A DNA stretch of 64,000 bases from Lachnospiraceae bacterium (GCA_015057625.1 SVDZ01000002.1:447802-511801); one strand, 5' to 3'. Shown: positions 1 to 64,000, counted from the first letter of the stretch. The notes: generated from the sequence alone by a model not told the origin. Numbers and translations: made by a program.

Positions 1-99
1 ACTTATTTCTGCTTCCAATTCCGGAGCAGTTGTTGTATCCAATCTTCCCTCTAGTTCTATTTCCAACTTTGTTCCTTCAATTTTTTTTACAATATTCAT
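1..99 (-). CDS. STAS-domain anti-sigma factor antagonist (partial, N-terminus only)
   Basis: The first 33 codons of a minus-strand gene that leaves the window at base 1. The ATG at 99-97 follows a good ribosome site (GGGAGGAAG). The protein begins MNIVKKIEGTKLEIELEGRL and continues with a TTTAPELE stretch, the usual first strands and helix of SpoIIAA/RsbV-like STAS proteins. Such proteins bind and sequester an RsbW/SpoIIAB-type kinase when unphosphorylated. The gene lies 41 bases downstream of an RsbW-like gene on the same strand, which supports a partner-switching pair. The phosphorylatable serine lies outside the window, so activity cannot be judged. Confidence 0.8.
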   Translation of the reverse strand, partial: MNIVKKIEGTKLEIELEGRLDTTTAPELEAEIS

Positions 100-140
100 A
101 ACTACTTCCTCCCTATAATGTATTTTTATGAACCATATTT

Positions 141-575
141 TTATATTTTTTTCTTTAAAGTCAATATATTCTGCCCATCTTTATATTCATATTGAATATC
201 GTCCATATTCTTTTTAACCATAAAAATACCGAGCCCACCGATTTCTCTTTCCTCTGCAGAAAGAGTAACATCCGGATCTGCTTTTTTTAGTGGATCATAC
301 GCAACACCTTTGTCAATAAATGTTAAAAATACTGTCAACGGTTCTTCTTTAACTTCCACACGGATAGTGGCTTTTCCAACTTCCTGATGATATGCGTAGC
401 TGGCGATATTGACAAATATTTCTTCTACAGCAATATCAATCTGCATCTGAGCTTTCATGGAACATTCAATTTTTTCCAGTTGCTTATCTACAAATTCCAA
501 TACCTTAGACAAATTTTCTTTTTCAGCAACAACAACTAATTCTCTAGAATTAGTATCTACATTTCTTTCTTCCAT
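141..575 (-). CDS. RsbW/SpoIIAB-like anti-sigma factor, HATPase_c_2 serine kinase
   Basis: A 144-residue GHKL ATP-binding protein of the anti-sigma/serine-kinase family. The N-box is at about 51-60 (EEIFVNIASY, with N56). A D88-K-G segment is followed by a glycine box at 113-122 (GGLGIFMVKK). It should bind ATP and phosphorylate a STAS partner, and may also bind a sigma factor. The start has the site AAAGGAGAACT-ATG. It is followed closely by a STAS gene and preceded by a PHP gene and a STAS-kinase fusion, all on the minus strand. No sigma factor or PP2C phosphatase gene is visible; these may lie beyond base 1. Which output it controls is unknown. Confidence 0.85.
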   Translation of the reverse strand: MEERNVDTNSRELVVVAEKENLSKVLEFVDKQLEKIECSMKAQMQIDIAVEEIFVNIASYAYHQEVGKATIRVEVKEEPLTVFLTFIDKGVAYDPLKKADPDVTLSAEEREIGGLGIFMVKKNMDDIQYEYKDGQNILTLKKKI

Positions 576-696
576 AGTTCTCCTTTCTACTATTTTTTAT
601 TGTCTCCGAATCATAATTTTCAAAAATAAAAATAGTCAGTTTCTTTTTTCATCCATCATCCTCAGTTAATTAACAATTATATTCGGTCACATTCCC

Positions 697-1557
697 TTAT
701 AATGCCTGAATAAATCGTCGAATAGCTTCATCCCCCTCCTGTATATTATTAAGATTAGTATCTCCGAGCTGTACAAGCTTATTCCTTCCATGATAATCAC
801 TTCCCGCTGTAATATATAGATTATATTTATTTGCATAAACTATCATCTGATTCTGTAGCTTATTTGAAAATCCGGAATAGTATGCTTCCACACCTTTTAG
901 TCCCATTTTAATTAACCGGTTCAATCTCTCTTCCATCTCTTTTCCTACAATTAGTTGCTCTCCATTTCCATAAAATGGATGTGCCAAAACAGGAATACCT
1001 TTACTGTCAAGAATCGCCTGAATCGCTCTACGTGGACTTATATACTGACTTTTATAAGTACAATTATTTATATACTGTGTTATAGCTTCATCTTTTGATT
1101 TTGCAAACCCATATTTGACCATCATATTTCCGATATGAGGTTTCCCCGGATTATGATTTTTTAAAAGATTTTCAATATCCTCATCACTAAATATAAAGCC
1201 ATATGTTTTATTTAAAAAATCCAACCGTGCATATAATTTTTCCATTCTATATTGATGTCCAAGATTAATCGTATCCTGAATAGCATCACAATATAAATCA
1301 TAATTATATCCAAGAATGTGATATTTTCCATTCTCGTCCTGACAGGAAAACTCTATACCGCTCACAAATTTAGGATCATCACATCCTAGAGTTTTTATCA
1401 TTTCAATACAGCCAAGACTGGTATCATGATCTGTAATGGCAAACAAATCCAATCCCGCTTCTTTTACTTTTAATAGTAGCTCTGTAGGACTATCCGTGCC
1501 ATCCGATGCTATCGTATGCATATGGAAATCAACTTTTGTTATATTACATAAATCCAT
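697..1557 (-). CDS. PHP-domain metal-dependent phosphoesterase
   Basis: A 286-residue protein with the full PHP metal-site pattern: H12-x-H14, D19, D43-H44-D45, E69, H80, LAHP at 191-194 and SDYHG at 253-257. Relatives in the TrpH/YciV group hydrolyse nucleoside 3',5'-bisphosphates or short RNA ends from the 5' side. The exact substrate cannot be read from the sequence. The ATG begins 4 bases after the stop of the STAS-APH gene with AAAGGATTGAATAA upstream, so the two are probably translated from one mRNA. A link to the partner-switching genes around it is inference from position only. Confidence 0.8.
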   Translation of the reverse strand: MDLCNITKVDFHMHTIASDGTDSPTELLLKVKEAGLDLFAITDHDTSLGCIEMIKTLGCDDPKFVSGIEFSCQDENGKYHILGYNYDLYCDAIQDTINLGHQYRMEKLYARLDFLNKTYGFIFSDEDIENLLKNHNPGKPHIGNMMVKYGFAKSKDEAITQYINNCTYKSQYISPRRAIQAILDSKGIPVLAHPFYGNGEQLIVGKEMEERLNRLIKMGLKGVEAYYSGFSNKLQNQMIVYANKYNLYITAGSDYHGRNKLVQLGDTNLNNIQEGDEAIRRFIQAL

Positions 1558-1561
1558 TTAT

Positions 1562-2764
1562 TCAATCCTTTATCAAATCAATGTCAAACAATAACGTTTC
1601 TGTGTTGTTCAAACATTCAATCAATTTCTTTGTCCAACCATCTACTTCCACTTTTCCTTTATCAGTTATATGCACATTCTGACGAATGTGTCTTCGAATC
1701 ATACGTACATAACTGATTATATTTGCTTTCTCTATAACTTCTTTTATTTTTTCAGAATTTGCTGTTTCAAAGTATTTAGCAAGAACTTTATTCCAAAAAA
1801 TTTCTGATGTTTCATAATCGATTCCCAGGAAATCTTTCAGGTCTTCGTGACAATATTCATTATATCCCAAGAATGCATTGTACATCATTGCAAATTCAAA
1901 CACGGGATGTCCGACAGAAAGTGTATCCATATCAATAATCATTACCTCTCCATCAACATATTCAACATTCTTTGTATGGAAATCTCCATGGAGCATATGG
2001 TTGTCATATGGTACATCCTCTATAAGCTTGTTTAACTTAATATAAGCTTCCTTTGGAAGATATTCCTCAAGAAATGCTATCCAATCTTTTACCGACTCTC
2101 TGATATCAGGCAGTTCTCCATCCGGCACTTTAGTACTATGGATCTTTTTCAGCAATTTTACATATTCATCAACACACCAATCCATCTTATCTTTTTCACT
2201 ATCCAATATTTGAGAAAAAGACTGTGCATTTAAAAGTTCAAACACTGAGCCATAACTCTCTCCTACCTTTACAACATCGTATGATATTGCTGTAGGAATT
2301 CCAAGAACCAATGCTTTTCTTGCAACTTCACGCTCATTCTTGATTTCATCCAAAGCATCAGGATTGTTATATACCTTTACGACATTATCTTGGTCAATTC
2401 TATATACTTTTCCGTTAGCTCCACGACCAATTTCCTCACATCCGTCAACAGTTATAACTCGATACGCCTTTTCAATGTTCATAATCTGAGTAAAACCGGT
2501 CATATCAAAGATTTCATAAACATCCGAGTTAACATTTATAATACTAAGATTTTCATTTTCTTTTTTTAATCTTAGAAATATCCTTAATCCGGCGCTTGAA
2601 ATGTATTCCAGTTCTTTTGCATCAAATATTAGTGGCATTGGAGCTTCTTCACTGATTATTGACTTAATTTCTTCCTCAATCTCTTTGTTATTATTAGAAT
2701 CTATTCTTCCGCATAATCTAATAAATATCTGATTGTTCTTAATCTCATAACTTGTATTTTTCAT
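1562..2764 (-). CDS. STAS domain fused to APH-type phosphotransferase
   Basis: A 400-residue two-domain protein. Residues 1-100 form a STAS domain with the canonical EYISSAGLRIFL segment at 53-64, whose serine is the usual phosphorylation site of anti-anti-sigma factors. Residues about 105-400 form an aminoglycoside-phosphotransferase/choline-kinase-like fold: glycine-rich loop GRGANGKVY at 113-121, VVKVY lysine at 130, catalytic loop HGDFHTKN at 259-266 and metal-binding DMD at 278-280. The kinase part resembles the family first listed as TIGR02172. It leads the cluster with a promoter at 2828-2857. The substrate is not known. Placement upstream of an RsbW-like kinase and a second STAS protein suggests a regulatory rather than a drug-resistance role. 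Confidence 0.8.
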   Translation of the reverse strand: MKNTSYEIKNNQIFIRLCGRIDSNNNKEIEEEIKSIISEEAPMPLIFDAKELEYISSAGLRIFLRLKKENENLSIINVNSDVYEIFDMTGFTQIMNIEKAYRVITVDGCEEIGRGANGKVYRIDQDNVVKVYNNPDALDEIKNEREVARKALVLGIPTAISYDVVKVGESYGSVFELLNAQSFSQILDSEKDKMDWCVDEYVKLLKKIHSTKVPDGELPDIRESVKDWIAFLEEYLPKEAYIKLNKLIEDVPYDNHMLHGDFHTKNVEYVDGEVMIIDMDTLSVGHPVFEFAMMYNAFLGYNEYCHEDLKDFLGIDYETSEIFWNKVLAKYFETANSEKIKEVIEKANIISYVRMIRRHIRQNVHITDKGKVEVDGWTKKLIECLNNTETLLFDIDLIKD

Positions 2765-2827
2765 ATAAATTCCTCCCTATTTCTTGCCATGTTATTAAAT
2801 TATTCCGACCAAAATTATATACTAATA

Positions 2828-2857
2828 ATTATACCATTTTCATTTAATTAATATCAA
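2828..2857 (-). promoter_or_regulatory. Sigma-A-type promoter for the STAS-APH cluster
   Basis: On the minus strand, TTGATA (2857-2852), an 18-base spacer and TATAAT (2833-2828). It lies about 64 bases before the STAS-APH start codon and downstream of the terminator of the preceding gene. Confidence 0.6.
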
Positions 2858-2883
2858 CAAAAAAGGTGGCTTTTTTATCGTGA

Positions 2884-2917
2884 AACGCAAAAAAAGAGGT
2901 GTCCTAAGACACCTCTT
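2884..2917 (-). terminator. Rho-independent terminator after the GGGtGRT gene
   Basis: A ten-base-pair stem (AAGAGGTGTC paired with GACACCTCTT, loop of four) followed on the minus strand by seven T residues. It separates the GGGtGRT/NifU-like operon from the STAS-APH promoter. Confidence 0.85.
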
Positions 2918-2968
2918 GAATTTTTAATTTGTATAGCTAAAATTTGTTATAATCTCTTATTTTATAGA

Positions 2969-3979
2969 TTAGAACTTACCTTCCTTAGCTGCTTCTTCGA
3001 TAGAAACTGCAACTGCTACAGTCATACCAACCATAGGGTTGTTACCTGCACCAATTAATCCCATCATCTCAACGTGAGCTGGAACTGATGAAGAACCTGC
3101 GAACTGTGCATCTGAATGCATACGTCCTAATGTATCTGTCATACCGTATGAAGCAGGACCTGCAGCCATGTTATCTGGATGAAGTGTACGTCCTGTACCA
3201 CCGCCTGATGCTACTGAGAAGTACTTCTTACCCTGCTCGATACATTCTTTCTTATATGTTCCTGCTACTGGATGCTGGAATCTTGTTGGGTTTGTTGAGT
3301 TACCTGTGATAGATACACCAACATTTTCATGATGCATGATTGCAACACCTTCCTGAACATCGTCAGCACCGTAACATTTAACTGAAGCACGAAGTCCTTC
3401 AGAATAAGCTTTTTCGTAAACTACGTTTAACTTAGCTTCTTTGTAATCGTATTTTGTCTCAACGAATGTAAATCCGTTAATTCTTGAGATGATCTGAGCT
3501 GCATCTTTTCCAAGACCATTTAAGATAACTCTTAATGGTTTCTGTCTAACTTTGTTAGCTTTTTCTGCGATACCAATAGCACCTTCAGCAGCTGCGAAAG
3601 ACTCATGTCCAGCAAGGAATGCGAAACATTCTGTCTCTTCTTCAAGTAACATCTTTCCTAAGTTACCATGTCCTAAACCTACTTTTCTGTGGTCAGCAAC
3701 TGAACCTGGGATACAGAAAGCCTGAAGACCTTCACCGATTGCTGCAGCAGCATCAGCAGCTCTTCTGCAGTCTTTCTTGATAGCGATTGCTGCACCTACA
3801 ATGTATGCCCAACATGCATTTTCAAAACAAATTGGCTGAATACCTTTTACCATATCATATACGTTTAATCCAGCGTCCTTTGTAATCTTTTCAGCTTCCT
3901 CAATTGAAGCGATTCCATAACTATTTAAAACAGCGTTAATCTGGTTAATTCTTCTTTCATATGATTCAAATAATGCCAT
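2969..3979 (-). CDS. GGGtGRT protein
   Basis: A 336-residue protein of the conserved GGGtGRT family, named for the motif seen here at 259-265 (GGGTGRT). It also has glycine-rich and alanine-rich stretches (IGAGNNPMVG at 309-318) and seven cysteines (51, 56, 71, 89, 118, 202, 246). It has no signal peptide or membrane segment, so it should be cytoplasmic. The start is the ATG at 3979 with AAGGAGG ahead of it; a longer reading frame upstream has no ribosome site. It follows the NifU-like gene by 13 bases, a pairing typical of this family in Clostridia. Its biochemical function is not established to my knowledge; a link to iron-sulfur or selenium/sulfur chemistry is guilt by association. Confidence 0.88.
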   Translation of the reverse strand: MALFESYERRINQINAVLNSYGIASIEEAEKITKDAGLNVYDMVKGIQPICFENACWAYIVGAAIAIKKDCRRAADAAAAIGEGLQAFCIPGSVADHRKVGLGHGNLGKMLLEEETECFAFLAGHESFAAAEGAIGIAEKANKVRQKPLRVILNGLGKDAAQIISRINGFTFVETKYDYKEAKLNVVYEKAYSEGLRASVKCYGADDVQEGVAIMHHENVGVSITGNSTNPTRFQHPVAGTYKKECIEQGKKYFSVASGGGTGRTLHPDNMAAGPASYGMTDTLGRMHSDAQFAGSSSVPAHVEMMGLIGAGNNPMVGMTVAVAVSIEEAAKEGKF

Positions 3980-3992
3980 TATTGTTACCTCC

Positions 3993-4685
3993 TTATTCCT
4001 TTCTAGGGTCGATAATCTTAACAGCATCAGCTACACGACCATACTGTCCTTTTGCTTTTTCCCAAGCTGTTGTAGGATCATCACCATTCTTGATAAAGTC
4101 TGTCATCTTTCCAAGACTAACAAACTGGTAACCAATAACTTCATTATCAGCATCTAATGCAATACCTGTAACATAGCCTTCTGCCATCTCAAGATATCTA
4201 ACACCTTTTGCCTTTGTAGCGTACATAGTACCAACCTGTGAACGAAGACCTTTTCCTAAATCTTCAAGACCTGCACCAACTACAAGTCCGTCATCAGAGA
4301 AAGCACTCTGAGTTCTACCATATACAATCTGTAAGAACAACTCTCTCATAGCTGTGTTGATAGCATCACAAACAAGGTCAGTGTTTAATGCTTCAAGAAT
4401 AGTTTTTCCCTGAAGGATTTCAGCTGCCATAGCTGCTGAGTGAGTCATACCTGAACATCCAATTGTTTCAATTAATGCTTCTTCAATGATACCTTCTTTA
4501 ACATTTAATGAAAGCTTACATGCTCCCTGCTGAGGTGCACACCAGCCTACACCGTGTGTAAATCCTGAAATATCTTTGATTTCTTTTGAGTAAACCCATT
4601 TTCCTTCTTCAGGAATTGGAGCTGGCTCATGTTTTGCACCCTTAGCAACAGGGCACATCATTTCAACTTCTTTTGAATAAATCAT
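3993..4685 (-). CDS. NifU/IscU-like iron-sulfur scaffold protein, partner of GGGtGRT
   Basis: A 230-residue protein with the IscU/NifU N-terminal type of cysteine layout, though diverged: C49 and C56 (WCAPQQGAC), C77 in IGCSGM, and C106 in DLVC, plus an extra C11 near the N-terminus. The GCSGM segment matches the metal-binding loop of scaffold proteins. It is longer than a plain IscU (about 130 residues) and has an additional C-terminal half of unknown role. The ATG at 4685 has AAAGGAG at good spacing. It is cotranscribed with the GGGtGRT gene 13 bases downstream. No cysteine desulfurase gene is adjacent, so it may serve a dedicated client rather than general cluster assembly. Confidence 0.78.
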   Translation of the reverse strand: MIYSKEVEMMCPVAKGAKHEPAPIPEEGKWVYSKEIKDISGFTHGVGWCAPQQGACKLSLNVKEGIIEEALIETIGCSGMTHSAAMAAEILQGKTILEALNTDLVCDAINTAMRELFLQIVYGRTQSAFSDDGLVVGAGLEDLGKGLRSQVGTMYATKAKGVRYLEMAEGYVTGIALDADNEVIGYQFVSLGKMTDFIKNGDDPTTAWEKAKGQYGRVADAVKIIDPRKE

Positions 4686-4837
4686 TTAGTAATACTCCTT
4701 TCGAAATATAAATAAAATTGCAAGCATATAAATTATACCCACACCTTATCAAATTATCGCATAAAACAAGAAAATAGTCTATTCTTTTTATAAAAAAGTT
4801 AAAAAAACAAGTGAAAAAGACATAAAATGCCTCAAAA

Positions 4838-4866
4838 TAAAAGAGATGATATAAAAATCATCTCTT
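4838..4866 (-). terminator. Terminator after asd
   Basis: Stem AGAGATGAT paired with ATCATCTCT, loop of six, followed on the minus strand by TTTATTTT, 20 bases beyond the asd stop codon. Confidence 0.8.
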
Positions 4867-4885
4867 CTATCTAATATATATTGAA

Positions 4886-5971
4886 TTATTTAGCTTCAAT
4901 GTATCCCTGTGCTACTAAAAGTTCAGCCGAAAGAACAGCTCCACCTGCAGCACCTCTTAATGTATTGTGAGATAAGCCCACAAACTTGAAGTCATATACT
5001 GTATCTTCTCTTAAACGTCCTACAGATACACCCATTCCATTTTCAAAGTTAACATCAAGAGCAACCTGTGGTCTGTTATCTTCTTCAAGATACTGGATAA
5101 ACTGCTTTGGAGCACTAGGAAGGTTAAGTTCCTGTGGAAGTCCAGAGAAAGCTTTAATCTTTTCGATAAGCTGTTCTTTAGTAGGTTTCTTAGCAAACTT
5201 AACAAATACAGCAGCTGTATGTCCATCTAATACAGGAACTCTGATACACTGTGTTGTAATAACAGGTCCTTCTGCTTTCTTAATTACACCGTCTTCAATC
5301 TTACCCCAGAGTCTGAGTGGCTCCTGCTCACTCTTTTCTTCTTCGCCACCGATAAATGGGATAATATTTCCAACCATCTCCGGCCAATCCTTGAATGTTT
5401 TACCTGCTCCTGAAATAGCCTGATATGTTGTAGCAACAACTTCTGTTGGTTCAAACTCTTTCCAAGCTGTAAGAACAGGTGCATAACTCTGGATTGAGCA
5501 GTTAGGTTTAACTGCAACAAATCCCTTCTTTGTACCAAGTCTTTCCTTCTGGAACTTGATTACTTCGTAATGTTCAGGATTGATTTCAGGCACTACCATA
5601 GGAACATCAGGTGTCCATCTGTGAGCACTGTTATTAGAAACTACAGGTGTTTCTGTCTTTGCATATGCTTCTTCAATTGCCTTAATTTCATCTTTTGTCA
5701 TATCTACTGCACTAAACACAAAATCAACTGTAGCAGCTACAGCTTCTACTTCGTTAACATTGTGTACTACCATTTTCTTAACGCTCTCTGGCATAGGAGT
5801 TGTCATTTTCCATCTGTCACCGACAGCTTCCTCATAAGTCTTACCGGCTGATCTAGGGCTGGCTGCTAAAGTTGTAATTTCAAACCATGGATGATTTTCC
5901 AATAAAGTAATAAATCTTTGTCCTACCATTCCTGTTGCGCCTAATACGCCGACTTTTAATTTCTTTTCCAT
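4886..5971 (-). CDS. asd: Aspartate-semialdehyde dehydrogenase
   Basis: A 361-residue enzyme that reduces 4-phospho-aspartate to aspartate 4-semialdehyde with NADPH, the branch point to lysine/diaminopimelate, methionine and threonine. The nucleotide loop GATGMVG is at 11-17, the active-site cysteine at 158 in AVKPNCS, and the catalytic histidine at 251 in DGHTA. The length and the PNCSIQ context fit the fungal/archaeal-type branch of the family, common in Clostridia, rather than the E. coli type. The ATG follows GGAGTGAATTATA. It stands alone, with its own promoter (6041-6069) and terminator; no other lysine-pathway gene is next to it and no lysine riboswitch was seen in the 190-base leader region. 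Confidence 0.95.
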   Translation of the reverse strand: MEKKLKVGVLGATGMVGQRFITLLENHPWFEITTLAASPRSAGKTYEEAVGDRWKMTTPMPESVKKMVVHNVNEVEAVAATVDFVFSAVDMTKDEIKAIEEAYAKTETPVVSNNSAHRWTPDVPMVVPEINPEHYEVIKFQKERLGTKKGFVAVKPNCSIQSYAPVLTAWKEFEPTEVVATTYQAISGAGKTFKDWPEMVGNIIPFIGGEEEKSEQEPLRLWGKIEDGVIKKAEGPVITTQCIRVPVLDGHTAAVFVKFAKKPTKEQLIEKIKAFSGLPQELNLPSAPKQFIQYLEEDNRPQVALDVNFENGMGVSVGRLREDTVYDFKFVGLSHNTLRGAAGGAVLSAELLVAQGYIEAK

Positions 5972-6040
5972 TATAATTCACTCCATATAATTTATTTTAC
6001 TATCCCTTTTCGGGTTAATAACTTAATAATGATAACTATT

Positions 6041-6069
6041 AGTTTATAAGTATTTTTTAATTAATTCAA
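6041..6069 (-). promoter_or_regulatory. Candidate promoter of asd
   Basis: Minus strand TTGAAT (6069-6064), 17 bases, TAAACT (6046-6041), about 70 bases upstream of the asd start. The -10 is weak, so moderate confidence. Confidence 0.45.
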
Positions 6070-6161
6070 GTAATAACTATAAATTTCTACATTTATTACA
6101 ATTAAATGTAAAATGATCATAGGGTATTATAAAGATTTTACAGTAAATGTACAATATAAAA

Positions 6162-6689
6162 TCAATTGCCAGTTTCGGTTATAACACTTACCGTTTCAGT
6201 ATTTTCTGATTCTTTATCAATCATTGATGCTTTTTGTTCTTTTTTCATTCTGTAATATTTTTCAGCTGATTCCTTGTAAGTAGATGACATACAAAACTGG
6301 TAAGTCCAAATAAAAAATAAACTCATAACAATAACTACAGCCATTCCAATGAACTTTGATGTCAGAGTACCATTTTTAAATATTGGCATTTTTTTGTTAT
6401 ATTTGAAATCAGACAAGAATATTGCCGGGCTGTACAACAATATAACCAAGAAAATATATTTTAAAATCAAGAGAATATAGTCATATTCTTCAAATTTAAA
6501 TTCTCTAATTTCTCCCACTATACTTGAATATAATATGAGACCCACAATCAGATAATAGAACAAGGCCGGTATCATCTTCCATGCAATACCTGAGCGAAAT
6601 CCAAATAGTTTTAATCTTTCTATCTGATATTTAGATTCTTTTTTATATTCGTATTCACCGGTGTTTACCTTATATGGTTTGTAAGCCAT
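6162..6689 (-). CDS. Small membrane protein of unknown function, three TM segments
   Basis: A 175-residue protein. Hydrophobic segments lie at about 38-58, 71-93 and 112-131. The N-terminus is charged and tyrosine-rich, and the C-terminal tail is rich in Lys/Glu/Ser/Thr. The start is placed at 6689 because an ideal ribosome site (AAAAAAGGAG-TTGCT-ATG) stands there; a longer frame opening at 6713 begins only 4 bases after the tRNA gene and has no such site. I do not recognise the family. It lies directly downstream of tRNA-Thr and may be read from the same transcript. Confidence 0.6.
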   Translation of the reverse strand: MAYKPYKVNTGEYEYKKESKYQIERLKLFGFRSGIAWKMIPALFYYLIVGLILYSSIVGEIREFKFEEYDYILLILKYIFLVILLYSPAIFLSDFKYNKKMPIFKNGTLTSKFIGMAVVIVMSLFFIWTYQFCMSSTYKESAEKYYRMKKEQKASMIDKESENTETVSVITETGN

Positions 6690-6716
6690 AGCAACTCCTT
6701 TTTTAGACATCAAAAA

Positions 6717-6789
<73 letters not shown>

Positions 6790-6869
6790 ATATCTTTAAG
6801 TATTCCTACGTGGTATTATAAGAAAAAACATAAAAAAAGTAAAGAAAAAAAGCTAAATAGTTAAAGCAA

Positions 6870-6898
6870 ATGTAAAAGCCGGAGCAATCCGACTTTTA
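6870..6898 (-). terminator. Terminator after the peroxiredoxin gene
   Basis: Imperfect stem AAAAGtCGGA / TCCGgCTTTT with a short loop, 25 bases past the peroxiredoxin stop. The T-tract is short (CTTTTAC), so it may be weak. Confidence 0.55.
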
Positions 6899-6922
6899 CT
6901 AATATTTACTAATGCATTTTGT

Positions 6923-7594
6923 TTATAGTTTTTTCATTGTTAAATACCAATCATAAACTGTAAGCGATTCGTCGTTTGAAGACATTCTCTCTTTTGCTTC
7001 ATCAAGGGTAAGTGGCGCTCCAAGAATCACTTGTCTCCCTTCCTCCCAGTCCGCCGGTGTACTAACATTTTCCTTGTCATGAAGCTGTAAAGACTTTACT
7101 ATTCTCAATATCTCCGGAAGGTTTCTTCCTGTGCTCATAGGATAATATAAAATGGTTCTGATAATTCCTTCAGGGTCAATAACAAATACTGCACGAACAG
7201 TCTGCGTCTTAGCAACAGTCTGAAGCATTCCATATTTTTTAGCCACACTCATACTAATGTCAGCAATAATCGGGAAAGGCACCTTAACTTTTCCATTCCC
7301 ATACAAATTAATGTCTTCAATACTCTTAGTCCATGCAAGATGCGAATGGAGCGAGTCAATAGAAAGCCCAATAAGTTTCGTGTTCATTTTTTCAAATTCA
7401 GAAGCTAATTTTGCAAATCCGATAAACTCAGTTGTGCATACAGGTGTAAAATCTGCCGGATGAGAAAAAAGGACTACCCAAGATCCTTTGTAATCAGATG
7501 GAAAATTAACTTTTCCCATTGTTGTTATAGCTTTGAAATCCGGCGCTTTGTCGCCAATCATAGGCATTGGATTGTAATTCATTTCTTCGTTCAT
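6923..7594 (-). CDS. 1-Cys peroxiredoxin (Prx6/AhpC-TSA family)
   Basis: A 223-residue thiol peroxidase reducing hydrogen peroxide and organic peroxides. The peroxidatic cysteine is C53 in the motif DFTPVCTTE. It is the only cysteine in the protein, so the enzyme must be recycled by an external thiol or partner, as in the Prx6-type group. The C-terminal 1-cysPrx extension (about 160-223, ending YDWYLTMKKL) is present and the length is normal. It is transcribed away from the small gene at 7830 and ends at a weak hairpin. An oxidative-stress role in an anaerobe is inferred from the family. Confidence 0.9.
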   Translation of the reverse strand: MNEEMNYNPMPMIGDKAPDFKAITTMGKVNFPSDYKGSWVVLFSHPADFTPVCTTEFIGFAKLASEFEKMNTKLIGLSIDSLHSHLAWTKSIEDINLYGNGKVKVPFPIIADISMSVAKKYGMLQTVAKTQTVRAVFVIDPEGIIRTILYYPMSTGRNLPEILRIVKSLQLHDKENVSTPADWEEGRQVILGAPLTLDEAKERMSSNDESLTVYDWYLTMKKL

Positions 7595-7748
7595 ATTTCA
7601 TACCTCTGCTATATTTATAATTATTTAAGAAAGGTTTATCTTCCCTATTCTTTATACATGTAAAATTATACACTTTTTTAAACACTTTTACAGTTTTTTT
7701 TACATATAAATTTTACCTACAAAAAATGAAAGTTGTTAACATCCTTTA

Positions 7749-7777
7749 TTGATTTATAATAATCAATTTGATAAAAT
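7749..7777 (+). promoter_or_regulatory. Promoter of the 75-residue gene at 7830
   Basis: TTGATT (7749-7754), 17 bases, TAAAAT (7772-7777). The -35 box is part of the inverted repeat TTGATT-N6-AATCAA (7749-7766), which could be a regulator site. Confidence 0.5.
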
Positions 7778-7829
7778 ATAAATAGAGTATTTTTAATTTT
7801 AATTGTTGGCTACGAGGGAGAGAAAAACT

Positions 7830-8057
7830 ATGTTTGAAAAAATTAATTTAAAAAAACAGATTAAAAAAGATAAGTTAGAAATTGATAAAATCGAAAACAG
7901 ACGTATGCGTTCTCTTTGCGCTATTGTTAGATCTATGTTGGACAAGACTGAACCTGAAGAAGACGACATTGCTTTCTTTAGGATGTATTGCTCAAGAATT
8001 GATGATATAAGAGAAGATATACACGATTGTATGTCACAGATCGAAAATTTACAATAA
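7830..8057 (+). CDS. Small charged coiled-coil protein of unknown function
   Basis: A 75-residue, strongly charged, predicted all-helical protein. Lys/Glu/Asp heptad-like spacing at 1-30 and 55-75 suggests a coiled coil. It has two cysteines and no membrane segment or signal. The ATG at 7830 has GAGGGAG upstream; the frame can be extended to a TTG at 7803 but without a ribosome site. A good promoter and a strong terminator make it a monocistronic gene. I do not recognise it. Confidence 0.6.
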   Translation: MFEKINLKKQIKKDKLEIDKIENRRMRSLCAIVRSMLDKTEPEEDDIAFFRMYCSRIDDIREDIHDCMSQIENLQ

Positions 8058-8083
8058 TTATTATAATCATATAATTTTATTAT

Positions 8084-8110
8084 AAAAACAGGCTTTTAGC
8101 CTGTTTTTTA
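8084..8110 (+). terminator. Terminator after the 75-residue gene
   Basis: Stem AAAACAGGC / GCCTGTTTT with loop TTTTA, then a run of T. Confidence 0.85.
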
Positions 8111-8138
8111 ATGATTTAATATATCACAGGAGTTTTTT

Positions 8139-8633
8139 ATGAAAGCAATCAAAATTAACGACATCAAAAATTTTATGAATTCTATTTTGATAAATGATAC
8201 CTTTGATTTTCTGCTGGCAAACGAGGTATCTGTCACCACTTACTGCGATTTTCATATTGATTGCCACTTAAACTCAAAATATTATGAAGAAGATGAATTA
8301 AATGAATTAAAAGACACTCATTTTGTATCTTGGAATAAAATTAAACCTCTTTGTTTTGAATTAATTAAAGGAAAAAAAGTTCCTGACAAATTCAAATTTT
8401 CACTATTGCTTGGTTCAGGCAACTATGAAAAAGTAGTCGAATTGTCAGGTACTTCTCTAAGTTCTGATTCAATTGATGCATTATTCATGCACATCACATA
8501 TGACAATGGAAGCCTCACTGTAATCTCAGCCACATCACTTTCAGTATTTACTATGGACAAATCCATTGAACATTATTGGGATGACTATGTCACTAAATTT
8601 TTAACTAAACATTTTGATATTGAAGAAATCTGA
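8139..8633 (+). CDS. Conserved hypothetical protein, possibly DUF5721
   Basis: A 164-residue cytoplasmic protein without signal or membrane segment. It has a mixed alpha/beta pattern and an acidic C-terminus (KHFDIEEI). A conserved-looking stretch lies near 125-150, VISATSLSVFTMDK. It resembles a Clostridia-only family of unknown function that I recall as DUF5721, but I cannot confirm this. The start has CAGGAGTTTTTT-ATG. It stands alone between two terminators. No role can be proposed. Confidence 0.65.
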   Translation: MKAIKINDIKNFMNSILINDTFDFLLANEVSVTTYCDFHIDCHLNSKYYEEDELNELKDTHFVSWNKIKPLCFELIKGKKVPDKFKFSLLLGSGNYEKVVELSGTSLSSDSIDALFMHITYDNGSLTVISATSLSVFTMDKSIEHYWDDYVTKFLTKHFDIEEI

Positions 8634-8656
8634 TATAAATCAGATTTCTTTTTTAT
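8625..8656. terminator. Bidirectional terminator between convergent genes
   Basis: Stem AAATCTGAT / ATCAGATTT with loop ATAA and a T-run on the plus strand. The mirrored A-run serves the minus-strand solute-binding gene. The hairpin overlaps the stop region of both genes. Confidence 0.75.
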
Positions 8657-10155
8657 TTTGCGTAATACTCATCTACCTGTTTTTGCAAATGCTCTATCAC
8701 TTTGTCATTTCCGTTTTCTTTCAGGTTATCATTGAGCATTTTCATTCCTTCTTCATAATCTACATATCCAAGGACTAATGGGTCAAAATAAAGTTTTGTG
8801 GTATATTTTAAGTTTTCATATTCCTTCTGTATTTCCGAAAGGTTCATATAAAAACCTGCCATAGGGTTTTCCATAGCTGTTTTTTCATAATTCTTTCTGT
8901 ATTCAAACTGCTCATCTTTAACAGCCATATTCTGCTTATAAAAAGTTTCGTTTCTAAAACCCCATGTCCCCGGTTCATTTCCATAAGTGTCATTAAGGAA
9001 TTCTATTTTATCGTCTTTAAGTACATAATTATAACCTTCAATTCCATATGTGATAAGCATATAGTACTCCTCATCATATTTCAATTTTTCAAGAAGCATT
9101 AACGCTCTTTCCGGATTGTTTGAAGAATTAGGTATAGCCATACAATCCTGATTTGCTGACACCTTGTATAGTGGATTAGTCAGATTAAAATAGTCCAGTT
9201 CAAGTTCATTATCTTTTCCGGACTCTCCAAGCCAGGCATCATAATTATGCACTCTTGAAACCGCTTTATTGCTTTCAAGCATAGTTTCATCTTTACTTGA
9301 TAACACATCTTTATTCCAACAACCCGATTCATACCATTTTTTTGCATTGGTTAGAAAGTATTTCATTGCCGGGCAATCACTTTCAAAATACACCTTATGT
9401 TTTTGATCATTCAAATCAATCCAGTAAAGACTTCCACTCCCTGATAAAGGATAATATCCTTTGCTCATCAAATATAAATCATCAAGTTCTATACTCGAAG
9501 AACAAAGTCCTGTGGGGTCTATATTTTCATTTTTCCCAATTTTACAACAGAAATCAATATAATCTTCAAAATTATTAAAGGAGGTTACATTATATTTTCT
9601 CATATAATCTTTTCTTACAATTGGACCAAACGTATTATAATTTGTATAATCAGATGGAATTGCATATATTTTATCATTTACGCTGACATCCTTAACCTTA
9701 GCTTCAGACATATTAATTCTACTAATTGGTGCATACTTTTCTAATAAATCATTCAATTCAAGAAATGCACCTCTTTGGGCATTTTCGTAAAAATTGAGCC
9801 AATTTGATGCATAAACCAAATCCACAGGTTGGCCTGAAGATAAAAGAATAGGATATTCCTTTGAAAAATCTCCCCAGCCAATCCACTCAATTTTAAGACT
9901 GACATTTAAATCGCGTTCTGTTAATTTATTTAATTTTTCCAATACCAAATCCATATCAGCCGGTCTTGTTCCAATTAAATACATTGTAAGATCAACGTGT
10001 TTAGAAATATCTATACCCGACTCTGACTCTATTGCACTGTTTTCTAATCTGTTATTCTTCACATTATTTAGAATGTATAATAACACTAATAATAAAGTTA
10101 CAATTAACAATATTATTATTACTATTTTTGTGATATTAGTTTTATCTTTATGCAT
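8653..10155 (-). CDS. Membrane-anchored extracellular solute-binding protein (sugar type, DUF3502-like C-terminus)
   Basis: A 500-residue family-1 solute-binding protein of the LplA/YtcQ group. It starts with a single uncleaved-looking transmembrane helix at about 10-30 and no lipobox cysteine. A binding-protein core follows from about 55. The C-terminal segment (YFDPLVLGYVDYEEGM to the end) matches the DUF3502-type tail. ATG at 10155 shares one base with the stop of the histidine kinase gene (TAATG) and has AGGAG upstream, so the two are translationally coupled. No sugar permease gene is adjacent. The protein may therefore present a glucan oligosaccharide to the kinase rather than feed a transporter; this is inference. 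Confidence 0.8.
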   Translation of the reverse strand: MHKDKTNITKIVIIILLIVTLLLVLLYILNNVKNNRLENSAIESESGIDISKHVDLTMYLIGTRPADMDLVLEKLNKLTERDLNVSLKIEWIGWGDFSKEYPILLSSGQPVDLVYASNWLNFYENAQRGAFLELNDLLEKYAPISRINMSEAKVKDVSVNDKIYAIPSDYTNYNTFGPIVRKDYMRKYNVTSFNNFEDYIDFCCKIGKNENIDPTGLCSSSIELDDLYLMSKGYYPLSGSGSLYWIDLNDQKHKVYFESDCPAMKYFLTNAKKWYESGCWNKDVLSSKDETMLESNKAVSRVHNYDAWLGESGKDNELELDYFNLTNPLYKVSANQDCMAIPNSSNNPERALMLLEKLKYDEEYYMLITYGIEGYNYVLKDDKIEFLNDTYGNEPGTWGFRNETFYKQNMAVKDEQFEYRKNYEKTAMENPMAGFYMNLSEIQKEYENLKYTTKLYFDPLVLGYVDYEEGMKMLNDNLKENGNDKVIEHLQKQVDEYYAK

Positions 10156-11969
10156 TATTCATCTCCTGTAACTTTTGGAATAATAATACGAACCGAAGTT
10201 CCTCCAAAAGAGTTTTCCATATAGTGAAGTCCATATTTTTCACCATAACACAATTTAATTCTTGCATTTATATTTTTAACGCCATATCCGCCGTCTTTAT
10301 CAAAATCTTTTAAAAGCGATTCGTTCATAGCCTCAACATCTACTCCACATCCGGAATCCTCAACAATCAATTCTACATCATTGTCAATTAGTTTTCCTGA
10401 TACAGTTATATAGATGTTCTCCTCTTCTGACATATCTTTCATACCGTGTACAATACAATTTTCAACTAACGGTTGCAAAATAATGTGTAGGGATATGAGG
10501 TCGTTAATTCTTTCATCAATATCAAAAGATAATTTAATTCTATTTTCAAATCTGTAATTCTGAATTGCGACATAATATTTTACATGATCAAATTCTTCTG
10601 AAAGTTTTGAGAATTCTTTTCCTTTATTTAAACTCAATCTGTAAAATTTAGCTAACGCCTTAGAAATATCAACGATGCTTTCTGCGCCGCAATCAAGAGC
10701 TTTCCAATTTATCAAATCCAAGGTATTGTACAAAAAGTGCGGATTAATCTGAGCCTGCAAGGCTTTTAATTCTGCCTGTTTAACAGATTTACCATTTTCA
10801 TACTCCGCCTCAATCAATCTGTCAATTTCATTTTTCATATTGTTAAAGCTGACAAACAAAGAACCAATTTCGTCATTACCCATATCTTTAACATCATCTT
10901 CAATATTTTCAAAATCTGTTTTCTTAAAATTTTCCATTTTAGCTGCAAGTTCTGAAATTCTTGTTGTTATCATTTTTGAAAATACAACAGATATTGCGAT
11001 TGCAAGTAAGAAGATTAAGAATATTACACCGATCATACCAGTCACCAACGACAAAAAGTCATTGAACAATTCTGACTCAGGAACTGCAACAATCAAAGAC
11101 CAGTCAGTACTGTTTATCGGCGTATTATTAATGTAATATTTTTTTCCGTCTACTTTTATTTTTTCCCAAACGGAACCATTGATGTAGTTATTTTTATATT
11201 TAATAAATTCACCTTTCATCAATTGGTACTGCTTTTCATCAGTGGCACCAATTAATTCTTCGTCGCCGGAAATCAAACATACAAGTCCGTTTTTGGTAAT
11301 TTTACTGTTTTTAAGAATCGAATATATATCATCATATTTGATACTTACACGCTGAACCCCGATTGTTCTTGTTAAGTCTGAAACATCTTTTATTTCTCTT
11401 AAAAATGAAATAACCTCTACCCACTTAGATGTATCTGCGCTGTATATTTTTTCTGTAGGAAGCCAAATTCCTGATTTTTTTGAATTTTTGAGTTTATCAT
11501 ATTCGACAGTCTTCTCAAAAGTATCAAGATTTCTAAACAACACTTCTTGATCAACATACATAAAATAGTTAGGTACATAAAGAGATATTTGGAAAATATC
11601 AGTAGAATTACAAAGTGAATAGATGTAATTTTCCATATACATCATGTCTTTGTTTTGAAGAATATAATCATCAGCCACTTCACTTTCACTTCTAGTCAGT
11701 ATTTCCTGCAATTCATTATCCACCTGTAGCAAATTTGATGCATACTGAACAGAGTTTGCCCTGTATTCAAGGAACTCCTTAGCCTGAGTGCAGGATTGTG
11801 AAGAAGAATATAGCAACTGCTTCTCGTATTTAACAGAAAACATAGCAATCAAAACAGCCGCAACACTTACTATTGCAGCTGATAAAATAAGTATGTAACT
11901 GATAATTGTCTTCTTTCTAATAGATATACTGTTAATAAATCTATTTATTTTTGTATTCTGACCTTTCAT
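10155..11969 (-). CDS. YesM-type sensor histidine kinase
   Basis: A 604-residue membrane kinase. TM1 is at about 21-46, an extracytoplasmic sensor domain of the Cache type at 47-305, and TM2 at 310-333. A HAMP linker spans 334-390. A His_kinase domain has the phospho-acceptor H411 in QAQINPHFLYNTLDLINW, and a GHKL ATPase domain has N in QPLVENCIVHG, DSGCGVD and GYGVKNINARI. It probably phosphorylates the AraC-type regulator encoded at 19984-21540. The glucanase genes lie between kinase and regulator, with a hairpin at 11987-12016 just before this gene. The stop overlaps the binding-protein start. Confidence 0.93.
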   Translation of the reverse strand: MKGQNTKINRFINSISIRKKTIISYILILSAAIVSVAAVLIAMFSVKYEKQLLYSSSQSCTQAKEFLEYRANSVQYASNLLQVDNELQEILTRSESEVADDYILQNKDMMYMENYIYSLCNSTDIFQISLYVPNYFMYVDQEVLFRNLDTFEKTVEYDKLKNSKKSGIWLPTEKIYSADTSKWVEVISFLREIKDVSDLTRTIGVQRVSIKYDDIYSILKNSKITKNGLVCLISGDEELIGATDEKQYQLMKGEFIKYKNNYINGSVWEKIKVDGKKYYINNTPINSTDWSLIVAVPESELFNDFLSLVTGMIGVIFLIFLLAIAISVVFSKMITTRISELAAKMENFKKTDFENIEDDVKDMGNDEIGSLFVSFNNMKNEIDRLIEAEYENGKSVKQAELKALQAQINPHFLYNTLDLINWKALDCGAESIVDISKALAKFYRLSLNKGKEFSKLSEEFDHVKYYVAIQNYRFENRIKLSFDIDERINDLISLHIILQPLVENCIVHGMKDMSEEENIYITVSGKLIDNDVELIVEDSGCGVDVEAMNESLLKDFDKDGGYGVKNINARIKLCYGEKYGLHYMENSFGGTSVRIIIPKVTGDE

Positions 11970-11986
11970 GCACTCACCGTTTATAA

Positions 11987-12016
11987 TGGAGCCGTTGCAT
12001 TATTGCAACAGCTCCA
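11987..12016 (-). terminator. Intercistronic hairpin between GH128 and kinase genes
   Basis: Stem TGGAGC-x-GTTGCA / TGCAAC-x-GCTCCA with one internal mismatch and a four-base loop. No real T-tract follows on the minus strand (CATTATAAACGG). It may be a partial terminator or an mRNA end-protecting structure that lowers expression of the kinase relative to the secreted enzymes. Confidence 0.55.
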
Positions 12017-12037
12017 TATATTTATGTCGTTTAACTA

Positions 12038-14929
12038 TCAAAAAATGACAGTTTTAACCTTTCCGTATTTACTGTATTTCTTAGTTCCATTTACAACAAC
12101 ATAAAGCTGAGCTTTAATATAAACTTTAGTTCCCTTCTTAACCTTCTTTAATTTCTTAGAAATGTAGAATGTTCTCTTAGAAGAATATGTTGTCACTTTA
12201 TTTTTGAATTTCTTATTAGTTGCATAGACTACTTTGTATTTTACACCTTTTTTAGCTTTTTTGATTGTAAGTTTTATCTTCTTGCCCTTCTTTTTAGCCT
12301 TAAGGATTTTTGGTTTTACATTTTTAATTTCCCTTGCAAGTGATTCATTTGAATTAGCTGTTGTAATTACAGTCTTTGTTGTCTCATCATTTTTTGTAGT
12401 TGGGCATATAGTTGGTGTAGCAGTCTCGCCTTGAGTTGTCGTTTCCACTTCTGTTGTCGTTTCCACTTCTGTTGTCGTTTCCACTTCTGTTGGTGTTTCC
12501 ACTTCTGTTGGTGTCTCCGGCTCAATTACAAATCCATCTTCATACGCTTTCAAATCTTCACTGTAATCTTTGTCAATTTTATAACCTTCTGGATTTCCAA
12601 GTGTAGCATATAACTTTCCTAATGCATTAAATTCTCCGTTATCATAATTGAAAATACCTGATGATCCGCCGTATTCATCATTAGGATCAAATGGGAACCA
12701 TGCATATCTCTCAACATATTCTCTCTTATCAAGTTCAGGGAGAACTTTCTTCATAAATTCATATGTCTTCTGATTTGCGCCTTCTGTGTAATTATTCCAT
12801 ATGTCGTTACCCTGACCCCATTTTGCAACACCAAATTCTGTAATCCAAATAGGTCTGTGCCACTTTTCCCAGGTATTGTCTATAAGTTCAAGGAAACTAT
12901 CTGCGTTAGCATTATCCATGTAACAATGAATTGTTATGAAATCTACTTTAAGATTTTCATCCGCATCAATTCCATCCATAAATTTCCAGAACCAATCCTG
13001 CGACCAATAAGCTCCGATTGCTGTACATGGCGAGCCAACTCTGAGCCCGCTATTTGAAAAATCATCCCAGGCATCCAATGCCTCCTGATAAGTAAGCGCT
13101 GACTGTTCATTGAAGTCCGGTTCGTTAAATCCAAGAACCTGCTTATATTTTTCGTTTTCATGGTTATTTAACCATTCACTTCCCCAATTACCCCATACCA
13201 TAGGAACAAACTGAAGATCTTTTGATGTACCTACAGCTTCTTCCATTGACCACTGATAATACCATGAGATATTTGCATCATCTGTTCTGTATAAAGAACC
13301 CCATCCAAGTCCTTTTTTAGAAATATAGAAATTGATTGGGTCTGAAATAACTACTTCATCGTTTTCAAGCACTGCTGTAAGAGTAACAGTATGGGCTTTC
13401 ACTGATGTGTTATACCATTCATATTCCATTACATCTTCATCTGTAGGTAACACTTCTACAGGCTGCTCATCATCAAATTTGATTAAATATTTCTTAACAT
13501 TGCCATCGTAGAAACTGTTATACCATTTAAAATATATTGGACCTGCAGCAACAAGTTTTTCTGCGACAGGATATTTAATTACATTTTTCTTCCAAAGAGT
13601 TTCTGTCGATAAATCAACAGGTTCTTCACCGTTAATTATATTTTCAATATCAACAGCAATAACATCCCACATCTGGGCATTTGATCCGTTGCTTTCATAC
13701 TGATTAAGCTGGATTCCTTCAGAACCTGAAGCAGATGGAACATCAATAACTTTTTTCGATCCAACATTCTTTAATGTAATATATCCCTGTTTTGCTTTTT
13801 CTTTAGTCCACTGCTGATACTTTGATTCTGTATATTTCTGCTGAACAAGTTTTGCTCCATTACTATTATCGTTATCAATGGCAATAACTTTTCCTGAACT
13901 TAATGACTGAATATAATATTTTCCACCTGAAAGTTCATTAAAAGTATAAAGCTGTGCAGCACTCTCTCTGTAAGATGTCTGAATTATAGGATTATTTTCG
14001 TTAAAACCATAAGCTTCAAGAACCTTACCGTTAGATCTTGATTTAATAATAAAATACTCCTTAGTCAGATCAATGGCACTTTTATCAATTGAAAAAGAAA
14101 TAGTCTTTGCAATTGATGTATCATTCTTATCACAAACTGTAAGTTGATATTTACCCTGATTTACAATCTCATCTCCAACTGTATACGGAATTTCAGTGAA
14201 TTCATCGCTATCAATTGGACTGTATTTAAGAGTTGCAATATATTCGCTATTATATTTTACTCCAGGTGTAACAGGTGTAAAATAAGTTCCTCCGTCACTA
14301 ACATTATAAATAGACGGAGTTATAACAATATCACTTCCGTCACCTTCAACAAAATAAATATCACTCAGGAATATATTGTGCTTATCTTCAGGATTCTTCG
14401 CTTCACTGTAATCTTTTGGATCTATATAGCCAAATAGGAATTGCAATTCCTGCGTAAGATTTTCAGTTGCAGTAAAAGTTTTCTTAAATGTCTTTTTTTC
14501 AGTTGTTAAATCAAAATATGCTCTGTAGGCATCTCTGTCTTTGATACCTGCTCTGATAGTCTTTCCTTCTTCAGCATCAGTATATGCATCAAATTGAAGA
14601 GTGTATGTCTTGTTCATCTCAACAGATACAGTCTGAATAAGAATAGCCTGCCAATCAATTTTAAACCATGAAATATTATCATAAGACCACTGATCATAAT
14701 AATTGATTGTCATATCAAATTCAAAATCATCAGTCACTTTAGCACCGGCACAATTTCCATTGTAGAAATAAGTACTCCAACCGGTAAGTCCTTCAGTAAA
14801 GTCACCGTTGACAATCTGATTGCCATCAACGGGCATTGCATAAGCTTTTTCATCAGTAATAACCGGATTACCTATAACCATCGATAAACTGAGTACAGTT
14901 ACAATCACCTTTCTAAAAATCTTCTTCAT
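12038..14929 (-). CDS. Secreted GH128 endo-beta-1,3-glucanase with ricin-type lectin domain and basic C-terminal module
   Basis: A 963-residue secreted enzyme. Signal peptide 1-32. A carbohydrate-binding-like beta domain spans about 35-195, an Ig-like segment 205-285, and a ricin-type beta-trefoil 290-425. A glycosyl-hydrolase catalytic core of the GH128 (Glyco_hydro_cc) type spans about 540-800, with N602-E603 in GFNEPD (acid/base) and E698 in WITEFG (nucleophile). A Thr/Val/Glu hexapeptide-repeat linker follows at about 820-850, then a lysine-rich Fn3-like module to the end. The start at 14929 is set by GGAGGAAG; a frame opening 33 bases earlier lacks a site. It lies 35 bases after GH81 in one operon. 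Expected substrate: beta-1,3-glucan. Confidence 0.87.
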   Translation of the reverse strand: MKKIFRKVIVTVLSLSMVIGNPVITDEKAYAMPVDGNQIVNGDFTEGLTGWSTYFYNGNCAGAKVTDDFEFDMTINYYDQWSYDNISWFKIDWQAILIQTVSVEMNKTYTLQFDAYTDAEEGKTIRAGIKDRDAYRAYFDLTTEKKTFKKTFTATENLTQELQFLFGYIDPKDYSEAKNPEDKHNIFLSDIYFVEGDGSDIVITPSIYNVSDGGTYFTPVTPGVKYNSEYIATLKYSPIDSDEFTEIPYTVGDEIVNQGKYQLTVCDKNDTSIAKTISFSIDKSAIDLTKEYFIIKSRSNGKVLEAYGFNENNPIIQTSYRESAAQLYTFNELSGGKYYIQSLSSGKVIAIDNDNSNGAKLVQQKYTESKYQQWTKEKAKQGYITLKNVGSKKVIDVPSASGSEGIQLNQYESNGSNAQMWDVIAVDIENIINGEEPVDLSTETLWKKNVIKYPVAEKLVAAGPIYFKWYNSFYDGNVKKYLIKFDDEQPVEVLPTDEDVMEYEWYNTSVKAHTVTLTAVLENDEVVISDPINFYISKKGLGWGSLYRTDDANISWYYQWSMEEAVGTSKDLQFVPMVWGNWGSEWLNNHENEKYKQVLGFNEPDFNEQSALTYQEALDAWDDFSNSGLRVGSPCTAIGAYWSQDWFWKFMDGIDADENLKVDFITIHCYMDNANADSFLELIDNTWEKWHRPIWITEFGVAKWGQGNDIWNNYTEGANQKTYEFMKKVLPELDKREYVERYAWFPFDPNDEYGGSSGIFNYDNGEFNALGKLYATLGNPEGYKIDKDYSEDLKAYEDGFVIEPETPTEVETPTEVETTTEVETTTEVETTTQGETATPTICPTTKNDETTKTVITTANSNESLAREIKNVKPKILKAKKKGKKIKLTIKKAKKGVKYKVVYATNKKFKNKVTTYSSKRTFYISKKLKKVKKGTKVYIKAQLYVVVNGTKKYSKYGKVKTVIF
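12435..12518 (-). repeat. 18-base coding repeat (TEVETT linker)
   Basis: Four full 18-base units and a partial fifth (GTTGTCGTTTCCACTTCT as read on the plus strand), encoding a hexapeptide Thr/Glu/Val linker in the GH128 protein. The first three units are identical, so this tract is prone to slippage. Confidence 0.9.
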
Positions 14930-14964
14930 ATCCGTTCTTCCTCCATATCTTTTTGTAATCACTT

Positions 14965-17900
14965 TTATTGACCATTATAGTAATATAATACTTCTTTATA
15001 GTTACTGTTAGCAACCCTTAAAATGCTATTGTACAAATAATTATGACCCTCAACTGTAGGCATTAATTTTCCCTCGTATAAGTATGCTGCCAGGTTATAA
15101 ACTGTATACTTTCTAAGTTCTGAATATCTGTATGTTCCATCGCTCAATTTTACATATGAACGCACTCCGTATTCCTCAAGAAATTCTTCTTTTGTACCTG
15201 TTCCGAATAACATTGTCATTATTCTTGTCTGTGAGTTTTCTATGTTTGAACGATTTACTGATGATATTCCGGCATTTGTTGATGCAAAGTATTTTACAAA
15301 GTCCATATCCTCTCTAACATATACATCATCTTCGTTTGGAACTTCTGATGTGAGCGAATATACCATGCCTCTCTCAACAACGTCTTTGCCATCAATACTG
15401 TTTGCTGATGAATAAAGGCATCTCACACCTTTTCCTGTATAACTAATCTGAAGACCGTTTATCTCAACCTTATCTGATACTGTGATATTGCTGTTCGAAG
15501 ATTCTCCACCAAAGACTCTCACTTCAAATATTGAGTATCCGTAACCGGTCAATCTTGTTGTTCCAATAATTTTGATGTATTTAGCTTTTGCAGCCTTATT
15601 AAACTCGATTGATTCAAGTCCTGAGCCTCTGTTTTCATCACCGTATCCGGAACCACCTGTACCATTCTTTCTACTAAATACTTCGTTAAAGTTGTTTCCG
15701 TCTAACGATGTTTCAATACTATAGTTTTTAGCAGCAGCTCCTTCCCAGTAAATCTTTATTCCTTCTAACACTTTTGCTTCAGGAAGTTCAATCATAATCC
15801 ACTGTGGATCAGCTGACTCTGTCTCCCATCTCGAATTGTAATCTTTATCGATTATGTTAGCAGCATAATTCCAACCTATCTCATTTGAAGCAGTCACTGT
15901 TGCATTTGAAAGGTCGATTTCGCTGTAAGCTGACAAATCAGCCTTGGTCAAATCATCACTGTCTGCAATCGGTGGTTTAGTTCCTTTTTTATAAATCTTA
16001 ATATAACTAAGATTAAATCCTGCAACATCAAATCTCAATTTAAGTTTTTGTCTACCTGCTTTGAGAGCAATTGTATCGCTGACATTATTCCATGATTTAG
16101 TCCGATTGAGTGTTGTTGTCTTAATTTTCCCGTCGATGTCGCTGCTTAATGTGATCACACCGGTTTTCTCATCTGATGTAGAAATAAATCTGTACTCAAC
16201 CGTGTATTCACCGTCATCCTCTACATTTGTGTCGTAAATTAGTGAATCTCCATCATCAATCCAACCAATATATCCGCCTTCAATGTCATTTGTATCTTTC
16301 ATACAACTGAAGTTTGTGTAGTAATCCTCTGCTTCAATAACTCCGGGAATATTGTGAATTGGATCAACTTCTTCAACTGCTTTATTAGTCATTTTTGATT
16401 TATCTGTATTGCTGTATGGATTTACAGATACAAGACAATGAGGTGCAACTTTTGTCTGACCAATCTTTGTATTTCCATCCTTGAACGATACTGTAATCAC
16501 CTCATCAAAAGGATTCCAAACAGTTGCTGTGTACTTACCGTTCTTCTCAAAGAACTGACAGCACGAATAGTTATCTGAATGAATCTTTGTAGATACATAT
16601 CCCTTTGCACACATATTCTGGATATACCAGTATGAGTTAAATTTTTCATCATTCGGAAGATTACCATCAACATAAACACCATTTTCATTTGTATGTGTTG
16701 CTATTTCATTATTCCATCTTCTTGCAGCTTCTTCAGGATTGCTAAGCGCAAGGTACGGCCAAAGAATATGGAACCATCCTTCAGGATCTACTGCTCCTTC
16801 AGTAATGAGTTTTTCCTGATATCTTCTCTGTGAATCTTCGTACTTTTCATAAATTTCTCCTGCTTTTTCATGATCATATCCCATATAATCAATTGCAGGC
16901 GTTACAGGCAACATATGAATTCCGTAAATACAACTTGGATTTCCTGAGAAGTATGTTCCGTTTGTGTAACCTAAGCCCCAAACCATACCAACACATCCTT
17001 CAGTATAATCTTCATCCCAACAATCTCCGTCGTAATTGAACCAGTACTGTTCAATTGCATTTACTTCGGATGTAAATCCCCAGATACCTGCATCTCTGTA
17101 TTTATCATTGCCGGTAACAAGCCCCCACAAATACAGACCTGCCCATGCAAAAGTAGCTTCTGAAGCTGATTCCTGGTTATTACCGCTGTTGTTATCTCCA
17201 TAGCCTCCTGCCCATGAGTGACCCTCATAAGGATCAAAGTTTCTCATGAAAGGAAGAAGATCATCATCCTTATCCGGATTCATGCAGTCGCGAATAAGCA
17301 GTTCTACCATATCACCGTAATCTCTGACAAATTCTTTATCATACGAAGCAAGTACAGCAGATGGGAAAATAAAGTATGCCCAAAGGAAATGATGGTCTGA
17401 AAGATTGATTGCCATACCATGATCTCCTCCGTCACCGCTTATCGCTCCCCAGCTTGTGTGATAATACAAGTAATAAGGATATTCCTCAGTTCCTTCATAT
17501 GTATACCAGTTTACAAGTATCTTTCTTAAAATACTGATAAGCTGATCTCTGAGTTCATACTGTTCAAGCTGCTCTGCAATAAGAATTCCCATAGCAATCG
17601 GATGTGTTTTCTTTCCCTGCCAATATGGATCTGCAACCCAGTAGTCCCTTGTAGCACTATCCGCAAATTCATTAAGATATTTAATCATCTCTTCTCTGTT
17701 GTAATAACTTGATTCAACAGGTTCATTAAATGCAGGAACAATACCGTTGAACTTCAATCCGTATGAGAAATGATTTCCTTCAACACATTTAAGCGTTCCT
17801 CGGATTGAATTGTATGTTTTACCATTTGTAGCAGTATCAGAATATTTCCACTGAGTCGGGAACATACACATAATTGTTTTATCTGAGAATCCATTTCTCT

Positions 17901-19797
17901 TAACTTCTGTAGTCACATTGTAATGTGTAGTCATATTTGAATTATTCTGGTCAAATTCATATGTCACATTTGTGCTCTTTACAAATGCATAAGCATGTTG
18001 GTACATATAATCAAATTCACTCTCTTTTGACAATGCTGCTATTGACATATAATTGTTATTTCCACCAAGAATAATTTTTAATTTACTTCCAATTCTTACA
18101 ACCTTTGTATTTTCAGGAAAGAACAAACCGTAAAAATGATATTGGGTTCTGTCCTCATCTTCAGGGGACTCACTCTCATTTTTAATTTCAACACCTAATT
18201 TATCAGTTATGTATTCTACTCCGTCTGCAAGCTCCACTTCACCATTATTGTTAAAGAACTTAACCAAATTGCCAAGCATTACTTCAACTGAAGAAGGATT
18301 TTTAAATATATTGTACACATATGGTGAGCCTTTAATAATTGTAGACTTCATCTTCTCTGTGTCGTCATCACTAAATACGATGCTTGTAGACCAGTCACTG
18401 CTCTCATCATATCTGGCAGCTCCGGTTCCTACAATTTCTGTAGTTCCGACAGTTAAATCAAAAAGTTTGCTGTCAGCACCCATACCTCCGTTATTGACTC
18501 TTGTGTATGTTTTATCTGCGTAATACATTGCAAGTCCGTTCTCTGTATATCTGTATACAAAAGGAAGTGCAGGCATTGTGTCGCTTAGTCTTGTATAGAT
18601 AACTGATGTCCACCAGTCATTTGAAGGAATTGGTGTAGTAACTTTATTGGTTATATATTTTGGAATTCTTGGCTGATAAAGATTTGTGTCATCAATACCA
18701 TAAGAGCCTTTTCCAAGATTTACAACCTGCTCCTCAGGAAGATTTGGTACCACCTGATTCTGCTTTGGATCTCCTTCAACATACTTATATACCTTCATCT
18801 CTCTGATGGAATAACCCGAGCCTCTACCCATTGATATTCCCTTCATCTTGATGTATCTTGCATTTACATAGAGATCAATATCCTCATCCTCGCCATTACC
18901 ATTTAACTGTCTGTACACAGTTGTATAATTCACTCCGTCTGTAGATGTCTGTAAATCATATATTCTGCCGTACTCAACCTGCCACTGAATTATGACTTTT
19001 CCGATTTCGTATATTCTTCCAAGGTCAACCACATACCACTCGTCATGATTTCCCTCAGAAAGCCAATATGTATCATAATCAGCGTCAACTGAATTTTCTC
19101 CTGCAAGCGGTGCATTTGCCCACCAAGGATTCATTGCTGATGATACAGTGACATTCTTTCCTCTTGCAAGGTTCTCTCCGAATGAATCAGGATCCGGTTT
19201 GTTTACGCCACCGGTTCCGTAAACTTTCAGTTCTCTGATGGATGCTCCCCATCCCATTTTCTCTCCGTTATCATACTGAGATTTACTGTATTTAACAAAG
19301 ACTCTCACGTATCTTCCTGTTCCTTCAAGTCCTGTCAACTCTTCTTTTAAATATGAGTAATCAACATTCTGTCCGTCTTTAGACATTACGTTTGTAACTA
19401 CTCCACCGTTGCCCTCTTCTGTAGAATATATTTTTCTCCAGTTAATTTCATCATCAGATGTGAGAATATCGTATACCACACCGTATGATGCATTGTTCTG
19501 CCAATCAATTTCAACTTTTGAAATGTTGGCTGTTTTGCCTAAATCAACATCTAACCACTGATCATTAATATTTGCAGCAGAACCCCACTGTGTCGAAAGC
19601 TTTCCGTCTGTTGCGAAAGAAGCCACATCCCCTCCGTTAACAGACGAAGAATATGCCGGTCTGTTTTCTGATAAAAGATAAATTCCATTATCATCATTAG
19701 TTCCGGCATTAATAAAACCAGTATTAAGCAAGCTTACTGCCATACTTAAGCTCAATACTGCAGCTGTAGATTTTTTCAAATAATTTACTACCTTCAT
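14965..19797 (-). CDS. Secreted multimodular GH81 endo-beta-1,3-glucanase
   Basis: A 1610-residue secreted enzyme. Signal peptide about 1-31; two F5/8-type-C (discoidin) domains at about 40-195 and 208-340. A GH81 catalytic region spans about 360-1090: PIPSNDWWTSVIYTRL near the start, then SDHHFLWAYFIFPSAVLASYD, YEGHSWAGG and NNQESASEATFAWAGLYLWG. A CBM6-like domain spans about 1160-1285 (VDPIHNIPGVIEAEDYY start) and a third F5/8C domain about 1300-1440. A C-terminal domain of about 160 residues is unrecognised. GH81 enzymes cut internal beta-1,3-glucosidic bonds in callose, curdlan, laminarin and fungal walls. The start at 19797 has GGAGG six bases upstream. First gene after the regulator; promoter overlaps its leader hairpin. 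Confidence 0.9.
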   Translation of the reverse strand: MKVVNYLKKSTAAVLSLSMAVSLLNTGFINAGTNDDNGIYLLSENRPAYSSSVNGGDVASFATDGKLSTQWGSAANINDQWLDVDLGKTANISKVEIDWQNNASYGVVYDILTSDDEINWRKIYSTEEGNGGVVTNVMSKDGQNVDYSYLKEELTGLEGTGRYVRVFVKYSKSQYDNGEKMGWGASIRELKVYGTGGVNKPDPDSFGENLARGKNVTVSSAMNPWWANAPLAGENSVDADYDTYWLSEGNHDEWYVVDLGRIYEIGKVIIQWQVEYGRIYDLQTSTDGVNYTTVYRQLNGNGEDEDIDLYVNARYIKMKGISMGRGSGYSIREMKVYKYVEGDPKQNQVVPNLPEEQVVNLGKGSYGIDDTNLYQPRIPKYITNKVTTPIPSNDWWTSVIYTRLSDTMPALPFVYRYTENGLAMYYADKTYTRVNNGGMGADSKLFDLTVGTTEIVGTGAARYDESSDWSTSIVFSDDDTEKMKSTIIKGSPYVYNIFKNPSSVEVMLGNLVKFFNNNGEVELADGVEYITDKLGVEIKNESESPEDEDRTQYHFYGLFFPENTKVVRIGSKLKIILGGNNNYMSIAALSKESEFDYMYQHAYAFVKSTNVTYEFDQNNSNMTTHYNVTTEVKRNGFSDKTIMCMFPTQWKYSDTATNGKTYNSIRGTLKCVEGNHFSYGLKFNGIVPAFNEPVESSYYNREEMIKYLNEFADSATRDYWVADPYWQGKKTHPIAMGILIAEQLEQYELRDQLISILRKILVNWYTYEGTEEYPYYLYYHTSWGAISGDGGDHGMAINLSDHHFLWAYFIFPSAVLASYDKEFVRDYGDMVELLIRDCMNPDKDDDLLPFMRNFDPYEGHSWAGGYGDNNSGNNQESASEATFAWAGLYLWGLVTGNDKYRDAGIWGFTSEVNAIEQYWFNYDGDCWDEDYTEGCVGMVWGLGYTNGTYFSGNPSCIYGIHMLPVTPAIDYMGYDHEKAGEIYEKYEDSQRRYQEKLITEGAVDPEGWFHILWPYLALSNPEEAARRWNNEIATHTNENGVYVDGNLPNDEKFNSYWYIQNMCAKGYVSTKIHSDNYSCCQFFEKNGKYTATVWNPFDEVITVSFKDGNTKIGQTKVAPHCLVSVNPYSNTDKSKMTNKAVEEVDPIHNIPGVIEAEDYYTNFSCMKDTNDIEGGYIGWIDDGDSLIYDTNVEDDGEYTVEYRFISTSDEKTGVITLSSDIDGKIKTTTLNRTKSWNNVSDTIALKAGRQKLKLRFDVAGFNLSYIKIYKKGTKPPIADSDDLTKADLSAYSEIDLSNATVTASNEIGWNYAANIIDKDYNSRWETESADPQWIMIELPEAKVLEGIKIYWEGAAAKNYSIETSLDGNNFNEVFSRKNGTGGSGYGDENRGSGLESIEFNKAAKAKYIKIIGTTRLTGYGYSIFEVRVFGGESSNSNITVSDKVEINGLQISYTGKGVRCLYSSANSIDGKDVVERGMVYSLTSEVPNEDDVYVREDMDFVKYFASTNAGISSVNRSNIENSQTRIMTMLFGTGTKEEFLEEYGVRSYVKLSDGTYRYSELRKYTVYNLAAYLYEGKLMPTVEGHNYLYNSILRVANSNYKEVLYYYNGQ

Positions 19798-19854
19798 TTT
19801 TTCCTCCATTATTTGTCAATTCCGATTTCAATAATTATTTCTTTTTGGCGAGAA

Positions 19855-19897
19855 ACAGAAAAAGGGCCTATTGTCTATAAAACAATAGTACCCTTTA
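19855..19897 (-). terminator. Terminator after the response-regulator gene, overlapping the GH81 promoter
   Basis: Long stem (AAAGGG-xx-CTATTGT paired with ACAATAG-xx-CCCTTT as read on the minus strand, 7-base loop) followed by TTTTTCTG. It lies between the regulator stop and the GH81 start. Confidence 0.7.
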
Positions 19898-19913
19898 ATA
19901 AAAATCTAAACAA
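19885..19913 (-). promoter_or_regulatory. Candidate promoter of the glucanase operon
   Basis: Minus strand TTGTTT (19913-19908), 17 bases, TACTAT (19890-19885). The -10 lies inside the 5' arm of the terminator hairpin, so a transcript started here would begin in the loop, near 19878, and lack the stem. Confidence 0.5.
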
Positions 19914-19983
19914 CAAAATCACGGAAGGTGTTAACTATTTTACAAATAAGAATGATTTTTTCCCATTACATAATCTTTTTATA

Positions 19984-21540
19984 TTATCTCTCTCTGTAAT
20001 CTTTTGGGCTCACACCTACGTTTTTTCTAAATACCTTTGTAAAATAACCCGCATCATTATATCCCACCATCTCGGCCACTTCAGATAATTTAATACTTCT
20101 GTCCATAATCAGCTCCTTAGCGGAATTGATTCTTACAGCAGTAATATACTGTCCCACTGTTGTTCCGAATTTTTTCTTAAATACAGAGTTCATATAATTC
20201 GGTGTGATATATACACTATCTGCAATGTCATTAAGACAAAGATTTGGATTGGTATAATTTTTTTTAATATATTCAATAATGTCAATTATCAGTTTACTGT
20301 TGTTGATAAAATCCTGAACATTTGAAAAATATTCATTGAGTAATCCCTTTACGTAAGCGTCACATTCATCCAATGTATCGAGAGTGTTTAATTTTTCCAT
20401 AATAAACGAAACTTTTTCGGCATCGTTTAGCATTGGCTCTTCTTCTTTTGCAAGCCACGCAATATTGATTATTGTCTCAACAATTCTAAAATAAACTGCC
20501 TTTACATGACTCACCAAAACTCCTGTCTTTTTAGAGACAATACTTTTTACATTATTGATAATGTTATAGGAAGTCTCCCTGTCATATCGCTTTAGCGCTT
20601 CTGATAGATTATTGAAAATTTCATCGCTTAAATTTAACTTTTCATTACTGTTTTCGTTCTTTTTAAGATAATGATTTATTTTTCCGTAACCAAGAAAAAA
20701 TAATTGCTGTAACATTAGCACTCCGGTCTCATACGAATTATTTACATTTAATATATTTGATACTGTATTTCCAAAAGAACCGTTTGCTTTTAGTTCAGGA
20801 TGACCAACTAAAGCCTTTTGCAAATTATTGTAAAGTAATTTAATTTCACTCGATTCAGCTTCATTATATCCAATTAAAAAAATGATATATCTATACTCTT
20901 TAACAAAATACAAATACTCAAATCCGTCCATACAAGATGAAGTTAACTCTATCAAATCAGATATGGCTTTTTCTTCACCGTTAGATTTAAAAATTACAAC
21001 ATTAAATCTGGTTTTGTTCAAAATATTAGTGTTGATTTTTTGAGCAAACTGCTTAACCTCGTCTACTGTAAGTCTTCCTTTGATAAGCTTTTGTAAAAAT
21101 GTTTGCGTGTACATTTCTCTGCTCTCTTCTATAACATCATCAATAGTTTTTTTAATGTTGTAGGATTCTTCAAGCTTACTTACAGCTTTACCTATTGCAC
21201 TTTCAACCTCTTCTACATCAATAGGCTTTTCCACATAACTTACAGCTTCTAGTTCAATTGCACCTTTTAGATATTCTTTATCTGAATATCCACTCAGAAA
21301 TATAATTCTGCAATCAGGAAGAATACTCTTAATCTGGTTACACATTTCAATACCATTCATTCCGGGCATTCTCACATCAGAAATAATCAGATCCACAGGA
21401 TGCTCACTTATAAAGTTGATTCCATCTTTCCCTGATGAAGCAGTATAAACATTTTCAATATTATATTTTTCCCAATTAACATGAGACGCCAGTCCCTTTC
21501 TTGTAACTGACTCATCATCAACAATTAGCACGCTATACAT
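19984..21540 (-). CDS. YesN-type response regulator with AraC DNA-binding domain
   Basis: A 518-residue regulator. The receiver domain is at 1-120 with acidic pocket D8-D9, phospho-acceptor D55 in IISDVRMPGMNG, and K near 104. A long middle region spans 120-415. The C-terminal AraC/XylS two-helix-turn-helix domain is at about 420-518, ending FRKNVGVSPKDYRER. The start at 21540 has GGAGGTCGGA-ATG; the upstream frame has no site. It is the expected partner of the YesM-type kinase at 10155-11969 and presumably activates the glucanase genes just downstream. Its own promoter (21564-21592) faces away from htpG, and a CIRCE element lies 14 bases upstream of it. Confidence 0.93.
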   Translation of the reverse strand: MYSVLIVDDESVTRKGLASHVNWEKYNIENVYTASSGKDGINFISEHPVDLIISDVRMPGMNGIEMCNQIKSILPDCRIIFLSGYSDKEYLKGAIELEAVSYVEKPIDVEEVESAIGKAVSKLEESYNIKKTIDDVIEESREMYTQTFLQKLIKGRLTVDEVKQFAQKINTNILNKTRFNVVIFKSNGEEKAISDLIELTSSCMDGFEYLYFVKEYRYIIFLIGYNEAESSEIKLLYNNLQKALVGHPELKANGSFGNTVSNILNVNNSYETGVLMLQQLFFLGYGKINHYLKKNENSNEKLNLSDEIFNNLSEALKRYDRETSYNIINNVKSIVSKKTGVLVSHVKAVYFRIVETIINIAWLAKEEEPMLNDAEKVSFIMEKLNTLDTLDECDAYVKGLLNEYFSNVQDFINNSKLIIDIIEYIKKNYTNPNLCLNDIADSVYITPNYMNSVFKKKFGTTVGQYITAVRINSAKELIMDRSIKLSEVAEMVGYNDAGYFTKVFRKNVGVSPKDYRER

Positions 21541-21563
21541 TCCGACCTCCATACGATATTCCA

Positions 21564-21592
21564 ATTATACAATAATAAAATGTTCTGGTCAA
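21564..21592 (-). promoter_or_regulatory. Promoter of the response-regulator gene
   Basis: Minus strand TTGACC (21592-21587), 17 bases, TATAAT (21569-21564), 24 bases before the start codon. Near-consensus. Confidence 0.75.
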
Positions 21593-21605
21593 AAAAATAT
21601 TTTTG

Positions 21606-21632
21606 TTAGCACTCTTTTTTGTCGAGTGCTAA
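21606..21632. promoter_or_regulatory. CIRCE operator (HrcA binding site)
   Basis: Perfect match to the CIRCE consensus: TTAGCACTC, nine bases, GAGTGCTAA. It is the binding site of the heat-shock repressor HrcA. It sits between the divergent promoters of htpG and the AraC-type regulator, upstream of both -35 boxes. Confidence 0.95.
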
Positions 21633-21639
21633 TTTTCTA

Positions 21640-21668
21640 TTGACTTTTTTAATTTAGGGATTTACTAT
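21640..21668 (+). promoter_or_regulatory. Promoter of htpG
   Basis: TTGACT (21640-21645), 17 bases, TACTAT (21663-21668), starting 8 bases after the CIRCE element and giving a leader of roughly 60 bases. Confidence 0.65.
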
Positions 21669-21733
21669 TACATATAGGCATTAAAGGTTGGTTATTGCCA
21701 CCTTTAAAATATGATAAAAAGGAGATTAATAAT

Positions 21734-23719
21734 ATGTCAAAACAGGGTAATTTATCTATCAATAGCGAAAATATATTCCCTATTATCAAAAAGTGGTTAT
21801 ATTCTGATCACGATATTTTCTTTAGAGAATTAGTTTCAAATGGCTGTGATGCCATCACTAAATTAAAAAAACTTTCTTTAATCGGCGAATATACTTTAGA
21901 TGATAATGAAGAATTTAAAGTCGAAGTTATAGTAAATCCAACAGACAAGACTATCACCTTTAAAGATAACGGTCTTGGAATGACGGAAGATGAAGTAAAT
22001 GAATACATTAATCAGATTGCTTTTTCCGGAGCTGCAGCTTTTCTTGAGCAGTATAAAGACAAAGCAAACGAAGACCAGATTATCGGTCATTTCGGTCTTG
22101 GTTTCTACTCAGCATTCATGGTTGCCGACAGAGTAACAATTGAAACTCTTTCATATAAAGAAGGTTCAAAAGCTGTATTTTGGGATTGTGAGAACGGTCT
22201 TGAATATGAGATGGATGACTGCGACAAGACAGACAGAGGTACTACTATCACTTTATATTTAAACGATGACAGTGTTGAATTTTCTAATGAGTTCAGAGCA
22301 AATGAAGTTCTCGATAAATATTGTTCATTTATGCCCGTTAATATTTACCTCTCAAAAGAAGGTGGCGAGCCTGAATATGAAACTGTTGATGAGGCTGATG
22401 TTACAGAAAAAGATACTGTAATTGAACACATTGTTGAGCCTGCAAAAACTGAAGAAAAAGAAAATGAAGACGGCACAAAAGAAACTGTAGAGACTGTACC
22501 GGAACAGAGAAAGGCAAAAATCCTCAGACGTCCTACTTCTATCAGTACTCCTGTTCCACTTTGGACAAAACATCCAAACGAGTGTACAAAAGAGGAATAC
22601 TTAGACTTCTACAGAACTACATTTAAAGATTTTAAGGAGCCTCTCTTCTGGATTCATTTAAATATGGATTATCCATTCAACCTTAAAGGAATTTTATATT
22701 TCCCTAAAATTAACACTGAATATGAATCTATTGAAGGCGTTATAAAATTATATAACAATCAGGTATTTATCGCCGACAACATCAAGGAAGTTATTCCTGA
22801 ATTCTTAATGCTCTTAAAAGGCGTTATCGATTGTCCTGATCTTCCGCTCAATGTATCACGTTCAGCTTTACAGAATGATGGTTTTGTTAAAAAGATTTCT
22901 GATTATATCACAAAGAAAGTTGCAGATAAGTTATCAGGAATGTGCAAGACAGAACGTGAAGAATACGAAAAATATTGGGATGACATTAGTCCTTTCATTA
23001 AATACGGTTGTCTTAAAGATGAAAAATTCTGTGAGAAAATGTCAGATTATATCTTATTTAAAGATATCGATGGCAGATATCTTACATTTAAGGACTGCTT
23101 AGAACAAAATAAAGACAAACATGAAAATACAATTTTCTATACAAACGATCCTGTTCAGCAGAGCCAGTACATCAATATGTTCAAAGATCAGGAAATAAAT
23201 GTTGTAGTATTGACAGACACAATTGATCAGCCTTTCATTTCACAATTAGAGGTTAAGAATGAAGGTGTTAAATTCAAACGTATCGATGATGATTTGAATC
23301 AGTCATTTAAGGAAGAACTCGATCAGGAAGAGCAATTATCAATGACTGATAAACTGGTACCTGCTTTTGACAAAGCTCTTGGACGCGAGGTAGATATTAG
23401 TGTAGTTAAACTTAAAGATGAAAACATCTCATCAATGATTACTCTTTCTGAAGAAAGCAGACGTATGCAGGATATGATGAGACAATATGGAATGTCTGGT
23501 ATGGATCCTTCATTATTTGGTGGTTCAAATGAAACATTAGTACTCAACGCTAACAACAAACTTGTTAAATATATAATTGACAATCCAGAAGGCGAAGTTA
23601 CTGACTTAGTATGCAAGCAGATTTATGATCTTGCAGTTTTAAGTCACACTCCTCTCAATCCGGAATCAATGACTGCCTTTATTGAAAGAAGTAACAAAAT
23701 ATTAGAAAAGTTAATTTAA
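21734..23719 (+). CDS. htpG: HtpG, Hsp90-family molecular chaperone
   Basis: A 661-residue cytoplasmic Hsp90. The N-terminal GHKL ATPase has E32, N36 and D39 in FFRELVSNGCDA, D78-N-G-x-G-M, and GHFGLGFYS. A highly acidic linker follows at about 225-265. The middle domain carries LPLNVSRSALQ, and the C-terminal dimerisation domain ends near SHTPLNPESMTAFIERSNKI. The length is slightly above the usual 620-640, accounted for by the linker. The start at 21734 follows AAAAAGGAGATTAATAAT. The CIRCE element predicts HrcA control; in Bacillus subtilis htpG is not a CIRCE gene. A strong terminator follows. Confidence 0.97.
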   Translation: MSKQGNLSINSENIFPIIKKWLYSDHDIFFRELVSNGCDAITKLKKLSLIGEYTLDDNEEFKVEVIVNPTDKTITFKDNGLGMTEDEVNEYINQIAFSGAAAFLEQYKDKANEDQIIGHFGLGFYSAFMVADRVTIETLSYKEGSKAVFWDCENGLEYEMDDCDKTDRGTTITLYLNDDSVEFSNEFRANEVLDKYCSFMPVNIYLSKEGGEPEYETVDEADVTEKDTVIEHIVEPAKTEEKENEDGTKETVETVPEQRKAKILRRPTSISTPVPLWTKHPNECTKEEYLDFYRTTFKDFKEPLFWIHLNMDYPFNLKGILYFPKINTEYESIEGVIKLYNNQVFIADNIKEVIPEFLMLLKGVIDCPDLPLNVSRSALQNDGFVKKISDYITKKVADKLSGMCKTEREEYEKYWDDISPFIKYGCLKDEKFCEKMSDYILFKDIDGRYLTFKDCLEQNKDKHENTIFYTNDPVQQSQYINMFKDQEINVVVLTDTIDQPFISQLEVKNEGVKFKRIDDDLNQSFKEELDQEEQLSMTDKLVPAFDKALGREVDISVVKLKDENISSMITLSEESRRMQDMMRQYGMSGMDPSLFGGSNETLVLNANNKLVKYIIDNPEGEVTDLVCKQIYDLAVLSHTPLNPESMTAFIERSNKILEKLI

Positions 23720-23729
23720 TTTTTCTAAA

Positions 23730-23763
23730 ACTAAAAGGGACGGCTCAATTGCCGTCCCTTTAT
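23730..23763 (+). terminator. Terminator after htpG
   Basis: Perfect 11-base stem AAAGGGACGGC / GCCGTCCCTTT with loop TCAATT. Confidence 0.85.
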
Positions 23764-23822
23764 CATTGTTATTATAGTTAACCAACCATAAATATGATAA
23801 GTATTTAAGCTGATATTTTTAA

Positions 23823-25262
23823 TTAAATTAAGCTATCATATAACTCCTGGTATTTCTTTGCTGAAACATCCCAAGAGAAGTCAGCAGCCATAGCTCTGTC
23901 TACAATCTTATTCCAATCACGCTTTTTGTCATAATAGATTTTTTCTGCGTATCTGATTGTATCAAGCATCTCATGCGCATTGTAGTTTGCAAATGAAAAT
24001 CCTGTTCCTTTACCCTCGTATTCATTGTACGGTTCAACTGTATCCTTAAGTCCACCTGTCTCTCTGACAATTGGAATAGTACCGTATCTAAGGCTCATCA
24101 ACTGACTGAGACCGCAAGGCTCAAACAATGATGGCATAAGAAACGCATCACATGCTGCGTAAATCTTGTGAGACATTGCTTCTGAGTAATAAATGTTTGC
24201 TGAAACATCTTTACCATATTTCCAGTCGAAATGTCTGAACATATTCTCATAACGTTCTTCACCGGTTCCAAGAACAACAAACTGAATTGCATCCTGACAT
24301 AACTCGTCCATAATGTATGCAATCAAATCAAGACCTTTCTGATCTGTAAGTCTGCTTACAAGACCAATCATCATCTTCTTGCTGTCCTCTTCCAATCCAA
24401 GCTCTTTCTGCAATGCAATCTTATTTTTAACTTTTTCTTTTCTGAAGTTTGATGCATTGTAATTTTTGAAAATGTATTTATCTGTGTCCGGATTATATTC
24501 ATCGTAATCAATACCATTTACAATACCTGAGAGGCAATTTGCTCTCGCTCTCATAAGACCGTCAAGGCCCTCACCGTAGAATGGAGTTTTGATTTCGTCA
24601 GCATATGTATCACTAACAGTTGTAACAAGGTCGGCATAAACGATACCACCCTTTAAATAATTTCCGTTATCATAATCTTTAAGCTTGTCAGATGTGAAAT
24701 AGTAATCAGACAAACCTGCAATATCTTTGATAGTCTGAATATCCCAAACACCCTGGAATTTAAGGTTGTGAATAGTCATAATCGACTTCATGTTGCGATA
24801 AAATTCACCCTGCGAAAAACTATCCTTAAGATAAACAGGAATCAAACCTGTCTGCCAGTCATGACAGTGAATAATATCAGGTTTGTAACCGATAACAGGT
24901 AATGCTGATAATGCTGCTCTTGAGAAAAATGCAAATTTCTCAAGGTCATATCTCATATCGCTGTATGGTGCAGGACCTGAAAAATAGTATTCATTGTCAA
25001 TGAAGTAAAAGGTTACGCCTTCATATTCCAATTTGAGGATTCCAACATACTGTCTTCTCCAACACAAATCCATATAAAAGTGATTTACATATTCAAGCTG
25101 ACTTTTCCACTTCTCATCCATACACATGTATTTAGGAAGTATCACTCTAACGTCATATCTTGCTTTATCAAAACACTTCGGTAATGAACCAACTACATCT
25201 GCCAATCCGCCGGTTTTAATAAATGGTACACATTCCGATGCAACAAATAAAATATTTTTCAT
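23823..25262 (-). CDS. glgA: Glycogen synthase (ADP-glucose, GT5)
   Basis: A 479-residue glucosyltransferase that extends alpha-1,4-glucan chains from ADP-glucose. The N-terminal KTGGLADVVGSLP (16-28) binds the sugar nucleotide, HDWQTGL is present near 130, and the C-terminal GT-B half has EPCGLSQLMSLRYGTIPIVRETGGLKDTV. Length is typical. The start at 25262 has TTGGAGGCAGAACAT-ATG. It stands without glgB, glgC or glgD nearby. Stored glycogen is commonly built before sporulation in Clostridia; here the only spatial hint is spo0A immediately upstream. Confidence 0.95.
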   Translation of the reverse strand: MKNILFVASECVPFIKTGGLADVVGSLPKCFDKARYDVRVILPKYMCMDEKWKSQLEYVNHFYMDLCWRRQYVGILKLEYEGVTFYFIDNEYYFSGPAPYSDMRYDLEKFAFFSRAALSALPVIGYKPDIIHCHDWQTGLIPVYLKDSFSQGEFYRNMKSIMTIHNLKFQGVWDIQTIKDIAGLSDYYFTSDKLKDYDNGNYLKGGIVYADLVTTVSDTYADEIKTPFYGEGLDGLMRARANCLSGIVNGIDYDEYNPDTDKYIFKNYNASNFRKEKVKNKIALQKELGLEEDSKKMMIGLVSRLTDQKGLDLIAYIMDELCQDAIQFVVLGTGEERYENMFRHFDWKYGKDVSANIYYSEAMSHKIYAACDAFLMPSLFEPCGLSQLMSLRYGTIPIVRETGGLKDTVEPYNEYEGKGTGFSFANYNAHEMLDTIRYAEKIYYDKKRDWNKIVDRAMAADFSWDVSAKKYQELYDSLI

Positions 25263-25359
25263 ATGTTCTGCCTCCAAGTAATATTCTATAAAGATATTTT
25301 ACTTCATAATCGGTATCAAAACAAGTACATTTTACGACTGTTTACCTTCAAAAATTCTG

Positions 25360-26160
25360 TTAAATACATTTGTACTCCAATCTGATTTTATCTGATATTA
25401 AAGCTATAAATTCTGAGTTGGTAGGCTTTCCTTTTTCAATATTAATTGTGTACCCAAACAAGTCATCAATTGTCTCCATTTTACCGCGACTCCAGGCCAC
25501 TTCAATTGCATGCCTGATTGCTCTTTCCACTCGGCTTGGTGTTGTCTGAAACTTTTTTGCGATAGATGGATACAATATTTTTGTTATTGAATTTACCATT
25601 TCATTATCATTTACAGAAAGAATTATTGCCTCCCTCAAATACTGATATCCCTTAATATGTGCCGGTACACCTACATCGTGAATTATAGAAGTAACATCAG
25701 CTTCTATATTTTTTTCCATATATTCTTTTTTATCTTCGTAAGCACCAATAATCTTTTTCACTTCTTTATTTTTTCTGTGAGCATTTTCCTTTGCTCTGTG
25801 AATTCTGTCTATTATCAATTCATCATCAAATGGTTTTAGCATATAATAACCTGCTCCGTTATTAAAAGAATCCGTCAACACAACATCATTGCTAATGGCA
25901 GATGTCACAATAAAGAATGGCTTTTTATGAATTTCAATATCATTATTTATTTTATTCATGAGTGTCAATCCGTCAATTTTAGGCATAATCAAATCCAGTA
26001 CAACAACATCCGGATTTGTATCCTTAATCATCTTAAGACCTTCTTCTCCGTTGGAGGCAGTCCCTAGTAAATTAATAGTATTATCTTTCTCAATAATAGC
26101 TTTCATATTTTCAGTAACTTTTGTATTGTCATCAATTAAAATCACACTGATTATATCCAT
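25360..26160 (-). CDS. spo0A: Spo0A, sporulation master response regulator
   Basis: A 266-residue regulator. The receiver domain is at 1-125 with D10-D11 and phospho-acceptor D56 in [12 protein letters not shown]. The C-terminal Spo0A DNA-binding domain has the recognition helix in [21 protein letters not shown] and the conserved ending region [21 protein letters not shown]. It controls entry into sporulation by binding 0A boxes. ATTGGAGGGAAA precedes the ATG. The order spoIVB then spo0A is the one conserved in Bacilli and Clostridia. No phosphorelay gene is in this window. Confidence 0.97.
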
Positions 26161-26255
26161 TTTCCCTCCAATAATTGAGGCGCCTGTTCTTATAAATATT
26201 TTTTATTTTCTCAATATTGAGACTTTTTAATTCAAATTAATCTGACGATATTGAT

Positions 26256-26297
26256 TATAATTTTTATTGCGACGGTATTCAACTTAATTTCATCGCA
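26256..26297 (-). terminator. Hairpin after spoIVB
   Basis: On the minus strand ATTGCGA and TCGCAAT flank a 20-base loop, followed by AAAAATTATAA. Long loop and weak tail, so a possible rather than certain terminator. Confidence 0.4.
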
Positions 26298-26298
26298 A

Positions 26299-27561
26299 TT
26301 ATCGACTTTTGCCGACATCTGTCCCTCCCTCTTCTAACATTTGCTCAGCAAAAATGCCATACCCTCTTTTGGAATCATTAACAAAAACATGAGTTATTGC
26401 CCCTACTATTTTCCCATTTTGAATTATTGGACTTCCACTCATTCCCTGAACAATACCATTTGTTTTCTTCAATAGTTTTTTGTCTGTAATTTTTATTATC
26501 ATATTTTTGTCTTTCAACTTTTGTGACATTATAATTTTTTCAATGCAAACATCATAAAGAACAGGTTTATCATTTTCAATTATCTGAATTTTAGCTTTGC
26601 CCCTTCTTATTTCCTGTTTAAAAGCAACCTTACATGGCGTCACCATTTTCACTTTATCATCTACGACATCACATTTTAATGCTTTCCCAAAAATTCCATA
26701 ATTAGTATTTATATCAATATTTCCTATAATGTTTTCGTCAAGATAATCTATGTTTCCGCAAAGTCCCCCGGGCATTCCGTTTTTTCCTTTTTTCACACCC
26801 CAAATTCTGGCTTTATATATTTTTCCTCCGGTTGAATCAAGAAGTCTTCCTGTATCTATATCACTCACTCCATGGCCTAAAGCTCCATAGTTATAGTTTT
26901 TATCTACATAAGTCATAGTGCCAATTCCCTGCATATCATCCCTGACCCAAATTCCAAGTTTGTAACTCATATCATTGGCCAATTCAGGTATCAGCGATAC
27001 TTTATCTCTCTTTCCATTTCTTTCTACAGTCAATGTGATTTCTTTATCTTTGTTTTCATTTATCAGATATACCAACTGATTTTTTGTATCCACTTTTATC
27101 CCGTTAAATTCAACTATATAATCATTTTCTTTTATTTTACCTTTAGAGGGATTTTTCTCAACTCCTTTGCTGTCCAAAAACTCTCCTGTGCCAATTACCA
27201 TTATTCCCTTTGTATGCAGATACATTCCAATCTGCATGCCCATAGGATATACTTCATTTCTCTTAGTTACTGTAACTGTGGCATTCTTAATAGAAATAAG
27301 CCCCAGAAGTTTATAATTGATTTTATAAATTCCGTTTTTGCCAGACTTTATTACAACAACATTATTTACATCAGTCTTTTCACTTTTACAATCAGCTGAG
27401 ATTGGAAGAAACGATTCTATATATGCATTGCTGTTGTTTTCCATATAAATATTCTCGGGAAGCATATTTTCAATATCGTATTTTGCCTTCAGAAACAATA
27501 TCATCATAGCAAATATTAATATAATACCAATTATTATTCTGTAATATTTCTTTCTTTTCAC
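26299..27561 (-). CDS. spoIVB: SpoIVB serine peptidase
   Basis: A 420-residue S55-family peptidase made in the forespore and secreted to the intermembrane space, where it triggers pro-sigma-K processing. TM/signal helix at 8-25, PDZ domain at about 105-200, and a peptidase domain with H230 in GALGHG, an Asp near 360 (ITDKK), and the serine motif GMSGSP at 373-378. It begins with GTG at 27561, preceded by GGGAGG. Its ribosome site lies immediately after the recN terminator. Confidence 0.95.
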   Translation of the reverse strand: MKRKKYYRIIIGIILIFAMMILFLKAKYDIENMLPENIYMENNSNAYIESFLPISADCKSEKTDVNNVVVIKSGKNGIYKINYKLLGLISIKNATVTVTKRNEVYPMGMQIGMYLHTKGIMVIGTGEFLDSKGVEKNPSKGKIKENDYIVEFNGIKVDTKNQLVYLINENKDKEITLTVERNGKRDKVSLIPELANDMSYKLGIWVRDDMQGIGTMTYVDKNYNYGALGHGVSDIDTGRLLDSTGGKIYKARIWGVKKGKNGMPGGLCGNIDYLDENIIGNIDINTNYGIFGKALKCDVVDDKVKMVTPCKVAFKQEIRRGKAKIQIIENDKPVLYDVCIEKIIMSQKLKDKNMIIKITDKKLLKKTNGIVQGMSGSPIIQNGKIVGAITHVFVNDSKRGYGIFAEQMLEEGGTDVGKSR

Positions 27562-27571
27562 ACTAACCTCC

Positions 27572-27611
27572 CAAAAAAAAATATAGAGAGAAGTAAAACT
27601 TCTCTCTATTA
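27572..27611 (-). terminator. Terminator after recN
   Basis: Perfect 12-base stem ATAGAGAGAAGT / ACTTCTCTCTAT, 3-base loop, then nine T on the minus strand. It sits just ahead of the spoIVB ribosome site. Confidence 0.9.
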
Positions 27612-27631
27612 TTATGGTCTGGTTATTATTT

Positions 27632-29311
27632 TTAAATCTTAGATTTTTTTGTTTTTTCTGCCAATTCTTTCATCTCTTTTGCATGATTGATAGCAGAATT
27701 TGTCACTGTTTCTCCACCTGATATTCTTACAAGTTCTGAAATCGACTCATCATAATCAAGTTTTGAAATATGAGTATATGTATGATTATCTTCAATATTT
27801 TTTTCAATAAGATAATGATGATCTGCCATTGCTGCAATCTGAGCAAGATGAGAAATACATATTACCTGTCTCTTTCTGCTGATAACAGCAAGTTTATTTG
27901 CTACTTTCGCAGCCGTAACACCGCTGATTCCGGTATCAATTTCATCAAATATCAAAGTTCCCACATCATCCATACCTGCAAGGATAGATTTAATTGCAAG
28001 CATTATACGTGACAATTCACCGCCTGAAGCAACTTTACCAAGCTCTCTAGGTGGTTCACCGGGATTTGTAGAAATCAAAAACTGTACATCATCAAATCCA
28101 TTTTCAGAAATATCATCTTTACGTGTGACAGAAATTTTAAAATCGACCTGAAGGAAGTTCAATTCAATCAATGCTTCTGTAATAAGGCTTTCCAATTTTG
28201 CAGAAGCAACCTGTCTAAGTTTTGATAGTTTTGAACATAAATCAGATATTTCACTGTAAGATTTTTCTATCTTTTCTTTAAGTGAATTTAGATTACTTTC
28301 GTAATTAGTAAGATTATCTACTATTTTTCTCTTTTCGTTACCGTACTCTCTAATTGCTTCAATTGTCTTTCCGTATTTCATTTTGAGGTGATTGATAAGA
28401 TTAAGTCTGTCCTCAACCTCTCTCACTCTCTCTTCATCAACAGATAACGTATTTGAATAATCATATATTTCTCTTGATACATCTTTTATTAGAGATTCAA
28501 TATTATATAACTCATCTTTAATTCCATTAATCTGTTCATCAAAATCAGAAACGTCATTGATACATGTTATGGCAGAACCTGCAAGGTCTGACAACCCTCT
28601 GTCTCCTGTAAGATATTCTGACACATTGTTAAGACTTTTAAAAACATCTTCGCTCTTTGAGATACGTCTGAACTCTTCCTCGAGTTCATCATCCTCACCT
28701 TCATAAATGTCTGCATCCTCAATTTCATTTAACTCAAATTCTGCAAACTCAAGTTCCCTAAGTCTCTCATTTTCGTCCATATCAAAATCTTCAAGCTGTT
28801 TTTTTAAGTCAGTATATTCTTTGTATTTATTACTTATTTCAACCTTAAGACTGTTAATATCGTCATATGCAAACTGGTCTAAAATCTCTAAATGTTTTGA
28901 CTTGTACAACAAAGACTGATGATCATGCTGTCCATGTATATCAACAAGACATGACATAACCTCTTTTAAAATAATTACATTAACTGTTTCTCCGTTTATT
29001 TTTGAAATACTTCTGTTTTCTGTAATTTTTCTGGAGACAGTAACTGTATCTGAATCATAATCTAAATCATATTTTTTCAAGACTTTTCTACAGTTTTCAT
29101 CAACCAAAAACGTCAATTCAACTAATGCATTATCTTTTCCGGCTCTGATAATATCTTTTGACACTTTGTTGCCAAGAGCAATGTTAACTGAACCCAAAAT
29201 TAAAGATTTACCGGCACCTGTTTCACCGGTCAAAACAATCAGGCCCTTATCGAAATCAATATCAACCTCTTCAATAAGCGCCAAATTCTTAACATGTAAA
29301 TTTATTAACAT
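27632..29311 (-). CDS. recN: DNA repair protein RecN
   Basis: A 559-residue SMC-like ATPase for double-strand-break repair. Walker A GETGAGKS is at 29-36, a long coiled-coil region with hinge lies at about 155-370, and the C-terminal ABC signature and Walker B read GGELSRIML and LIFDEIDTGISG. Length and domain order are normal. It follows argR by 72 bases, the argR-recN order typical of Firmicutes. Confidence 0.95.
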   Translation of the reverse strand: MLINLHVKNLALIEEVDIDFDKGLIVLTGETGAGKSLILGSVNIALGNKVSKDIIRAGKDNALVELTFLVDENCRKVLKKYDLDYDSDTVTVSRKITENRSISKINGETVNVIILKEVMSCLVDIHGQHDHQSLLYKSKHLEILDQFAYDDINSLKVEISNKYKEYTDLKKQLEDFDMDENERLRELEFAEFELNEIEDADIYEGEDDELEEEFRRISKSEDVFKSLNNVSEYLTGDRGLSDLAGSAITCINDVSDFDEQINGIKDELYNIESLIKDVSREIYDYSNTLSVDEERVREVEDRLNLINHLKMKYGKTIEAIREYGNEKRKIVDNLTNYESNLNSLKEKIEKSYSEISDLCSKLSKLRQVASAKLESLITEALIELNFLQVDFKISVTRKDDISENGFDDVQFLISTNPGEPPRELGKVASGGELSRIMLAIKSILAGMDDVGTLIFDEIDTGISGVTAAKVANKLAVISRKRQVICISHLAQIAAMADHHYLIEKNIEDNHTYTHISKLDYDESISELVRISGGETVTNSAINHAKEMKELAEKTKKSKI

Positions 29312-29383
29312 TAAGCCTCCATATCAAGCCATATATTCAAGAACTCTACTGCATTCTTTCCGCAAAATGTGCGTTGGTTCTGC

Positions 29384-29833
29384 TTATCTAATATAGCTCT
29401 CTAATATTTCTTTTACTTTTATAGTGTCTTCAGCTGTTTTTATGGCACAGAAAATAGTGTCATCACCGGCTATGCATCCAACCACTTCTTTTATATTCAT
29501 GGCATCAATTGCTGCACCAACTGCCATTGCCATTCCTGAAACTGTTTTAATAACAAGTAGATTTCCGGCATCTTCCATAGATAAAAGTCCATCGTTCAAA
29601 ACTCGGATAAACTTGTTACTAACACTGATAGGTTTTGAGTTAGGTGTTGAATACTTTTGTCTTCCACCATTCACAGAAATTTTAATCAACTCAAGTTCTC
29701 TGATATCACGAGAAACTGTCGCCTGAGTAACTGCAAAACCTGCGTCAATAAGGTACTTAGCCAATTCTTCTTGTGTTTCCACGTCATTGTTTGTAATAAT
29801 TTCAATAATTTTTCTTTGTCTGTTTGATTTCAC
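29384..29833 (-). CDS. argR: Arginine repressor ArgR/AhrC
   Basis: A 149-residue regulator. The winged-helix DNA-binding domain spans about 1-70 (TQEELAKYLIDAGFAVTQATVSRDIREL) and the C-terminal arginine-binding, hexamer-forming domain has GCIAGDDTIF (GxxxGDDT-type motif). It represses arginine synthesis and activates catabolism in the presence of L-arginine. It directly abuts nadK and precedes recN, with no arginine-pathway gene in the window. Confidence 0.95.
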   Translation of the reverse strand: MKSNRQRKIIEIITNNDVETQEELAKYLIDAGFAVTQATVSRDIRELELIKISVNGGRQKYSTPNSKPISVSNKFIRVLNDGLLSMEDAGNLLVIKTVSGMAMAVGAAIDAMNIKEVVGCIAGDDTIFCAIKTAEDTIKVKEILESYIR

Positions 29834-30691
29834 TTACTTTTCACCCATCTTATCCTTTAATACTTGTAAAAAACTACTGTCATCTAATTTGACCAGTTTA
29901 GTACATAAATTTGCTTTGTTTATTATAATAACATCATCAGGTTCAAGTACCATTTCGGCATAACCGTCAAATGCAACTAAATCCTTTTCATTTTTCAAAT
30001 ATCTAGGTTCTTTGATTATAACAGATATCATATCTTTATCTGAAAAAATAATGCTACGACCGTTGATTGAATGAGCACAAATAGGAGTTAGCACAATCAA
30101 TCCTGCATTTGGTTCAACTATAGGTCCACCGGCAGAAAGGCTGTATGCTGTTGAGCCTGTTGGTGTAGCACAAATAAGACCGTCTGCATTGTACTCATTT
30201 AAAAACAAGTCATTAACATACACTTTGTAGTCTGAAATGCTAATACCACCGTATCTGTGAATTACAATATCATTAAGAGCAACATTTTCATATATCACTT
30301 CTCCGTTTCTCTTAACAATGCCCTTTAGCATCATCCTCTCTTCAATTTTGTAATCATCATCAATAAGTCTATCCAAAATTCTATAAATTTCCGTATTGCA
30401 ATTTTGAGCAAGGAAACCAAGATTTCCTTTATTGATGCCTAAAAATACAACATTTTTTTCAATAAGATCGTGAGCTGCCTGCAACAGAGTTCCGTCTCCC
30501 CCGATAGTTATAATACATTCAATATCTTCAGGCAAAACATCCGGATTAGTAAATCTGTACTTTTTGTCCGAAGAAATCGACTTGTCCACATAACATTTTG
30601 CACCTTTTTTTACAAGATAATCTCTGATTTTTTCGGATAGCTCATATTCAATATCTTTTGAACTGTTTGCAATTATACAATAATTTTTCAT
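29834..30691 (-). CDS. nadK: NAD kinase
   Basis: A 285-residue cytoplasmic kinase making NADP from NAD. GGDGTLLQAAHD carries the conserved GGDGT motif, and NADGLICATPTGSTAYSLSAGGPIV is the second substrate-binding region. The start is set at 30691, where GAGGAAGCAT-ATG gives a good site; the frame can be read from a TTG 12 bases earlier. It is part of the dxs-tlyA-nadK-argR-recN run. Confidence 0.95.
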   Translation of the reverse strand: MKNYCIIANSSKDIEYELSEKIRDYLVKKGAKCYVDKSISSDKKYRFTNPDVLPEDIECIITIGGDGTLLQAAHDLIEKNVVFLGINKGNLGFLAQNCNTEIYRILDRLIDDDYKIEERMMLKGIVKRNGEVIYENVALNDIVIHRYGGISISDYKVYVNDLFLNEYNADGLICATPTGSTAYSLSAGGPIVEPNAGLIVLTPICAHSINGRSIIFSDKDMISVIIKEPRYLKNEKDLVAFDGYAEMVLEPDDVIIINKANLCTKLVKLDDSSFLQVLKDKMGEK

Positions 30692-30715
30692 ATGCTTCCT
30701 CAAATAATATTTATT

Positions 30716-31519
30716 TTACAATGTGTCATGTGACAATTCAACTACTTTTTGTACATCAACCTCATTATTTTCAAATTCCATATCCTCTGTCAGATTCTGA
30801 AGGTAAAGAAGATACTCTATATTTCCTTCAGGTCCTTTGACAGGTGAGAAATCTAAATTAATAATACCAAATCCGATACTTTTTGCAAACTCTATAACAG
30901 ATTCGATAACTTCAATATGGACTGATTTATCTCTAACAACACCTTTTTTACCTACTTTTTCTCTTCCCGCCTCAAACTGAGGTTTAATTAAACAAACCAC
31001 TTTTCCGTCTGGAGTCAGAAGATTTTTTACAGGTAAAAGCACCTTAGTCAATGAAATAAAGGATACATCTATTGAAGAAAACATAATATCATCAGGAACT
31101 TCTTCATGAGTAACATATCTGATATTAGTCTTATCCATACATACCACTCGCTCATCAGTCACAAGTTTCCATGCAAGCTGACCGTGCCCAACATCTATGG
31201 AATATACTTTAACAGCACCATTCTGCAACATGCAATCTGTGAAGCCTCCGGTTGAAGCTCCAACATCCATGCATATTTTGCCTTCCACATCAACTCCAAA
31301 GACTTCCATGGCTTTTTCAAGTTTCAGTCCGCCTCTGCTGACATACTTAAGAGTTTTTCCTCTGACTTCTATATTTGATGTCACATCAAACTGGGAACCG
31401 GCTTTGTCCTCTTTCACGTTGTCGACATAGACAATTCCACTCATTATTATTGCTTTTGCTTTTTCTCTGGAAGGAGCAAGTCCTCTCTCTACCAGTAAAA
31501 CATCTAATCTTTCTTTCAT
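30716..31519 (-). CDS. tlyA: TlyA-family rRNA 2'-O-methyltransferase
   Basis: A 267-residue protein with an N-terminal S4 RNA-binding domain (about 1-60, ERLDVLLVERGLAPSREKAKAIIMSG) and an FtsJ-type SAM methyltransferase domain with CMDVGASTGGFTDCML. Mycobacterial TlyA methylates 16S and 23S rRNA riboses. Firmicute members are usually labelled hemolysin-A-like but are expected to act on rRNA. The start at 31519 follows GGAGGCGTG. It lies between dxs and nadK. Confidence 0.9.
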   Translation of the reverse strand: MKERLDVLLVERGLAPSREKAKAIIMSGIVYVDNVKEDKAGSQFDVTSNIEVRGKTLKYVSRGGLKLEKAMEVFGVDVEGKICMDVGASTGGFTDCMLQNGAVKVYSIDVGHGQLAWKLVTDERVVCMDKTNIRYVTHEEVPDDIMFSSIDVSFISLTKVLLPVKNLLTPDGKVVCLIKPQFEAGREKVGKKGVVRDKSVHIEVIESVIEFAKSIGFGIINLDFSPVKGPEGNIEYLLYLQNLTEDMEFENNEVDVQKVVELSHDTL

Positions 31520-31531
31520 CACGCCTCCGAA

Positions 31532-33400
31532 TTAATCATTCAAAAGTTCAACTGCTCTGTTCATTATACCAATTTTATCAAGACCCAATTTTCGTCTTAA
31601 ATGAGGTACGCTACCTTGCTTAACGAACTTATCATCAATTGCAATTATATCGCATTTAACGTTATAGCCCTTTTCATAAATATAATTAAATACAGCTTCC
31701 GCATAACCTCCACGCTTAATGCCTTCTTCTGCAATAAGAATATGGCTATGACTTTGACATATTGAATCAATCATATCCTTATCAATAGGTTTTAAACATC
31801 TAGCATTCACTACTGTTGGGAATATATTGTTATCATTTAAAAGCTTTGCACTTTCTATTACCTCTTCCACTAATGAGCCAAGACTAATAATAGCAAGCTT
31901 GTTTCCCTCAACAATAACATTTGATTTTGTAATGTTCTCAAGGTTACTTTCATATTCATCATATTCAAAAGCTTCACCTCTTGAAAATCTAATAGCGATC
32001 GGTCCATCAAAGTCTTTTGAAAATTCCAAAGCTTCTCTAAGTTCTTCAGCACACATAGGAGATAATATTGTCAGATTTGGTATTGAGGACAAAAAAGCAA
32101 TATCGAATATCCCCTGATGCGTCTCTCCGTCTCGACCAACAAGACCGGCTCTATCTATAATAAGCCTTACCGAAAGATTTTGAATGCATACATCATGTAA
32201 AATCTGATCATAAGCTCGCTGATAAAATGAAGAATAAATGGAAATATAAGGTTTCTTTCCGCCTGCCGCAAGACCTGCGGCAAATGTAACTGCGTGTTCC
32301 TCCGCAATACCGACATCAAAAAATCTGTCAGGATAATTATCTTTAAACCTGCTAAGCCCTGTTCCGTCAGGCATAGCTGCAGTAATGGCAACAATCTCCT
32401 CATCCTGCTCCGCCATTTCTACAAGTTTCTTTGAAAATACACTTGTGTAACTGTCTTTATCAGACTCAACACGTTTTTTACCTGTTTTCTTATCAAATGC
32501 ATCTATACCGTGAAACTTTGCAGGATCTTCCATGGCAAATTTATATCCATATCCTTTTTTCGTTTTTAAATGGATTAATACCGGATGATCTATTTTCTTA
32601 GCGTGGTTAAATAATTCAACCATCACTTCCGTATCATGCCCATCTATAGGTCCTATATAAGTAATTCCAAGTTCATTAAAAATTCCATCCGGAACAAACA
32701 ACTGCTTAATACTATCTTTTGTTCTCTTGATACCTTTAGCAATTTTAGATCCTACCATTGGTATTTTATTGAGCGACTGCTCTACTTCATTTTTTAAATC
32801 ATTATATTTTTCTCCTACTCTGAATTTGCTGAGATGTTCAGACATTCCTCCCACATTTTCAGAGATAGACATGTTATTATCATTTAAAATTATAATAAAA
32901 TTTCTTTTTAATGCTGAAAGATTATTGAGGGCTTCATAAGCCATTCCACCGGTCAATGCACCGTCGCCGATAACTGCAACGATTGTAGAATCCATCTCAT
33001 TAAGTTTGTCAGCAAAGGCAAGTCCCATTGCAGCAGAAATTGATGTGGAACTGTGTCCGGTATCAAACACATCACAATCACTTTCGTTTCTTTTTGGAAA
33101 ACCACTTAATCCGTTATATTTACGCAGATATATGAAATCATCTTTTCTGCCTGTAAGAATTTTGTGGGTATAAGACTGGTGTCCAACATCCCACACTATT
33201 TTATCCTTTGGCAAATCCAAAGCAAGATGAAGAGCCATTGTAAGCTCTACCGCTCCAAGATTTGATGCTAAATGGCCACCGGTTTTACTAACATTATTTA
33301 CCAGAAATCTTCTGATTTCTTTTGCAAGTGTTTTATAATCTTTTCTGTCTATTTTTTTTATGTCATTTGGTTTATTAATATTATCTAAAAGTGAACTCAT
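31532..33400 (-). CDS. dxs: 1-deoxy-D-xylulose-5-phosphate synthase
   Basis: A 622-residue thiamine-diphosphate enzyme joining pyruvate and glyceraldehyde 3-phosphate, the first step of the MEP isoprenoid pathway. It has GHQSYTHKILTG, the TPP/Mg motif GDGALTGGMAYEALNN, and the transketolase C-terminal region DRAGLVGRDGETHQGIFD. Length is standard. It begins one base after the ispA stop, so the two are cotranscribed and jointly supply prenyl diphosphates. Confidence 0.97.
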   Translation of the reverse strand: MSSLLDNINKPNDIKKIDRKDYKTLAKEIRRFLVNNVSKTGGHLASNLGAVELTMALHLALDLPKDKIVWDVGHQSYTHKILTGRKDDFIYLRKYNGLSGFPKRNESDCDVFDTGHSSTSISAAMGLAFADKLNEMDSTIVAVIGDGALTGGMAYEALNNLSALKRNFIIILNDNNMSISENVGGMSEHLSKFRVGEKYNDLKNEVEQSLNKIPMVGSKIAKGIKRTKDSIKQLFVPDGIFNELGITYIGPIDGHDTEVMVELFNHAKKIDHPVLIHLKTKKGYGYKFAMEDPAKFHGIDAFDKKTGKKRVESDKDSYTSVFSKKLVEMAEQDEEIVAITAAMPDGTGLSRFKDNYPDRFFDVGIAEEHAVTFAAGLAAGGKKPYISIYSSFYQRAYDQILHDVCIQNLSVRLIIDRAGLVGRDGETHQGIFDIAFLSSIPNLTILSPMCAEELREALEFSKDFDGPIAIRFSRGEAFEYDEYESNLENITKSNVIVEGNKLAIISLGSLVEEVIESAKLLNDNNIFPTVVNARCLKPIDKDMIDSICQSHSHILIAEEGIKRGGYAEAVFNYIYEKGYNVKCDIIAIDDKFVKQGSVPHLRRKLGLDKIGIMNRAVELLND

Positions 33401-33401
33401 T

Positions 33402-34289
33402 TTATTTTTCCCTATATATCAAATAACCGAATAATTCTTCTAAAAATTCGGAATCTTTATTTAACTCTTTTATTAATGACATGCCCTCATCAGAATACGC
33501 TTTTACTGCCTTCTTCGATTCCTCTAAGCCTTTCAGAGTAATATAGGTGGTCTTATTATTCTTCTCATCACTTAGCACAGGCTTTCCTAACACTTCTGAA
33601 GAACTTGTGACATCAAGAATATCATCCTGAATCTGGAAAGCAAGTCCAATATTTTGGGCAATTTTTTCAACTTTAACAATTTCCTCCTCGGATGCTCCTG
33701 CAATTATAGCACCTGCCATCATAGAAGCTTCAATCAACGCTGCAGTCTTCAGATTATGAATTGTCATAAGAGTTTTCTCATCTATAGGAGTGCCTTCTGT
33801 TTTTACATCTATAGTCTGTCCGCCAATCATTCCAAAAATGCCGGCCTTATTTGCAATTACTTTCATTGCTCTGGCATTATTCAGAACGTCATCACCATTG
33901 ACAACTGCATCGCTCATTAGCTCAAAAGCATAATTGAGAAGTGCATCTCCTGCAAGAATCGCAATATTTTCGCCAAACATTTTGTGATTAGTGAGTTTTC
34001 CTCTTCTGTAATCGTCATTGTCCATAGCCGGCAAATCATCATGGATCAAAGAATAAGTGTGAATCATCTCAATTGCAGCCATAAAACTGTGAATATCTTT
34101 AGACTTTCCGCCAAACATCTTGAATGTTTCAAACATAATAAGCGGTCTAAGTCTTTTTCCGCCGGCTTTAAAGCTGTAATTCATAGCCTCTGTAATATCT
34201 TTTAAATAATCCTCGGCCACAGGTGCAAATTCATAAATAGCAGATGTTACATATTCAACTTTTTCATTTAACTGCTCATTAAATGTCAT
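33402..34289 (-). CDS. ispA: Polyprenyl (farnesyl/geranylgeranyl) diphosphate synthase
   Basis: A 295-residue trans-prenyl synthase. First Asp-rich motif is DDLPAMD at 84-90 followed by DDYRRGK, the second is FQIQDDILDV, and KPVLSDEKNNKTT carries the late conserved lysines. Chain length cannot be fixed from the motif alone; the four-residue gap (DDx4D) is typical of bacterial FPP synthases. The start is uncertain: ATG at 34289 (used) overlaps the end of xseB by 11 bases; ATG at 34301 is possible. Neither has a strong ribosome site, consistent with coupling to xseB. Confidence 0.9.
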   Translation of the reverse strand: MTFNEQLNEKVEYVTSAIYEFAPVAEDYLKDITEAMNYSFKAGGKRLRPLIMFETFKMFGGKSKDIHSFMAAIEMIHTYSLIHDDLPAMDNDDYRRGKLTNHKMFGENIAILAGDALLNYAFELMSDAVVNGDDVLNNARAMKVIANKAGIFGMIGGQTIDVKTEGTPIDEKTLMTIHNLKTAALIEASMMAGAIIAGASEEEIVKVEKIAQNIGLAFQIQDDILDVTSSSEVLGKPVLSDEKNNKTTYITLKGLEESKKAVKAYSDEGMSLIKELNKDSEFLEELFGYLIYREK

Positions 34290-34491
34290 CTTCTTCACCA
34301 TCTTTCCCAATTAATTTTATCTGTTTTTCAACATAATCAATCTTATCATTGCACGCTTTAATTAGTTTTATTCCCTCGTTATACAACTTAAAAGATTCCT
34401 CTAAGGAAACCTCTCCGTCTTCCATCTGGTTAATTATAGTATTTAATTTATCAAAGCCATCTTCGATTGTTATATTTTCAAAATCACTCAT
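34279..34491 (-). CDS. xseB: Exodeoxyribonuclease VII small subunit
   Basis: A 70-residue protein with the family pattern: NITIEDGFDKLNTIINQMEDGEVSLEES followed by a lysine-rich helix. It binds the large subunit and keeps it soluble and active in degrading single-stranded DNA to oligonucleotides. Its start overlaps the xseA stop by 8 bases and its end overlaps ispA. Confidence 0.93.
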   Translation of the reverse strand: MSDFENITIEDGFDKLNTIINQMEDGEVSLEESFKLYNEGIKLIKACNDKIDYVEKQIKLIGKDGEEDDI

Positions 34492-35707
34492 AACATTCTC
34501 CTAAGTTAATTTGCTCAACCTCTGTCACACTTGCACGTATTTTTCCATCCTTAAATGTAATGTTTATGGTATCCGCTTCATTTATCTCATTAACTGATTT
34601 AATCTGATTATTATCAGTATCAGACACATAGGCAAATCCCTGACTCAATTTTTTCAGCGGTGAGTTTCCTTCAAGCCTCTGAGCAAATATGTTTAAATTG
34701 TATTTGGAATTATCCAGTTTGTTTTTAATTAAATATTCTAGTTTAGTCTGCAAATCAGCCGCATACTGTCTTTTTGTCTGCAACTGTGTTTTTGGATTTA
34801 ACGACTTAAAATCAGATTTATACTTTTCAAGCATCAATCTTTTTAAGTCAAGTTTATTATTCATCTTTCTGATGAGTTCAAGTCTGTAAGACATAAGTCT
34901 CTCATCAAAATCATTAATATCAAAAACTGCAAGTTCCGCAGCTGCTGACGGAGTCGGTGCTCTAAGGTCTGCCACATAATCTGCAATGGTTGTATCTGTT
35001 TCATGTCCAACCGCAGAAATAACAGGTGTTTCGCATTCAAAAATAGCCTTAGCTACAATCTCCTCGTTGAATGCCCAAAGGTCCTCAATTGAACCTCCTC
35101 CTCTTCCAAGAATAATAACATCCACTCCAAAACTGTCCATAAATTTAAGAGCATTTACTATACTTGGCGCTGCTTTTTCTCCCTGGACCAAGGTTGGATA
35201 TAAATATAATTGAACATAGGGATTTCTTCTTTTTGAAATATTTATAATATCCCTTATTGCAGCACCGGTATCTGCAGTACAGATACCTATTTTTGTGGCA
35301 TATTTTGGAATTGGCTTCTTATACATATCATCGAACATTCCCATCTCTTCAAGTTCAGCCTTTAGCTGCTCGAATCTTATGTGTAAATCACCATTTCCGT
35401 CAGGTATTATCTCTCTGGCGTATATCTGATAGCTTCCACTCTTTTCGTAGATAGAAATACTGCCAAAACATATTACCTGCATGCCTTCCTCAAGTCTGAA
35501 ATTAAGACCTGATGTGTTTCCCGCAAACATAACGCCCTGCAATACTCCACCTTTATCCTTTAAGGTAAAATAAATATGTCCGGTAGAGTGATATTTACAG
35601 TTACTGATTTCTCCCTTCACATAAATTTTACTGAGAGCGAAATCCTGCGCAAACATATTCTTTATGTAATTGTTAACCTGACTTACAGAATATACACTAC
35701 CTTTCAT
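34484..35707 (-). CDS. xseA: Exodeoxyribonuclease VII large subunit
   Basis: A 407-residue nuclease subunit. The N-terminal OB-fold is at about 5-100 (KGEISNCKYHSTGHIYFTLKD) and the catalytic core has GRGGGSIEDLWAFNEE and SAVGHETDTTIADYVADLRAPTPSAAAE. A helical coiled-coil region follows at about 265-345. Complete and of normal length. It acts with XseB in mismatch and recombination repair. Located between nusB and xseB. Confidence 0.95.
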   Translation of the reverse strand: MKGSVYSVSQVNNYIKNMFAQDFALSKIYVKGEISNCKYHSTGHIYFTLKDKGGVLQGVMFAGNTSGLNFRLEEGMQVICFGSISIYEKSGSYQIYAREIIPDGNGDLHIRFEQLKAELEEMGMFDDMYKKPIPKYATKIGICTADTGAAIRDIINISKRRNPYVQLYLYPTLVQGEKAAPSIVNALKFMDSFGVDVIILGRGGGSIEDLWAFNEEIVAKAIFECETPVISAVGHETDTTIADYVADLRAPTPSAAAELAVFDINDFDERLMSYRLELIRKMNNKLDLKRLMLEKYKSDFKSLNPKTQLQTKRQYAADLQTKLEYLIKNKLDNSKYNLNIFAQRLEGNSPLKKLSQGFAYVSDTDNNQIKSVNEINEADTINITFKDGKIRASVTEVEQINLGECYE

Positions 35708-35722
35708 CTGCAGACACCTTTA

Positions 35723-36175
35723 TTAATCTTCACCGTATACTTTTGCAAGAACGCCGTTTACAAATGAAGGAGCCGAATCACTTCCGTATTTTTTTGCAAG
35801 TTCAACTGCCTCGTCAATAGCAACCTTTTTTGGAACATCCTCATCAAACATCATCTCGTAATACGCCAATCTTAAAATAGTTAATTCAACTGTACCCATA
35901 CGCTGTGTCTTCCAGCCCTCTGATACCTCATTTAACTTATCATCAATTTCACTTGTTTTTTCTATAACTGCATTTACTTTACTTATAATTTCACTTTTTT
36001 CTTTTTCTGAAATCACGTCTGCATCCATAAGAAAAACAGCATCTTCTTCACCGAGTATTTTTTCAACATCACTCAGGTAAAGTTCGAACTGGTTGTCCAT
36101 ATCCTCAACGTCATGAAATTCTTTACAAAACAATAACTTAAATACATTTTCTCTGATTTGGCTTCTTTTCAACAT
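35723..36175 (-). CDS. nusB: Transcription antitermination factor NusB
   Basis: A 150-residue all-helical RNA-binding protein of the rRNA antitermination complex. Recognised by the N-terminal RSQIRENVFKLLFCKEF and the C-terminal LRLAYYEMMFDEDVPKKVAIDEAVELAKKYGSDSAPSFVNGVLAK. It stands 15 bases before xseA. A terminator separates it from asp23 upstream. Confidence 0.95.
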   Translation of the reverse strand: MLKRSQIRENVFKLLFCKEFHDVEDMDNQFELYLSDVEKILGEEDAVFLMDADVISEKEKSEIISKVNAVIEKTSEIDDKLNEVSEGWKTQRMGTVELTILRLAYYEMMFDEDVPKKVAIDEAVELAKKYGSDSAPSFVNGVLAKVYGED

Positions 36176-36198
36176 TTTTTCTCCATTCCTAATCTTAT

Positions 36199-36232
36199 AT
36201 TAATACAAAAGGGTGTCCCAAAAAGACACCCT
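36199..36232 (-). terminator. Terminator between asp23-family gene and nusB
   Basis: Stem AGGGTGTC / GACACCCT with a seven-base loop, followed on the minus strand by TTTTGTATT. Confidence 0.75.
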
Positions 36233-36270
36233 ATTTAATTCACTATAACCATTTTCAATTTACAATGTGC

Positions 36271-36648
36271 TTATTCATTAGGTACATTTACACTGGCTAC
36301 TTTTACGTTTACAGCCGCAACTGTAAGACCTGTCATTCCCTCAATCTGCATTTTTATTTTATCCTGAACATCTTTTGATATTTCGATAATGCTGTATCCG
36401 TAATCAAGATTGATTGAAATATTAACAACTACTTCTTCATCTACAATCTTTGCGTTAACACTCTTTGCTAACTTTTTAACTCCTGTTTTTAAAATGAGTT
36501 CTCGGGTAATTCCGCCAAGTAAAGATGCTACACCTTCAACATCTGTTGCTGCAACTCCTGCAATAGTCGCGATAACATCATCTGTAATTCTTACATTTCC
36601 TAATTCTTTATTGTGATATATAGTATAAATATTTCTTTGTTCTTCCAT
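36271..36648 (-). CDS. Asp23/Gls24 family envelope stress response protein
   Basis: A 125-residue cytoplasmic protein with the Asp23 core: IAGVAATDVEGVASLLGG, then VVNISINLDYGYSIIEISKDVQDKIKMQIEGMTGLTVAAVNVKVASV. In other Firmicutes such proteins form membrane-associated filaments or act in cell-wall stress. Here it is the small single-domain type regularly found before nusB. It has its own promoter at 36690-36718 and AGGAGG before the ATG. Confidence 0.9.
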   Translation of the reverse strand: MEEQRNIYTIYHNKELGNVRITDDVIATIAGVAATDVEGVASLLGGITRELILKTGVKKLAKSVNAKIVDEEVVVNISINLDYGYSIIEISKDVQDKIKMQIEGMTGLTVAAVNVKVASVNVPNE

Positions 36649-36689
36649 TAAATTTACCTCCTGGTATTTTCAATTATTACTCGCATTTT

Positions 36690-36718
36690 ATTATACCCTT
36701 AAATATATATATTTGCAA
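36690..36718 (-). promoter_or_regulatory. Promoter of the asp23-nusB segment
   Basis: Minus strand TTGCAA (36718-36713), 17 bases, TATAAT (36695-36690). It lets the housekeeping genes be expressed independently of the sporulation operon upstream. Confidence 0.7.
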
Positions 36719-36720
36719 CA

Positions 36721-37314
36721 TTATTTGTTTTCAAGAGGGGTAATCACAATATCAGCAAGGGCAATATCAGTTTTTCTTGTTATTACCTGCTCAATCTGAG
36801 CTCTGTCACTGTCTGTAACCTGATTTGCATTAACAATCACCTCAGCACCTTTATCGTTTAACGTCACCACTACATCCTTGTATCCCTTAGCCTTCAACAC
36901 AGTTTCTATTTCATTTTCAAGTCCTGAATAATTAGCCATTTTTACCATTACATCCACTACTTCTTTTTTCTTGTCCTCAGACACCTCATCACTGTCAATT
37001 ATCTTTTGTAGTTCTTCCTTGTTCTTCGATCTGATTTGCTCCCTGTCCATTCTCGCCTGAATTACAAAATCTGACATTCCTGCTCCTGCACTGGTGAACA
37101 CAGCAGTTCCCGGAGCAGCCGTTTCACTCTCATCTTCAATGTCCATACTCAAAATATCCCCATCGCCTTCCAATAAATCATCGTCATATGTAACCTTTGT
37201 CTGTTTTTTGCTTTCCGGAATAATTTTTTCACTGTAATTCAAATATCCCGCCACCACAATTAACACAGCAATCAATGTAATGATAAATTGATTTTTTCTA
37301 ATTAACTTCTTCAT
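36721..37314 (-). CDS. spoIIIAH: SpoIIIAH, forespore-mother-cell channel protein
   Basis: A 197-residue mother-cell protein that spans the outer forespore membrane and pairs with SpoIIQ. One TM helix at about 9-26, then a soluble region with the YscJ/FliF-like ring-building fold at about 95-190 (DVVVTLNDKGAEVIVNANQVTDSDRAQIEQVI). Last gene of the spoIIIA operon. spoIIQ is not in this window. Confidence 0.93.
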   Translation of the reverse strand: MKKLIRKNQFIITLIAVLIVVAGYLNYSEKIIPESKKQTKVTYDDDLLEGDGDILSMDIEDESETAAPGTAVFTSAGAGMSDFVIQARMDREQIRSKNKEELQKIIDSDEVSEDKKKEVVDVMVKMANYSGLENEIETVLKAKGYKDVVVTLNDKGAEVIVNANQVTDSDRAQIEQVITRKTDIALADIVITPLENK

Positions 37315-37323
37315 ACAACCTCC

Positions 37324-37872
37324 TTATTTCATTTCTGCTATTGATATTTTATGTGTCTCAACATCAAATAGTGCCTGTACCAAGAGTATAATTTCATTTT
37401 TCACCTCAGTGTTTTTACTTCCTTTTGCAACCACTACTACACCCTCTACCTGCGGCATTATTTCCTTGGTAATATATGGATATTCACTATTTTCATCTTT
37501 TAGTACTAAAGTATTATTTCTTTTTTGAATCTCTTCGTAATTCCTGTCCCCTGTCTCTTTTTTCTCATTTATCTCACTGTCACTTTGAACCACTTTCTCA
37601 GTACCGTTTTTTAATGTAATCATAACTTTGCACTTTTTAACCCCTTCAATACTCTCAATTAGATTTTGCAATTTTCTCTCAATTCTTTCTTCATAAAAGC
37701 TAATATTTTCAGTTTCAAAGGTTGAATTTGAAACCACTGCATCTTTCTTATTGTTTTTACTACCGCCCTGAGAAATGATAAGCATCAGAATTCCCACCGC
37801 AAATAAAAGAAGATACTTTTCCCTGCCATCTCCAAATAAATTTTTAATTTTTGAAAAATCAATATTCTCCAT
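37324..37872 (-). CDS. spoIIIAG: SpoIIIAG, ring-forming sporulation channel protein
   Basis: A 182-residue protein with one TM helix at about 20-38 and a C-terminal ring-building domain (IESIEGVKKCKVMITLKN through EGVVVVAKGSKNTEVKNEIILLVQALFDV). It forms the large ring of the SpoIIIA-SpoIIQ complex. The ATG at 37872 overlaps the end of spoIIIAF by 14 bases, with AAAGGG 12 bases upstream; a TTG at 37893 is also in frame. Confidence 0.9.
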   Translation of the reverse strand: MENIDFSKIKNLFGDGREKYLLLFAVGILMLIISQGGSKNNKKDAVVSNSTFETENISFYEERIERKLQNLIESIEGVKKCKVMITLKNGTEKVVQSDSEINEKKETGDRNYEEIQKRNNTLVLKDENSEYPYITKEIMPQVEGVVVVAKGSKNTEVKNEIILLVQALFDVETHKISIAEMK

Positions 37873-38131
37873 CCTCAAAGATTTCCCTTTCAAAATTTTT
37901 CAAATCCGATTCAAAGTCAGTGTTCCCAATTTTTCTTTCCATCTCATAAGTGATATCTGAAATTCTAACGTTTTTCTCTATGAAATAGTCAAAAGGTTTT
38001 AATATTAATGTCAATAAAATAAGCCCCACAATAAGTGAAAGCATTTTCGTATATCCTTTGTTGGGCATTACTGATTTAAACATAGATATTACTATCAATG
38101 CATAACAAATATTTTCAATATAATCCTGCAT
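37859..38131 (-). CDS. spoIIIAF: SpoIIIAF, short form
   Basis: A 90-residue protein with two TM helices at about 5-20 and 26-47, and a short charged tail ending EIFEDGEY. Position in the operon and the MLSLIVGLILLTLILKPFDYF segment identify it. Family members such as the one in B. subtilis are about 200 residues and carry a soluble ring-building domain after the helices; that domain is absent here, and spoIIIAG overlaps the stop so no hidden remainder exists. The start at 38131 has GGTGGTGATT-ATG. Confidence 0.8.
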   Translation of the reverse strand: MQDYIENICYALIVISMFKSVMPNKGYTKMLSLIVGLILLTLILKPFDYFIEKNVRISDITYEMERKIGNTDFESDLKNFEREIFEDGEY

Positions 38132-38133
38132 AA

Positions 38134-39279
38134 TCACCACCTGTTTGTTGAATAACACACTATTGCTATAGTAATTACAAACATAATTAAAATAGTCACA
38201 ACTGATTTAAGCAAAAGCATTATTGCATCTGATATTTTCACAATACATTTTACCATTCCACTTTGTGCTACAGGTTGCATCACTGCACAGCACAGGCGTA
38301 GCATAATATACGATATTGCTATTTTTATTATTGGAAATATGCATATAATTAAAAGAATAATAATAGCTCCAAGTCCAATACTGTTTTTAATCAACATTGC
38401 TGAATTAACAAACAATGATAATATGTATTCTTTTCCATCTCCCACCACAGGAAGGGCTGTGGTCAGTTTTTTTACCATTCCATTCTTCATTATCTCAATA
38501 TCAGGCACCACCAGCCCCTGTAATATATTTATTCCAAATACTATCCCAAGAAGATACTTATTTAGGGATACTATGCACTTTTTGAAAAGATCAATAGAAT
38601 TGCTCAGTGCATTTTCTCGTCCTATTTCATTTGAAAATACAAGCATTATATATATTTTGATTAAGGGCATTATTACTTTTAAAAATATCAGTTCCACAAA
38701 ATAGATAACGCAAACGATTATTTTATAAAATCCAATAGCCCCTGTCTGATTAACAATACCAACGGAAAGAAAAAACGTAGGAATCAGTGCTGTCATAAAG
38801 TTTATTATTGTATTCATAACTTCATCTGCAATCTCAAATGCCGATAGAAAATAAGATATCAACACTCCCATAAGTGCAATATAAAAAATTAAATACGCTA
38901 ATCCGTCAGAATAATCTTTTGTCAGAATACTTGTGAAATTTGTCATTATCCCCGACAGTATAATGATTAAAACTAATGATGTAATCATCTTTTTTTGGAC
39001 TTTTGTTTCAATTGTAAGATCATTCACTTTCTTTTTAATGGTTGTCCCAATAATATTATCGGATTTCCCATTCATTATGCTTTTTATCACTTCATAAAAG
39101 CTTAAATCTCTGTAACCGGAATCATCAATAACTCTTTGAACCTCTTTAAAATCAAAATCTTCCTCTGATATTATTGTATTTTCTTTAAGTTCACCGGCAC
39201 TTGCTCTACTAAAATCAACTGTCAACAAGATAGCAAATATCAAAATACATCTCACATAAAAATCAATCCGTTGTTTCAC
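38134..39279 (-). CDS. spoIIIAE: SpoIIIAE, polytopic membrane protein of the feeding-tube complex
   Basis: A 381-residue protein with a signal-like N-terminal helix, an external segment to about 105, and seven or so TM helices. It is the large membrane component of the SpoIIIA secretion-like complex. The family signature lies around SNSIDLFKKCIVSLNKYLLGIVFGINILQGLVVP and the KNGMVKKLTTALPVVGDG segment. Its start overlaps the spoIIIAD stop by four bases. Confidence 0.93.
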   Translation of the reverse strand: MKQRIDFYVRCILIFAILLTVDFSRASAGELKENTIISEEDFDFKEVQRVIDDSGYRDLSFYEVIKSIMNGKSDNIIGTTIKKKVNDLTIETKVQKKMITSLVLIIILSGIMTNFTSILTKDYSDGLAYLIFYIALMGVLISYFLSAFEIADEVMNTIINFMTALIPTFFLSVGIVNQTGAIGFYKIIVCVIYFVELIFLKVIMPLIKIYIMLVFSNEIGRENALSNSIDLFKKCIVSLNKYLLGIVFGINILQGLVVPDIEIMKNGMVKKLTTALPVVGDGKEYILSLFVNSAMLIKNSIGLGAIIILLIICIFPIIKIAISYIMLRLCCAVMQPVAQSGMVKCIVKISDAIMLLLKSVVTILIMFVITIAIVCYSTNRW

Positions 39280-39653
39280 ATTAGTTCCCCCATCAAATTA
39301 AATACAGCTTCAATTATGGGCAATCCAATTATCAATATAGTAACTTTCCCAAATATCTGAATCTGATTAGCCACTGAACCATATCCTGCATCTTTGCATA
39401 AATCTGCACTAAACTCTGCCAGATATGCTATTCCCGTAATTTTTAAAAGAATATTTATGTAGCTTCTATTAACTTGCGTCTGTTCAATAATTCTATTTAC
39501 AGTATCAAAATAATCTGATATTTCCGAAATAATATATGTCATAATTACAGAAGAAACAAATATGATAATTAAAGTTGCAAATTCCGCTTTTATATTTTTT
39601 ACAAAGGATGCCAGCAGCACTCCGACAACTGCAAAAACCGAAACATAAATCAT
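39276..39653 (-). CDS. spoIIIAD: SpoIIIAD
   Basis: A 125-residue membrane protein with four hydrophobic segments (about 4-12, 24-46, 65-84 and 100-121). It contains the typical KITGIAYLAEFSADLCKDAGYGSVANQIQIFGKV stretch. Component of the forespore channel membrane base, sharing four-base ATGA-type overlaps with both neighbours. Confidence 0.92.
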   Translation of the reverse strand: MIYVSVFAVVGVLLASFVKNIKAEFATLIIIFVSSVIMTYIISEISDYFDTVNRIIEQTQVNRSYINILLKITGIAYLAEFSADLCKDAGYGSVANQIQIFGKVTILIIGLPIIEAVFNLMGELM

Positions 39654-39844
39654 AAATCAAACAACCTTTTCATGGTATTAAACAAGTCATAAATATACGG
39701 AACAATCCACATCAAAACCAAAATCAAAGCCGCAAGACTTGTCAGAAAAGCCTGTTCCTCTTTTCCGCTGTGCTTTAATACCTGTCCCACTACAGATACC
39801 AGAATACCTACAGCAGCTATTTTAAAAATCAAATTAACATCCAT
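39650..39844 (-). CDS. spoIIIAC: SpoIIIAC
   Basis: A 64-residue two-TM protein (helices at about 6-22 and 33-55), beginning MDVNLIFKIAAVGILVSVVGQVLKHSGKEEQ, as expected for this small subunit. It is related to SpoIIID/AD-type membrane pieces and lies in the normal operon position. Confidence 0.92.
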   Translation of the reverse strand: MDVNLIFKIAAVGILVSVVGQVLKHSGKEEQAFLTSLAALILVLMWIVPYIYDLFNTMKRLFDL

Positions 39845-39858
39845 CTACCCTACACTCC

Positions 39859-40374
39859 TCACAGAAATAATATGGAAATAAAAATACCAAATAACACTCC
39901 CAGTACTTTGCATAATTTACCTTTTTCCATCTCTTCTGTAACAGAATCATCAGTCAGCAAAACCAATTCATTTTTCATACCTTCAAATAATTTCGATATA
40001 TTTGTACAGTCAGAATCGCTTAATGTTTGTCCTATTTTTTGAATAAACAAGATATCTTCTTTTTTCAGATAATCTATTTTTTTATATTTCAGTAAAGTAT
40101 CATTCCATCTTTTTGTAATATCATTTTTATAATCACCCATTAAAAATACTCTATTTAAAAAATCATTAATCATCTCATTGTCAAAATTAATATCTGAGGC
40201 AATTTCCTCTAATGTTTTATTATAGTAGACTATATTATTTTCAAATACTATCAATAATTTATAAAGAGCTCGCAATACAGCAGTTCTCTTTTTGTATTTT
40301 ATCGCTTTGTTACAACCGTACATAAAACAGCTTAAACACACAAAAATCGCTCCGGCAAATTTACATACACTCAT
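39859..40374 (-). CDS. spoIIIAB: SpoIIIAB
   Basis: A 171-residue stage III protein with an N-terminal helix (about 3-18), a helical cytoplasmic domain (KYKKRTAVLRALYKLLIVFENNIVYYNKTLEEIA), and a C-terminal hydrophobic end (KVLGVLFGIFISILFL). It is structurally related to type II secretion GspF-like proteins and partners with the SpoIIIAA ATPase. The ATG at 40374 overlaps the end of spoIIIAA; a longer frame to 40422 has no ribosome site. Confidence 0.9.
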   Translation of the reverse strand: MSVCKFAGAIFVCLSCFMYGCNKAIKYKKRTAVLRALYKLLIVFENNIVYYNKTLEEIASDINFDNEMINDFLNRVFLMGDYKNDITKRWNDTLLKYKKIDYLKKEDILFIQKIGQTLSDSDCTNISKLFEGMKNELVLLTDDSVTEEMEKGKLCKVLGVLFGIFISILFL

Positions 40375-41218
40375 ATACTTTTCTGTTACTGTCAATAAAA
40401 AACAGGTTTGAAAACAAGTCATTTTCTAACATCCTGCTTATCATATTATTTCCCTCAATACTGTCTTTTCCTTCACCGTGTGCCGTAGCTATAATATTCA
40501 CCCCAGACTTTCTTATATTAAGCAGCGCTTCAAAATCATTTTGTGTTCCTATTTCATCCACTGCAATCACATCCGGTTTCATAGTTCTAAGCACCATATT
40601 CATTCCATAGTGCTTAGGCATTGCATCCATAACATCTGTTCTAGGGCCAAGGTTACATGAAGTTTTTCCATTGTACATTCCTGCAATCTCACTTCTTTCA
40701 TCTATCACTGAAACATTAAAACCTGCATTACTAATAATTCTGATAAGGTCTCTAAGCAATGTCGTTTTACCATAGCCCGGGGGCGAAATAATCAAAGTAT
40801 TTTTCAACTTATTATTTTTAATAATTTTATCCGATATTTCACTGGCGACTCCCACAATTTCATGGCACACTCTTATGTTTAATGATGAAATGTTATCAAT
40901 TGTATATACTTCATTGTTTTTAATAACTGCCCTTCCGCAAATTCCAACCCTGTGTCCGCCCTCAATAGTTATAAATCCATTTCTGATATATGATTCATAG
41001 GCATATTTTGAATACCTGCAAATTCTGTTATAAATGTTTTGAATCATACCAACGTCTGCATTAACATCTTTACCCTCAAATAAAACTTTATATTCTTTAT
41101 TATCTGTATAATATGTAACCGGCTTGTCCCTTCTAACTCTGATTTCATTTAAATCTTTCGTATCACACATAATATTATCAGCAATCACTTCCGGCAGATA
41201 ATCTAAAATTCCCGTCAT
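40361..41218 (-). CDS. spoIIIAA: SpoIIIAA ATPase
   Basis: A 285-residue secretion-type ATPase of the SpoIIIA complex. Walker A PPGYGKTT is at 146-153 and Walker B DVIAVDEIG lies further on, with the R-rich IRVRRDKPV near 26-34 and GGHRVGICG before the ATPase core. It is first in the eight-gene operon and likely powers transport into the forespore. Confidence 0.95.
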   Translation of the reverse strand: MTGILDYLPEVIADNIMCDTKDLNEIRVRRDKPVTYYTDNKEYKVLFEGKDVNADVGMIQNIYNRICRYSKYAYESYIRNGFITIEGGHRVGICGRAVIKNNEVYTIDNISSLNIRVCHEIVGVASEISDKIIKNNKLKNTLIISPPGYGKTTLLRDLIRIISNAGFNVSVIDERSEIAGMYNGKTSCNLGPRTDVMDAMPKHYGMNMVLRTMKPDVIAVDEIGTQNDFEALLNIRKSGVNIIATAHGEGKDSIEGNNMISRMLENDLFSNLFFIDSNRKVYECM

Positions 41219-41256
41219 TCTTCCTCCCCTCTTTGCAATTTCTTAATCCTCTCTTA

Positions 41257-41282
41257 ATCATATGAATTACTTTATATTTATA
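41257..41282 (-). promoter_or_regulatory. Possible sigma-E-type promoter of spoIIIA
   Basis: A -10-like CATATGAT (41264-41257) lies 39 bases before the start, with an AT-rich TATAAAT-like -35 region above it. The match to the sigma-E consensus is partial. Confidence 0.3.
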
Positions 41283-41285
41283 GAA

Positions 41286-41329
41286 CAAAAAAACGCGCTA
41301 ATTAGTTTTTGCTAATTAACGCGTTTTAT
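41286..41329 (-). terminator. Terminator after rlmH
   Basis: Long stem: AAAACGCG then TAATTAG, paired with CTAATTA and CGCGTTTT (one mismatch), followed by seven T on the minus strand. It isolates the spoIIIA operon from rlmH. Confidence 0.9.
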
Positions 41330-41338
41330 ATTTTCTCA

Positions 41339-41818
41339 CTATTTGTGATATGGTTCATTATTTAATATTCTAAAACTTCTGTATATCTGCTCTAACAGGA
41401 CAACCTTCATCAACTGATGTGGAAAAGTCATCTTGGAAAAACTCAGTTTATAATCAGCACGATCTGATACAGATTTGTGCAATCCCACTGAACCTCCGAT
41501 TATAAAACATATATTACTGTAACCTCTTACAGTAATATCATTTATTTTATTTGAAAGAGCAACTGAATCAATCATATCTCCCTTTATCTCAAGAGTTATT
41601 ACATACATATCATCAGAAATATTTTTAATAATACGTTCTGCCTCTTTAGCTTTGATGACATCAAGTGTTGCCTCAGATGCATTCTCTACAGTCTTTTCGT
41701 CCGCTACTTCTATCAGATTAAGTTTACAGTATCTGGACAATCTTTTAGAATATTCTTCTATAGCTGAAACAAAATATTTTTCCTTAATTTTGCCAACACT
41801 GATAATTGATACTTTCAT
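41339..41818 (-). CDS. rlmH: 23S rRNA (pseudouridine-1915-N3) methyltransferase
   Basis: A 159-residue SPOUT methyltransferase of the 70S ribosome. Recognised by the start MKVSIISVGKIKEKYF, FIIGGSVGLHKSV, and the ending QLMKVVLLEQIYRSFRILNNEPYHK, the invariant C-terminal knot with HK. It begins 3 bases after the Fn3 gene stop with no clear ribosome site; a TATAAT lies 5 bases before the ATG. Confidence 0.97.
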   Translation of the reverse strand: MKVSIISVGKIKEKYFVSAIEEYSKRLSRYCKLNLIEVADEKTVENASEATLDVIKAKEAERIIKNISDDMYVITLEIKGDMIDSVALSNKINDITVRGYSNICFIIGGSVGLHKSVSDRADYKLSFSKMTFPHQLMKVVLLEQIYRSFRILNNEPYHK

Positions 41819-41821
41819 AAA

Positions 41822-43033
41822 TTATAAGAAAGAATATACTTGCCAAACACCTGATTTGCTTTTAATTTTTTTGCCGCCGAATTTACCAACCGCAACTACA
41901 TAAATATAATAATTATTTTTTCTTATATTAATTTTTTTCTTTTTAATCTTTTTGATGACATATGAAGATTTTTTAGCCTTAACAGTTGCAACCTTTTTGT
42001 ATCCAGAATTTCTAGAAGTTGATGCATATACTTCATATTTTTTTGCACCTTTCATCTTTGTCCATTTCACTTTGATTGAATAAGCTGATTTAGGTGTAGG
42101 AATACTCATTTTCAACTCATCTGCAAAATATAAATCACCAGTCCATTTACTGTATTTCTTTGCACCGTTAACAGTAACGTATCCTCTAACTCTAATCTTA
42201 TAAAACTGTTTAGAATTGATAATACCGTTTGAACTTAATGAAAGATATGAAGATGACTGATCGATCTTCTTGTATACCTTACTTGATGTAGTCTTGTATA
42301 ATTCAACTTCATACCCTTCTGTATTTTTTGGGTCTGACCAATCAACCCATAACGATGATGATATTGTAAGATTATCAGGAGCATCAGGAACAACTTTTGT
42401 TCTATAATAACCTTCTTTATAACTCTCTGCAACATATCCTGAAGCTGATTTTTTTACAGCTGTAACATAATAATCTCCAGGTGTAAAATCATTATCAAGT
42501 TTTGTTACAACAAAACTATTTGTAGTGCTTCTTCCTACAACAATATTTCCTGAATAGTCAGATGTAATCTTATATTCTGTGGCACCTGCTGAAGCTTTCC
42601 ACTGTAATTTTGCTGTAGTTTCAGTAGCATCAACCTGAGTCAAATCCTGAACTTTATCAGGAGCTGTAACTACTTCAAATACATCTGAATAATCACCATA
42701 TGAATAATTTCCACTACCAATATAGTTTACACCTCTAAGTCTAACTTTATAAGTTTTACCAGCATAAAGACCAGAAATATATCTTTCAGTTGAACTTGTC
42801 TTATCTACACATTCCTCAAAGCCGTTACCAGCGCCATAATCAATTTCAATACTAACATAATCAGCACCCAACTTATTAAAAGAGAGTTCAACTTGTGATG
42901 TACTATCATCAATCTGTTTGATTTCAGTAATTTTTGCCGGTTTTCCTGTACCAGCGAAACATATAGCGTTGATTGAAAGCATAATTGTAATCGTTGCCAT
43001 CAACAAAACAACCTTTTTAAGCATCTTATTCAT
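41822..43033 (-). CDS. Secreted Fn3-repeat protein with lysine-rich C-terminus
   Basis: A 403-residue secreted protein. Signal peptide about 1-27 (hydrophobic, ending CFAGTGKPA). Fn3-like repeats can be seen at about 30-125, 127-215, 217-310 and 312-403, each with the W/Y-core pattern typical of type III modules (for example TAKLQWKASAGATEYKITS). The last module is very basic (KKIKKKKINIRKNN) and resembles the C-termini of the GH128 and 51967 proteins. It has no enzyme domain or anchor. The start at 43033 has TTAGGAGG. It probably acts at the surface as an adhesin or matrix protein; unproven. Confidence 0.75.
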   Translation of the reverse strand: MNKMLKKVVLLMATITIMLSINAICFAGTGKPAKITEIKQIDDSTSQVELSFNKLGADYVSIEIDYGAGNGFEECVDKTSSTERYISGLYAGKTYKVRLRGVNYIGSGNYSYGDYSDVFEVVTAPDKVQDLTQVDATETTAKLQWKASAGATEYKITSDYSGNIVVGRSTTNSFVVTKLDNDFTPGDYYVTAVKKSASGYVAESYKEGYYRTKVVPDAPDNLTISSSLWVDWSDPKNTEGYEVELYKTTSSKVYKKIDQSSSYLSLSSNGIINSKQFYKIRVRGYVTVNGAKKYSKWTGDLYFADELKMSIPTPKSAYSIKVKWTKMKGAKKYEVYASTSRNSGYKKVATVKAKKSSYVIKKIKKKKINIRKNNYYIYVVAVGKFGGKKIKSKSGVWQVYSFL

Positions 43034-43079
43034 TTTAATCCTCCTAAAATATAAAATAATGTGTTTAGACACCTTCTAA

Positions 43080-43108
43080 ATATTACCATAGTTTTATTGT
43101 GTATTCAA
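43080..43108 (-). promoter_or_regulatory. Promoter of the Fn3 protein gene
   Basis: Minus strand TTGAAT (43108-43103), 17 bases, TAATAT (43085-43080). Confidence 0.55.
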
Positions 43109-43128
43109 CAAAAAATACAATTACTTTG

Positions 43129-43157
43129 TTGTTTAACACTATTATTTGTTATATAAT
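43129..43157 (+). promoter_or_regulatory. Promoter of the zinc-ribbon membrane protein gene
   Basis: TTGTTT (43129-43134), 17 bases, TATAAT (43152-43157), 42 bases before the start codon. Confidence 0.6.
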
Positions 43158-43199
43158 TGTTAAGTATAAACGACATAAGATACTTTAGGAGGAAAACAC

Positions 43200-43985
43200 A
43201 TGGCTTGGTGTCCAAAATGCAGAAATGAATATATAGACGGAATTACTACTTGTGTGGACTGCAATATTCCACTGGTTGACGAGCTTCCACAGGAGGAAGA
43301 AACGGTTAAGCAATCCACCCCAATTGAAGCATTTCTTGACAGTGAAGGTTTTACTATTAACGAGCCTGAAACCACTGCCGATTATAACGAAGAAGATAGC
43401 GAGAATAGCGTTGTCAATAATGACGAAAACGAATATAGAGATACTGATAACGAATATGAAAAATCATATGATGCTTCTGATTCTCTACCGGAAGAAAAAA
43501 GTTTTTCACCTTCTTACACAAGATTGTCTGACAAATACGAGGACGTCAAATCATCTGCCTACTCTCTTTTGTTTGTGGGTGTAGCCGGAGTTATATTTAT
43601 CATATTGCAGTTAACTCACGTTCTCAACATTCCTATTTCAGAACAGTCAAAATGGCTTTTCTATACTGTTATGGGTGGTGTATTTGTGGCATTTATTATC
43701 TTTGGATTTTTGTCATATATGTACTCAGTTCAACTTGGAATGGACGCTATTGAAGAAGATAAACTCATTGAAGAAATCAACAATTGGTTCTATGAAACTC
43801 ATACAGCTGAATCAATAGACTCAAGCATAAATGCAGATGTTGAAAACACTTCAGATGAATTCTTATATTTTGAGAGAGCTGAAAAGATTAAAAATGATAT
43901 CATGCATCAGTTTGAAACTGCAAATGAAGATTTAATTGATTCCATGATTGAAGATTTATACCATAACACATTTGAAAAAGAATAG
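43200..43985 (+). CDS. Zinc-ribbon membrane protein of unknown function
   Basis: A 261-residue protein. The N-terminal four-cysteine zinc ribbon has C4, C7, C18 and C21 (CPKC...CVDC). A long acidic disordered region at 30-105 is rich in Glu/Asp/Asn, two TM helices lie at about 120-140 and 152-175, and an acidic helical C-terminus follows. The ribbon and both tails would be on the same side of the membrane, probably the cytoplasm. TTTAGGAGG precedes the ATG, with a good promoter and terminator; monocistronic. I do not know its role. Confidence 0.7.
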   Translation: MAWCPKCRNEYIDGITTCVDCNIPLVDELPQEEETVKQSTPIEAFLDSEGFTINEPETTADYNEEDSENSVVNNDENEYRDTDNEYEKSYDASDSLPEEKSFSPSYTRLSDKYEDVKSSAYSLLFVGVAGVIFIILQLTHVLNIPISEQSKWLFYTVMGGVFVAFIIFGFLSYMYSVQLGMDAIEEDKLIEEINNWFYETHTAESIDSSINADVENTSDEFLYFERAEKIKNDIMHQFETANEDLIDSMIEDLYHNTFEKE

Positions 43986-44002
43986 AACAAATAACTAATT
44001 AC

Positions 44003-44037
44003 AAAAAAGAATCAGGCACAAACCTGATTCTTTTTTT
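44003..44037. terminator. Terminator between convergent genes
   Basis: Stem AAAGAATCAGG / CCTGATTCTTT, loop CACAAA, with T-run on the plus strand and matching A-run for the minus-strand transporter operon. Confidence 0.85.
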
Positions 44038-44072
44038 ACGTAATTCGTGACTCACCTAAGAGTCCTACTTTT

Positions 44073-44825
44073 CTATATGATTTTTGAAAGAAATTCTTTT
44101 GTTCTGTCACTCTTTGGATTATCGAAAATATCAGATGGAGTTCCATCTTCAATAATCATTCCTTCATCCATAAAGATAACTCTTGTTGCAACTTCTCTTG
44201 CAAATCCCATCTCGTGAGTAACCACAAGCATAGTCATTCCTTTTTTTGCAAGATCCTTCATTACATTTAATACTTCACCAACCATTTCAGGATCAAGAGC
44301 AGATGTTGGTTCATCAAACAACATTACATCAGGATTCATGCAAAGCGCTCTTGCTATCGCAACTCTTTGCTTCTGTCCTCCTGAAAGCTGATTTGGATAT
44401 GAATTTGCACGATCTTTCAAATTGACAATATCAAGAAGTTCTAATGCTTTCTTTTCCGCCTCCTCTTTACTCATTTTAAGTAATTTAATAGGCGCCATTG
44501 TCATATTATCGATAATAGTCTTGTGTGGGAATAAATTAAAATGCTGAAATACCATTCCCATTTTTTGTCTGTGAATATTGATATCAACCTTTTTATCTGT
44601 AATATCAACACCCTCAAATATAATATTTCCTTCTGTAGGAACCTCAAGCAAATTGAGTGAACGAAGCAAAGTTGATTTACCACTTCCGGAAGGTCCGATG
44701 ATAACAACCACTTCACCCTTTTCTACTTCAATACTTGCTCCGTTTAAGGCTTTGATTTTACCGTCTTTATAATGTTTTTTTACATTTTCAACTTTAATAA
44801 GAGGACCTGCATAATTATCTTTCAT
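44073..44825 (-). CDS. glnQ: Polar amino-acid ABC transporter ATPase (GlnQ-like)
   Basis: A 250-residue ATPase. Walker [10 protein letters not shown] is at 44-52, the signature LSGGQKQR near 145, and Walker [15 protein letters not shown] follows. It drives uptake of a polar amino acid; glutamine-type specificity is the closest general match, not proven. Its start overlaps the permease stop by 11 bases. Confidence 0.93.
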
Positions 44826-45573
44826 CAGTTCTCAACCTCCTTTCAAGTTTTCCTACCAACCATGTAAAGAACATAACCATTGCAAGATATACAGCCGCAA
44901 CAGTTAATAAAGGCATGTAAGCTGTGTATGTAAGACTTCTGATAATGTCTCCACCCTTTGTCAAATCTTCGAGTGCTATGTATCCTGCTACTGCAGTTTC
45001 CTTGAGAAGCACAATGAATTCATTTGCAAGGGTAGGCAACACATTTTTAAAAGCCTGAGGAGCAACAATATATATCATTGTCTGAATATAATTAAAGCCT
45101 AAGCTTCTACCCGCCTCATACTGCCCTTTATCAATGGACATGATACCGCTTCGAATAATTTCAGCAACGTAAGCACCTGAATTTATACCAAATGTAAGAA
45201 TACCTATACCGAGCTTATTGTTTGATGAAGCAAAAATAACATAGTAAACAATAAGAATCTGAACTACTACAGGCGTTCCTCTGATTACTGTCAGGTATAT
45301 TTTACAAATGGCATTAAGCACTGTAAGAATAAATTTTAAAAATGTATTTCTGGTTTCCTTGCCATGAGTATCATAAGTTGTTCGTATAATTGCAACCGTG
45401 GTACCAAGCGCTATGCCAAGAATACACGCAAATACAGTAAGAATAAGAGTGTTTTTCAAACCGTTAACAATATATTTCCAATTGTTATTGCTTATCATTA
45501 CATCATAAAATTCATTTAGTATATTTGCCATTACAGAATTTGTTATATTTTTATTTATAAATAATTCCAACAT
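44815..45573 (-). CDS. Polar amino-acid ABC transporter permease
   Basis: A 252-residue inner-membrane permease of the HisM/GlnP type, with about five TM helices and the EAA-type loop at [37 protein letters not shown]. It works with the ATPase downstream and the binding lipoprotein upstream (14-base gap). Confidence 0.93.
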
Positions 45574-45586
45574 ATTCCACCACTTA

Positions 45587-46369
45587 TTATTCTGCTTTTA
45601 TATACTTATCAATGATTTCCTGTAATTTTCCTTCATCTTTAAGTTCTTTTAAAGCATCATTAACTTTCTTTGTAAGTACGTCATTGTTCTTTGCAATACA
45701 GATAGCATAATCTTCAATTGCATATTCTGTATCAAGAATTACAAGCCCTTCGTTTGCCTTAACGAATTCAATAGCAGGTTGTTTATCAATTACTACACAG
45801 TCAATTTTTCCTGTTGTAAGAGCTAATACTGCATCAGCACCTTTATTGTACTTTTCAACAGTTCCACATCCTGCATCCTCAGCATCACCTGAGCAGTAGA
45901 TATCGCCTGTTGTTCCTGTCTGAACACCGATTTTGTGATTTGTTCCTTCAGCAAACAAATCATCTACAGTTGTAATATCAGAACCTTCTTTAACGATAAT
46001 AGCCTGAATTCCTGTTGCATAGCTATCAGAGAAATTAACGTTTTTTAATCTCTCTTTTGTAACTGTCATACCGGCAACACCGATATCAACTTTTCCGCCT
46101 GAAACAGCTGTTATAATTGAATCAAAAGCCATATCTTCAATCTGAAGTGTAAGACCTAATTTTGAAGCAATCGCCTCAGCAATCTCTGCATCAATACCAA
46201 CTATTTTATCGCCATCACGAAACTCATAAGGAGGGAACTCTGCATTAGTTGCCATAATAAGTTTGCCTTCTTTTACAGTTCCATTTGCATTTTTTTCTGT
46301 TTTACCACACCCAATCATTGATGTTGCAGCCATAACTGCTACCATTGATAATGCTAATAATTTCTTCAT
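45587..46369 (-). CDS. Amino-acid-binding lipoprotein (SBP family 3)
   Basis: A 260-residue substrate-binding lipoprotein. Lipobox cysteine is C21 in SMIGCG. The SBP_bac_3 domain has EFPPYEFRDGDKIVGIDAEIAEAIASKLGL and DIGVAGMTVTKER. The conserved Asp/Arg ligands for the amino-acid backbone fit this family. The start has AGGAGGAAGAA-ATG. It is the third gene after HAD hydrolase and yebC in the same orientation. Confidence 0.93.
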   Translation of the reverse strand: MKKLLALSMVAVMAATSMIGCGKTEKNANGTVKEGKLIMATNAEFPPYEFRDGDKIVGIDAEIAEAIASKLGLTLQIEDMAFDSIITAVSGGKVDIGVAGMTVTKERLKNVNFSDSYATGIQAIIVKEGSDITTVDDLFAEGTNHKIGVQTGTTGDIYCSGDAEDAGCGTVEKYNKGADAVLALTTGKIDCVVIDKQPAIEFVKANEGLVILDTEYAIEDYAICIAKNNDVLTKKVNDALKELKDEGKLQEIIDKYIKAE

Positions 46370-46391
46370 TTCTTCCTCCTAACAATGGATA

Positions 46392-47129
46392 TTAATCAAC
46401 AGATGGTAATTCAGCAACAAACTGACTGAATTCTTTCCATCCGCCTCTTTTATATTCTAATGTATCTTCATTGAATTCATTAATTAGACACTCATCCAAC
46501 AAAAACACATCGATACCAAGTTTAAATGCACACATATCCTCATGAACGTTATTTCCAACCATAATACAGTCTTCAGGATCTTTATCGATAGTTTTTAATA
46601 ATCTTCGATAATAATTCAGATTAGGCTTAGTAAAACACGAGTTTTCATATGTAGTCACATATATGTAATCACCCTCATCTATACCTGCCCAGGCAAGACA
46701 TTCCTTTATGGCCACCTCCGGATGTAAAGGATTTGAAGCGATAACAATCTGATATCCCTTATCTTTCAACAAATCAATACATTCCTTTGCCTTTCCTGTA
46801 GGCTTTGTGTTAAATCTGGCAATTGAAAAATCATTCTTATAATATTTAGTTATTGCACGTTCAAGTTTTAATCTCTCTCTTGCGGTAATTTTTTTATCTC
46901 TGTGAAAATAGATTCTTTCAATAACTTTCCAAAAACTCTCTTCATTTGTGGCAAATCCGTCGTTCTCACTCATTGCCTCAATCCCACTGCTAAATGCCAT
47001 GAGCATAAGTTTGGAATCATAACCTTTTCCTTCAAAAAATTCACCAAGAGTCTTCCGATAAGTTTTATTGAATTCATTTAAATCCATAGGAAGCAAAGTA
47101 CCATCAAGATCAAATAGTACTGTGTTCAT
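46392..47129 (-). CDS. HAD-superfamily phosphatase
   Basis: A 245-residue hydrolase of the HAD class. Motif I is DLDGTLLP with D7 and D9, motif II VIASNP, a lysine in TKPNLNYYRRLL, and motif IV MVGNNVHEDMCA. The cap insert (about 15-100) is helical, as in the beta-phosphoglucomutase/phosphoglycolate group. Substrate unknown. It lies between yebC and the amino-acid transporter genes with short gaps. Confidence 0.88.
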   Translation of the reverse strand: MNTVLFDLDGTLLPMDLNEFNKTYRKTLGEFFEGKGYDSKLMLMAFSSGIEAMSENDGFATNEESFWKVIERIYFHRDKKITARERLKLERAITKYYKNDFSIARFNTKPTGKAKECIDLLKDKGYQIVIASNPLHPEVAIKECLAWAGIDEGDYIYVTTYENSCFTKPNLNYYRRLLKTIDKDPEDCIMVGNNVHEDMCAFKLGIDVFLLDECLINEFNEDTLEYKRGGWKEFSQFVAELPSVD

Positions 47130-47141
47130 TCAAATTCCTTT

Positions 47142-47870
47142 TTACTCATCCCAGTTATGATATACCTGCTGTACATCATCATCTTCATCAAGCAGATCAA
47201 GAATCTTGTTGATATTTTTTATAGACTCTTCATCTGTCAAAGTTACATAGTTCTGAGGAATCATTGTAACCTCAGCATCTGCCATCTTGATTCCTTCTTT
47301 TTCAAGTGCTTCTCTAACAGCACTGAAATCATCAGGTGCAGTAAGAATTTCAAAACTGTCCTCTTCCTCAGCGAAGTCTTCAGCTCCTGCATCAAGTGCC
47401 ATCATCATAAGTTCATCAGCGTCCATGTCGCATTCTTCCTTATCGATGACAATCTGTCCTTTTTTATCAAACATATATGATACACAGCCCTGTGTTCCAA
47501 CGTTTCCTTTACCCTTTGTGAAGGCATTTCTTACATTGGCTGCTGTACGGTTCTTATTATCTGTAAGAGCATCTACAATGATGGCTGTTCCATTTGGTCC
47601 ATATCCTTCATATGTTACTGTCTCATAATTAACAGCATTGACATTTCCTGCAGCTTTCTTGATACCTCTTTCAATAGTATCGTTAGGCATGTTGTTTGCT
47701 TTTGCCTTTGCAATTACGTCTCTGAGCTTGCTGTTGTTTACAGGATCAGCACCACCCTCTTTTACTGCTACTGCAATTTCTTTTCCAATGATGGTAAACA
47801 TCTTTCCTTTCGCAGCATCGTTTTTTTCTTTTTTGTGCTTAATATTCGCAAATTTTGAATGTCCTGACAT
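47142..47870 (-). CDS. YebC/PmpR-family protein
   Basis: A 242-residue protein beginning [22 protein letters not shown], the family hallmark. It contains [37 protein letters not shown] and ends with the DDVQQVYHN region. Family members act in ribosome rescue at proline-rich stretches (YebC2-type) or as transcription regulators; which applies is unclear. The start at 47870 has AGAAAGGATGAATATC-ATG, and the longer frame to 47942 has none. Confidence 0.93.
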
Positions 47871-47908
47871 GATATTCATCCTTTCTTTAGTTCTTATCAC
47901 AAAGAAAA

Positions 47909-47931
47909 TCAGGTAAAGCCATGCTTTGCCC
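47909..47931 (-). terminator. Hairpin between the endoribonuclease gene and yebC
   Basis: Minus strand GGCAAAGC-ATG-GCTTTACC (one mismatch) followed by TGATTTTCTTTG. A likely but imperfect terminator. Confidence 0.45.
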
Positions 47932-47961
47932 AATTTCCACAATAATTTTTAATATAACATC

Positions 47962-48336
47962 TTAACAGCTTTTAGTCAATGAGTGAGCATATGTATTGAG
48001 TTCAAGACTGACAAACAATGCATTATCAATAACTCTTAAAATATCACTGTCCAGATGACATACTTTTTCTTTTAATCTACACTTATCTATAGTTCTTAGC
48101 TGTTCCAGCAACACTACCGAGTCTTTAACTATATTGTATTTATCTGAGGCAAGCTCAACATGCGTTGGAAGTTTTGCTTTATTCATCCTGCTGGTAATGG
48201 CCGCGCAAATCACTGTAGGGCTGTGTCTGTTCCCTGTATCATTCTGAATTATAAGTACAGGTCTTACTCCCCCCTGCTCAGAACCTACAACCGGTCTTAA
48301 ATCTGCATAATAAATATCTCCTCTTCTTATAACCAT
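47962..48336 (-). CDS. ndoA: EndoA/MazF-type mRNA endoribonuclease toxin
   Basis: A 124-residue PemK/MazF toxin cutting single-stranded mRNA. The conserved pattern [30 protein letters not shown] is intact, with the R and T active-site region ([15 protein letters not shown]). The start at 48336 (MVIRRGD) has GGAGTG at seven bases. It lies 78 bases after alr, where Bacillus encodes the antitoxin EndoAI between alr and ndoA; here no antitoxin reading frame fits. Control must come from elsewhere or from the palindrome at 48355-48371. Confidence 0.92.
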
Positions 48337-48354
48337 ATACACACTCCAAAAATT

Positions 48355-48375
48355 ATTGTGCTTAACACAATTATA
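48355..48375 (-). promoter_or_regulatory. Palindrome over a -10 box ahead of the toxin gene
   Basis: Inverted repeat ATTGTG-CTTAA-CACAAT (48355-48371) overlaps a minus-strand TATAAT (48375-48370) just upstream of the ndoA ribosome site. The layout suits a repressor operator; a clear -35 is missing. Confidence 0.4.
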
Positions 48376-48414
48376 TTGTTTCCATTTTGAAAATGTGTAT
48401 ACATAATGAGATTG

Positions 48415-49596
48415 TTAAATATTTATTTTATACTCATCATGAAAATAATCTTTTGTTCCAACAATTTTACCCTTGTATTCATAAACTCTTGGTACTCTTT
48501 TTCCAAGGTCGCATACAAGTTCATAATTAAATGTGCCTGCAAGTTTTGCGATTTCATCAACCGTGAGCATCTCATCTCCATCTTTTCCGATAAGTGTAAC
48601 TTCATCTCCGATTGACACATCCATTCCTGTGACATCTACCATAAACTGATCCATGCAAACTCTTCCTACTATAGGAACTCTCTTGCCTTTAATAAGAACA
48701 ACTCCTTTATTAGATAGATTTCTGAAATATCCATCTCCATATCCAAGAGGAATTGTCGCAATTTTCATCTTTTTGTCAGCTATAAAGGTATGTCCGTAAC
48801 TTATTCCTGAACCTGCTTCCACTTCTTTGACATATATAACATGACTGTGAAGAGACATTGCCTGTTTAAGTTCTATTTCTCTACTAATCTCTTCAGAAGG
48901 ATATAATCCATATATTGCAATTCCAAGTCTGGACATATTGAGACTGGTATATGGCATTTCCATCACTGCGGCACTGTTGGCACAATGCTTAATTGGAATG
49001 TTAACACCTCTGTCTTCAAGTTTTTTTAGAAAACTTTCATACAAATCAAACTGATTTTTTGCTGATTGCTTATCATATTCATCTGCTTTTGCAAAATGAG
49101 TAAAAATACCTTCAAGCTTGATATTGTCAAGCTTGCTTATCTGTTCTATGACATCAACAGATTCAGCTGTTGGCAAAAATCCAATTCTGCTCATTCCTGT
49201 ATCAAGAGCAATATTTACCAATGCCTTTTTACCTAACTTTTCGGCGTGTTCATTCATTTTTCTCGCCATTTCATAATCATAAACGACCATTCTTATTTCT
49301 TTTTCAATGGCGAGATCATAAGTAGCTTCCTGAGTATATCCAAGAAGTATTATGGGATTTTTAATGCCGTGTTCTATTAAATTATTTGCTTCAAATACTG
49401 TTGCCACAGCATATCTGTCCACTATATCGGATAACACTTTTGCAATAGGAACTGCACCGTGTCCATATCCGTCAGTTTTAATAACAGCAATACTGCCTGT
49501 ATTTTCCTTTAATTTTTTCTGTAATGCTTTTACGTTTTCACAGATATAATCAAGATTTATTTTTGCATAACCTCTGAAATACAAATCAAGATTCAT
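48415..49596 (-). CDS. alr: Alanine racemase
   Basis: A 393-residue PLP enzyme making D-alanine for peptidoglycan. The PLP lysine is K40 in AVIKTDGYGHG, the catalytic tyrosine is in ISYGHTFI, and GRVCMDQFMVDVTG is present near the C-terminal beta-barrel. The start at 49596 has AGGAGGCGCGAT-ATG; a frame 24 bases longer lacks a site. It overlaps nnrDE by 11 bases. Confidence 0.95.
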   Translation of the reverse strand: MNLDLYFRGYAKINLDYICENVKALQKKLKENTGSIAVIKTDGYGHGAVPIAKVLSDIVDRYAVATVFEANNLIEHGIKNPIILLGYTQEATYDLAIEKEIRMVVYDYEMARKMNEHAEKLGKKALVNIALDTGMSRIGFLPTAESVDVIEQISKLDNIKLEGIFTHFAKADEYDKQSAKNQFDLYESFLKKLEDRGVNIPIKHCANSAAVMEMPYTSLNMSRLGIAIYGLYPSEEISREIELKQAMSLHSHVIYVKEVEAGSGISYGHTFIADKKMKIATIPLGYGDGYFRNLSNKGVVLIKGKRVPIVGRVCMDQFMVDVTGMDVSIGDEVTLIGKDGDEMLTVDEIAKLAGTFNYELVCDLGKRVPRVYEYKGKIVGTKDYFHDEYKINI

Positions 49597-51136
49597 ATCG
49601 CGCCTCCTGTTTATCATCAAAAATATTCGTTATATTTTTCAGTTCTTCTATTATGTCAGTTGCCATCATATATGTTTGCGACGCTTTTTTGCTTGCAAAG
49701 TCTCCTGCCACTCCATGTATGAATGCGGCCATTGCACATGCCAAAGTAAAAGGCATATCTTTAGATACCATAGCTCCTGTTATTCCGGCAAGAACGTCTC
49801 CGGAACCTGCAGTTGCCATACCACTATTTCCGCTGACATTAACATAGCATTCCTTTCCATCAGTAACTGTAGTAACCGAATCCTTCAGTATAACTGTTAT
49901 CCCGTACTCACATGCTATTTTTTTAGTTGCTTCAATATGATTCAACTTTATTGTTGGTATATCTAGATCTGCAAATTTTGACATTTCGCCTATATGCGGT
50001 GTGACAACTATATTGCATTTTGACTTTTTCAAAAGTAGCTTTAGATTGTCATTTTCTGAAATATTATTGATTGCATCAGCATCAAACACTATATTTTTAA
50101 CACCAGAAGAATTCTCAAGGATTTCTTTTATAATATTTATTTGCAGCTTTCCTGTTCCAAACCCGGGTCCTGCTACAACTGTATCACACCACTCCAAATC
50201 ATTTTTAAGCATTTCTATAGTGTCACTTGTATAATCATCACCGTACTGATATGTAGTAAGCATGGCTTCCGGCAAATTATTTTTAATATATGTCTCATTG
50301 CCTTTAGTCGTAAATATTTTAACCATACCGACTCCCATTCTAAACGAAGCCAATCCGCACATATACGCTGCACCACTCATAGTATCACATCCGGCAACCA
50401 CAAGAACTTTTCCGTATGTCCCTTTATTTGAGTTGGAATATCTTTTTGGAATAATCCTGTAATCAGAAACCTCTATCACTTTGTAACTGTTATTATCATC
50501 AAATAAGAATACAGGAAATCCTATGTCTGAAGAAATAACTTTACCGCAGTAATCTTTTCCGTCATTATATAAATGTCCTGTTTTAAGGCATCCAAATGTA
50601 ATCGTCTTATTTGCCTTTATTGCAACATTCATTTTCATTCCGTTATCCGCGTTAATTCCGGAAGGAATATCGACAGCGTATGTAGGAATGCATAACTCAT
50701 TGATACAATTAATTACTTCTGCATATTTCCCTTCAACATTTCTGGACAGCCCCACACCAAATAATGCGTCAACAAATAAATCCATTTTAATATTTTGAAT
50801 ATCATCAAAACGTTCAAATACTTTACCGCCAGTATTTTTATAAATCGATAACTGCTTTACAAAATCCGGTGTAGCCTTAGCTATATCCCCAACAATAACT
50901 ACTGAAGTATTATAATCCTTGTTGTTTAAAATTCTTGCAACCGCCACTCCGTCAGCACCGTTATTTCCAACTCCACAGACACAACATACAGAAGAGTTTA
51001 TTTCAAAGTCACTTGTCACCTCATTTACAACGGACAATGCAGCTCTTTCCATTAGTACCATAGAAGGAATTCCGATTTCATCAATGGTATATCTGTCTAT
51101 TTTTTTCATGTCTGATCCGGTAATTATTCGTTCCAT
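49586..51136 (-). CDS. nnr: Bifunctional NAD(P)H-hydrate epimerase/dehydratase
   Basis: A 516-residue fusion that repairs hydrated NAD(P)H. N-terminal YjeF_N epimerase at 1-215 (GVGNNGADGVAVARIL, SGINADNG). C-terminal ribokinase-like ADP-dependent dehydratase at about 225-500 (GTYGKVLVVAGCDTMSGAAYM, ending motif NSGMATAGSGDVLAGITGAM). Both halves look complete. It follows rex by 12 bases; the pairing of a redox sensor with nicotinamide repair is functionally sensible. Confidence 0.95.
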   Translation of the reverse strand: MERIITGSDMKKIDRYTIDEIGIPSMVLMERAALSVVNEVTSDFEINSSVCCVCGVGNNGADGVAVARILNNKDYNTSVVIVGDIAKATPDFVKQLSIYKNTGGKVFERFDDIQNIKMDLFVDALFGVGLSRNVEGKYAEVINCINELCIPTYAVDIPSGINADNGMKMNVAIKANKTITFGCLKTGHLYNDGKDYCGKVISSDIGFPVFLFDDNNSYKVIEVSDYRIIPKRYSNSNKGTYGKVLVVAGCDTMSGAAYMCGLASFRMGVGMVKIFTTKGNETYIKNNLPEAMLTTYQYGDDYTSDTIEMLKNDLEWCDTVVAGPGFGTGKLQINIIKEILENSSGVKNIVFDADAINNISENDNLKLLLKKSKCNIVVTPHIGEMSKFADLDIPTIKLNHIEATKKIACEYGITVILKDSVTTVTDGKECYVNVSGNSGMATAGSGDVLAGITGAMVSKDMPFTLACAMAAFIHGVAGDFASKKASQTYMMATDIIEELKNITNIFDDKQEARYES

Positions 51137-51148
51137 AATAATATCCTC

Positions 51149-51784
51149 TTATTTGTTCGCCTCATTTTTTTCAGACAACTTAAATGTTAATTCCATTAAA
51201 CTTTCAGACAAATGTACATTTTCAACAATCACATCATCCGGAACTTCTAAATCGGTATGGGCAAAATTCCAGAACGCCTTTACTCCACACTCTAAAAGTT
51301 TTGTGGCGATTTCAGTGGCAGGCTCCTTTGGAAGTGTAAGTGCAACAATTTCCACCTGCTCCTTTTTTACAAAATCATATACTTCGTTAATATCTTTTAT
51401 TTCACCGTTTCTTGTTTTCTTTCCGATTAAATCAGGATTATTATCAAACAATGCTATAATTTTAAATCCTCTCTTATCAAAATTAGCGTAGTTTGCTATA
51501 GCCTGCCCTAAATTACCTGCGCCAACAACTATCATACTGTGTTCTTTATTAAGTCCCAGTATATTTCCTATTTCATCAAAAAGATAATTAACATTATATC
51601 CGTATCCCTGCTGGCCAAAACCACCAAAATTATTTAAATCCTGTCTTATCTGTGATGCAGTAACATTCATCATTCTGCTAAGATCTCCTGAAGATATTCT
51701 CTCTACTCCGTTTGCTCTCAACTCATCTAAATATCTATAATATCTAGGTAATCTCTTTATTACTGCATTTGATATATTCTTCAT
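51149..51784 (-). CDS. rex: Redox-sensing transcriptional repressor Rex
   Basis: A 211-residue repressor that senses the NADH/NAD ratio. N-terminal winged helix at about 1-75 (RLPRYYRYLDELRANGVERISSGDLSRMMNVTASQIRQDLNNFGGFGQQGYGY) and Rossmann domain with VVGAGNLGQAIANY at 86-100. It probably governs fermentation genes outside this window. It is first in an operon with nnr, alr and ndoA and has a consensus promoter at 51868-51896 with a hairpin in its leader. Confidence 0.96.
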   Translation of the reverse strand: MKNISNAVIKRLPRYYRYLDELRANGVERISSGDLSRMMNVTASQIRQDLNNFGGFGQQGYGYNVNYLFDEIGNILGLNKEHSMIVVGAGNLGQAIANYANFDKRGFKIIALFDNNPDLIGKKTRNGEIKDINEVYDFVKKEQVEIVALTLPKEPATEIATKLLECGVKAFWNFAHTDLEVPDDVIVENVHLSESLMELTFKLSEKNEANK

Positions 51785-51822
51785 CGTTAACCTCTTATAA
51801 TAATTAAATTCAGTTCAAACCA

Positions 51823-51850
51823 CTTTTAGTCTTTTGTCTGAAACTAAAAG
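51823..51850 (-). other. Inverted repeat in the rex leader
   Basis: Perfect eight-base arms CTTTTAGT / ACTAAAAG around 12 bases, in the transcribed leader of rex, without a T-tract. Possible operator or RNA structure. Confidence 0.45.
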
Positions 51851-51867
51851 CTATAACCTAATTCTTA

Positions 51868-51896
51868 ATTATAGGTCGATAAATATTGATTGTCAA
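51868..51896 (-). promoter_or_regulatory. Consensus promoter of the rex operon
   Basis: Minus strand TTGACA (51896-51891), 17 bases, TATAAT (51873-51868). Exact sigma-A consensus, so strong expression is expected. Confidence 0.85.
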
Positions 51897-51904
51897 ATAT
51901 TTCA

Positions 51905-51949
51905 CAAAAAACAAATGGCATGCTCAAAGAATGTTTGAGCACGCCATTG
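51905..51949 (-). terminator. Terminator of the surface operon
   Basis: Stem ATGGC-x-TGCTCAAA / TTTGAGCA-x-GCCAT with a five-base loop, followed on the minus strand by TTGTTTTTTG. It ends the run of genes from 62.8 to 52.0 kb. Confidence 0.8.
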
Positions 51950-51966
51950 TACCATATTTTAATAAT

Positions 51967-53964
51967 TTATTTTTTTATTTTTACTTTTTTGTATTTTGAC
52001 CATTTTGAGATTGCTTTTTTATTTTTATCTAAAGCCTTAACTCTTACAAAAAGTTTAGACTTATCTACAAATTTCTTTGAAGATAAATTCACTTTAACTT
52101 TCTTAACATTCTTGTTATAAACAAGATCTTTCTTTTTAAACTTCTTTGTTTTTGAAACCTGAACTTTATAGAATTTTGCGTTAGTGAATTTTTTGATGCT
52201 TAACTTAATCTTCTTTGACGCTTTCTTCTTTGGTGATACTTTTTTGATTTTAGCTTTCTTAAGTACAGTATTTTTTGAACTTTCTTTAACTTCAGGATAA
52301 TCAATAAGCTCAGTTGTCTGTTTTATTGGTGCAACTGTTGTTGGTGCAACTGTTGTTGGTGCAACTGTTGTAGTTTCTTCTGTTGTAGGTTCTTCTGTTG
52401 TAGGCTCAGCATCTGTTGGTAACTCACCTGTAACTACTTCACCTTTGTCATCAATTACAGTATTAATTAATGTAATTATCTCATCGGTTGATGCAGTATA
52501 AATGCCTATTACTCTAATTTCTCCTGCCGGAACTTCTACCTCAGTATTTAAAATCTTTTTGTCATCAAATTTTTCGTAGAGATACTCTCCATTTGCGTTA
52601 TAAACGTCAACACCCATATCGAATTCTTCATCGAGATCTCCTTTATACTCCAATTGAAGCTTCCATACCTGATCTACAGTACCACCAACTAATTTATAGT
52701 ACTTATATGCATATTGAGCAGATGGTGTTGCAATAATCTGTTCCCCATTTACAAGAGCTGGCATCTGGGTGAACGGCACTACCTTAGGTGTAAAAAGAGT
52801 AACCTCTGAAAATTCCTCTTCTTCGTCAGATGCAAATTTGTAATTAAGACCAATTGAACCATCCGTATTCTTTACAAAATAAGCATTAATTCCATACCAC
52901 TCAAATGGAATTTCATACTCTTCAATATCATCTTCCTTTAATAAGCTGTAATCACAAAATACAGTCTTTGTTTCTCCATTATCTAAATCAAAAGAAACGC
53001 TTGTACCTGTAGCTATGAGAACATTGTCATTGAATCCCTTATAGAATACATTTAACTCTTCAGCATTATCTGAATATACTTTTGTAATAGCTTTTGCACC
53101 TACTTCAATTTTGAGACCAACATTAAATAACGACGAATACTCATATCCTTTTACACCAACAATAATTACATCTGAATCATCAGCAGAAAATGTAAGTTCA
53201 GATAAACAAGCTTCACCTGCATCATCATTTTCATCAATAAAATTGAAGTACTTATCGTATAATGTCAAAACTGTATCAGGTTCGTATTCATCATCTTCCT
53301 CTTCTTCATCACCGTAATCAAACCAGTCATCGTCGTCATCATCGTAGTCCCAGTCATCATCTCCATACAAATCATCATCGTCATCGTAATCAGGAACTTC
53401 GATTAATTCTTTTCCATTTCCCTGATAGATAGTAAACACTTTTGACACACTAGGAAGTGATTCTTTGTTAATTCTGTAGAATTTCTCACATAAGGAAGCT
53501 TTGTCTGTAGATACAACTTTAGTTTCACCATATGATATTGTATCCATTTCCGAAATATCTACATATTTTGGAGTATATAAAGTCTTAGTGAAAATTACAT
53601 CTTCATCATCTTCAATTGAAAGAACTACATCGCCGTCTTCATATGTAACAATAGCCTCTGCACTCTGACTGTTATTGATTGTGATGTATTTGGAAACACT
53701 AGCCCCCTCTTCTTTTGGAAGAGCTTCGTCAAATTTAAAAAACTGCTTATTTGGAACCTCTAATATAATAGCAGTTCCTGTAGCAACAGCAACATTGTCA
53801 TTGAATCCGTTGTAATATGTTTCTTCATAATCATAAAGTTCACATGAAATACTATCAGCAAAAACTGAAACACTTCTGCTTGGAAGTAATCCAAGAACTA
53901 AGACAACGCTGAGACATAAAGCTGTTAATTTTTTTGTTAAAACCTTAATTTCATGGTTCATCAT
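51967..53964 (-). CDS. Secreted duplicated protein with acidic centre, Thr-rich linker and basic Fn3-like tail
   Basis: A 665-residue exported protein, signal peptide about 1-36. Two related modules begin at about 47 (YYNGFNDNVAVATGT) and 305 (FYKGFNDNVLIATGT) and each continues to a TL(Y/F)TPK segment. They are separated by a Asp/Glu-rich stretch at 192-229. Residues about 520-560 hold VAPTT and TTEEP linker repeats, and 575-665 form a lysine-rich Fn3-like module. I do not recognise the repeated module. The ATG has no ribosome site of its own and overlaps the stop of a 10-codon minicistron. Last gene of the surface operon. Confidence 0.75.
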   Translation of the reverse strand: MMNHEIKVLTKKLTALCLSVVLVLGLLPSRSVSVFADSISCELYDYEETYYNGFNDNVAVATGTAIILEVPNKQFFKFDEALPKEEGASVSKYITINNSQSAEAIVTYEDGDVVLSIEDDEDVIFTKTLYTPKYVDISEMDTISYGETKVVSTDKASLCEKFYRINKESLPSVSKVFTIYQGNGKELIEVPDYDDDDDLYGDDDWDYDDDDDDWFDYGDEEEEDDEYEPDTVLTLYDKYFNFIDENDDAGEACLSELTFSADDSDVIIVGVKGYEYSSLFNVGLKIEVGAKAITKVYSDNAEELNVFYKGFNDNVLIATGTSVSFDLDNGETKTVFCDYSLLKEDDIEEYEIPFEWYGINAYFVKNTDGSIGLNYKFASDEEEEFSEVTLFTPKVVPFTQMPALVNGEQIIATPSAQYAYKYYKLVGGTVDQVWKLQLEYKGDLDEEFDMGVDVYNANGEYLYEKFDDKKILNTEVEVPAGEIRVIGIYTASTDEIITLINTVIDDKGEVVTGELPTDAEPTTEEPTTEETTTVAPTTVAPTTVAPIKQTTELIDYPEVKESSKNTVLKKAKIKKVSPKKKASKKIKLSIKKFTNAKFYKVQVSKTKKFKKKDLVYNKNVKKVKVNLSSKKFVDKSKLFVRVKALDKNKKAISKWSKYKKVKIKK
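52322..52410 (-). repeat. 15-base coding repeats (VAPTT / TTEEP linkers)
   Basis: Three copies of GGTGCAACTGTTGTT (plus-strand reading) followed by three related units around GTAGGTTCTTCTGTT, encoding the Thr-rich linker of the 51967 protein. Slippage-prone. Confidence 0.85.
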
Positions 53965-53993
53965 AGTTTTTTCGCACGGTGTATTTGATACAC
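53961..53993 (-). CDS. 10-codon minicistron coupled to the duplicated secreted protein
   Basis: GTG at 53993 with a strong ribosome site AAAGGAG seven bases upstream, reading MYQIHRAKKL and stopping at TGA (53963-53961). The stop overlaps the ATG of the downstream gene (ATGA). The main gene has no ribosome site of its own, so translation reinitiation is likely. The inverted repeat GGTGTAT-CAA-ATACACC covers the GTG. Confidence 0.55.
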   Translation of the reverse strand: MYQIHRAKKL

Positions 53994-54016
53994 CAGTACA
54001 CTCCTTTCATAATTTC

Positions 54017-55879
54017 TTATTGATTAATTTGGTTTTTGTTACAGTAGCATCCCCCTGCAAATAAACCAAAATAAATCCAAAATACCGGTGCCGTAACAAT
54101 CATTGAATCATTGACAAATCCCATGAGAATATATCCAATGATTGAGGCAAATAATCCCTGAATAACCATATTTGACAATCTATCATTTTCAAATAAGACA
54201 CTTTTATTGATTATACCACCAATAAGCAAAAATGTAATCATAAAAATCATTCCGATTAAAGCAATTAAACCGGATTCACTCCATATCTGAAGATACCAGT
54301 TATGAGGTTTGTTATAAATTGTATTTATCTTTTTAATATTTGATTTTGCGGCATAATCATTATTGGGAAAAGCCAACACAAAATGGTCCATACCTTCTCC
54401 AATTATCAAGTCACTCATTAAAATAGGCAGAGTTTTAGACCATATATATCCTCTGTTGCTTGCAAAGCCATATATTTTTTTGTCAAAAGCATCTTTTGAG
54501 TCAACTGCTTTTACAAACACGCCTAAAGGACTTAAATACTCATATCCTTTTTCTTTTCTATCTTTTGAAAAATAGAATAATTGTTTATCTATGAAGAATA
54601 TATAACCTTCTATATTTTTCTCTTCTGCTTTGATGGCTGACTTAAAAAATATAACTTTATCAAACCTGCTATCATCTATTTTCTTCGGATTAAAATCATC
54701 AGCATCATTAATTGTAATCATTCCTTTAGAAACTCTATTTATGATTTTAGTTTTTTCTTTTTCAGAAAGATTTCCGGTTTTTACATTTTTCCCTTTTGAA
54801 TCAATAAAAGTGATATCTGCGTCATTCCAGGTAACTGTCACTTCCTCATTATTGATTGACATTATTATGCAATCATCTTTTGTCTCCAACTTTGTTAGGG
54901 AGTAGTTACTCTTTGAATTTACATTTTCCCAACGGAATTTGTCTTTGAGTAAAAATACGGTTGCAATAAATATTAAAATGATACCACAACCTATAAAAAC
55001 ATAGCGTATATTTACTTTCCTCTTTATCAGCAGCATTGTATTAATAATAATTAAAAATAACATAACCACAAGTGCCGCCTTAGAACCGCAGGCTGCAATA
55101 CCTCCGATTACAAAAATCGACGTGATTACATAAATTGACTTAACCCATTTTTGTTTTTCGACTATTATGCCCCCAAAAAGAACAGGCAGTAATAAAACAA
55201 TCATTACACCCACATAATTTGAATTATAGAGAGTTGTATATATCCTGCCCTCATCCGTTATTTTCGCATTTTTCAGATTGCATATGCTTTGTATCACATC
55301 CCATTTAAATGGGTCAATTCCTACCCACTGAAGTATCCCGATAGTGCTTAATATTAGTGCCAGTATTAATGTACTTCTTAAGATATATGTGTAATATTTA
55401 TCTCTGTTTTCATAATCAGCACATATAATCATATATCCGTAATAAAACAATATTCCATAACACAATATTACAAAAAATCCATGAAAGAGATCTTCGCCTC
55501 CAATAAATGCAACTTTTGGATTTTTTGCAAAAACTGCAGAAATCAGCGAAAAAGCAATGTACACAAGTCCACCAATCATAAATTTGTTTGCAAACACTAT
55601 TCTTCGATTGAGCAGTTTATAACAAAGCATAAAAAACATTGCTAAACCGGCTGTTAAAAATAGTGCCTGTTCCTTAGAATGCAAAAATACATCCGGCGCT
55701 ATTCCCTTCACTGAAGCAGTCATTTCTCTGAAATCATTTTCTATTGAAATAATGTCCATATGAACAATTAAAGGAATAAACAATCCTATGATAAGTGGCA
55801 TCATAACTACCAAGGGCGAAAATGGAAGATTTTTTATATTTCTGTTTTTAATCTTATTCTTATTATTGTTCTTTTTCAC
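54017..55879 (-). CDS. Wzy/O-antigen-ligase-like polytopic membrane protein
   Basis: A 620-residue membrane protein with ten or more TM helices. An outward loop at about 315-465 separates the two halves. The Wzy_C-type signature follows: RGYIWSKTLPILMSD, IGEGMDHFVLAFPN, then PHNWYLQIWSESGLIALIG, including the conserved R, GxGxxxF and HNxYL elements. In the family these enzymes polymerise or ligate surface glycans from lipid carriers; substrate unknown. It follows the DUF58 gene by 16 bases, so surface glycan work may be tied to this operon. Confidence 0.82.
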   Translation of the reverse strand: MKKNNNKNKIKNRNIKNLPFSPLVVMMPLIIGLFIPLIVHMDIISIENDFREMTASVKGIAPDVFLHSKEQALFLTAGLAMFFMLCYKLLNRRIVFANKFMIGGLVYIAFSLISAVFAKNPKVAFIGGEDLFHGFFVILCYGILFYYGYMIICADYENRDKYYTYILRSTLILALILSTIGILQWVGIDPFKWDVIQSICNLKNAKITDEGRIYTTLYNSNYVGVMIVLLLPVLFGGIIVEKQKWVKSIYVITSIFVIGGIAACGSKAALVVMLFLIIINTMLLIKRKVNIRYVFIGCGIILIFIATVFLLKDKFRWENVNSKSNYSLTKLETKDDCIIMSINNEEVTVTWNDADITFIDSKGKNVKTGNLSEKEKTKIINRVSKGMITINDADDFNPKKIDDSRFDKVIFFKSAIKAEEKNIEGYIFFIDKQLFYFSKDRKEKGYEYLSPLGVFVKAVDSKDAFDKKIYGFASNRGYIWSKTLPILMSDLIIGEGMDHFVLAFPNNDYAAKSNIKKINTIYNKPHNWYLQIWSESGLIALIGMIFMITFLLIGGIINKSVLFENDRLSNMVIQGLFASIIGYILMGFVNDSMIVTAPVFWIYFGLFAGGCYCNKNQINQ

Positions 55880-55895
55880 AAGTCTTTCCTCTCTG

Positions 55896-56945
55896 TTAAA
55901 TCTCCACTATCACGCATTGTTCTAAATCTTTTATTCCACTGTCATCCTTAAAGTTCTTAGGACACACGTATATTATTTTGGCAAACTGAGTAAATATATT
56001 TAACCTCATAATAGTGTCAGCCACCGATTTTTTGCATTTTCTTGCCTCAGTTTCTAAAACCTCACACCTCATTACATCATACTCTTCCTCTTCGGTTATA
56101 CTTCTCTCCACTACTTTCTCTGAAGAGGTATCCATCCTAAACAGAGTATGTCCTTTTCTATCGTTTTGCAATTCCATACTAATGTTAAGAACAGCTGTAA
56201 GAATATCATTGTTAACATCTCTGTCCTGAATGTCCGAATAATCAAACAAAATCATAATTGAATTGTCATTAGGGCAATCCGCCTCTTTAACCAGAAGATT
56301 TTGAGATTTGGCTGAGAGTTTCCAATGAATATTTTTGATACTGTCCCCCTGACGGTACTCGCGTATCTGCAATATTTCAGAGACATCATTTCCTCTGGTA
56401 TGTTTGTATGTTATATCGCTTCCCTCTGTAAAATAATCAAGTGCATTTTCCCATATCTGTTTTTTCTTTTGAGGATAAATATAATAGTTTCCTCTTGTAT
56501 TCACTTTGATTGAACGATAGGAAAAATCAAACCAGTCAAACACCAGACATTTTTCCACATTCAAATCAATTCTTCCGCAGTACCTGCTGTTTACAGGAAG
56601 CAGATATTCTTCTTTCGATTTTCCCTTTACTGAAAAATCTATTGTTTGTTTATTTTTAGTTCCAAAAACTATATTTTCACAGTAAATAATACTCTGTATA
56701 TGATTTATAGGGAAAATACTTCTGTTTTCCACATTAATTTTAATACAGTTTCTTTTGCTCTTATTATCATATACAATCTCATATAACATATTTAGTTTGT
56801 TGACATTCCACTGGTTTATCAATACAGCAATCATAATTGAAAACATAATTATTACAACAGCCCATAATGTCATTTTTTTATTTGTCCATATATATAACAA
56901 GATTAAAATCAAAAATAAAAATATATATCCTAATCTTTTTATCAT
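55896..56945 (-). CDS. DUF58-domain protein
   Basis: A 349-residue protein with two N-terminal TM helices (about 5-23 and 27-45), a beta-rich part, and the DUF58 core GNDVSEILQIREYRQGDSIKNIHWKLSAKSQNLLVKEAD at about 185-225. A vWA-like end with IMILFDYSD follows. DUF58 proteins are regularly encoded beside MoxR ATPases and transglutaminase-like proteins; their function is thought to lie in complex assembly or envelope maintenance. It sits between the transglutaminase-fold and Wzy-like genes. Confidence 0.88.
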   Translation of the reverse strand: MIKRLGYIFLFLILILLYIWTNKKMTLWAVVIIMFSIMIAVLINQWNVNKLNMLYEIVYDNKSKRNCIKINVENRSIFPINHIQSIIYCENIVFGTKNKQTIDFSVKGKSKEEYLLPVNSRYCGRIDLNVEKCLVFDWFDFSYRSIKVNTRGNYYIYPQKKKQIWENALDYFTEGSDITYKHTRGNDVSEILQIREYRQGDSIKNIHWKLSAKSQNLLVKEADCPNDNSIMILFDYSDIQDRDVNNDILTAVLNISMELQNDRKGHTLFRMDTSSEKVVERSITEEEEYDVMRCEVLETEARKCKKSVADTIMRLNIFTQFAKIIYVCPKNFKDDSGIKDLEQCVIVEI

Positions 56946-56965
56946 TTATAGTATCACCTATCCTT

Positions 56966-59245
56966 TTATTTCAGGCACTTAAGAAACATCATTGACATTT
57001 TTCTGCCAAAACTGATTTCACTCCATTTTTCTTTTACCAGATTATTTGTACATTCAGTTATTTTATCTCTTTCGTTCTCTTTCAGCGGATGAGTACTGAA
57101 TTTTATTCTTTCTAATATTTCCCTTATATCATCAGGAAGTTCATCAAGGATATTAAGTCCTACAAAAGAATAAATGTGTTCCATATATCTGCTGGCTGTT
57201 GCCACTGCAATATAATCATCCTCAGATTTCATCTTTTTCTTTCTGACTGAAACTACAATAAATCTTCGAATCATAATAAACAAAACTAAAATAAATACAA
57301 TTACTGCCAATACTTTTATAAGAATTGATAAAAGCATCTCAAAAGTAATGTGTGTTTTTTTGTCATCATTATTTGACCTTGAACCGCCACCTGAATTATT
57401 TTCATCCTGTTTTTGCTGCTGATTATCCTGAGTGATGGTTTTACTGTTATTATCCTCTTCATAAAACCCGGGTGTCACTTCAACAGGAACAAATCCAAGT
57501 CCGGCAATATATACCTCAACCCATGCGTGAGCATCTTTAGCCGTTATTTCCACCAGATTTTCTCTCTTGGTATTTGGTACCAGATACCCTTCAACATAAC
57601 GAGCAGGAACACCGTAATACCTGAACATCAAAGTTGCTATTGTAGCAAAATGCGGGGAAATTCCTTTTGGTTTATCAATCATAATCTGTCTTAGATAGTT
57701 ATTATCCGGATTGTATTTTGATACATCTTCGCTGTATTCAATCTGATTTTTAAGATAATTTCTTACTGTATAAACTGCATCTCGAACATTGTTATTACAT
57801 GTTGGTATACTGTTTTTTAATATTTCTCTCTCTTCATCCGGAATATCCAAATAGTACTCACTTACAAATCCATGATAGTAATTCTCGGCTGTTTTAAAAT
57901 TGCTTTCATCTTCAGTATTTCCGAAATCACTCTCGAACCAGTTTTGTCTTGGAAACTCTAAATAATTACCATCCTTATAATATAAAATATCATACAGATA
58001 CTCCTTCTCCCCAAACAAATCCTGCTCTATAAAATTCACATCCTGCTTAGGATCAATTAAACCTGACATATCCATAAGATTTTCCGGAACATACTCATAT
58101 TTTTTTGAAGCACTCTGATTTGTTATATGTATGTCAGAACTGATTATTTTATTGAAATCAAGCGTGTCTCCTTCATTTCTTGAATATCCCATATAAAAAG
58201 CCGGCTGAATAAGAGGAAAAAATCCCTGTTCGAGAAACCACTCAATCATACCCTGATTTTGCCCACCATAAATATTTTCTTTGTTATCAGTCCAGCCTTT
58301 TGATGTGTATTGACATCCCACATAACCTTTTAAATGAAGCGGTACAGCTTCCGTCATCTCAGCAACAATCCTTATTTCTTCATTATCAGTATCTACTTTA
58401 TCGAATCTCTTAAACTGTCCTTCAGGATAATCGCTTTTTCCGTATATTATATTACCGGCATTATACTTTATATCATCTTTTAAATCGTCAATATAACGAA
58501 TACCGTTATAATCAACAGCCAGCACAAAAACAGCTGACATTACAATACCAGCCGTCAAAAGTATAATTTCAAAACGCCTCTTTTTTCCTGAATGACTTCC
58601 GTATATATTTGTTGAATAAAATAAAACCAATACGCACAATAAAGAAAGCGCAATCCAGACCGTCTGCTGTTCACCGTTAAACAAAAGATTAATTACTGAG
58701 GCTCCAAGCACAAGATATGCGCAAAAAAAGTACCTGTGCAAAAAGAAGCAAATATTAAATACAACTGTGTATATAGCACAAATAACCATAATTCCAAGTG
58801 CCATATCTATTGATTTGTTCTTAACAGACACAACATATTTAAGATGAGATTCCGCTTTATGCTCGTTTATGTAACTTATTATTTCATTTGAAATCAATGA
58901 AATGCCGTTAACAGTATGAGTAATTGCGATCAAAACTACACCTGCAAAAATCACTGCAAGTGTCAGGGCGATTATCTTTTTATTCTTAGTTCCGTTTACA
59001 ATTATAAACACCACAAAAGAAAATCCCACAATGGCAAACATTCCCGCAAACTTGTTTGCGGAAATATTAAATCCATAGCTAAATCCCAAATAAGCGCAGA
59101 AAAGACTGATAATAGATATGAATACTGTAATAATGCTGTTACACATTCTATTATCTGATAAATCTTGTATTTCTATGCTTATGTCCTCTTTTTTATTATG
59201 TTCAATTTCTGTCTTTTTTCTAAAACTCATTAACTCTTTCATCAT
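56966..59245 (-). CDS. Transglutaminase-fold membrane protein with Ser in place of catalytic Cys
   Basis: A 759-residue protein of the TgpA-like layout: about seven TM helices in 38-245, an external region 246-635 with a transglutaminase-like core at about 485-592, a Gln/Asn-rich linker, and a last TM at 641-661 with a cytoplasmic tail. The core reads PKGISPHFATIATLMFRYYG, where the active-site Cys of the family is S530. The His is kept (H573 in DAHAWVEVY) and the third position is E589 in VPVEVTP. It is therefore probably not a cysteine enzyme. Start overlaps the lipoprotein stop by four bases. Confidence 0.87.
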   Translation of the reverse strand: MMKELMSFRKKTEIEHNKKEDISIEIQDLSDNRMCNSIITVFISIISLFCAYLGFSYGFNISANKFAGMFAIVGFSFVVFIIVNGTKNKKIIALTLAVIFAGVVLIAITHTVNGISLISNEIISYINEHKAESHLKYVVSVKNKSIDMALGIMVICAIYTVVFNICFFLHRYFFCAYLVLGASVINLLFNGEQQTVWIALSLLCVLVLFYSTNIYGSHSGKKRRFEIILLTAGIVMSAVFVLAVDYNGIRYIDDLKDDIKYNAGNIIYGKSDYPEGQFKRFDKVDTDNEEIRIVAEMTEAVPLHLKGYVGCQYTSKGWTDNKENIYGGQNQGMIEWFLEQGFFPLIQPAFYMGYSRNEGDTLDFNKIISSDIHITNQSASKKYEYVPENLMDMSGLIDPKQDVNFIEQDLFGEKEYLYDILYYKDGNYLEFPRQNWFESDFGNTEDESNFKTAENYYHGFVSEYYLDIPDEEREILKNSIPTCNNNVRDAVYTVRNYLKNQIEYSEDVSKYNPDNNYLRQIMIDKPKGISPHFATIATLMFRYYGVPARYVEGYLVPNTKRENLVEITAKDAHAWVEVYIAGLGFVPVEVTPGFYEEDNNSKTITQDNQQQKQDENNSGGGSRSNNDDKKTHITFEMLLSILIKVLAVIVFILVLFIMIRRFIVVSVRKKKMKSEDDYIAVATASRYMEHIYSFVGLNILDELPDDIREILERIKFSTHPLKENERDKITECTNNLVKEKWSEISFGRKMSMMFLKCLK

Positions 59246-59805
59246 TCATCTTCTATGTCTACATAAATATTCAATGTTTCCCCGACATCTTCAAAGGTCA
59301 GTTTTCCATCACCGTTTCCATTTCCGGAGCCATCGCCATCACCGTCTCCGGAGCCTTTACCTTTTCCATTCTTATTTTTACTATCAGAATCACTTTTTCC
59401 TGAATTATTGTTGTTATCTTTTTTATCTTTACTGTCAGGCTTTTTATTATCCGAGTTATTCTTTTTTTCGTTATTATTTGTAATCTGCTCTTTTGTTTCC
59501 TGTTCCTTCGTTTCTTTTTCAGTATCATTTTTTTCCTGTATATGTTCAAAAGTTTCAGGATTCTTTATTGTCTCTTTTTGCTCGTTGCTGTTACTTGATT
59601 CTTTCTCGTCTGTAATAGATTTATTACTTTCATTTTCAATCTCATCTACAATATTGCCACCTGAATTGTTGAGCATACTTTTCTCTGCTTCTTTAAACTT
59701 CATGCTGTTATTCATTTTAAACTTATTGTCTTCCTTTTTGCAGGCTGACATTCCAAACACAAGCACGAAGGACAGTAAAATTAATAATAATTTGTTATAT
59801 TTCAC
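59242..59805 (-). CDS. Low-complexity lipoprotein of the MoxR operon
   Basis: A 187-residue lipoprotein. Lipobox cysteine is C22 (GMSAC). About 100 residues of Glu/Lys/Asn/Ser-rich disordered sequence follow, then a (GD/GN)n run at about 150-167 and a short structured C-terminus (LTFEDVGETLNIYVDIEDE). No domain is recognised. It is coupled to the transglutaminase-fold gene by an ATGA overlap and lies 32 bases from moxR, so it likely belongs to the same envelope complex. Confidence 0.75.
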   Translation of the reverse strand: MKYNKLLLILLSFVLVFGMSACKKEDNKFKMNNSMKFKEAEKSMLNNSGGNIVDEIENESNKSITDEKESSNSNEQKETIKNPETFEHIQEKNDTEKETKEQETKEQITNNNEKKNNSDNKKPDSKDKKDNNNNSGKSDSDSKNKNGKGKGSGDGDGDGSGNGNGDGKLTFEDVGETLNIYVDIEDE

Positions 59806-59837
59806 ACTATCACTCCTGAATTAACAATATAATAATC

Positions 59838-60788
59838 CTAGTACTCTTCCTTATTTCCTGTTATTGAAGGCTCTTTAACCTCCTGCAACATCTTTTCAAT
59901 AAGATTAACAGCAGCATCCTTCTCTCTTCTCAAGGAAGGTGTAAGAATCATTCTGTGCTTAAATACATTTACGATTACATCCTTTATATCTTTTGGAATA
60001 ACATAATCTCTCTCTTCTATAAACGCGTTTGCCTTTGCCATATTTGCAAGTGCTTTAGCTCCTCTAGGGCTGATACCGCACAATATATCTTCACTGTTTC
60101 TTGTGTAATCACATAATCTGGCAATGTAAGTTGCCACCTGAGTACTCAATGTGATTTTTGATATATTTTTTCGCATATTAATTAATTTTTCTTTATTAAG
60201 TACAGCTTTAACCTGATCAATTGGGTTGCTTCCGTCATCTTCAATCAGCATTTCTACCTGTCCTGCCTCATCCGGATATCCCATACTGATTTTCACCATA
60301 AATCTATCAAGCTGAGAATCCGGCAACTGCTGTGTACCTCCGCTGGTAATTGGATTCTGAGTTGCTATAACAATAAATGGTTCCTCCAACATATATGTAT
60401 TGTTATCTACAGTAACTGTCTGCTCGGCCATTACCTCAAGAAGCGCCGCCTGTGTTTTGCTGGATGTTCTGTTAAGCTCATCGGCAAGAAGAATATTGGT
60501 AAATACCGGGCCTTTGATAAATTTCATGGAATTGTTATTCTGCTCGTAAATAGAAAAGCCTAAAATATCACTCGGCATTGTGTCCGGAGTAAACTGAATT
60601 CTCTTTTGGTTAAGTGACATTGCCTTAGACAAGGTCTTTGCAAGAGTTGTTTTTCCAAGCCCCGGATTATCCTCAAGTAAAATGTGTCCCGAGCCCAAAA
60701 TAGCTGTGATAACTTCAAGAATTACATCATCTTTTCCTTTAATTACTTTTTTAATTTCTTTTATAAGCATCTCTATTTCTTTATTCAT
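59838..60788 (-). CDS. MoxR-family AAA+ ATPase
   Basis: A 316-residue AAA+ protein: Walker A NPGLGKTT at 41-48, Walker B ILLADELNRTSSKTQAALLEVMAE, sensor-1 VIATQNP, and GISPRGAKALANMAKA in the lid domain. MoxR ATPases act as chaperones for membrane or secreted complexes and partner with DUF58/vWA proteins, which is the arrangement seen here. AGGAAGTAAGAAAA precedes the ATG. Confidence 0.94.
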   Translation of the reverse strand: MNKEIEMLIKEIKKVIKGKDDVILEVITAILGSGHILLEDNPGLGKTTLAKTLSKAMSLNQKRIQFTPDTMPSDILGFSIYEQNNNSMKFIKGPVFTNILLADELNRTSSKTQAALLEVMAEQTVTVDNNTYMLEEPFIVIATQNPITSGGTQQLPDSQLDRFMVKISMGYPDEAGQVEMLIEDDGSNPIDQVKAVLNKEKLINMRKNISKITLSTQVATYIARLCDYTRNSEDILCGISPRGAKALANMAKANAFIEERDYVIPKDIKDVIVNVFKHRMILTPSLRREKDAAVNLIEKMLQEVKEPSITGNKEEY

Positions 60789-60859
60789 TTTTCTTACTTC
60801 CTTTTTTTTATTTCTTATTGTGTAATTTCGATATCTTTTGTTACTGAGTAGGACTTAAT

Positions 60860-62818
60860 TTACTCAATCGTCACTTCTTTTGATGAAGTCGCAAAATACT
60901 TTTTCTTTCCTTTTGTATTTTTATAATTAGTGCATTCTATCAAATATTTTTCTCCAACGATTGCCCCGGTTATCTCAAGAACAGTATCTTTAATTTTACT
61001 TGAATTAATATTATGTTCCTGTATCAATTTCCCATCTTTTGAAATTTTAACATTGAACATAAAATCCGCTGATTTATTTTCAGGTTCACTGAAATGAATC
61101 TTAATTTTTTTACTGTTTTTCTTCCAGACTGCATACAAAGGTATAGTCTCGTTATGCTTATCTGTCAAATTTTCATTTATAATCTGACCCGGAGAATACA
61201 TCACTTCGGTGCCCGATTTATTCTTACTCCACCCTAAAAACAGGTAGCCCCTCCGTTGAGGAACAATGTCTGATAAGGTGATTGAGTTTCCATATATGCA
61301 ATGTGTACTCGGTATAATGTTATCAGCCGGATTTTCCGTATTATAGTCATACATTATATCGTAAGTATTGTTTTCAATATCTGCATTCAGTATTACAAAT
61401 GGATAATCCTCACTGTTAAACTTCGTTTCTTCTGTATTTACTGTTTTTAATTCTTCTTCATTAAGTGAATTAGAATACTGATATGATTTATCTGAATAGT
61501 GCTGTCCCGTTTCAAGTGGTATATATTCTTCAAATGATATTTCACTTCCTGCCGGCACATCTCCTTTGTTCTTTTTCTTGTCCCCTTTTTGCACAAATAT
61601 TCTGGTATTATTTGAAGTAACTTTTGCATTAGAGCCAAAAAAACCGCTGTCCTCAATCCATTTGAAAACATCATAATTATCGACTACTATTTCTTCGACA
61701 GTTTTATTCTTTGACAATTCAAAACTATCTATATCTTCTATATCATCGTAATCGATTTCAAAATCTAACGCATTCGAAAAAGCTTCTTTGTTTAAGCCTT
61801 CTATAATGTCGTTTCCTTCAAAAGTTATTTTTTTCAATTTACTATTATTACCAAAGGCAAATTTATCTATCGAAGAAACACTTTTTGGAACAATGAATTT
61901 TCTTAAATTACTCTCGAAGAAAGCACCTTTTGATATGGTATTCAATTTTGAGCCTTCTTCAAACTCTATCGTTTTAAGACTATATGTTCCTGCAAAAGCA
62001 TAATCGCCAATTGTTTTCACATTTTTGGGAATAGTTATTTTTTTAATCTCACATCCTAAAAAAGCATTTTCTTTAATATCTTGAATTTGGGATGAAATTA
62101 TAATACTTCCCAATGTAGTGTTGTAAAATGTTCCATAATTAATCATCGACAGATTTGAATTGTTAGAAAAATCAATCTTGTTTATATCACCATTTGAAAA
62201 AACCTCTGTCCCCATTTCCGTAACTGAAGCAGGAATAGTAAAATTCTCTAAAGTACAACCGTCAAATGCATTATCTTCTATTTTTTTCAGATTAGGCGTA
62301 ACCTCAAAAGTCATTTTTTCAGAAATAATATCCTCAAATCCGAATTCTCCTATTTCCATAACTGAAGACGGAACTACGAACTCTCTGACCGTTACCTCTA
62401 CAATTTCAGAATTATAACTACCACTTTTATCTTCCCAAGCGTCCTGAAGATTAACCATATTTCGATTTAAGCACCTATCACATACACAAGACGAAAAAGC
62501 ATTTTCTGAAATTCTGGTGACTGTGTATGTAGTTCCCTGAATACTAAGCTCTGATGGTATGACTAATTTACTTAGATTTTTTATATTTCTTAAAGTCTTT
62601 GGTCTGATAGATACGGTTTTATTATCTTTATCTAAAATATGATAGGCCCATAGCCCATCATCAGATACACCATATTCACTTACAGCAGCAAAGACTCCGT
62701 TAAGGGGTTCAACATATCCCCATGAAAATATAAGTGACATAATAAGACAGCAAGCAATAAATCTTTTATTCAAATGATTATTTTTGGAATGATATTTATC
62801 AATTTTTATTTTAAACAT
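60860..62818 (-). CDS. Secreted BspA-type leucine-rich-repeat protein
   Basis: A 652-residue exported protein with a long-headed signal peptide (about 1-45). BspA-like LRR_5 repeats lie at about 60-375 (units such as KKITIPKNVKTIGDYAF), and an InlB B-repeat/Flg_new domain at about 490-575 contains GYLFLGWSKNKSG and YAVWKKN. It ends with a beta-rich module. It has a CxxC pair near 115-118 (CVCDRC). No sortase signal or anchor is seen. The start at 62818 has GGAGGCAGTT-ATG. Such proteins are adhesins or surface scaffolds. It has a promoter at 62880-62907 and leads the surface operon, though moxR is 71 bases further. Confidence 0.87.
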   Translation of the reverse strand: MFKIKIDKYHSKNNHLNKRFIACCLIMSLIFSWGYVEPLNGVFAAVSEYGVSDDGLWAYHILDKDNKTVSIRPKTLRNIKNLSKLVIPSELSIQGTTYTVTRISENAFSSCVCDRCLNRNMVNLQDAWEDKSGSYNSEIVEVTVREFVVPSSVMEIGEFGFEDIISEKMTFEVTPNLKKIEDNAFDGCTLENFTIPASVTEMGTEVFSNGDINKIDFSNNSNLSMINYGTFYNTTLGSIIISSQIQDIKENAFLGCEIKKITIPKNVKTIGDYAFAGTYSLKTIEFEEGSKLNTISKGAFFESNLRKFIVPKSVSSIDKFAFGNNSKLKKITFEGNDIIEGLNKEAFSNALDFEIDYDDIEDIDSFELSKNKTVEEIVVDNYDVFKWIEDSGFFGSNAKVTSNNTRIFVQKGDKKKNKGDVPAGSEISFEEYIPLETGQHYSDKSYQYSNSLNEEELKTVNTEETKFNSEDYPFVILNADIENNTYDIMYDYNTENPADNIIPSTHCIYGNSITLSDIVPQRRGYLFLGWSKNKSGTEVMYSPGQIINENLTDKHNETIPLYAVWKKNSKKIKIHFSEPENKSADFMFNVKISKDGKLIQEHNINSSKIKDTVLEITGAIVGEKYLIECTNYKNTKGKKKYFATSSKEVTIE

Positions 62819-62879
62819 AACTGCCTCCAATCACTATTATTTCGCGCCACATTCGTTTTTACCTAATAACCTATATACT

Positions 62880-62907
62880 ATTATACTAGATGTTTTTTTC
62901 AACACAA
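62880..62907 (-). promoter_or_regulatory. Promoter of the LRR gene/surface operon
   Basis: Minus strand TTGTGT (62907-62902), 16 bases, TATAAT (62885-62880), 62 bases before the LRR start codon. Confidence 0.55.
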
Positions 62908-62950
62908 AGGGATTTTAAATTTTTTTTATACATGAAGCCTTACGTTATTA

Positions 62951-62979
62951 TTTTCAAAATATGTTATATATGCTAGAAT
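62951..62979 (+). promoter_or_regulatory. Promoter of the ABC-F gene
   Basis: TTTTCA (62951-62956), 17 bases, TAGAAT (62974-62979). It gives a leader of about 105 bases, long for a gene without known attenuation. Confidence 0.45.
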
Positions 62980-63090
62980 ATTGAACGTAGTGTTGCGGAT
63001 TTTAACATTCGCTTTTGCTGAATTTCGAATGCTATATCATTAAGAAATCAGTGGATAAACTAACAATATTATAATTAAGAGGTTATACTA

Positions 63091-64000
63091 ATGATTTTAT
63101 CATGTAATCATATATCAAAAGCATTTGGAACAGAAATCATATTAAATGATTGTTCCTTCCATATCGAAGATACTGAAAAAGCCGCTATTATCGGCGTTAA
63201 CGGTGCAGGAAAATCTACTTTATTAAAGATAATTGTAGGCGAACTTCCTGCAGATGATGGAACTGTCACTGTAGGCAAAGACAAAACCATAGGCTATCTT
63301 GCCCAGCATCAGAACCTTTCCAGCGAAGCTACTATTTACAATGAAATATTGTCTGTGAAGCAAACTCTTATCGATATGGAGAATCGTCTTCGTGAAATGG
63401 AAAATCTGATGAACACTACTGTTGGTGATGAGCTCATTCAACTGACAGACAAATACACCAGACTCACTCATGATTTTGATTTAAAAGGTGGTTACACTTA
63501 TAAAAGTGAGATAGCAGGTATTATTAAAGGTATCGGATTCGATGAGTCAGAATATGACAAGCCAGTCAATCAGCTTTCCGGAGGTCAGAAGACTCGTGTT
63601 GCTCTGGGAAAACTACTTTTGTCAAAACCAGACATCATTATTCTTGATGAGCCTACTAACCACCTTGACTTAAATTCCATTAAATGGCTTGAAACTTATC
63701 TTTCATCATATCCGGGAGCTGTTTTAATTGTTGCCCACGACAGATACTTTCTCGACAAGATAGTCACAAAAGTCATTGAAATTGATTTGCACAAATCTTA
63801 TGTATATATGGGCAACTACTCTGACTACTCTAAAAAGAAAGAAGCCATGCGTGAGGCTCAGATTAATTTGTACATAAAACAGCAAAAAGAAATAAAACAT
63901 CAGGAAGAGGTTATTGAAAAGCTTCGCTCATTCAAACAGGAAAAATTTTATAAGAGAGCTCAAAGCAGAGAAATTGCTTTGTCAAAAATGGAAAGAATAG
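63091..64000 (+). CDS. ABC-F family ATPase (partial, N-terminal 303 codons)
   Basis: A soluble twin-cassette ATPase cut by the window end. First cassette: Walker A GVNGAGKS at 35-42, signature LSGGQKTR, Walker B IIILDEPTNHLDL. It then reads into the ABC-F linker, rich in Lys/Glu/Arg (KKKEAMREAQINLYIKQQKE and RAQSREIALSKMER). ABC-F proteins act on the ribosome, either relieving stalls or giving antibiotic protection. The start has AAGAGGTTATACTA-ATG. Without the second cassette and the linker tip its subgroup cannot be set. Confidence 0.92.
   Translation, partial: MILSCNHISKAFGTEIILNDCSFHIEDTEKAAIIGVNGAGKSTLLKIIVGELPADDGTVTVGKDKTIGYLAQHQNLSSEATIYNEILSVKQTLIDMENRLREMENLMNTTVGDELIQLTDKYTRLTHDFDLKGGYTYKSEIAGIIKGIGFDESEYDKPVNQLSGGQKTRVALGKLLLSKPDIIILDEPTNHLDLNSIKWLETYLSSYPGAVLIVAHDRYFLDKIVTKVIEIDLHKSYVYMGNYSDYSKKKEAMREAQINLYIKQQKEIKHQEEVIEKLRSFKQEKFYKRAQSREIALSKMERI

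Follow-up and report, generated by a model that had tools for sequence, protein, structure and literature searches.

A proposed importer-derived three-component sensor encoded with secreted beta-1,3-glucanases in a Lachnospiraceae bacterium

Described three-component systems and the layout of the locus

In CuaDSR of Ruminiclostridium cellulolyticum, an established case of its kind, a solute-binding protein (SBP) makes contact with a sensor kinase through the latter's extracellular domain (PMC10384115). The system comprises an SBP separate from the transport SBP (CuaD), a kinase (CuaS) and a YesN/AraC-type regulator (CuaR); it responds to a small product of a polysaccharide that separate extracellular enzymes degrade. 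In XylFII-LytS of Clostridium beijerinckii, a second established case, the SBP is seen docked on the kinase's extracellular domain in a solved complex of the two (Li et al. 2017, cited in PMC9769921). As outlined in the citing account, this system joins a xylose SBP to a LytS sensor domain built as a four-helix bundle and manages carbohydrate import. Four reported three-component systems control transporter genes (PMC10384115), whereas the operon described here contains two secreted glucanase genes.

The locus lies in the window, a stretch of 64,000 nucleotides from a Lachnospiraceae bacterium, and consists of five genes at 8653-21564, all on the minus strand (as are the features below unless stated), which encode, in order of transcription, a YesN regulator, a GH81 protein, a GH128 protein, a YesM kinase and an SBP. 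The reading favoured here, and considered likely as a whole, is that a three-component sensor derived from an importer is wired to secreted beta-1,3-glucan depolymerases, with the fungal wall as the likeliest substrate. The parts were identified by ORF calling, Pfam and PDB matches; NCBIfam supplied a specific name for none of the five proteins. Genes on either side are unrelated to the unit, with htpG-like and glgA-like genes on one flank and a DUF5721 gene and a peroxiredoxin gene on the other. No permease is encoded between HtpG (21695) and DUF5721 (8633), and none was found across 8139-23719. A sequence-only reading of the window had described a YesN regulator and a YesM kinase together with GH81 and GH128 enzymes and an SBP, and no local permease; every part of that description was borne out, and its coordinates proved correct to within a start codon.

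The sister species G001 has all five genes in the same order, with the same neighbors on either side. A second relative, G002, retains the regulator, GH81 and GH128 genes before its contig ends; kinase, SBP and DUF5721 genes are found together on a short contig from the MAG RUI379. GH81, kinase and regulator are 83-85% identical among species, the SBP 75-76% and GH128 67-69%. The changes are overwhelmingly synonymous in each gene, as illustrated by the SBP, with pN 0.16 versus a pS of 0.76 at which synonymous sites are saturated. Because gene order is kept in G001 and non-synonymous changes are far fewer than synonymous ones, the five-gene set is not a product of chance; the operon is real and conserved. 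The named relatives are metagenome assemblies, and their labels suggest a ruminant origin.

Proposed sensor components, control region and ancestry

The SBP gene (8653-10155) encodes an extracellular, membrane-anchored protein, proposed here as a co-sensor, of the SBP_bac_1/8-like type with a DUF3502 domain (E 1e-15); its structural match, 5swa (E 8e-37), is a sugar-type SBP. The N-terminus contains one strongly hydrophobic helix, with no lipobox and no evident cleavage motif in the window protein or in two other records, in agreement with the membrane anchoring claimed from sequence alone. Lacking a lipobox in all three records and having no adjacent permeases, the protein does not conform to a lipoprotein transport SBP, and it has no paralogue in its own genome. 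Its coupling to the kinase, also part of the earlier claim, is evident at the gene level: in the window the kinase stop and SBP start codons share nucleotides (TAATG), and the SBP gene lies directly 3' of the kinase gene in all records seen. Six cysteines within residues 203-338 (203, 204, 218, 261, 279 and 338) are conserved in the two other records, seemingly a large number for an SBP.

The kinase (10155-11969) and the regulator (19984-21564, with a probable start at ATG 21552) have the features of a YesM-YesN pair. In the former, His_kinase (PF06580, E 6e-25), HATPase and HAMP domains and H411 are present, and two membrane helices lie either side of an extracellular domain that is dCache-like, its match falling just below the Pfam cut-off. 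The latter combines a receiver (Response_reg, E 5e-27), in which D63 is intact, with an AraC-type HTH (HTH_18, E 2e-20), and its orthologues in G001 and G002 are 83% identical and occupy the same position beside GH81. The set is comparable to CuaDSR in composition, each having an SBP, a sensor kinase and a YesN/AraC regulator, and, by analogy to XylFII-LytS, its SBP would pair with the extracellular domain of its kinase. The details differ, however: CuaD is a predicted lipoprotein whereas the window SBP has a membrane helix, CuaS is without a predicted sensor domain whereas that of the window kinase is dCache-like, and CuaDSR controls an ABC importer and a cellobiose phosphorylase, whereas the window operon has two secreted glucanases and no importer.

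A promoter-like TTGACC-17-TATAAT element (21592-21564) precedes the regulator gene and is conserved in three species. Between the regulator and GH81 genes, the three-species alignment also contains a hairpin followed by a T run (19864-19893, minus strand; -16.4 kcal/mol, z -4.4), which is a probable terminator of the regulator gene or else a leader hairpin of GH81; upstream of the hairpin is an AT-rich block that is well conserved. The hairpin shares sequence with a possible -10 element, TACTAT, whose -35 partner is poor, which fits an activated promoter. In a scan of ~408 kb of the genome with a motif derived from the AT-rich block, only its own site scored above shuffles, and no regulon is claimed because scores elsewhere did not exceed them. 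Both the conserved hairpin and the outcome of this shared-operator scan count against the favored model. At the other end of the operon, a pattern scan alone picked out a stem-loop with a T run (8622-8651, plus strand) where the facing DUF5721 gene ends; it adjoins the 3' end of the SBP gene and is a possible terminator between the two.

The origin of the SBP-kinase pair was traced through relatives of the SBP in 397 sampled Lachnospiraceae genomes, with gene surroundings read for 48 loci. An ABC permease adjoins the SBP relative in 43 of the 48, and a lipobox is present in 40 of those 43, fractions that are descriptive because the 48 were chosen as top matches together with matches whose alignment reaches into the N-terminus. 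Four of the five permease-less relatives adjoin a kinase and a regulator (L075, L079, L080 and L081); lipoboxes were called by a regular expression, which probably missed those of L079 and L081. L080, on contig C144 of a genome from another genus (G081), has a regulator-kinase-SBP set whose SBP carries a membrane helix and no lipobox, with no permease on the available contig. A separate search with the kinase sensor domain led to seven genomes, where many of the closest relatives outside the genus lie a few kb from an SBP relative. The seven complete loci so recovered (L124-L130) encode a regulator, a kinase, two permeases (permB, permA) and an SBP, in that order.

These loci, of the YesM/YesN-ABC importer type with an LplA-type SBP (DUF3502), are homologous to the window unit in both the kinase sensor domain and the SBP and appear to represent the ancestral form, but in them both permeases and the lipid anchor of the SBP are retained, and the neighboring enzymes belong to other families. 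The simplest reading of these gene neighborhoods is joint inheritance of SBP and kinase from a regulator-kinase-ABC importer locus, with loss of the permeases and a change in how the SBP is anchored. The enzymes beside related importer loci are diverse, including rhamnosidase-like (GH78-like), GH106, GH30, GH42 and GH123 proteins. Deducing the ligand from the ancestral loci was considered and rejected on this account: because the enzymes that adjoin them are diverse and unrelated, importer ancestry gives no firm pointer to the ligand, glucan or other, a further point against the favored model.

Secreted glucanases, a shared module and glucan genes elsewhere

The GH81 gene (14965-19809) encodes a secreted multidomain endo-beta-1,3-glucanase of 1614 aa (PF17652, E 6e-46; 322 bits to structure 6fop, with further matches to BhGH81 structures). 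Its catalytic domain aligns over the full length of solved GH81 enzymes, with the general acid D805 and the E880/E884 pair kept. PF00754 matches three stretches of the protein: two F5/8-type domains at residues ~46-341 and a C-terminal, CBM32-like one (15532-15897), the latter also identified by PDB matches. A CBM6 module (residues 1160-1272; 15994-16332; PF03422, E 5e-10) weakly matches the CBM6 of a GH16 endo-1,3-glucanase, 5fui. The adjacent gene (12038-14962, with a likely start at ATG 14929) encodes a secreted GH128 beta-1,3-glucanase of 974 residues (PF11790, Glyco_hydro_cc, E 7e-43; best structures 6uaq and 6ufl), in which the catalytic glutamates E614 and E709 are kept within NEPD and TEF motifs. 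Catalytic domains and residues are alike in the window enzymes and in BhGH81 (5t4a), 6fop and 6uaq, but the window proteins are longer and modular. The GH81 protein has F5/8C and CBM6 domains and a genus-restricted C-terminal domain; to the 6uaq fold the GH128 protein adds a ricin-type lectin domain (PF14200), a Thr/Glu-rich linker and a Lys-rich C-terminal domain.

The genus-restricted module of the GH81 protein (residues 1448-1614, ~165 residues; 14968-15468) recurs ~55 times in the genome; Pfam has no match for it, and a profile search of the PDB gave no credible one. A profile search of the 397 sampled family genomes found it in none outside this genus. Invariant positions are G5, G34, Y115, Y131 and Y146, in the numbering of the aligned stretch, and a structure prediction from two sequences reached a pLDDT of 42. 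The proteins concerned have a signal-peptide-like N-terminus; most copies end ≤15 residues before the C-terminus, and a few lie just after that N-terminus; a role in surface attachment or sorting is a guess from this position. Among the proteins that bear it are seven with GH18, several with GH16 and GH81, two with a GH87-type alpha-1,3-glucanase and one with GH76.

The sequence-only reading had called the locus self-contained, a description that does not survive inspection of the whole genome (3.10 Mb, 25 contigs), which holds five GH81 and five GH128 genes in total, four of each outside the window unit, and a laminaribiose phosphorylase locus on another contig. The latter, at ~106-151 kb of contig 22 (~100-151 kb when L027, L131 and L026 are taken together), encodes a GH81 protein of 2195 aa, a GH17-like protein, two or three GH16 proteins, a LacI regulator, ABC permeases and a divergent GH94-like protein that matches the laminaribiose phosphorylase 6ggy at 1080 bits; the locus is likely the route for import and phosphorolysis of glucan products. 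It further includes an SBP within a 1031-aa protein, a DUF5696 protein and an NHL/Yip1 protein. With importer and phosphorylase encoded elsewhere, the window unit is not a full Gram-positive polysaccharide utilization locus.

Another locus of this genome (L029; contig C4, 1-13 kb) encodes YesN, two permeases, an SBP, YesM, a phosphoglucomutase and a GH94 protein. The GH94 protein was considered as a glucobiose phosphorylase, an assignment rejected in that its closest match is chitobiose phosphorylase (1149 bits), and by predicted gene content L029 is a complete locus for chitobiose uptake and use. A further candidate importer at 425-429 kb of contig C25 (L023), near a second GH81 gene, had been taken from the sizes of three ORFs for an SBP with two permeases; it was discarded because Pfam identifies the ORFs as chaperonin, DNA glycosylase and HAD hydrolase.

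Proposed mechanism, rival readings and implications

The three-part sensor suggested by the sequence-only reading stands as the best explanation of the locus, as judged from its gene neighborhood and from the parallels with CuaDSR and XylFII-LytS: SBP, kinase and regulator genes lie together, the SBP has no permease of its own, and the arrangement is kept in the sister species. What the sequences show is the identity of each gene, its conservation, the intact catalytic residues, the missing lipobox and permeases and the pattern of ancestry; ligand, SBP-kinase contact and regulon are inferred. GH81 and GH128 would cut beta-1,3-glucan outside the cell, and an oligosaccharide released by basal enzyme would bind the helix-anchored SBP. 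By analogy with CuaDSR and XylFII-LytS, the loaded SBP would dock on the dCache-like domain of the kinase dimer and alter its activity, the kinase would phosphorylate the regulator at D63, and the phosphorylated regulator would presumably activate the GH81-GH128-kinase-SBP genes in a positive feedback. Such a loop would provide feedback on a polysaccharide that is itself unable to enter the cell, and the response to a small product of extracellular degradation is the likeness to CuaDSR proposed here. Uptake and breakdown of products would fall to other loci, most plausibly that on contig 22 with its laminaribiose phosphorylase and ABC permeases.

Three other readings bear on this model, the first of which concerns the substrate. 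GH81 and a GH87-type alpha-1,3-glucanase domain each occur in 4 of 61 genomes, the same four (three of this genus and G009), or 2 of 59 genera; GH81 is rare in the group, in line with the remark of the sequence-only reading that the substrate class is seldom described there. GH76 is found at high score in those four genomes and one other, GH18 matches number 13 across the window's own genome, a chitin-type CBM5/12 is present there, and a GH10 xylanase is absent from the genus; GH18, GH81, GH128, GH76 and GH87 have been treated as signs of mycolytic gut bacteria (PMC6520439). Because the GH87-type enzyme, GH76, the GH18 matches and the chitobiose phosphorylase share this genome, the fungal wall is favored over laminarin or callose with moderate confidence, and of the fungal, algal and callose sources listed earlier the first is retained while the other two are disfavored. 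According to established enzymology GH81, GH128 and GH16 attack beta-1,3-glucan whatever its origin, and a natural substrate of algal laminarin, plant callose or bacterial curdlan keeps some weight as an unlikely alternative; against it stand the same four signs, CBM5/12, the co-occurrence of GH81 and GH87 and the lack of GH10. Plant polymers are also possible targets because the module-bearing secretome has three GH43 and two pectate-lyase-like proteins. As to the source of fungal wall, chitin is a wall component of the anaerobic fungi of the rumen (PMC7609409), possible other sources being feed moulds and yeasts. G009, from another genus, has GH81, a GH87-type domain, GH76 and six GH18 matches and is without the C-terminal module; it is a candidate second fungal-wall degrader by gene content.

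The remaining readings concern the sensor itself. It is quite improbable that the SBP is still a transport protein feeding a permease pair encoded elsewhere while the kinase senses alone through its dCache domain, which could bind the ligand directly, a point that counts against the favored model. All close relatives of the SBP are transport SBPs, ABC permeases occur elsewhere in the genome, and CuaS alone still responds weakly to cellobiose (PMC10384115). However, the lipobox has been lost, the SBP gene directly follows the kinase gene in every record seen, with the overlap in the window, no other SBP of this family is encoded in the genome, the permeases seen there are not specifically close to the partners of this SBP family, and permease-less relatives mostly adjoin kinase and regulator genes. 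A three-component sensor might instead recognize another fungal-wall or general sugar cue, with the glucanases as just part of the response, a doubtful reading but one with more in its favor: the rhamnosidase-like, GH30, GH42 and GH123 neighbors of related importer loci imply many ligands within the SBP family, and the genome attacks chitin and mannan too. Both enzymes of the operon nonetheless act on one type of linkage, and conservation extends to the operon as a whole.

Taken as an importer-derived sensor, the locus clearly exemplifies the conversion of an ABC importer locus to dedicated sensing, in which permeases were lost and the lipid anchor was replaced by a membrane helix. The sensor sits directly with secreted depolymerases instead of a transporter, and by analogy an SBP-kinase mechanism is likely. 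More tentatively, the genus may be a dedicated degrader of fungal walls, in which the C-terminal module fixes enzymes to the surface or exports them and the window operon serves as the beta-1,3-glucan switch; on this speculative view the module would represent a novel type of domain for surface attachment or sorting. Reports from the 1990s describe rumen bacteria with enzymes that degrade fungal walls, as well as chitinolytic clostridia of the rumen (Morgavi 1994 and Kopecny 1996, cited in PMC7200989), and no paper naming a Lachnospiraceae genus specialized on fungal walls was found in the literature. It is to such a genus that the surrounding genome points, a prospect of greater interest than the locus alone.
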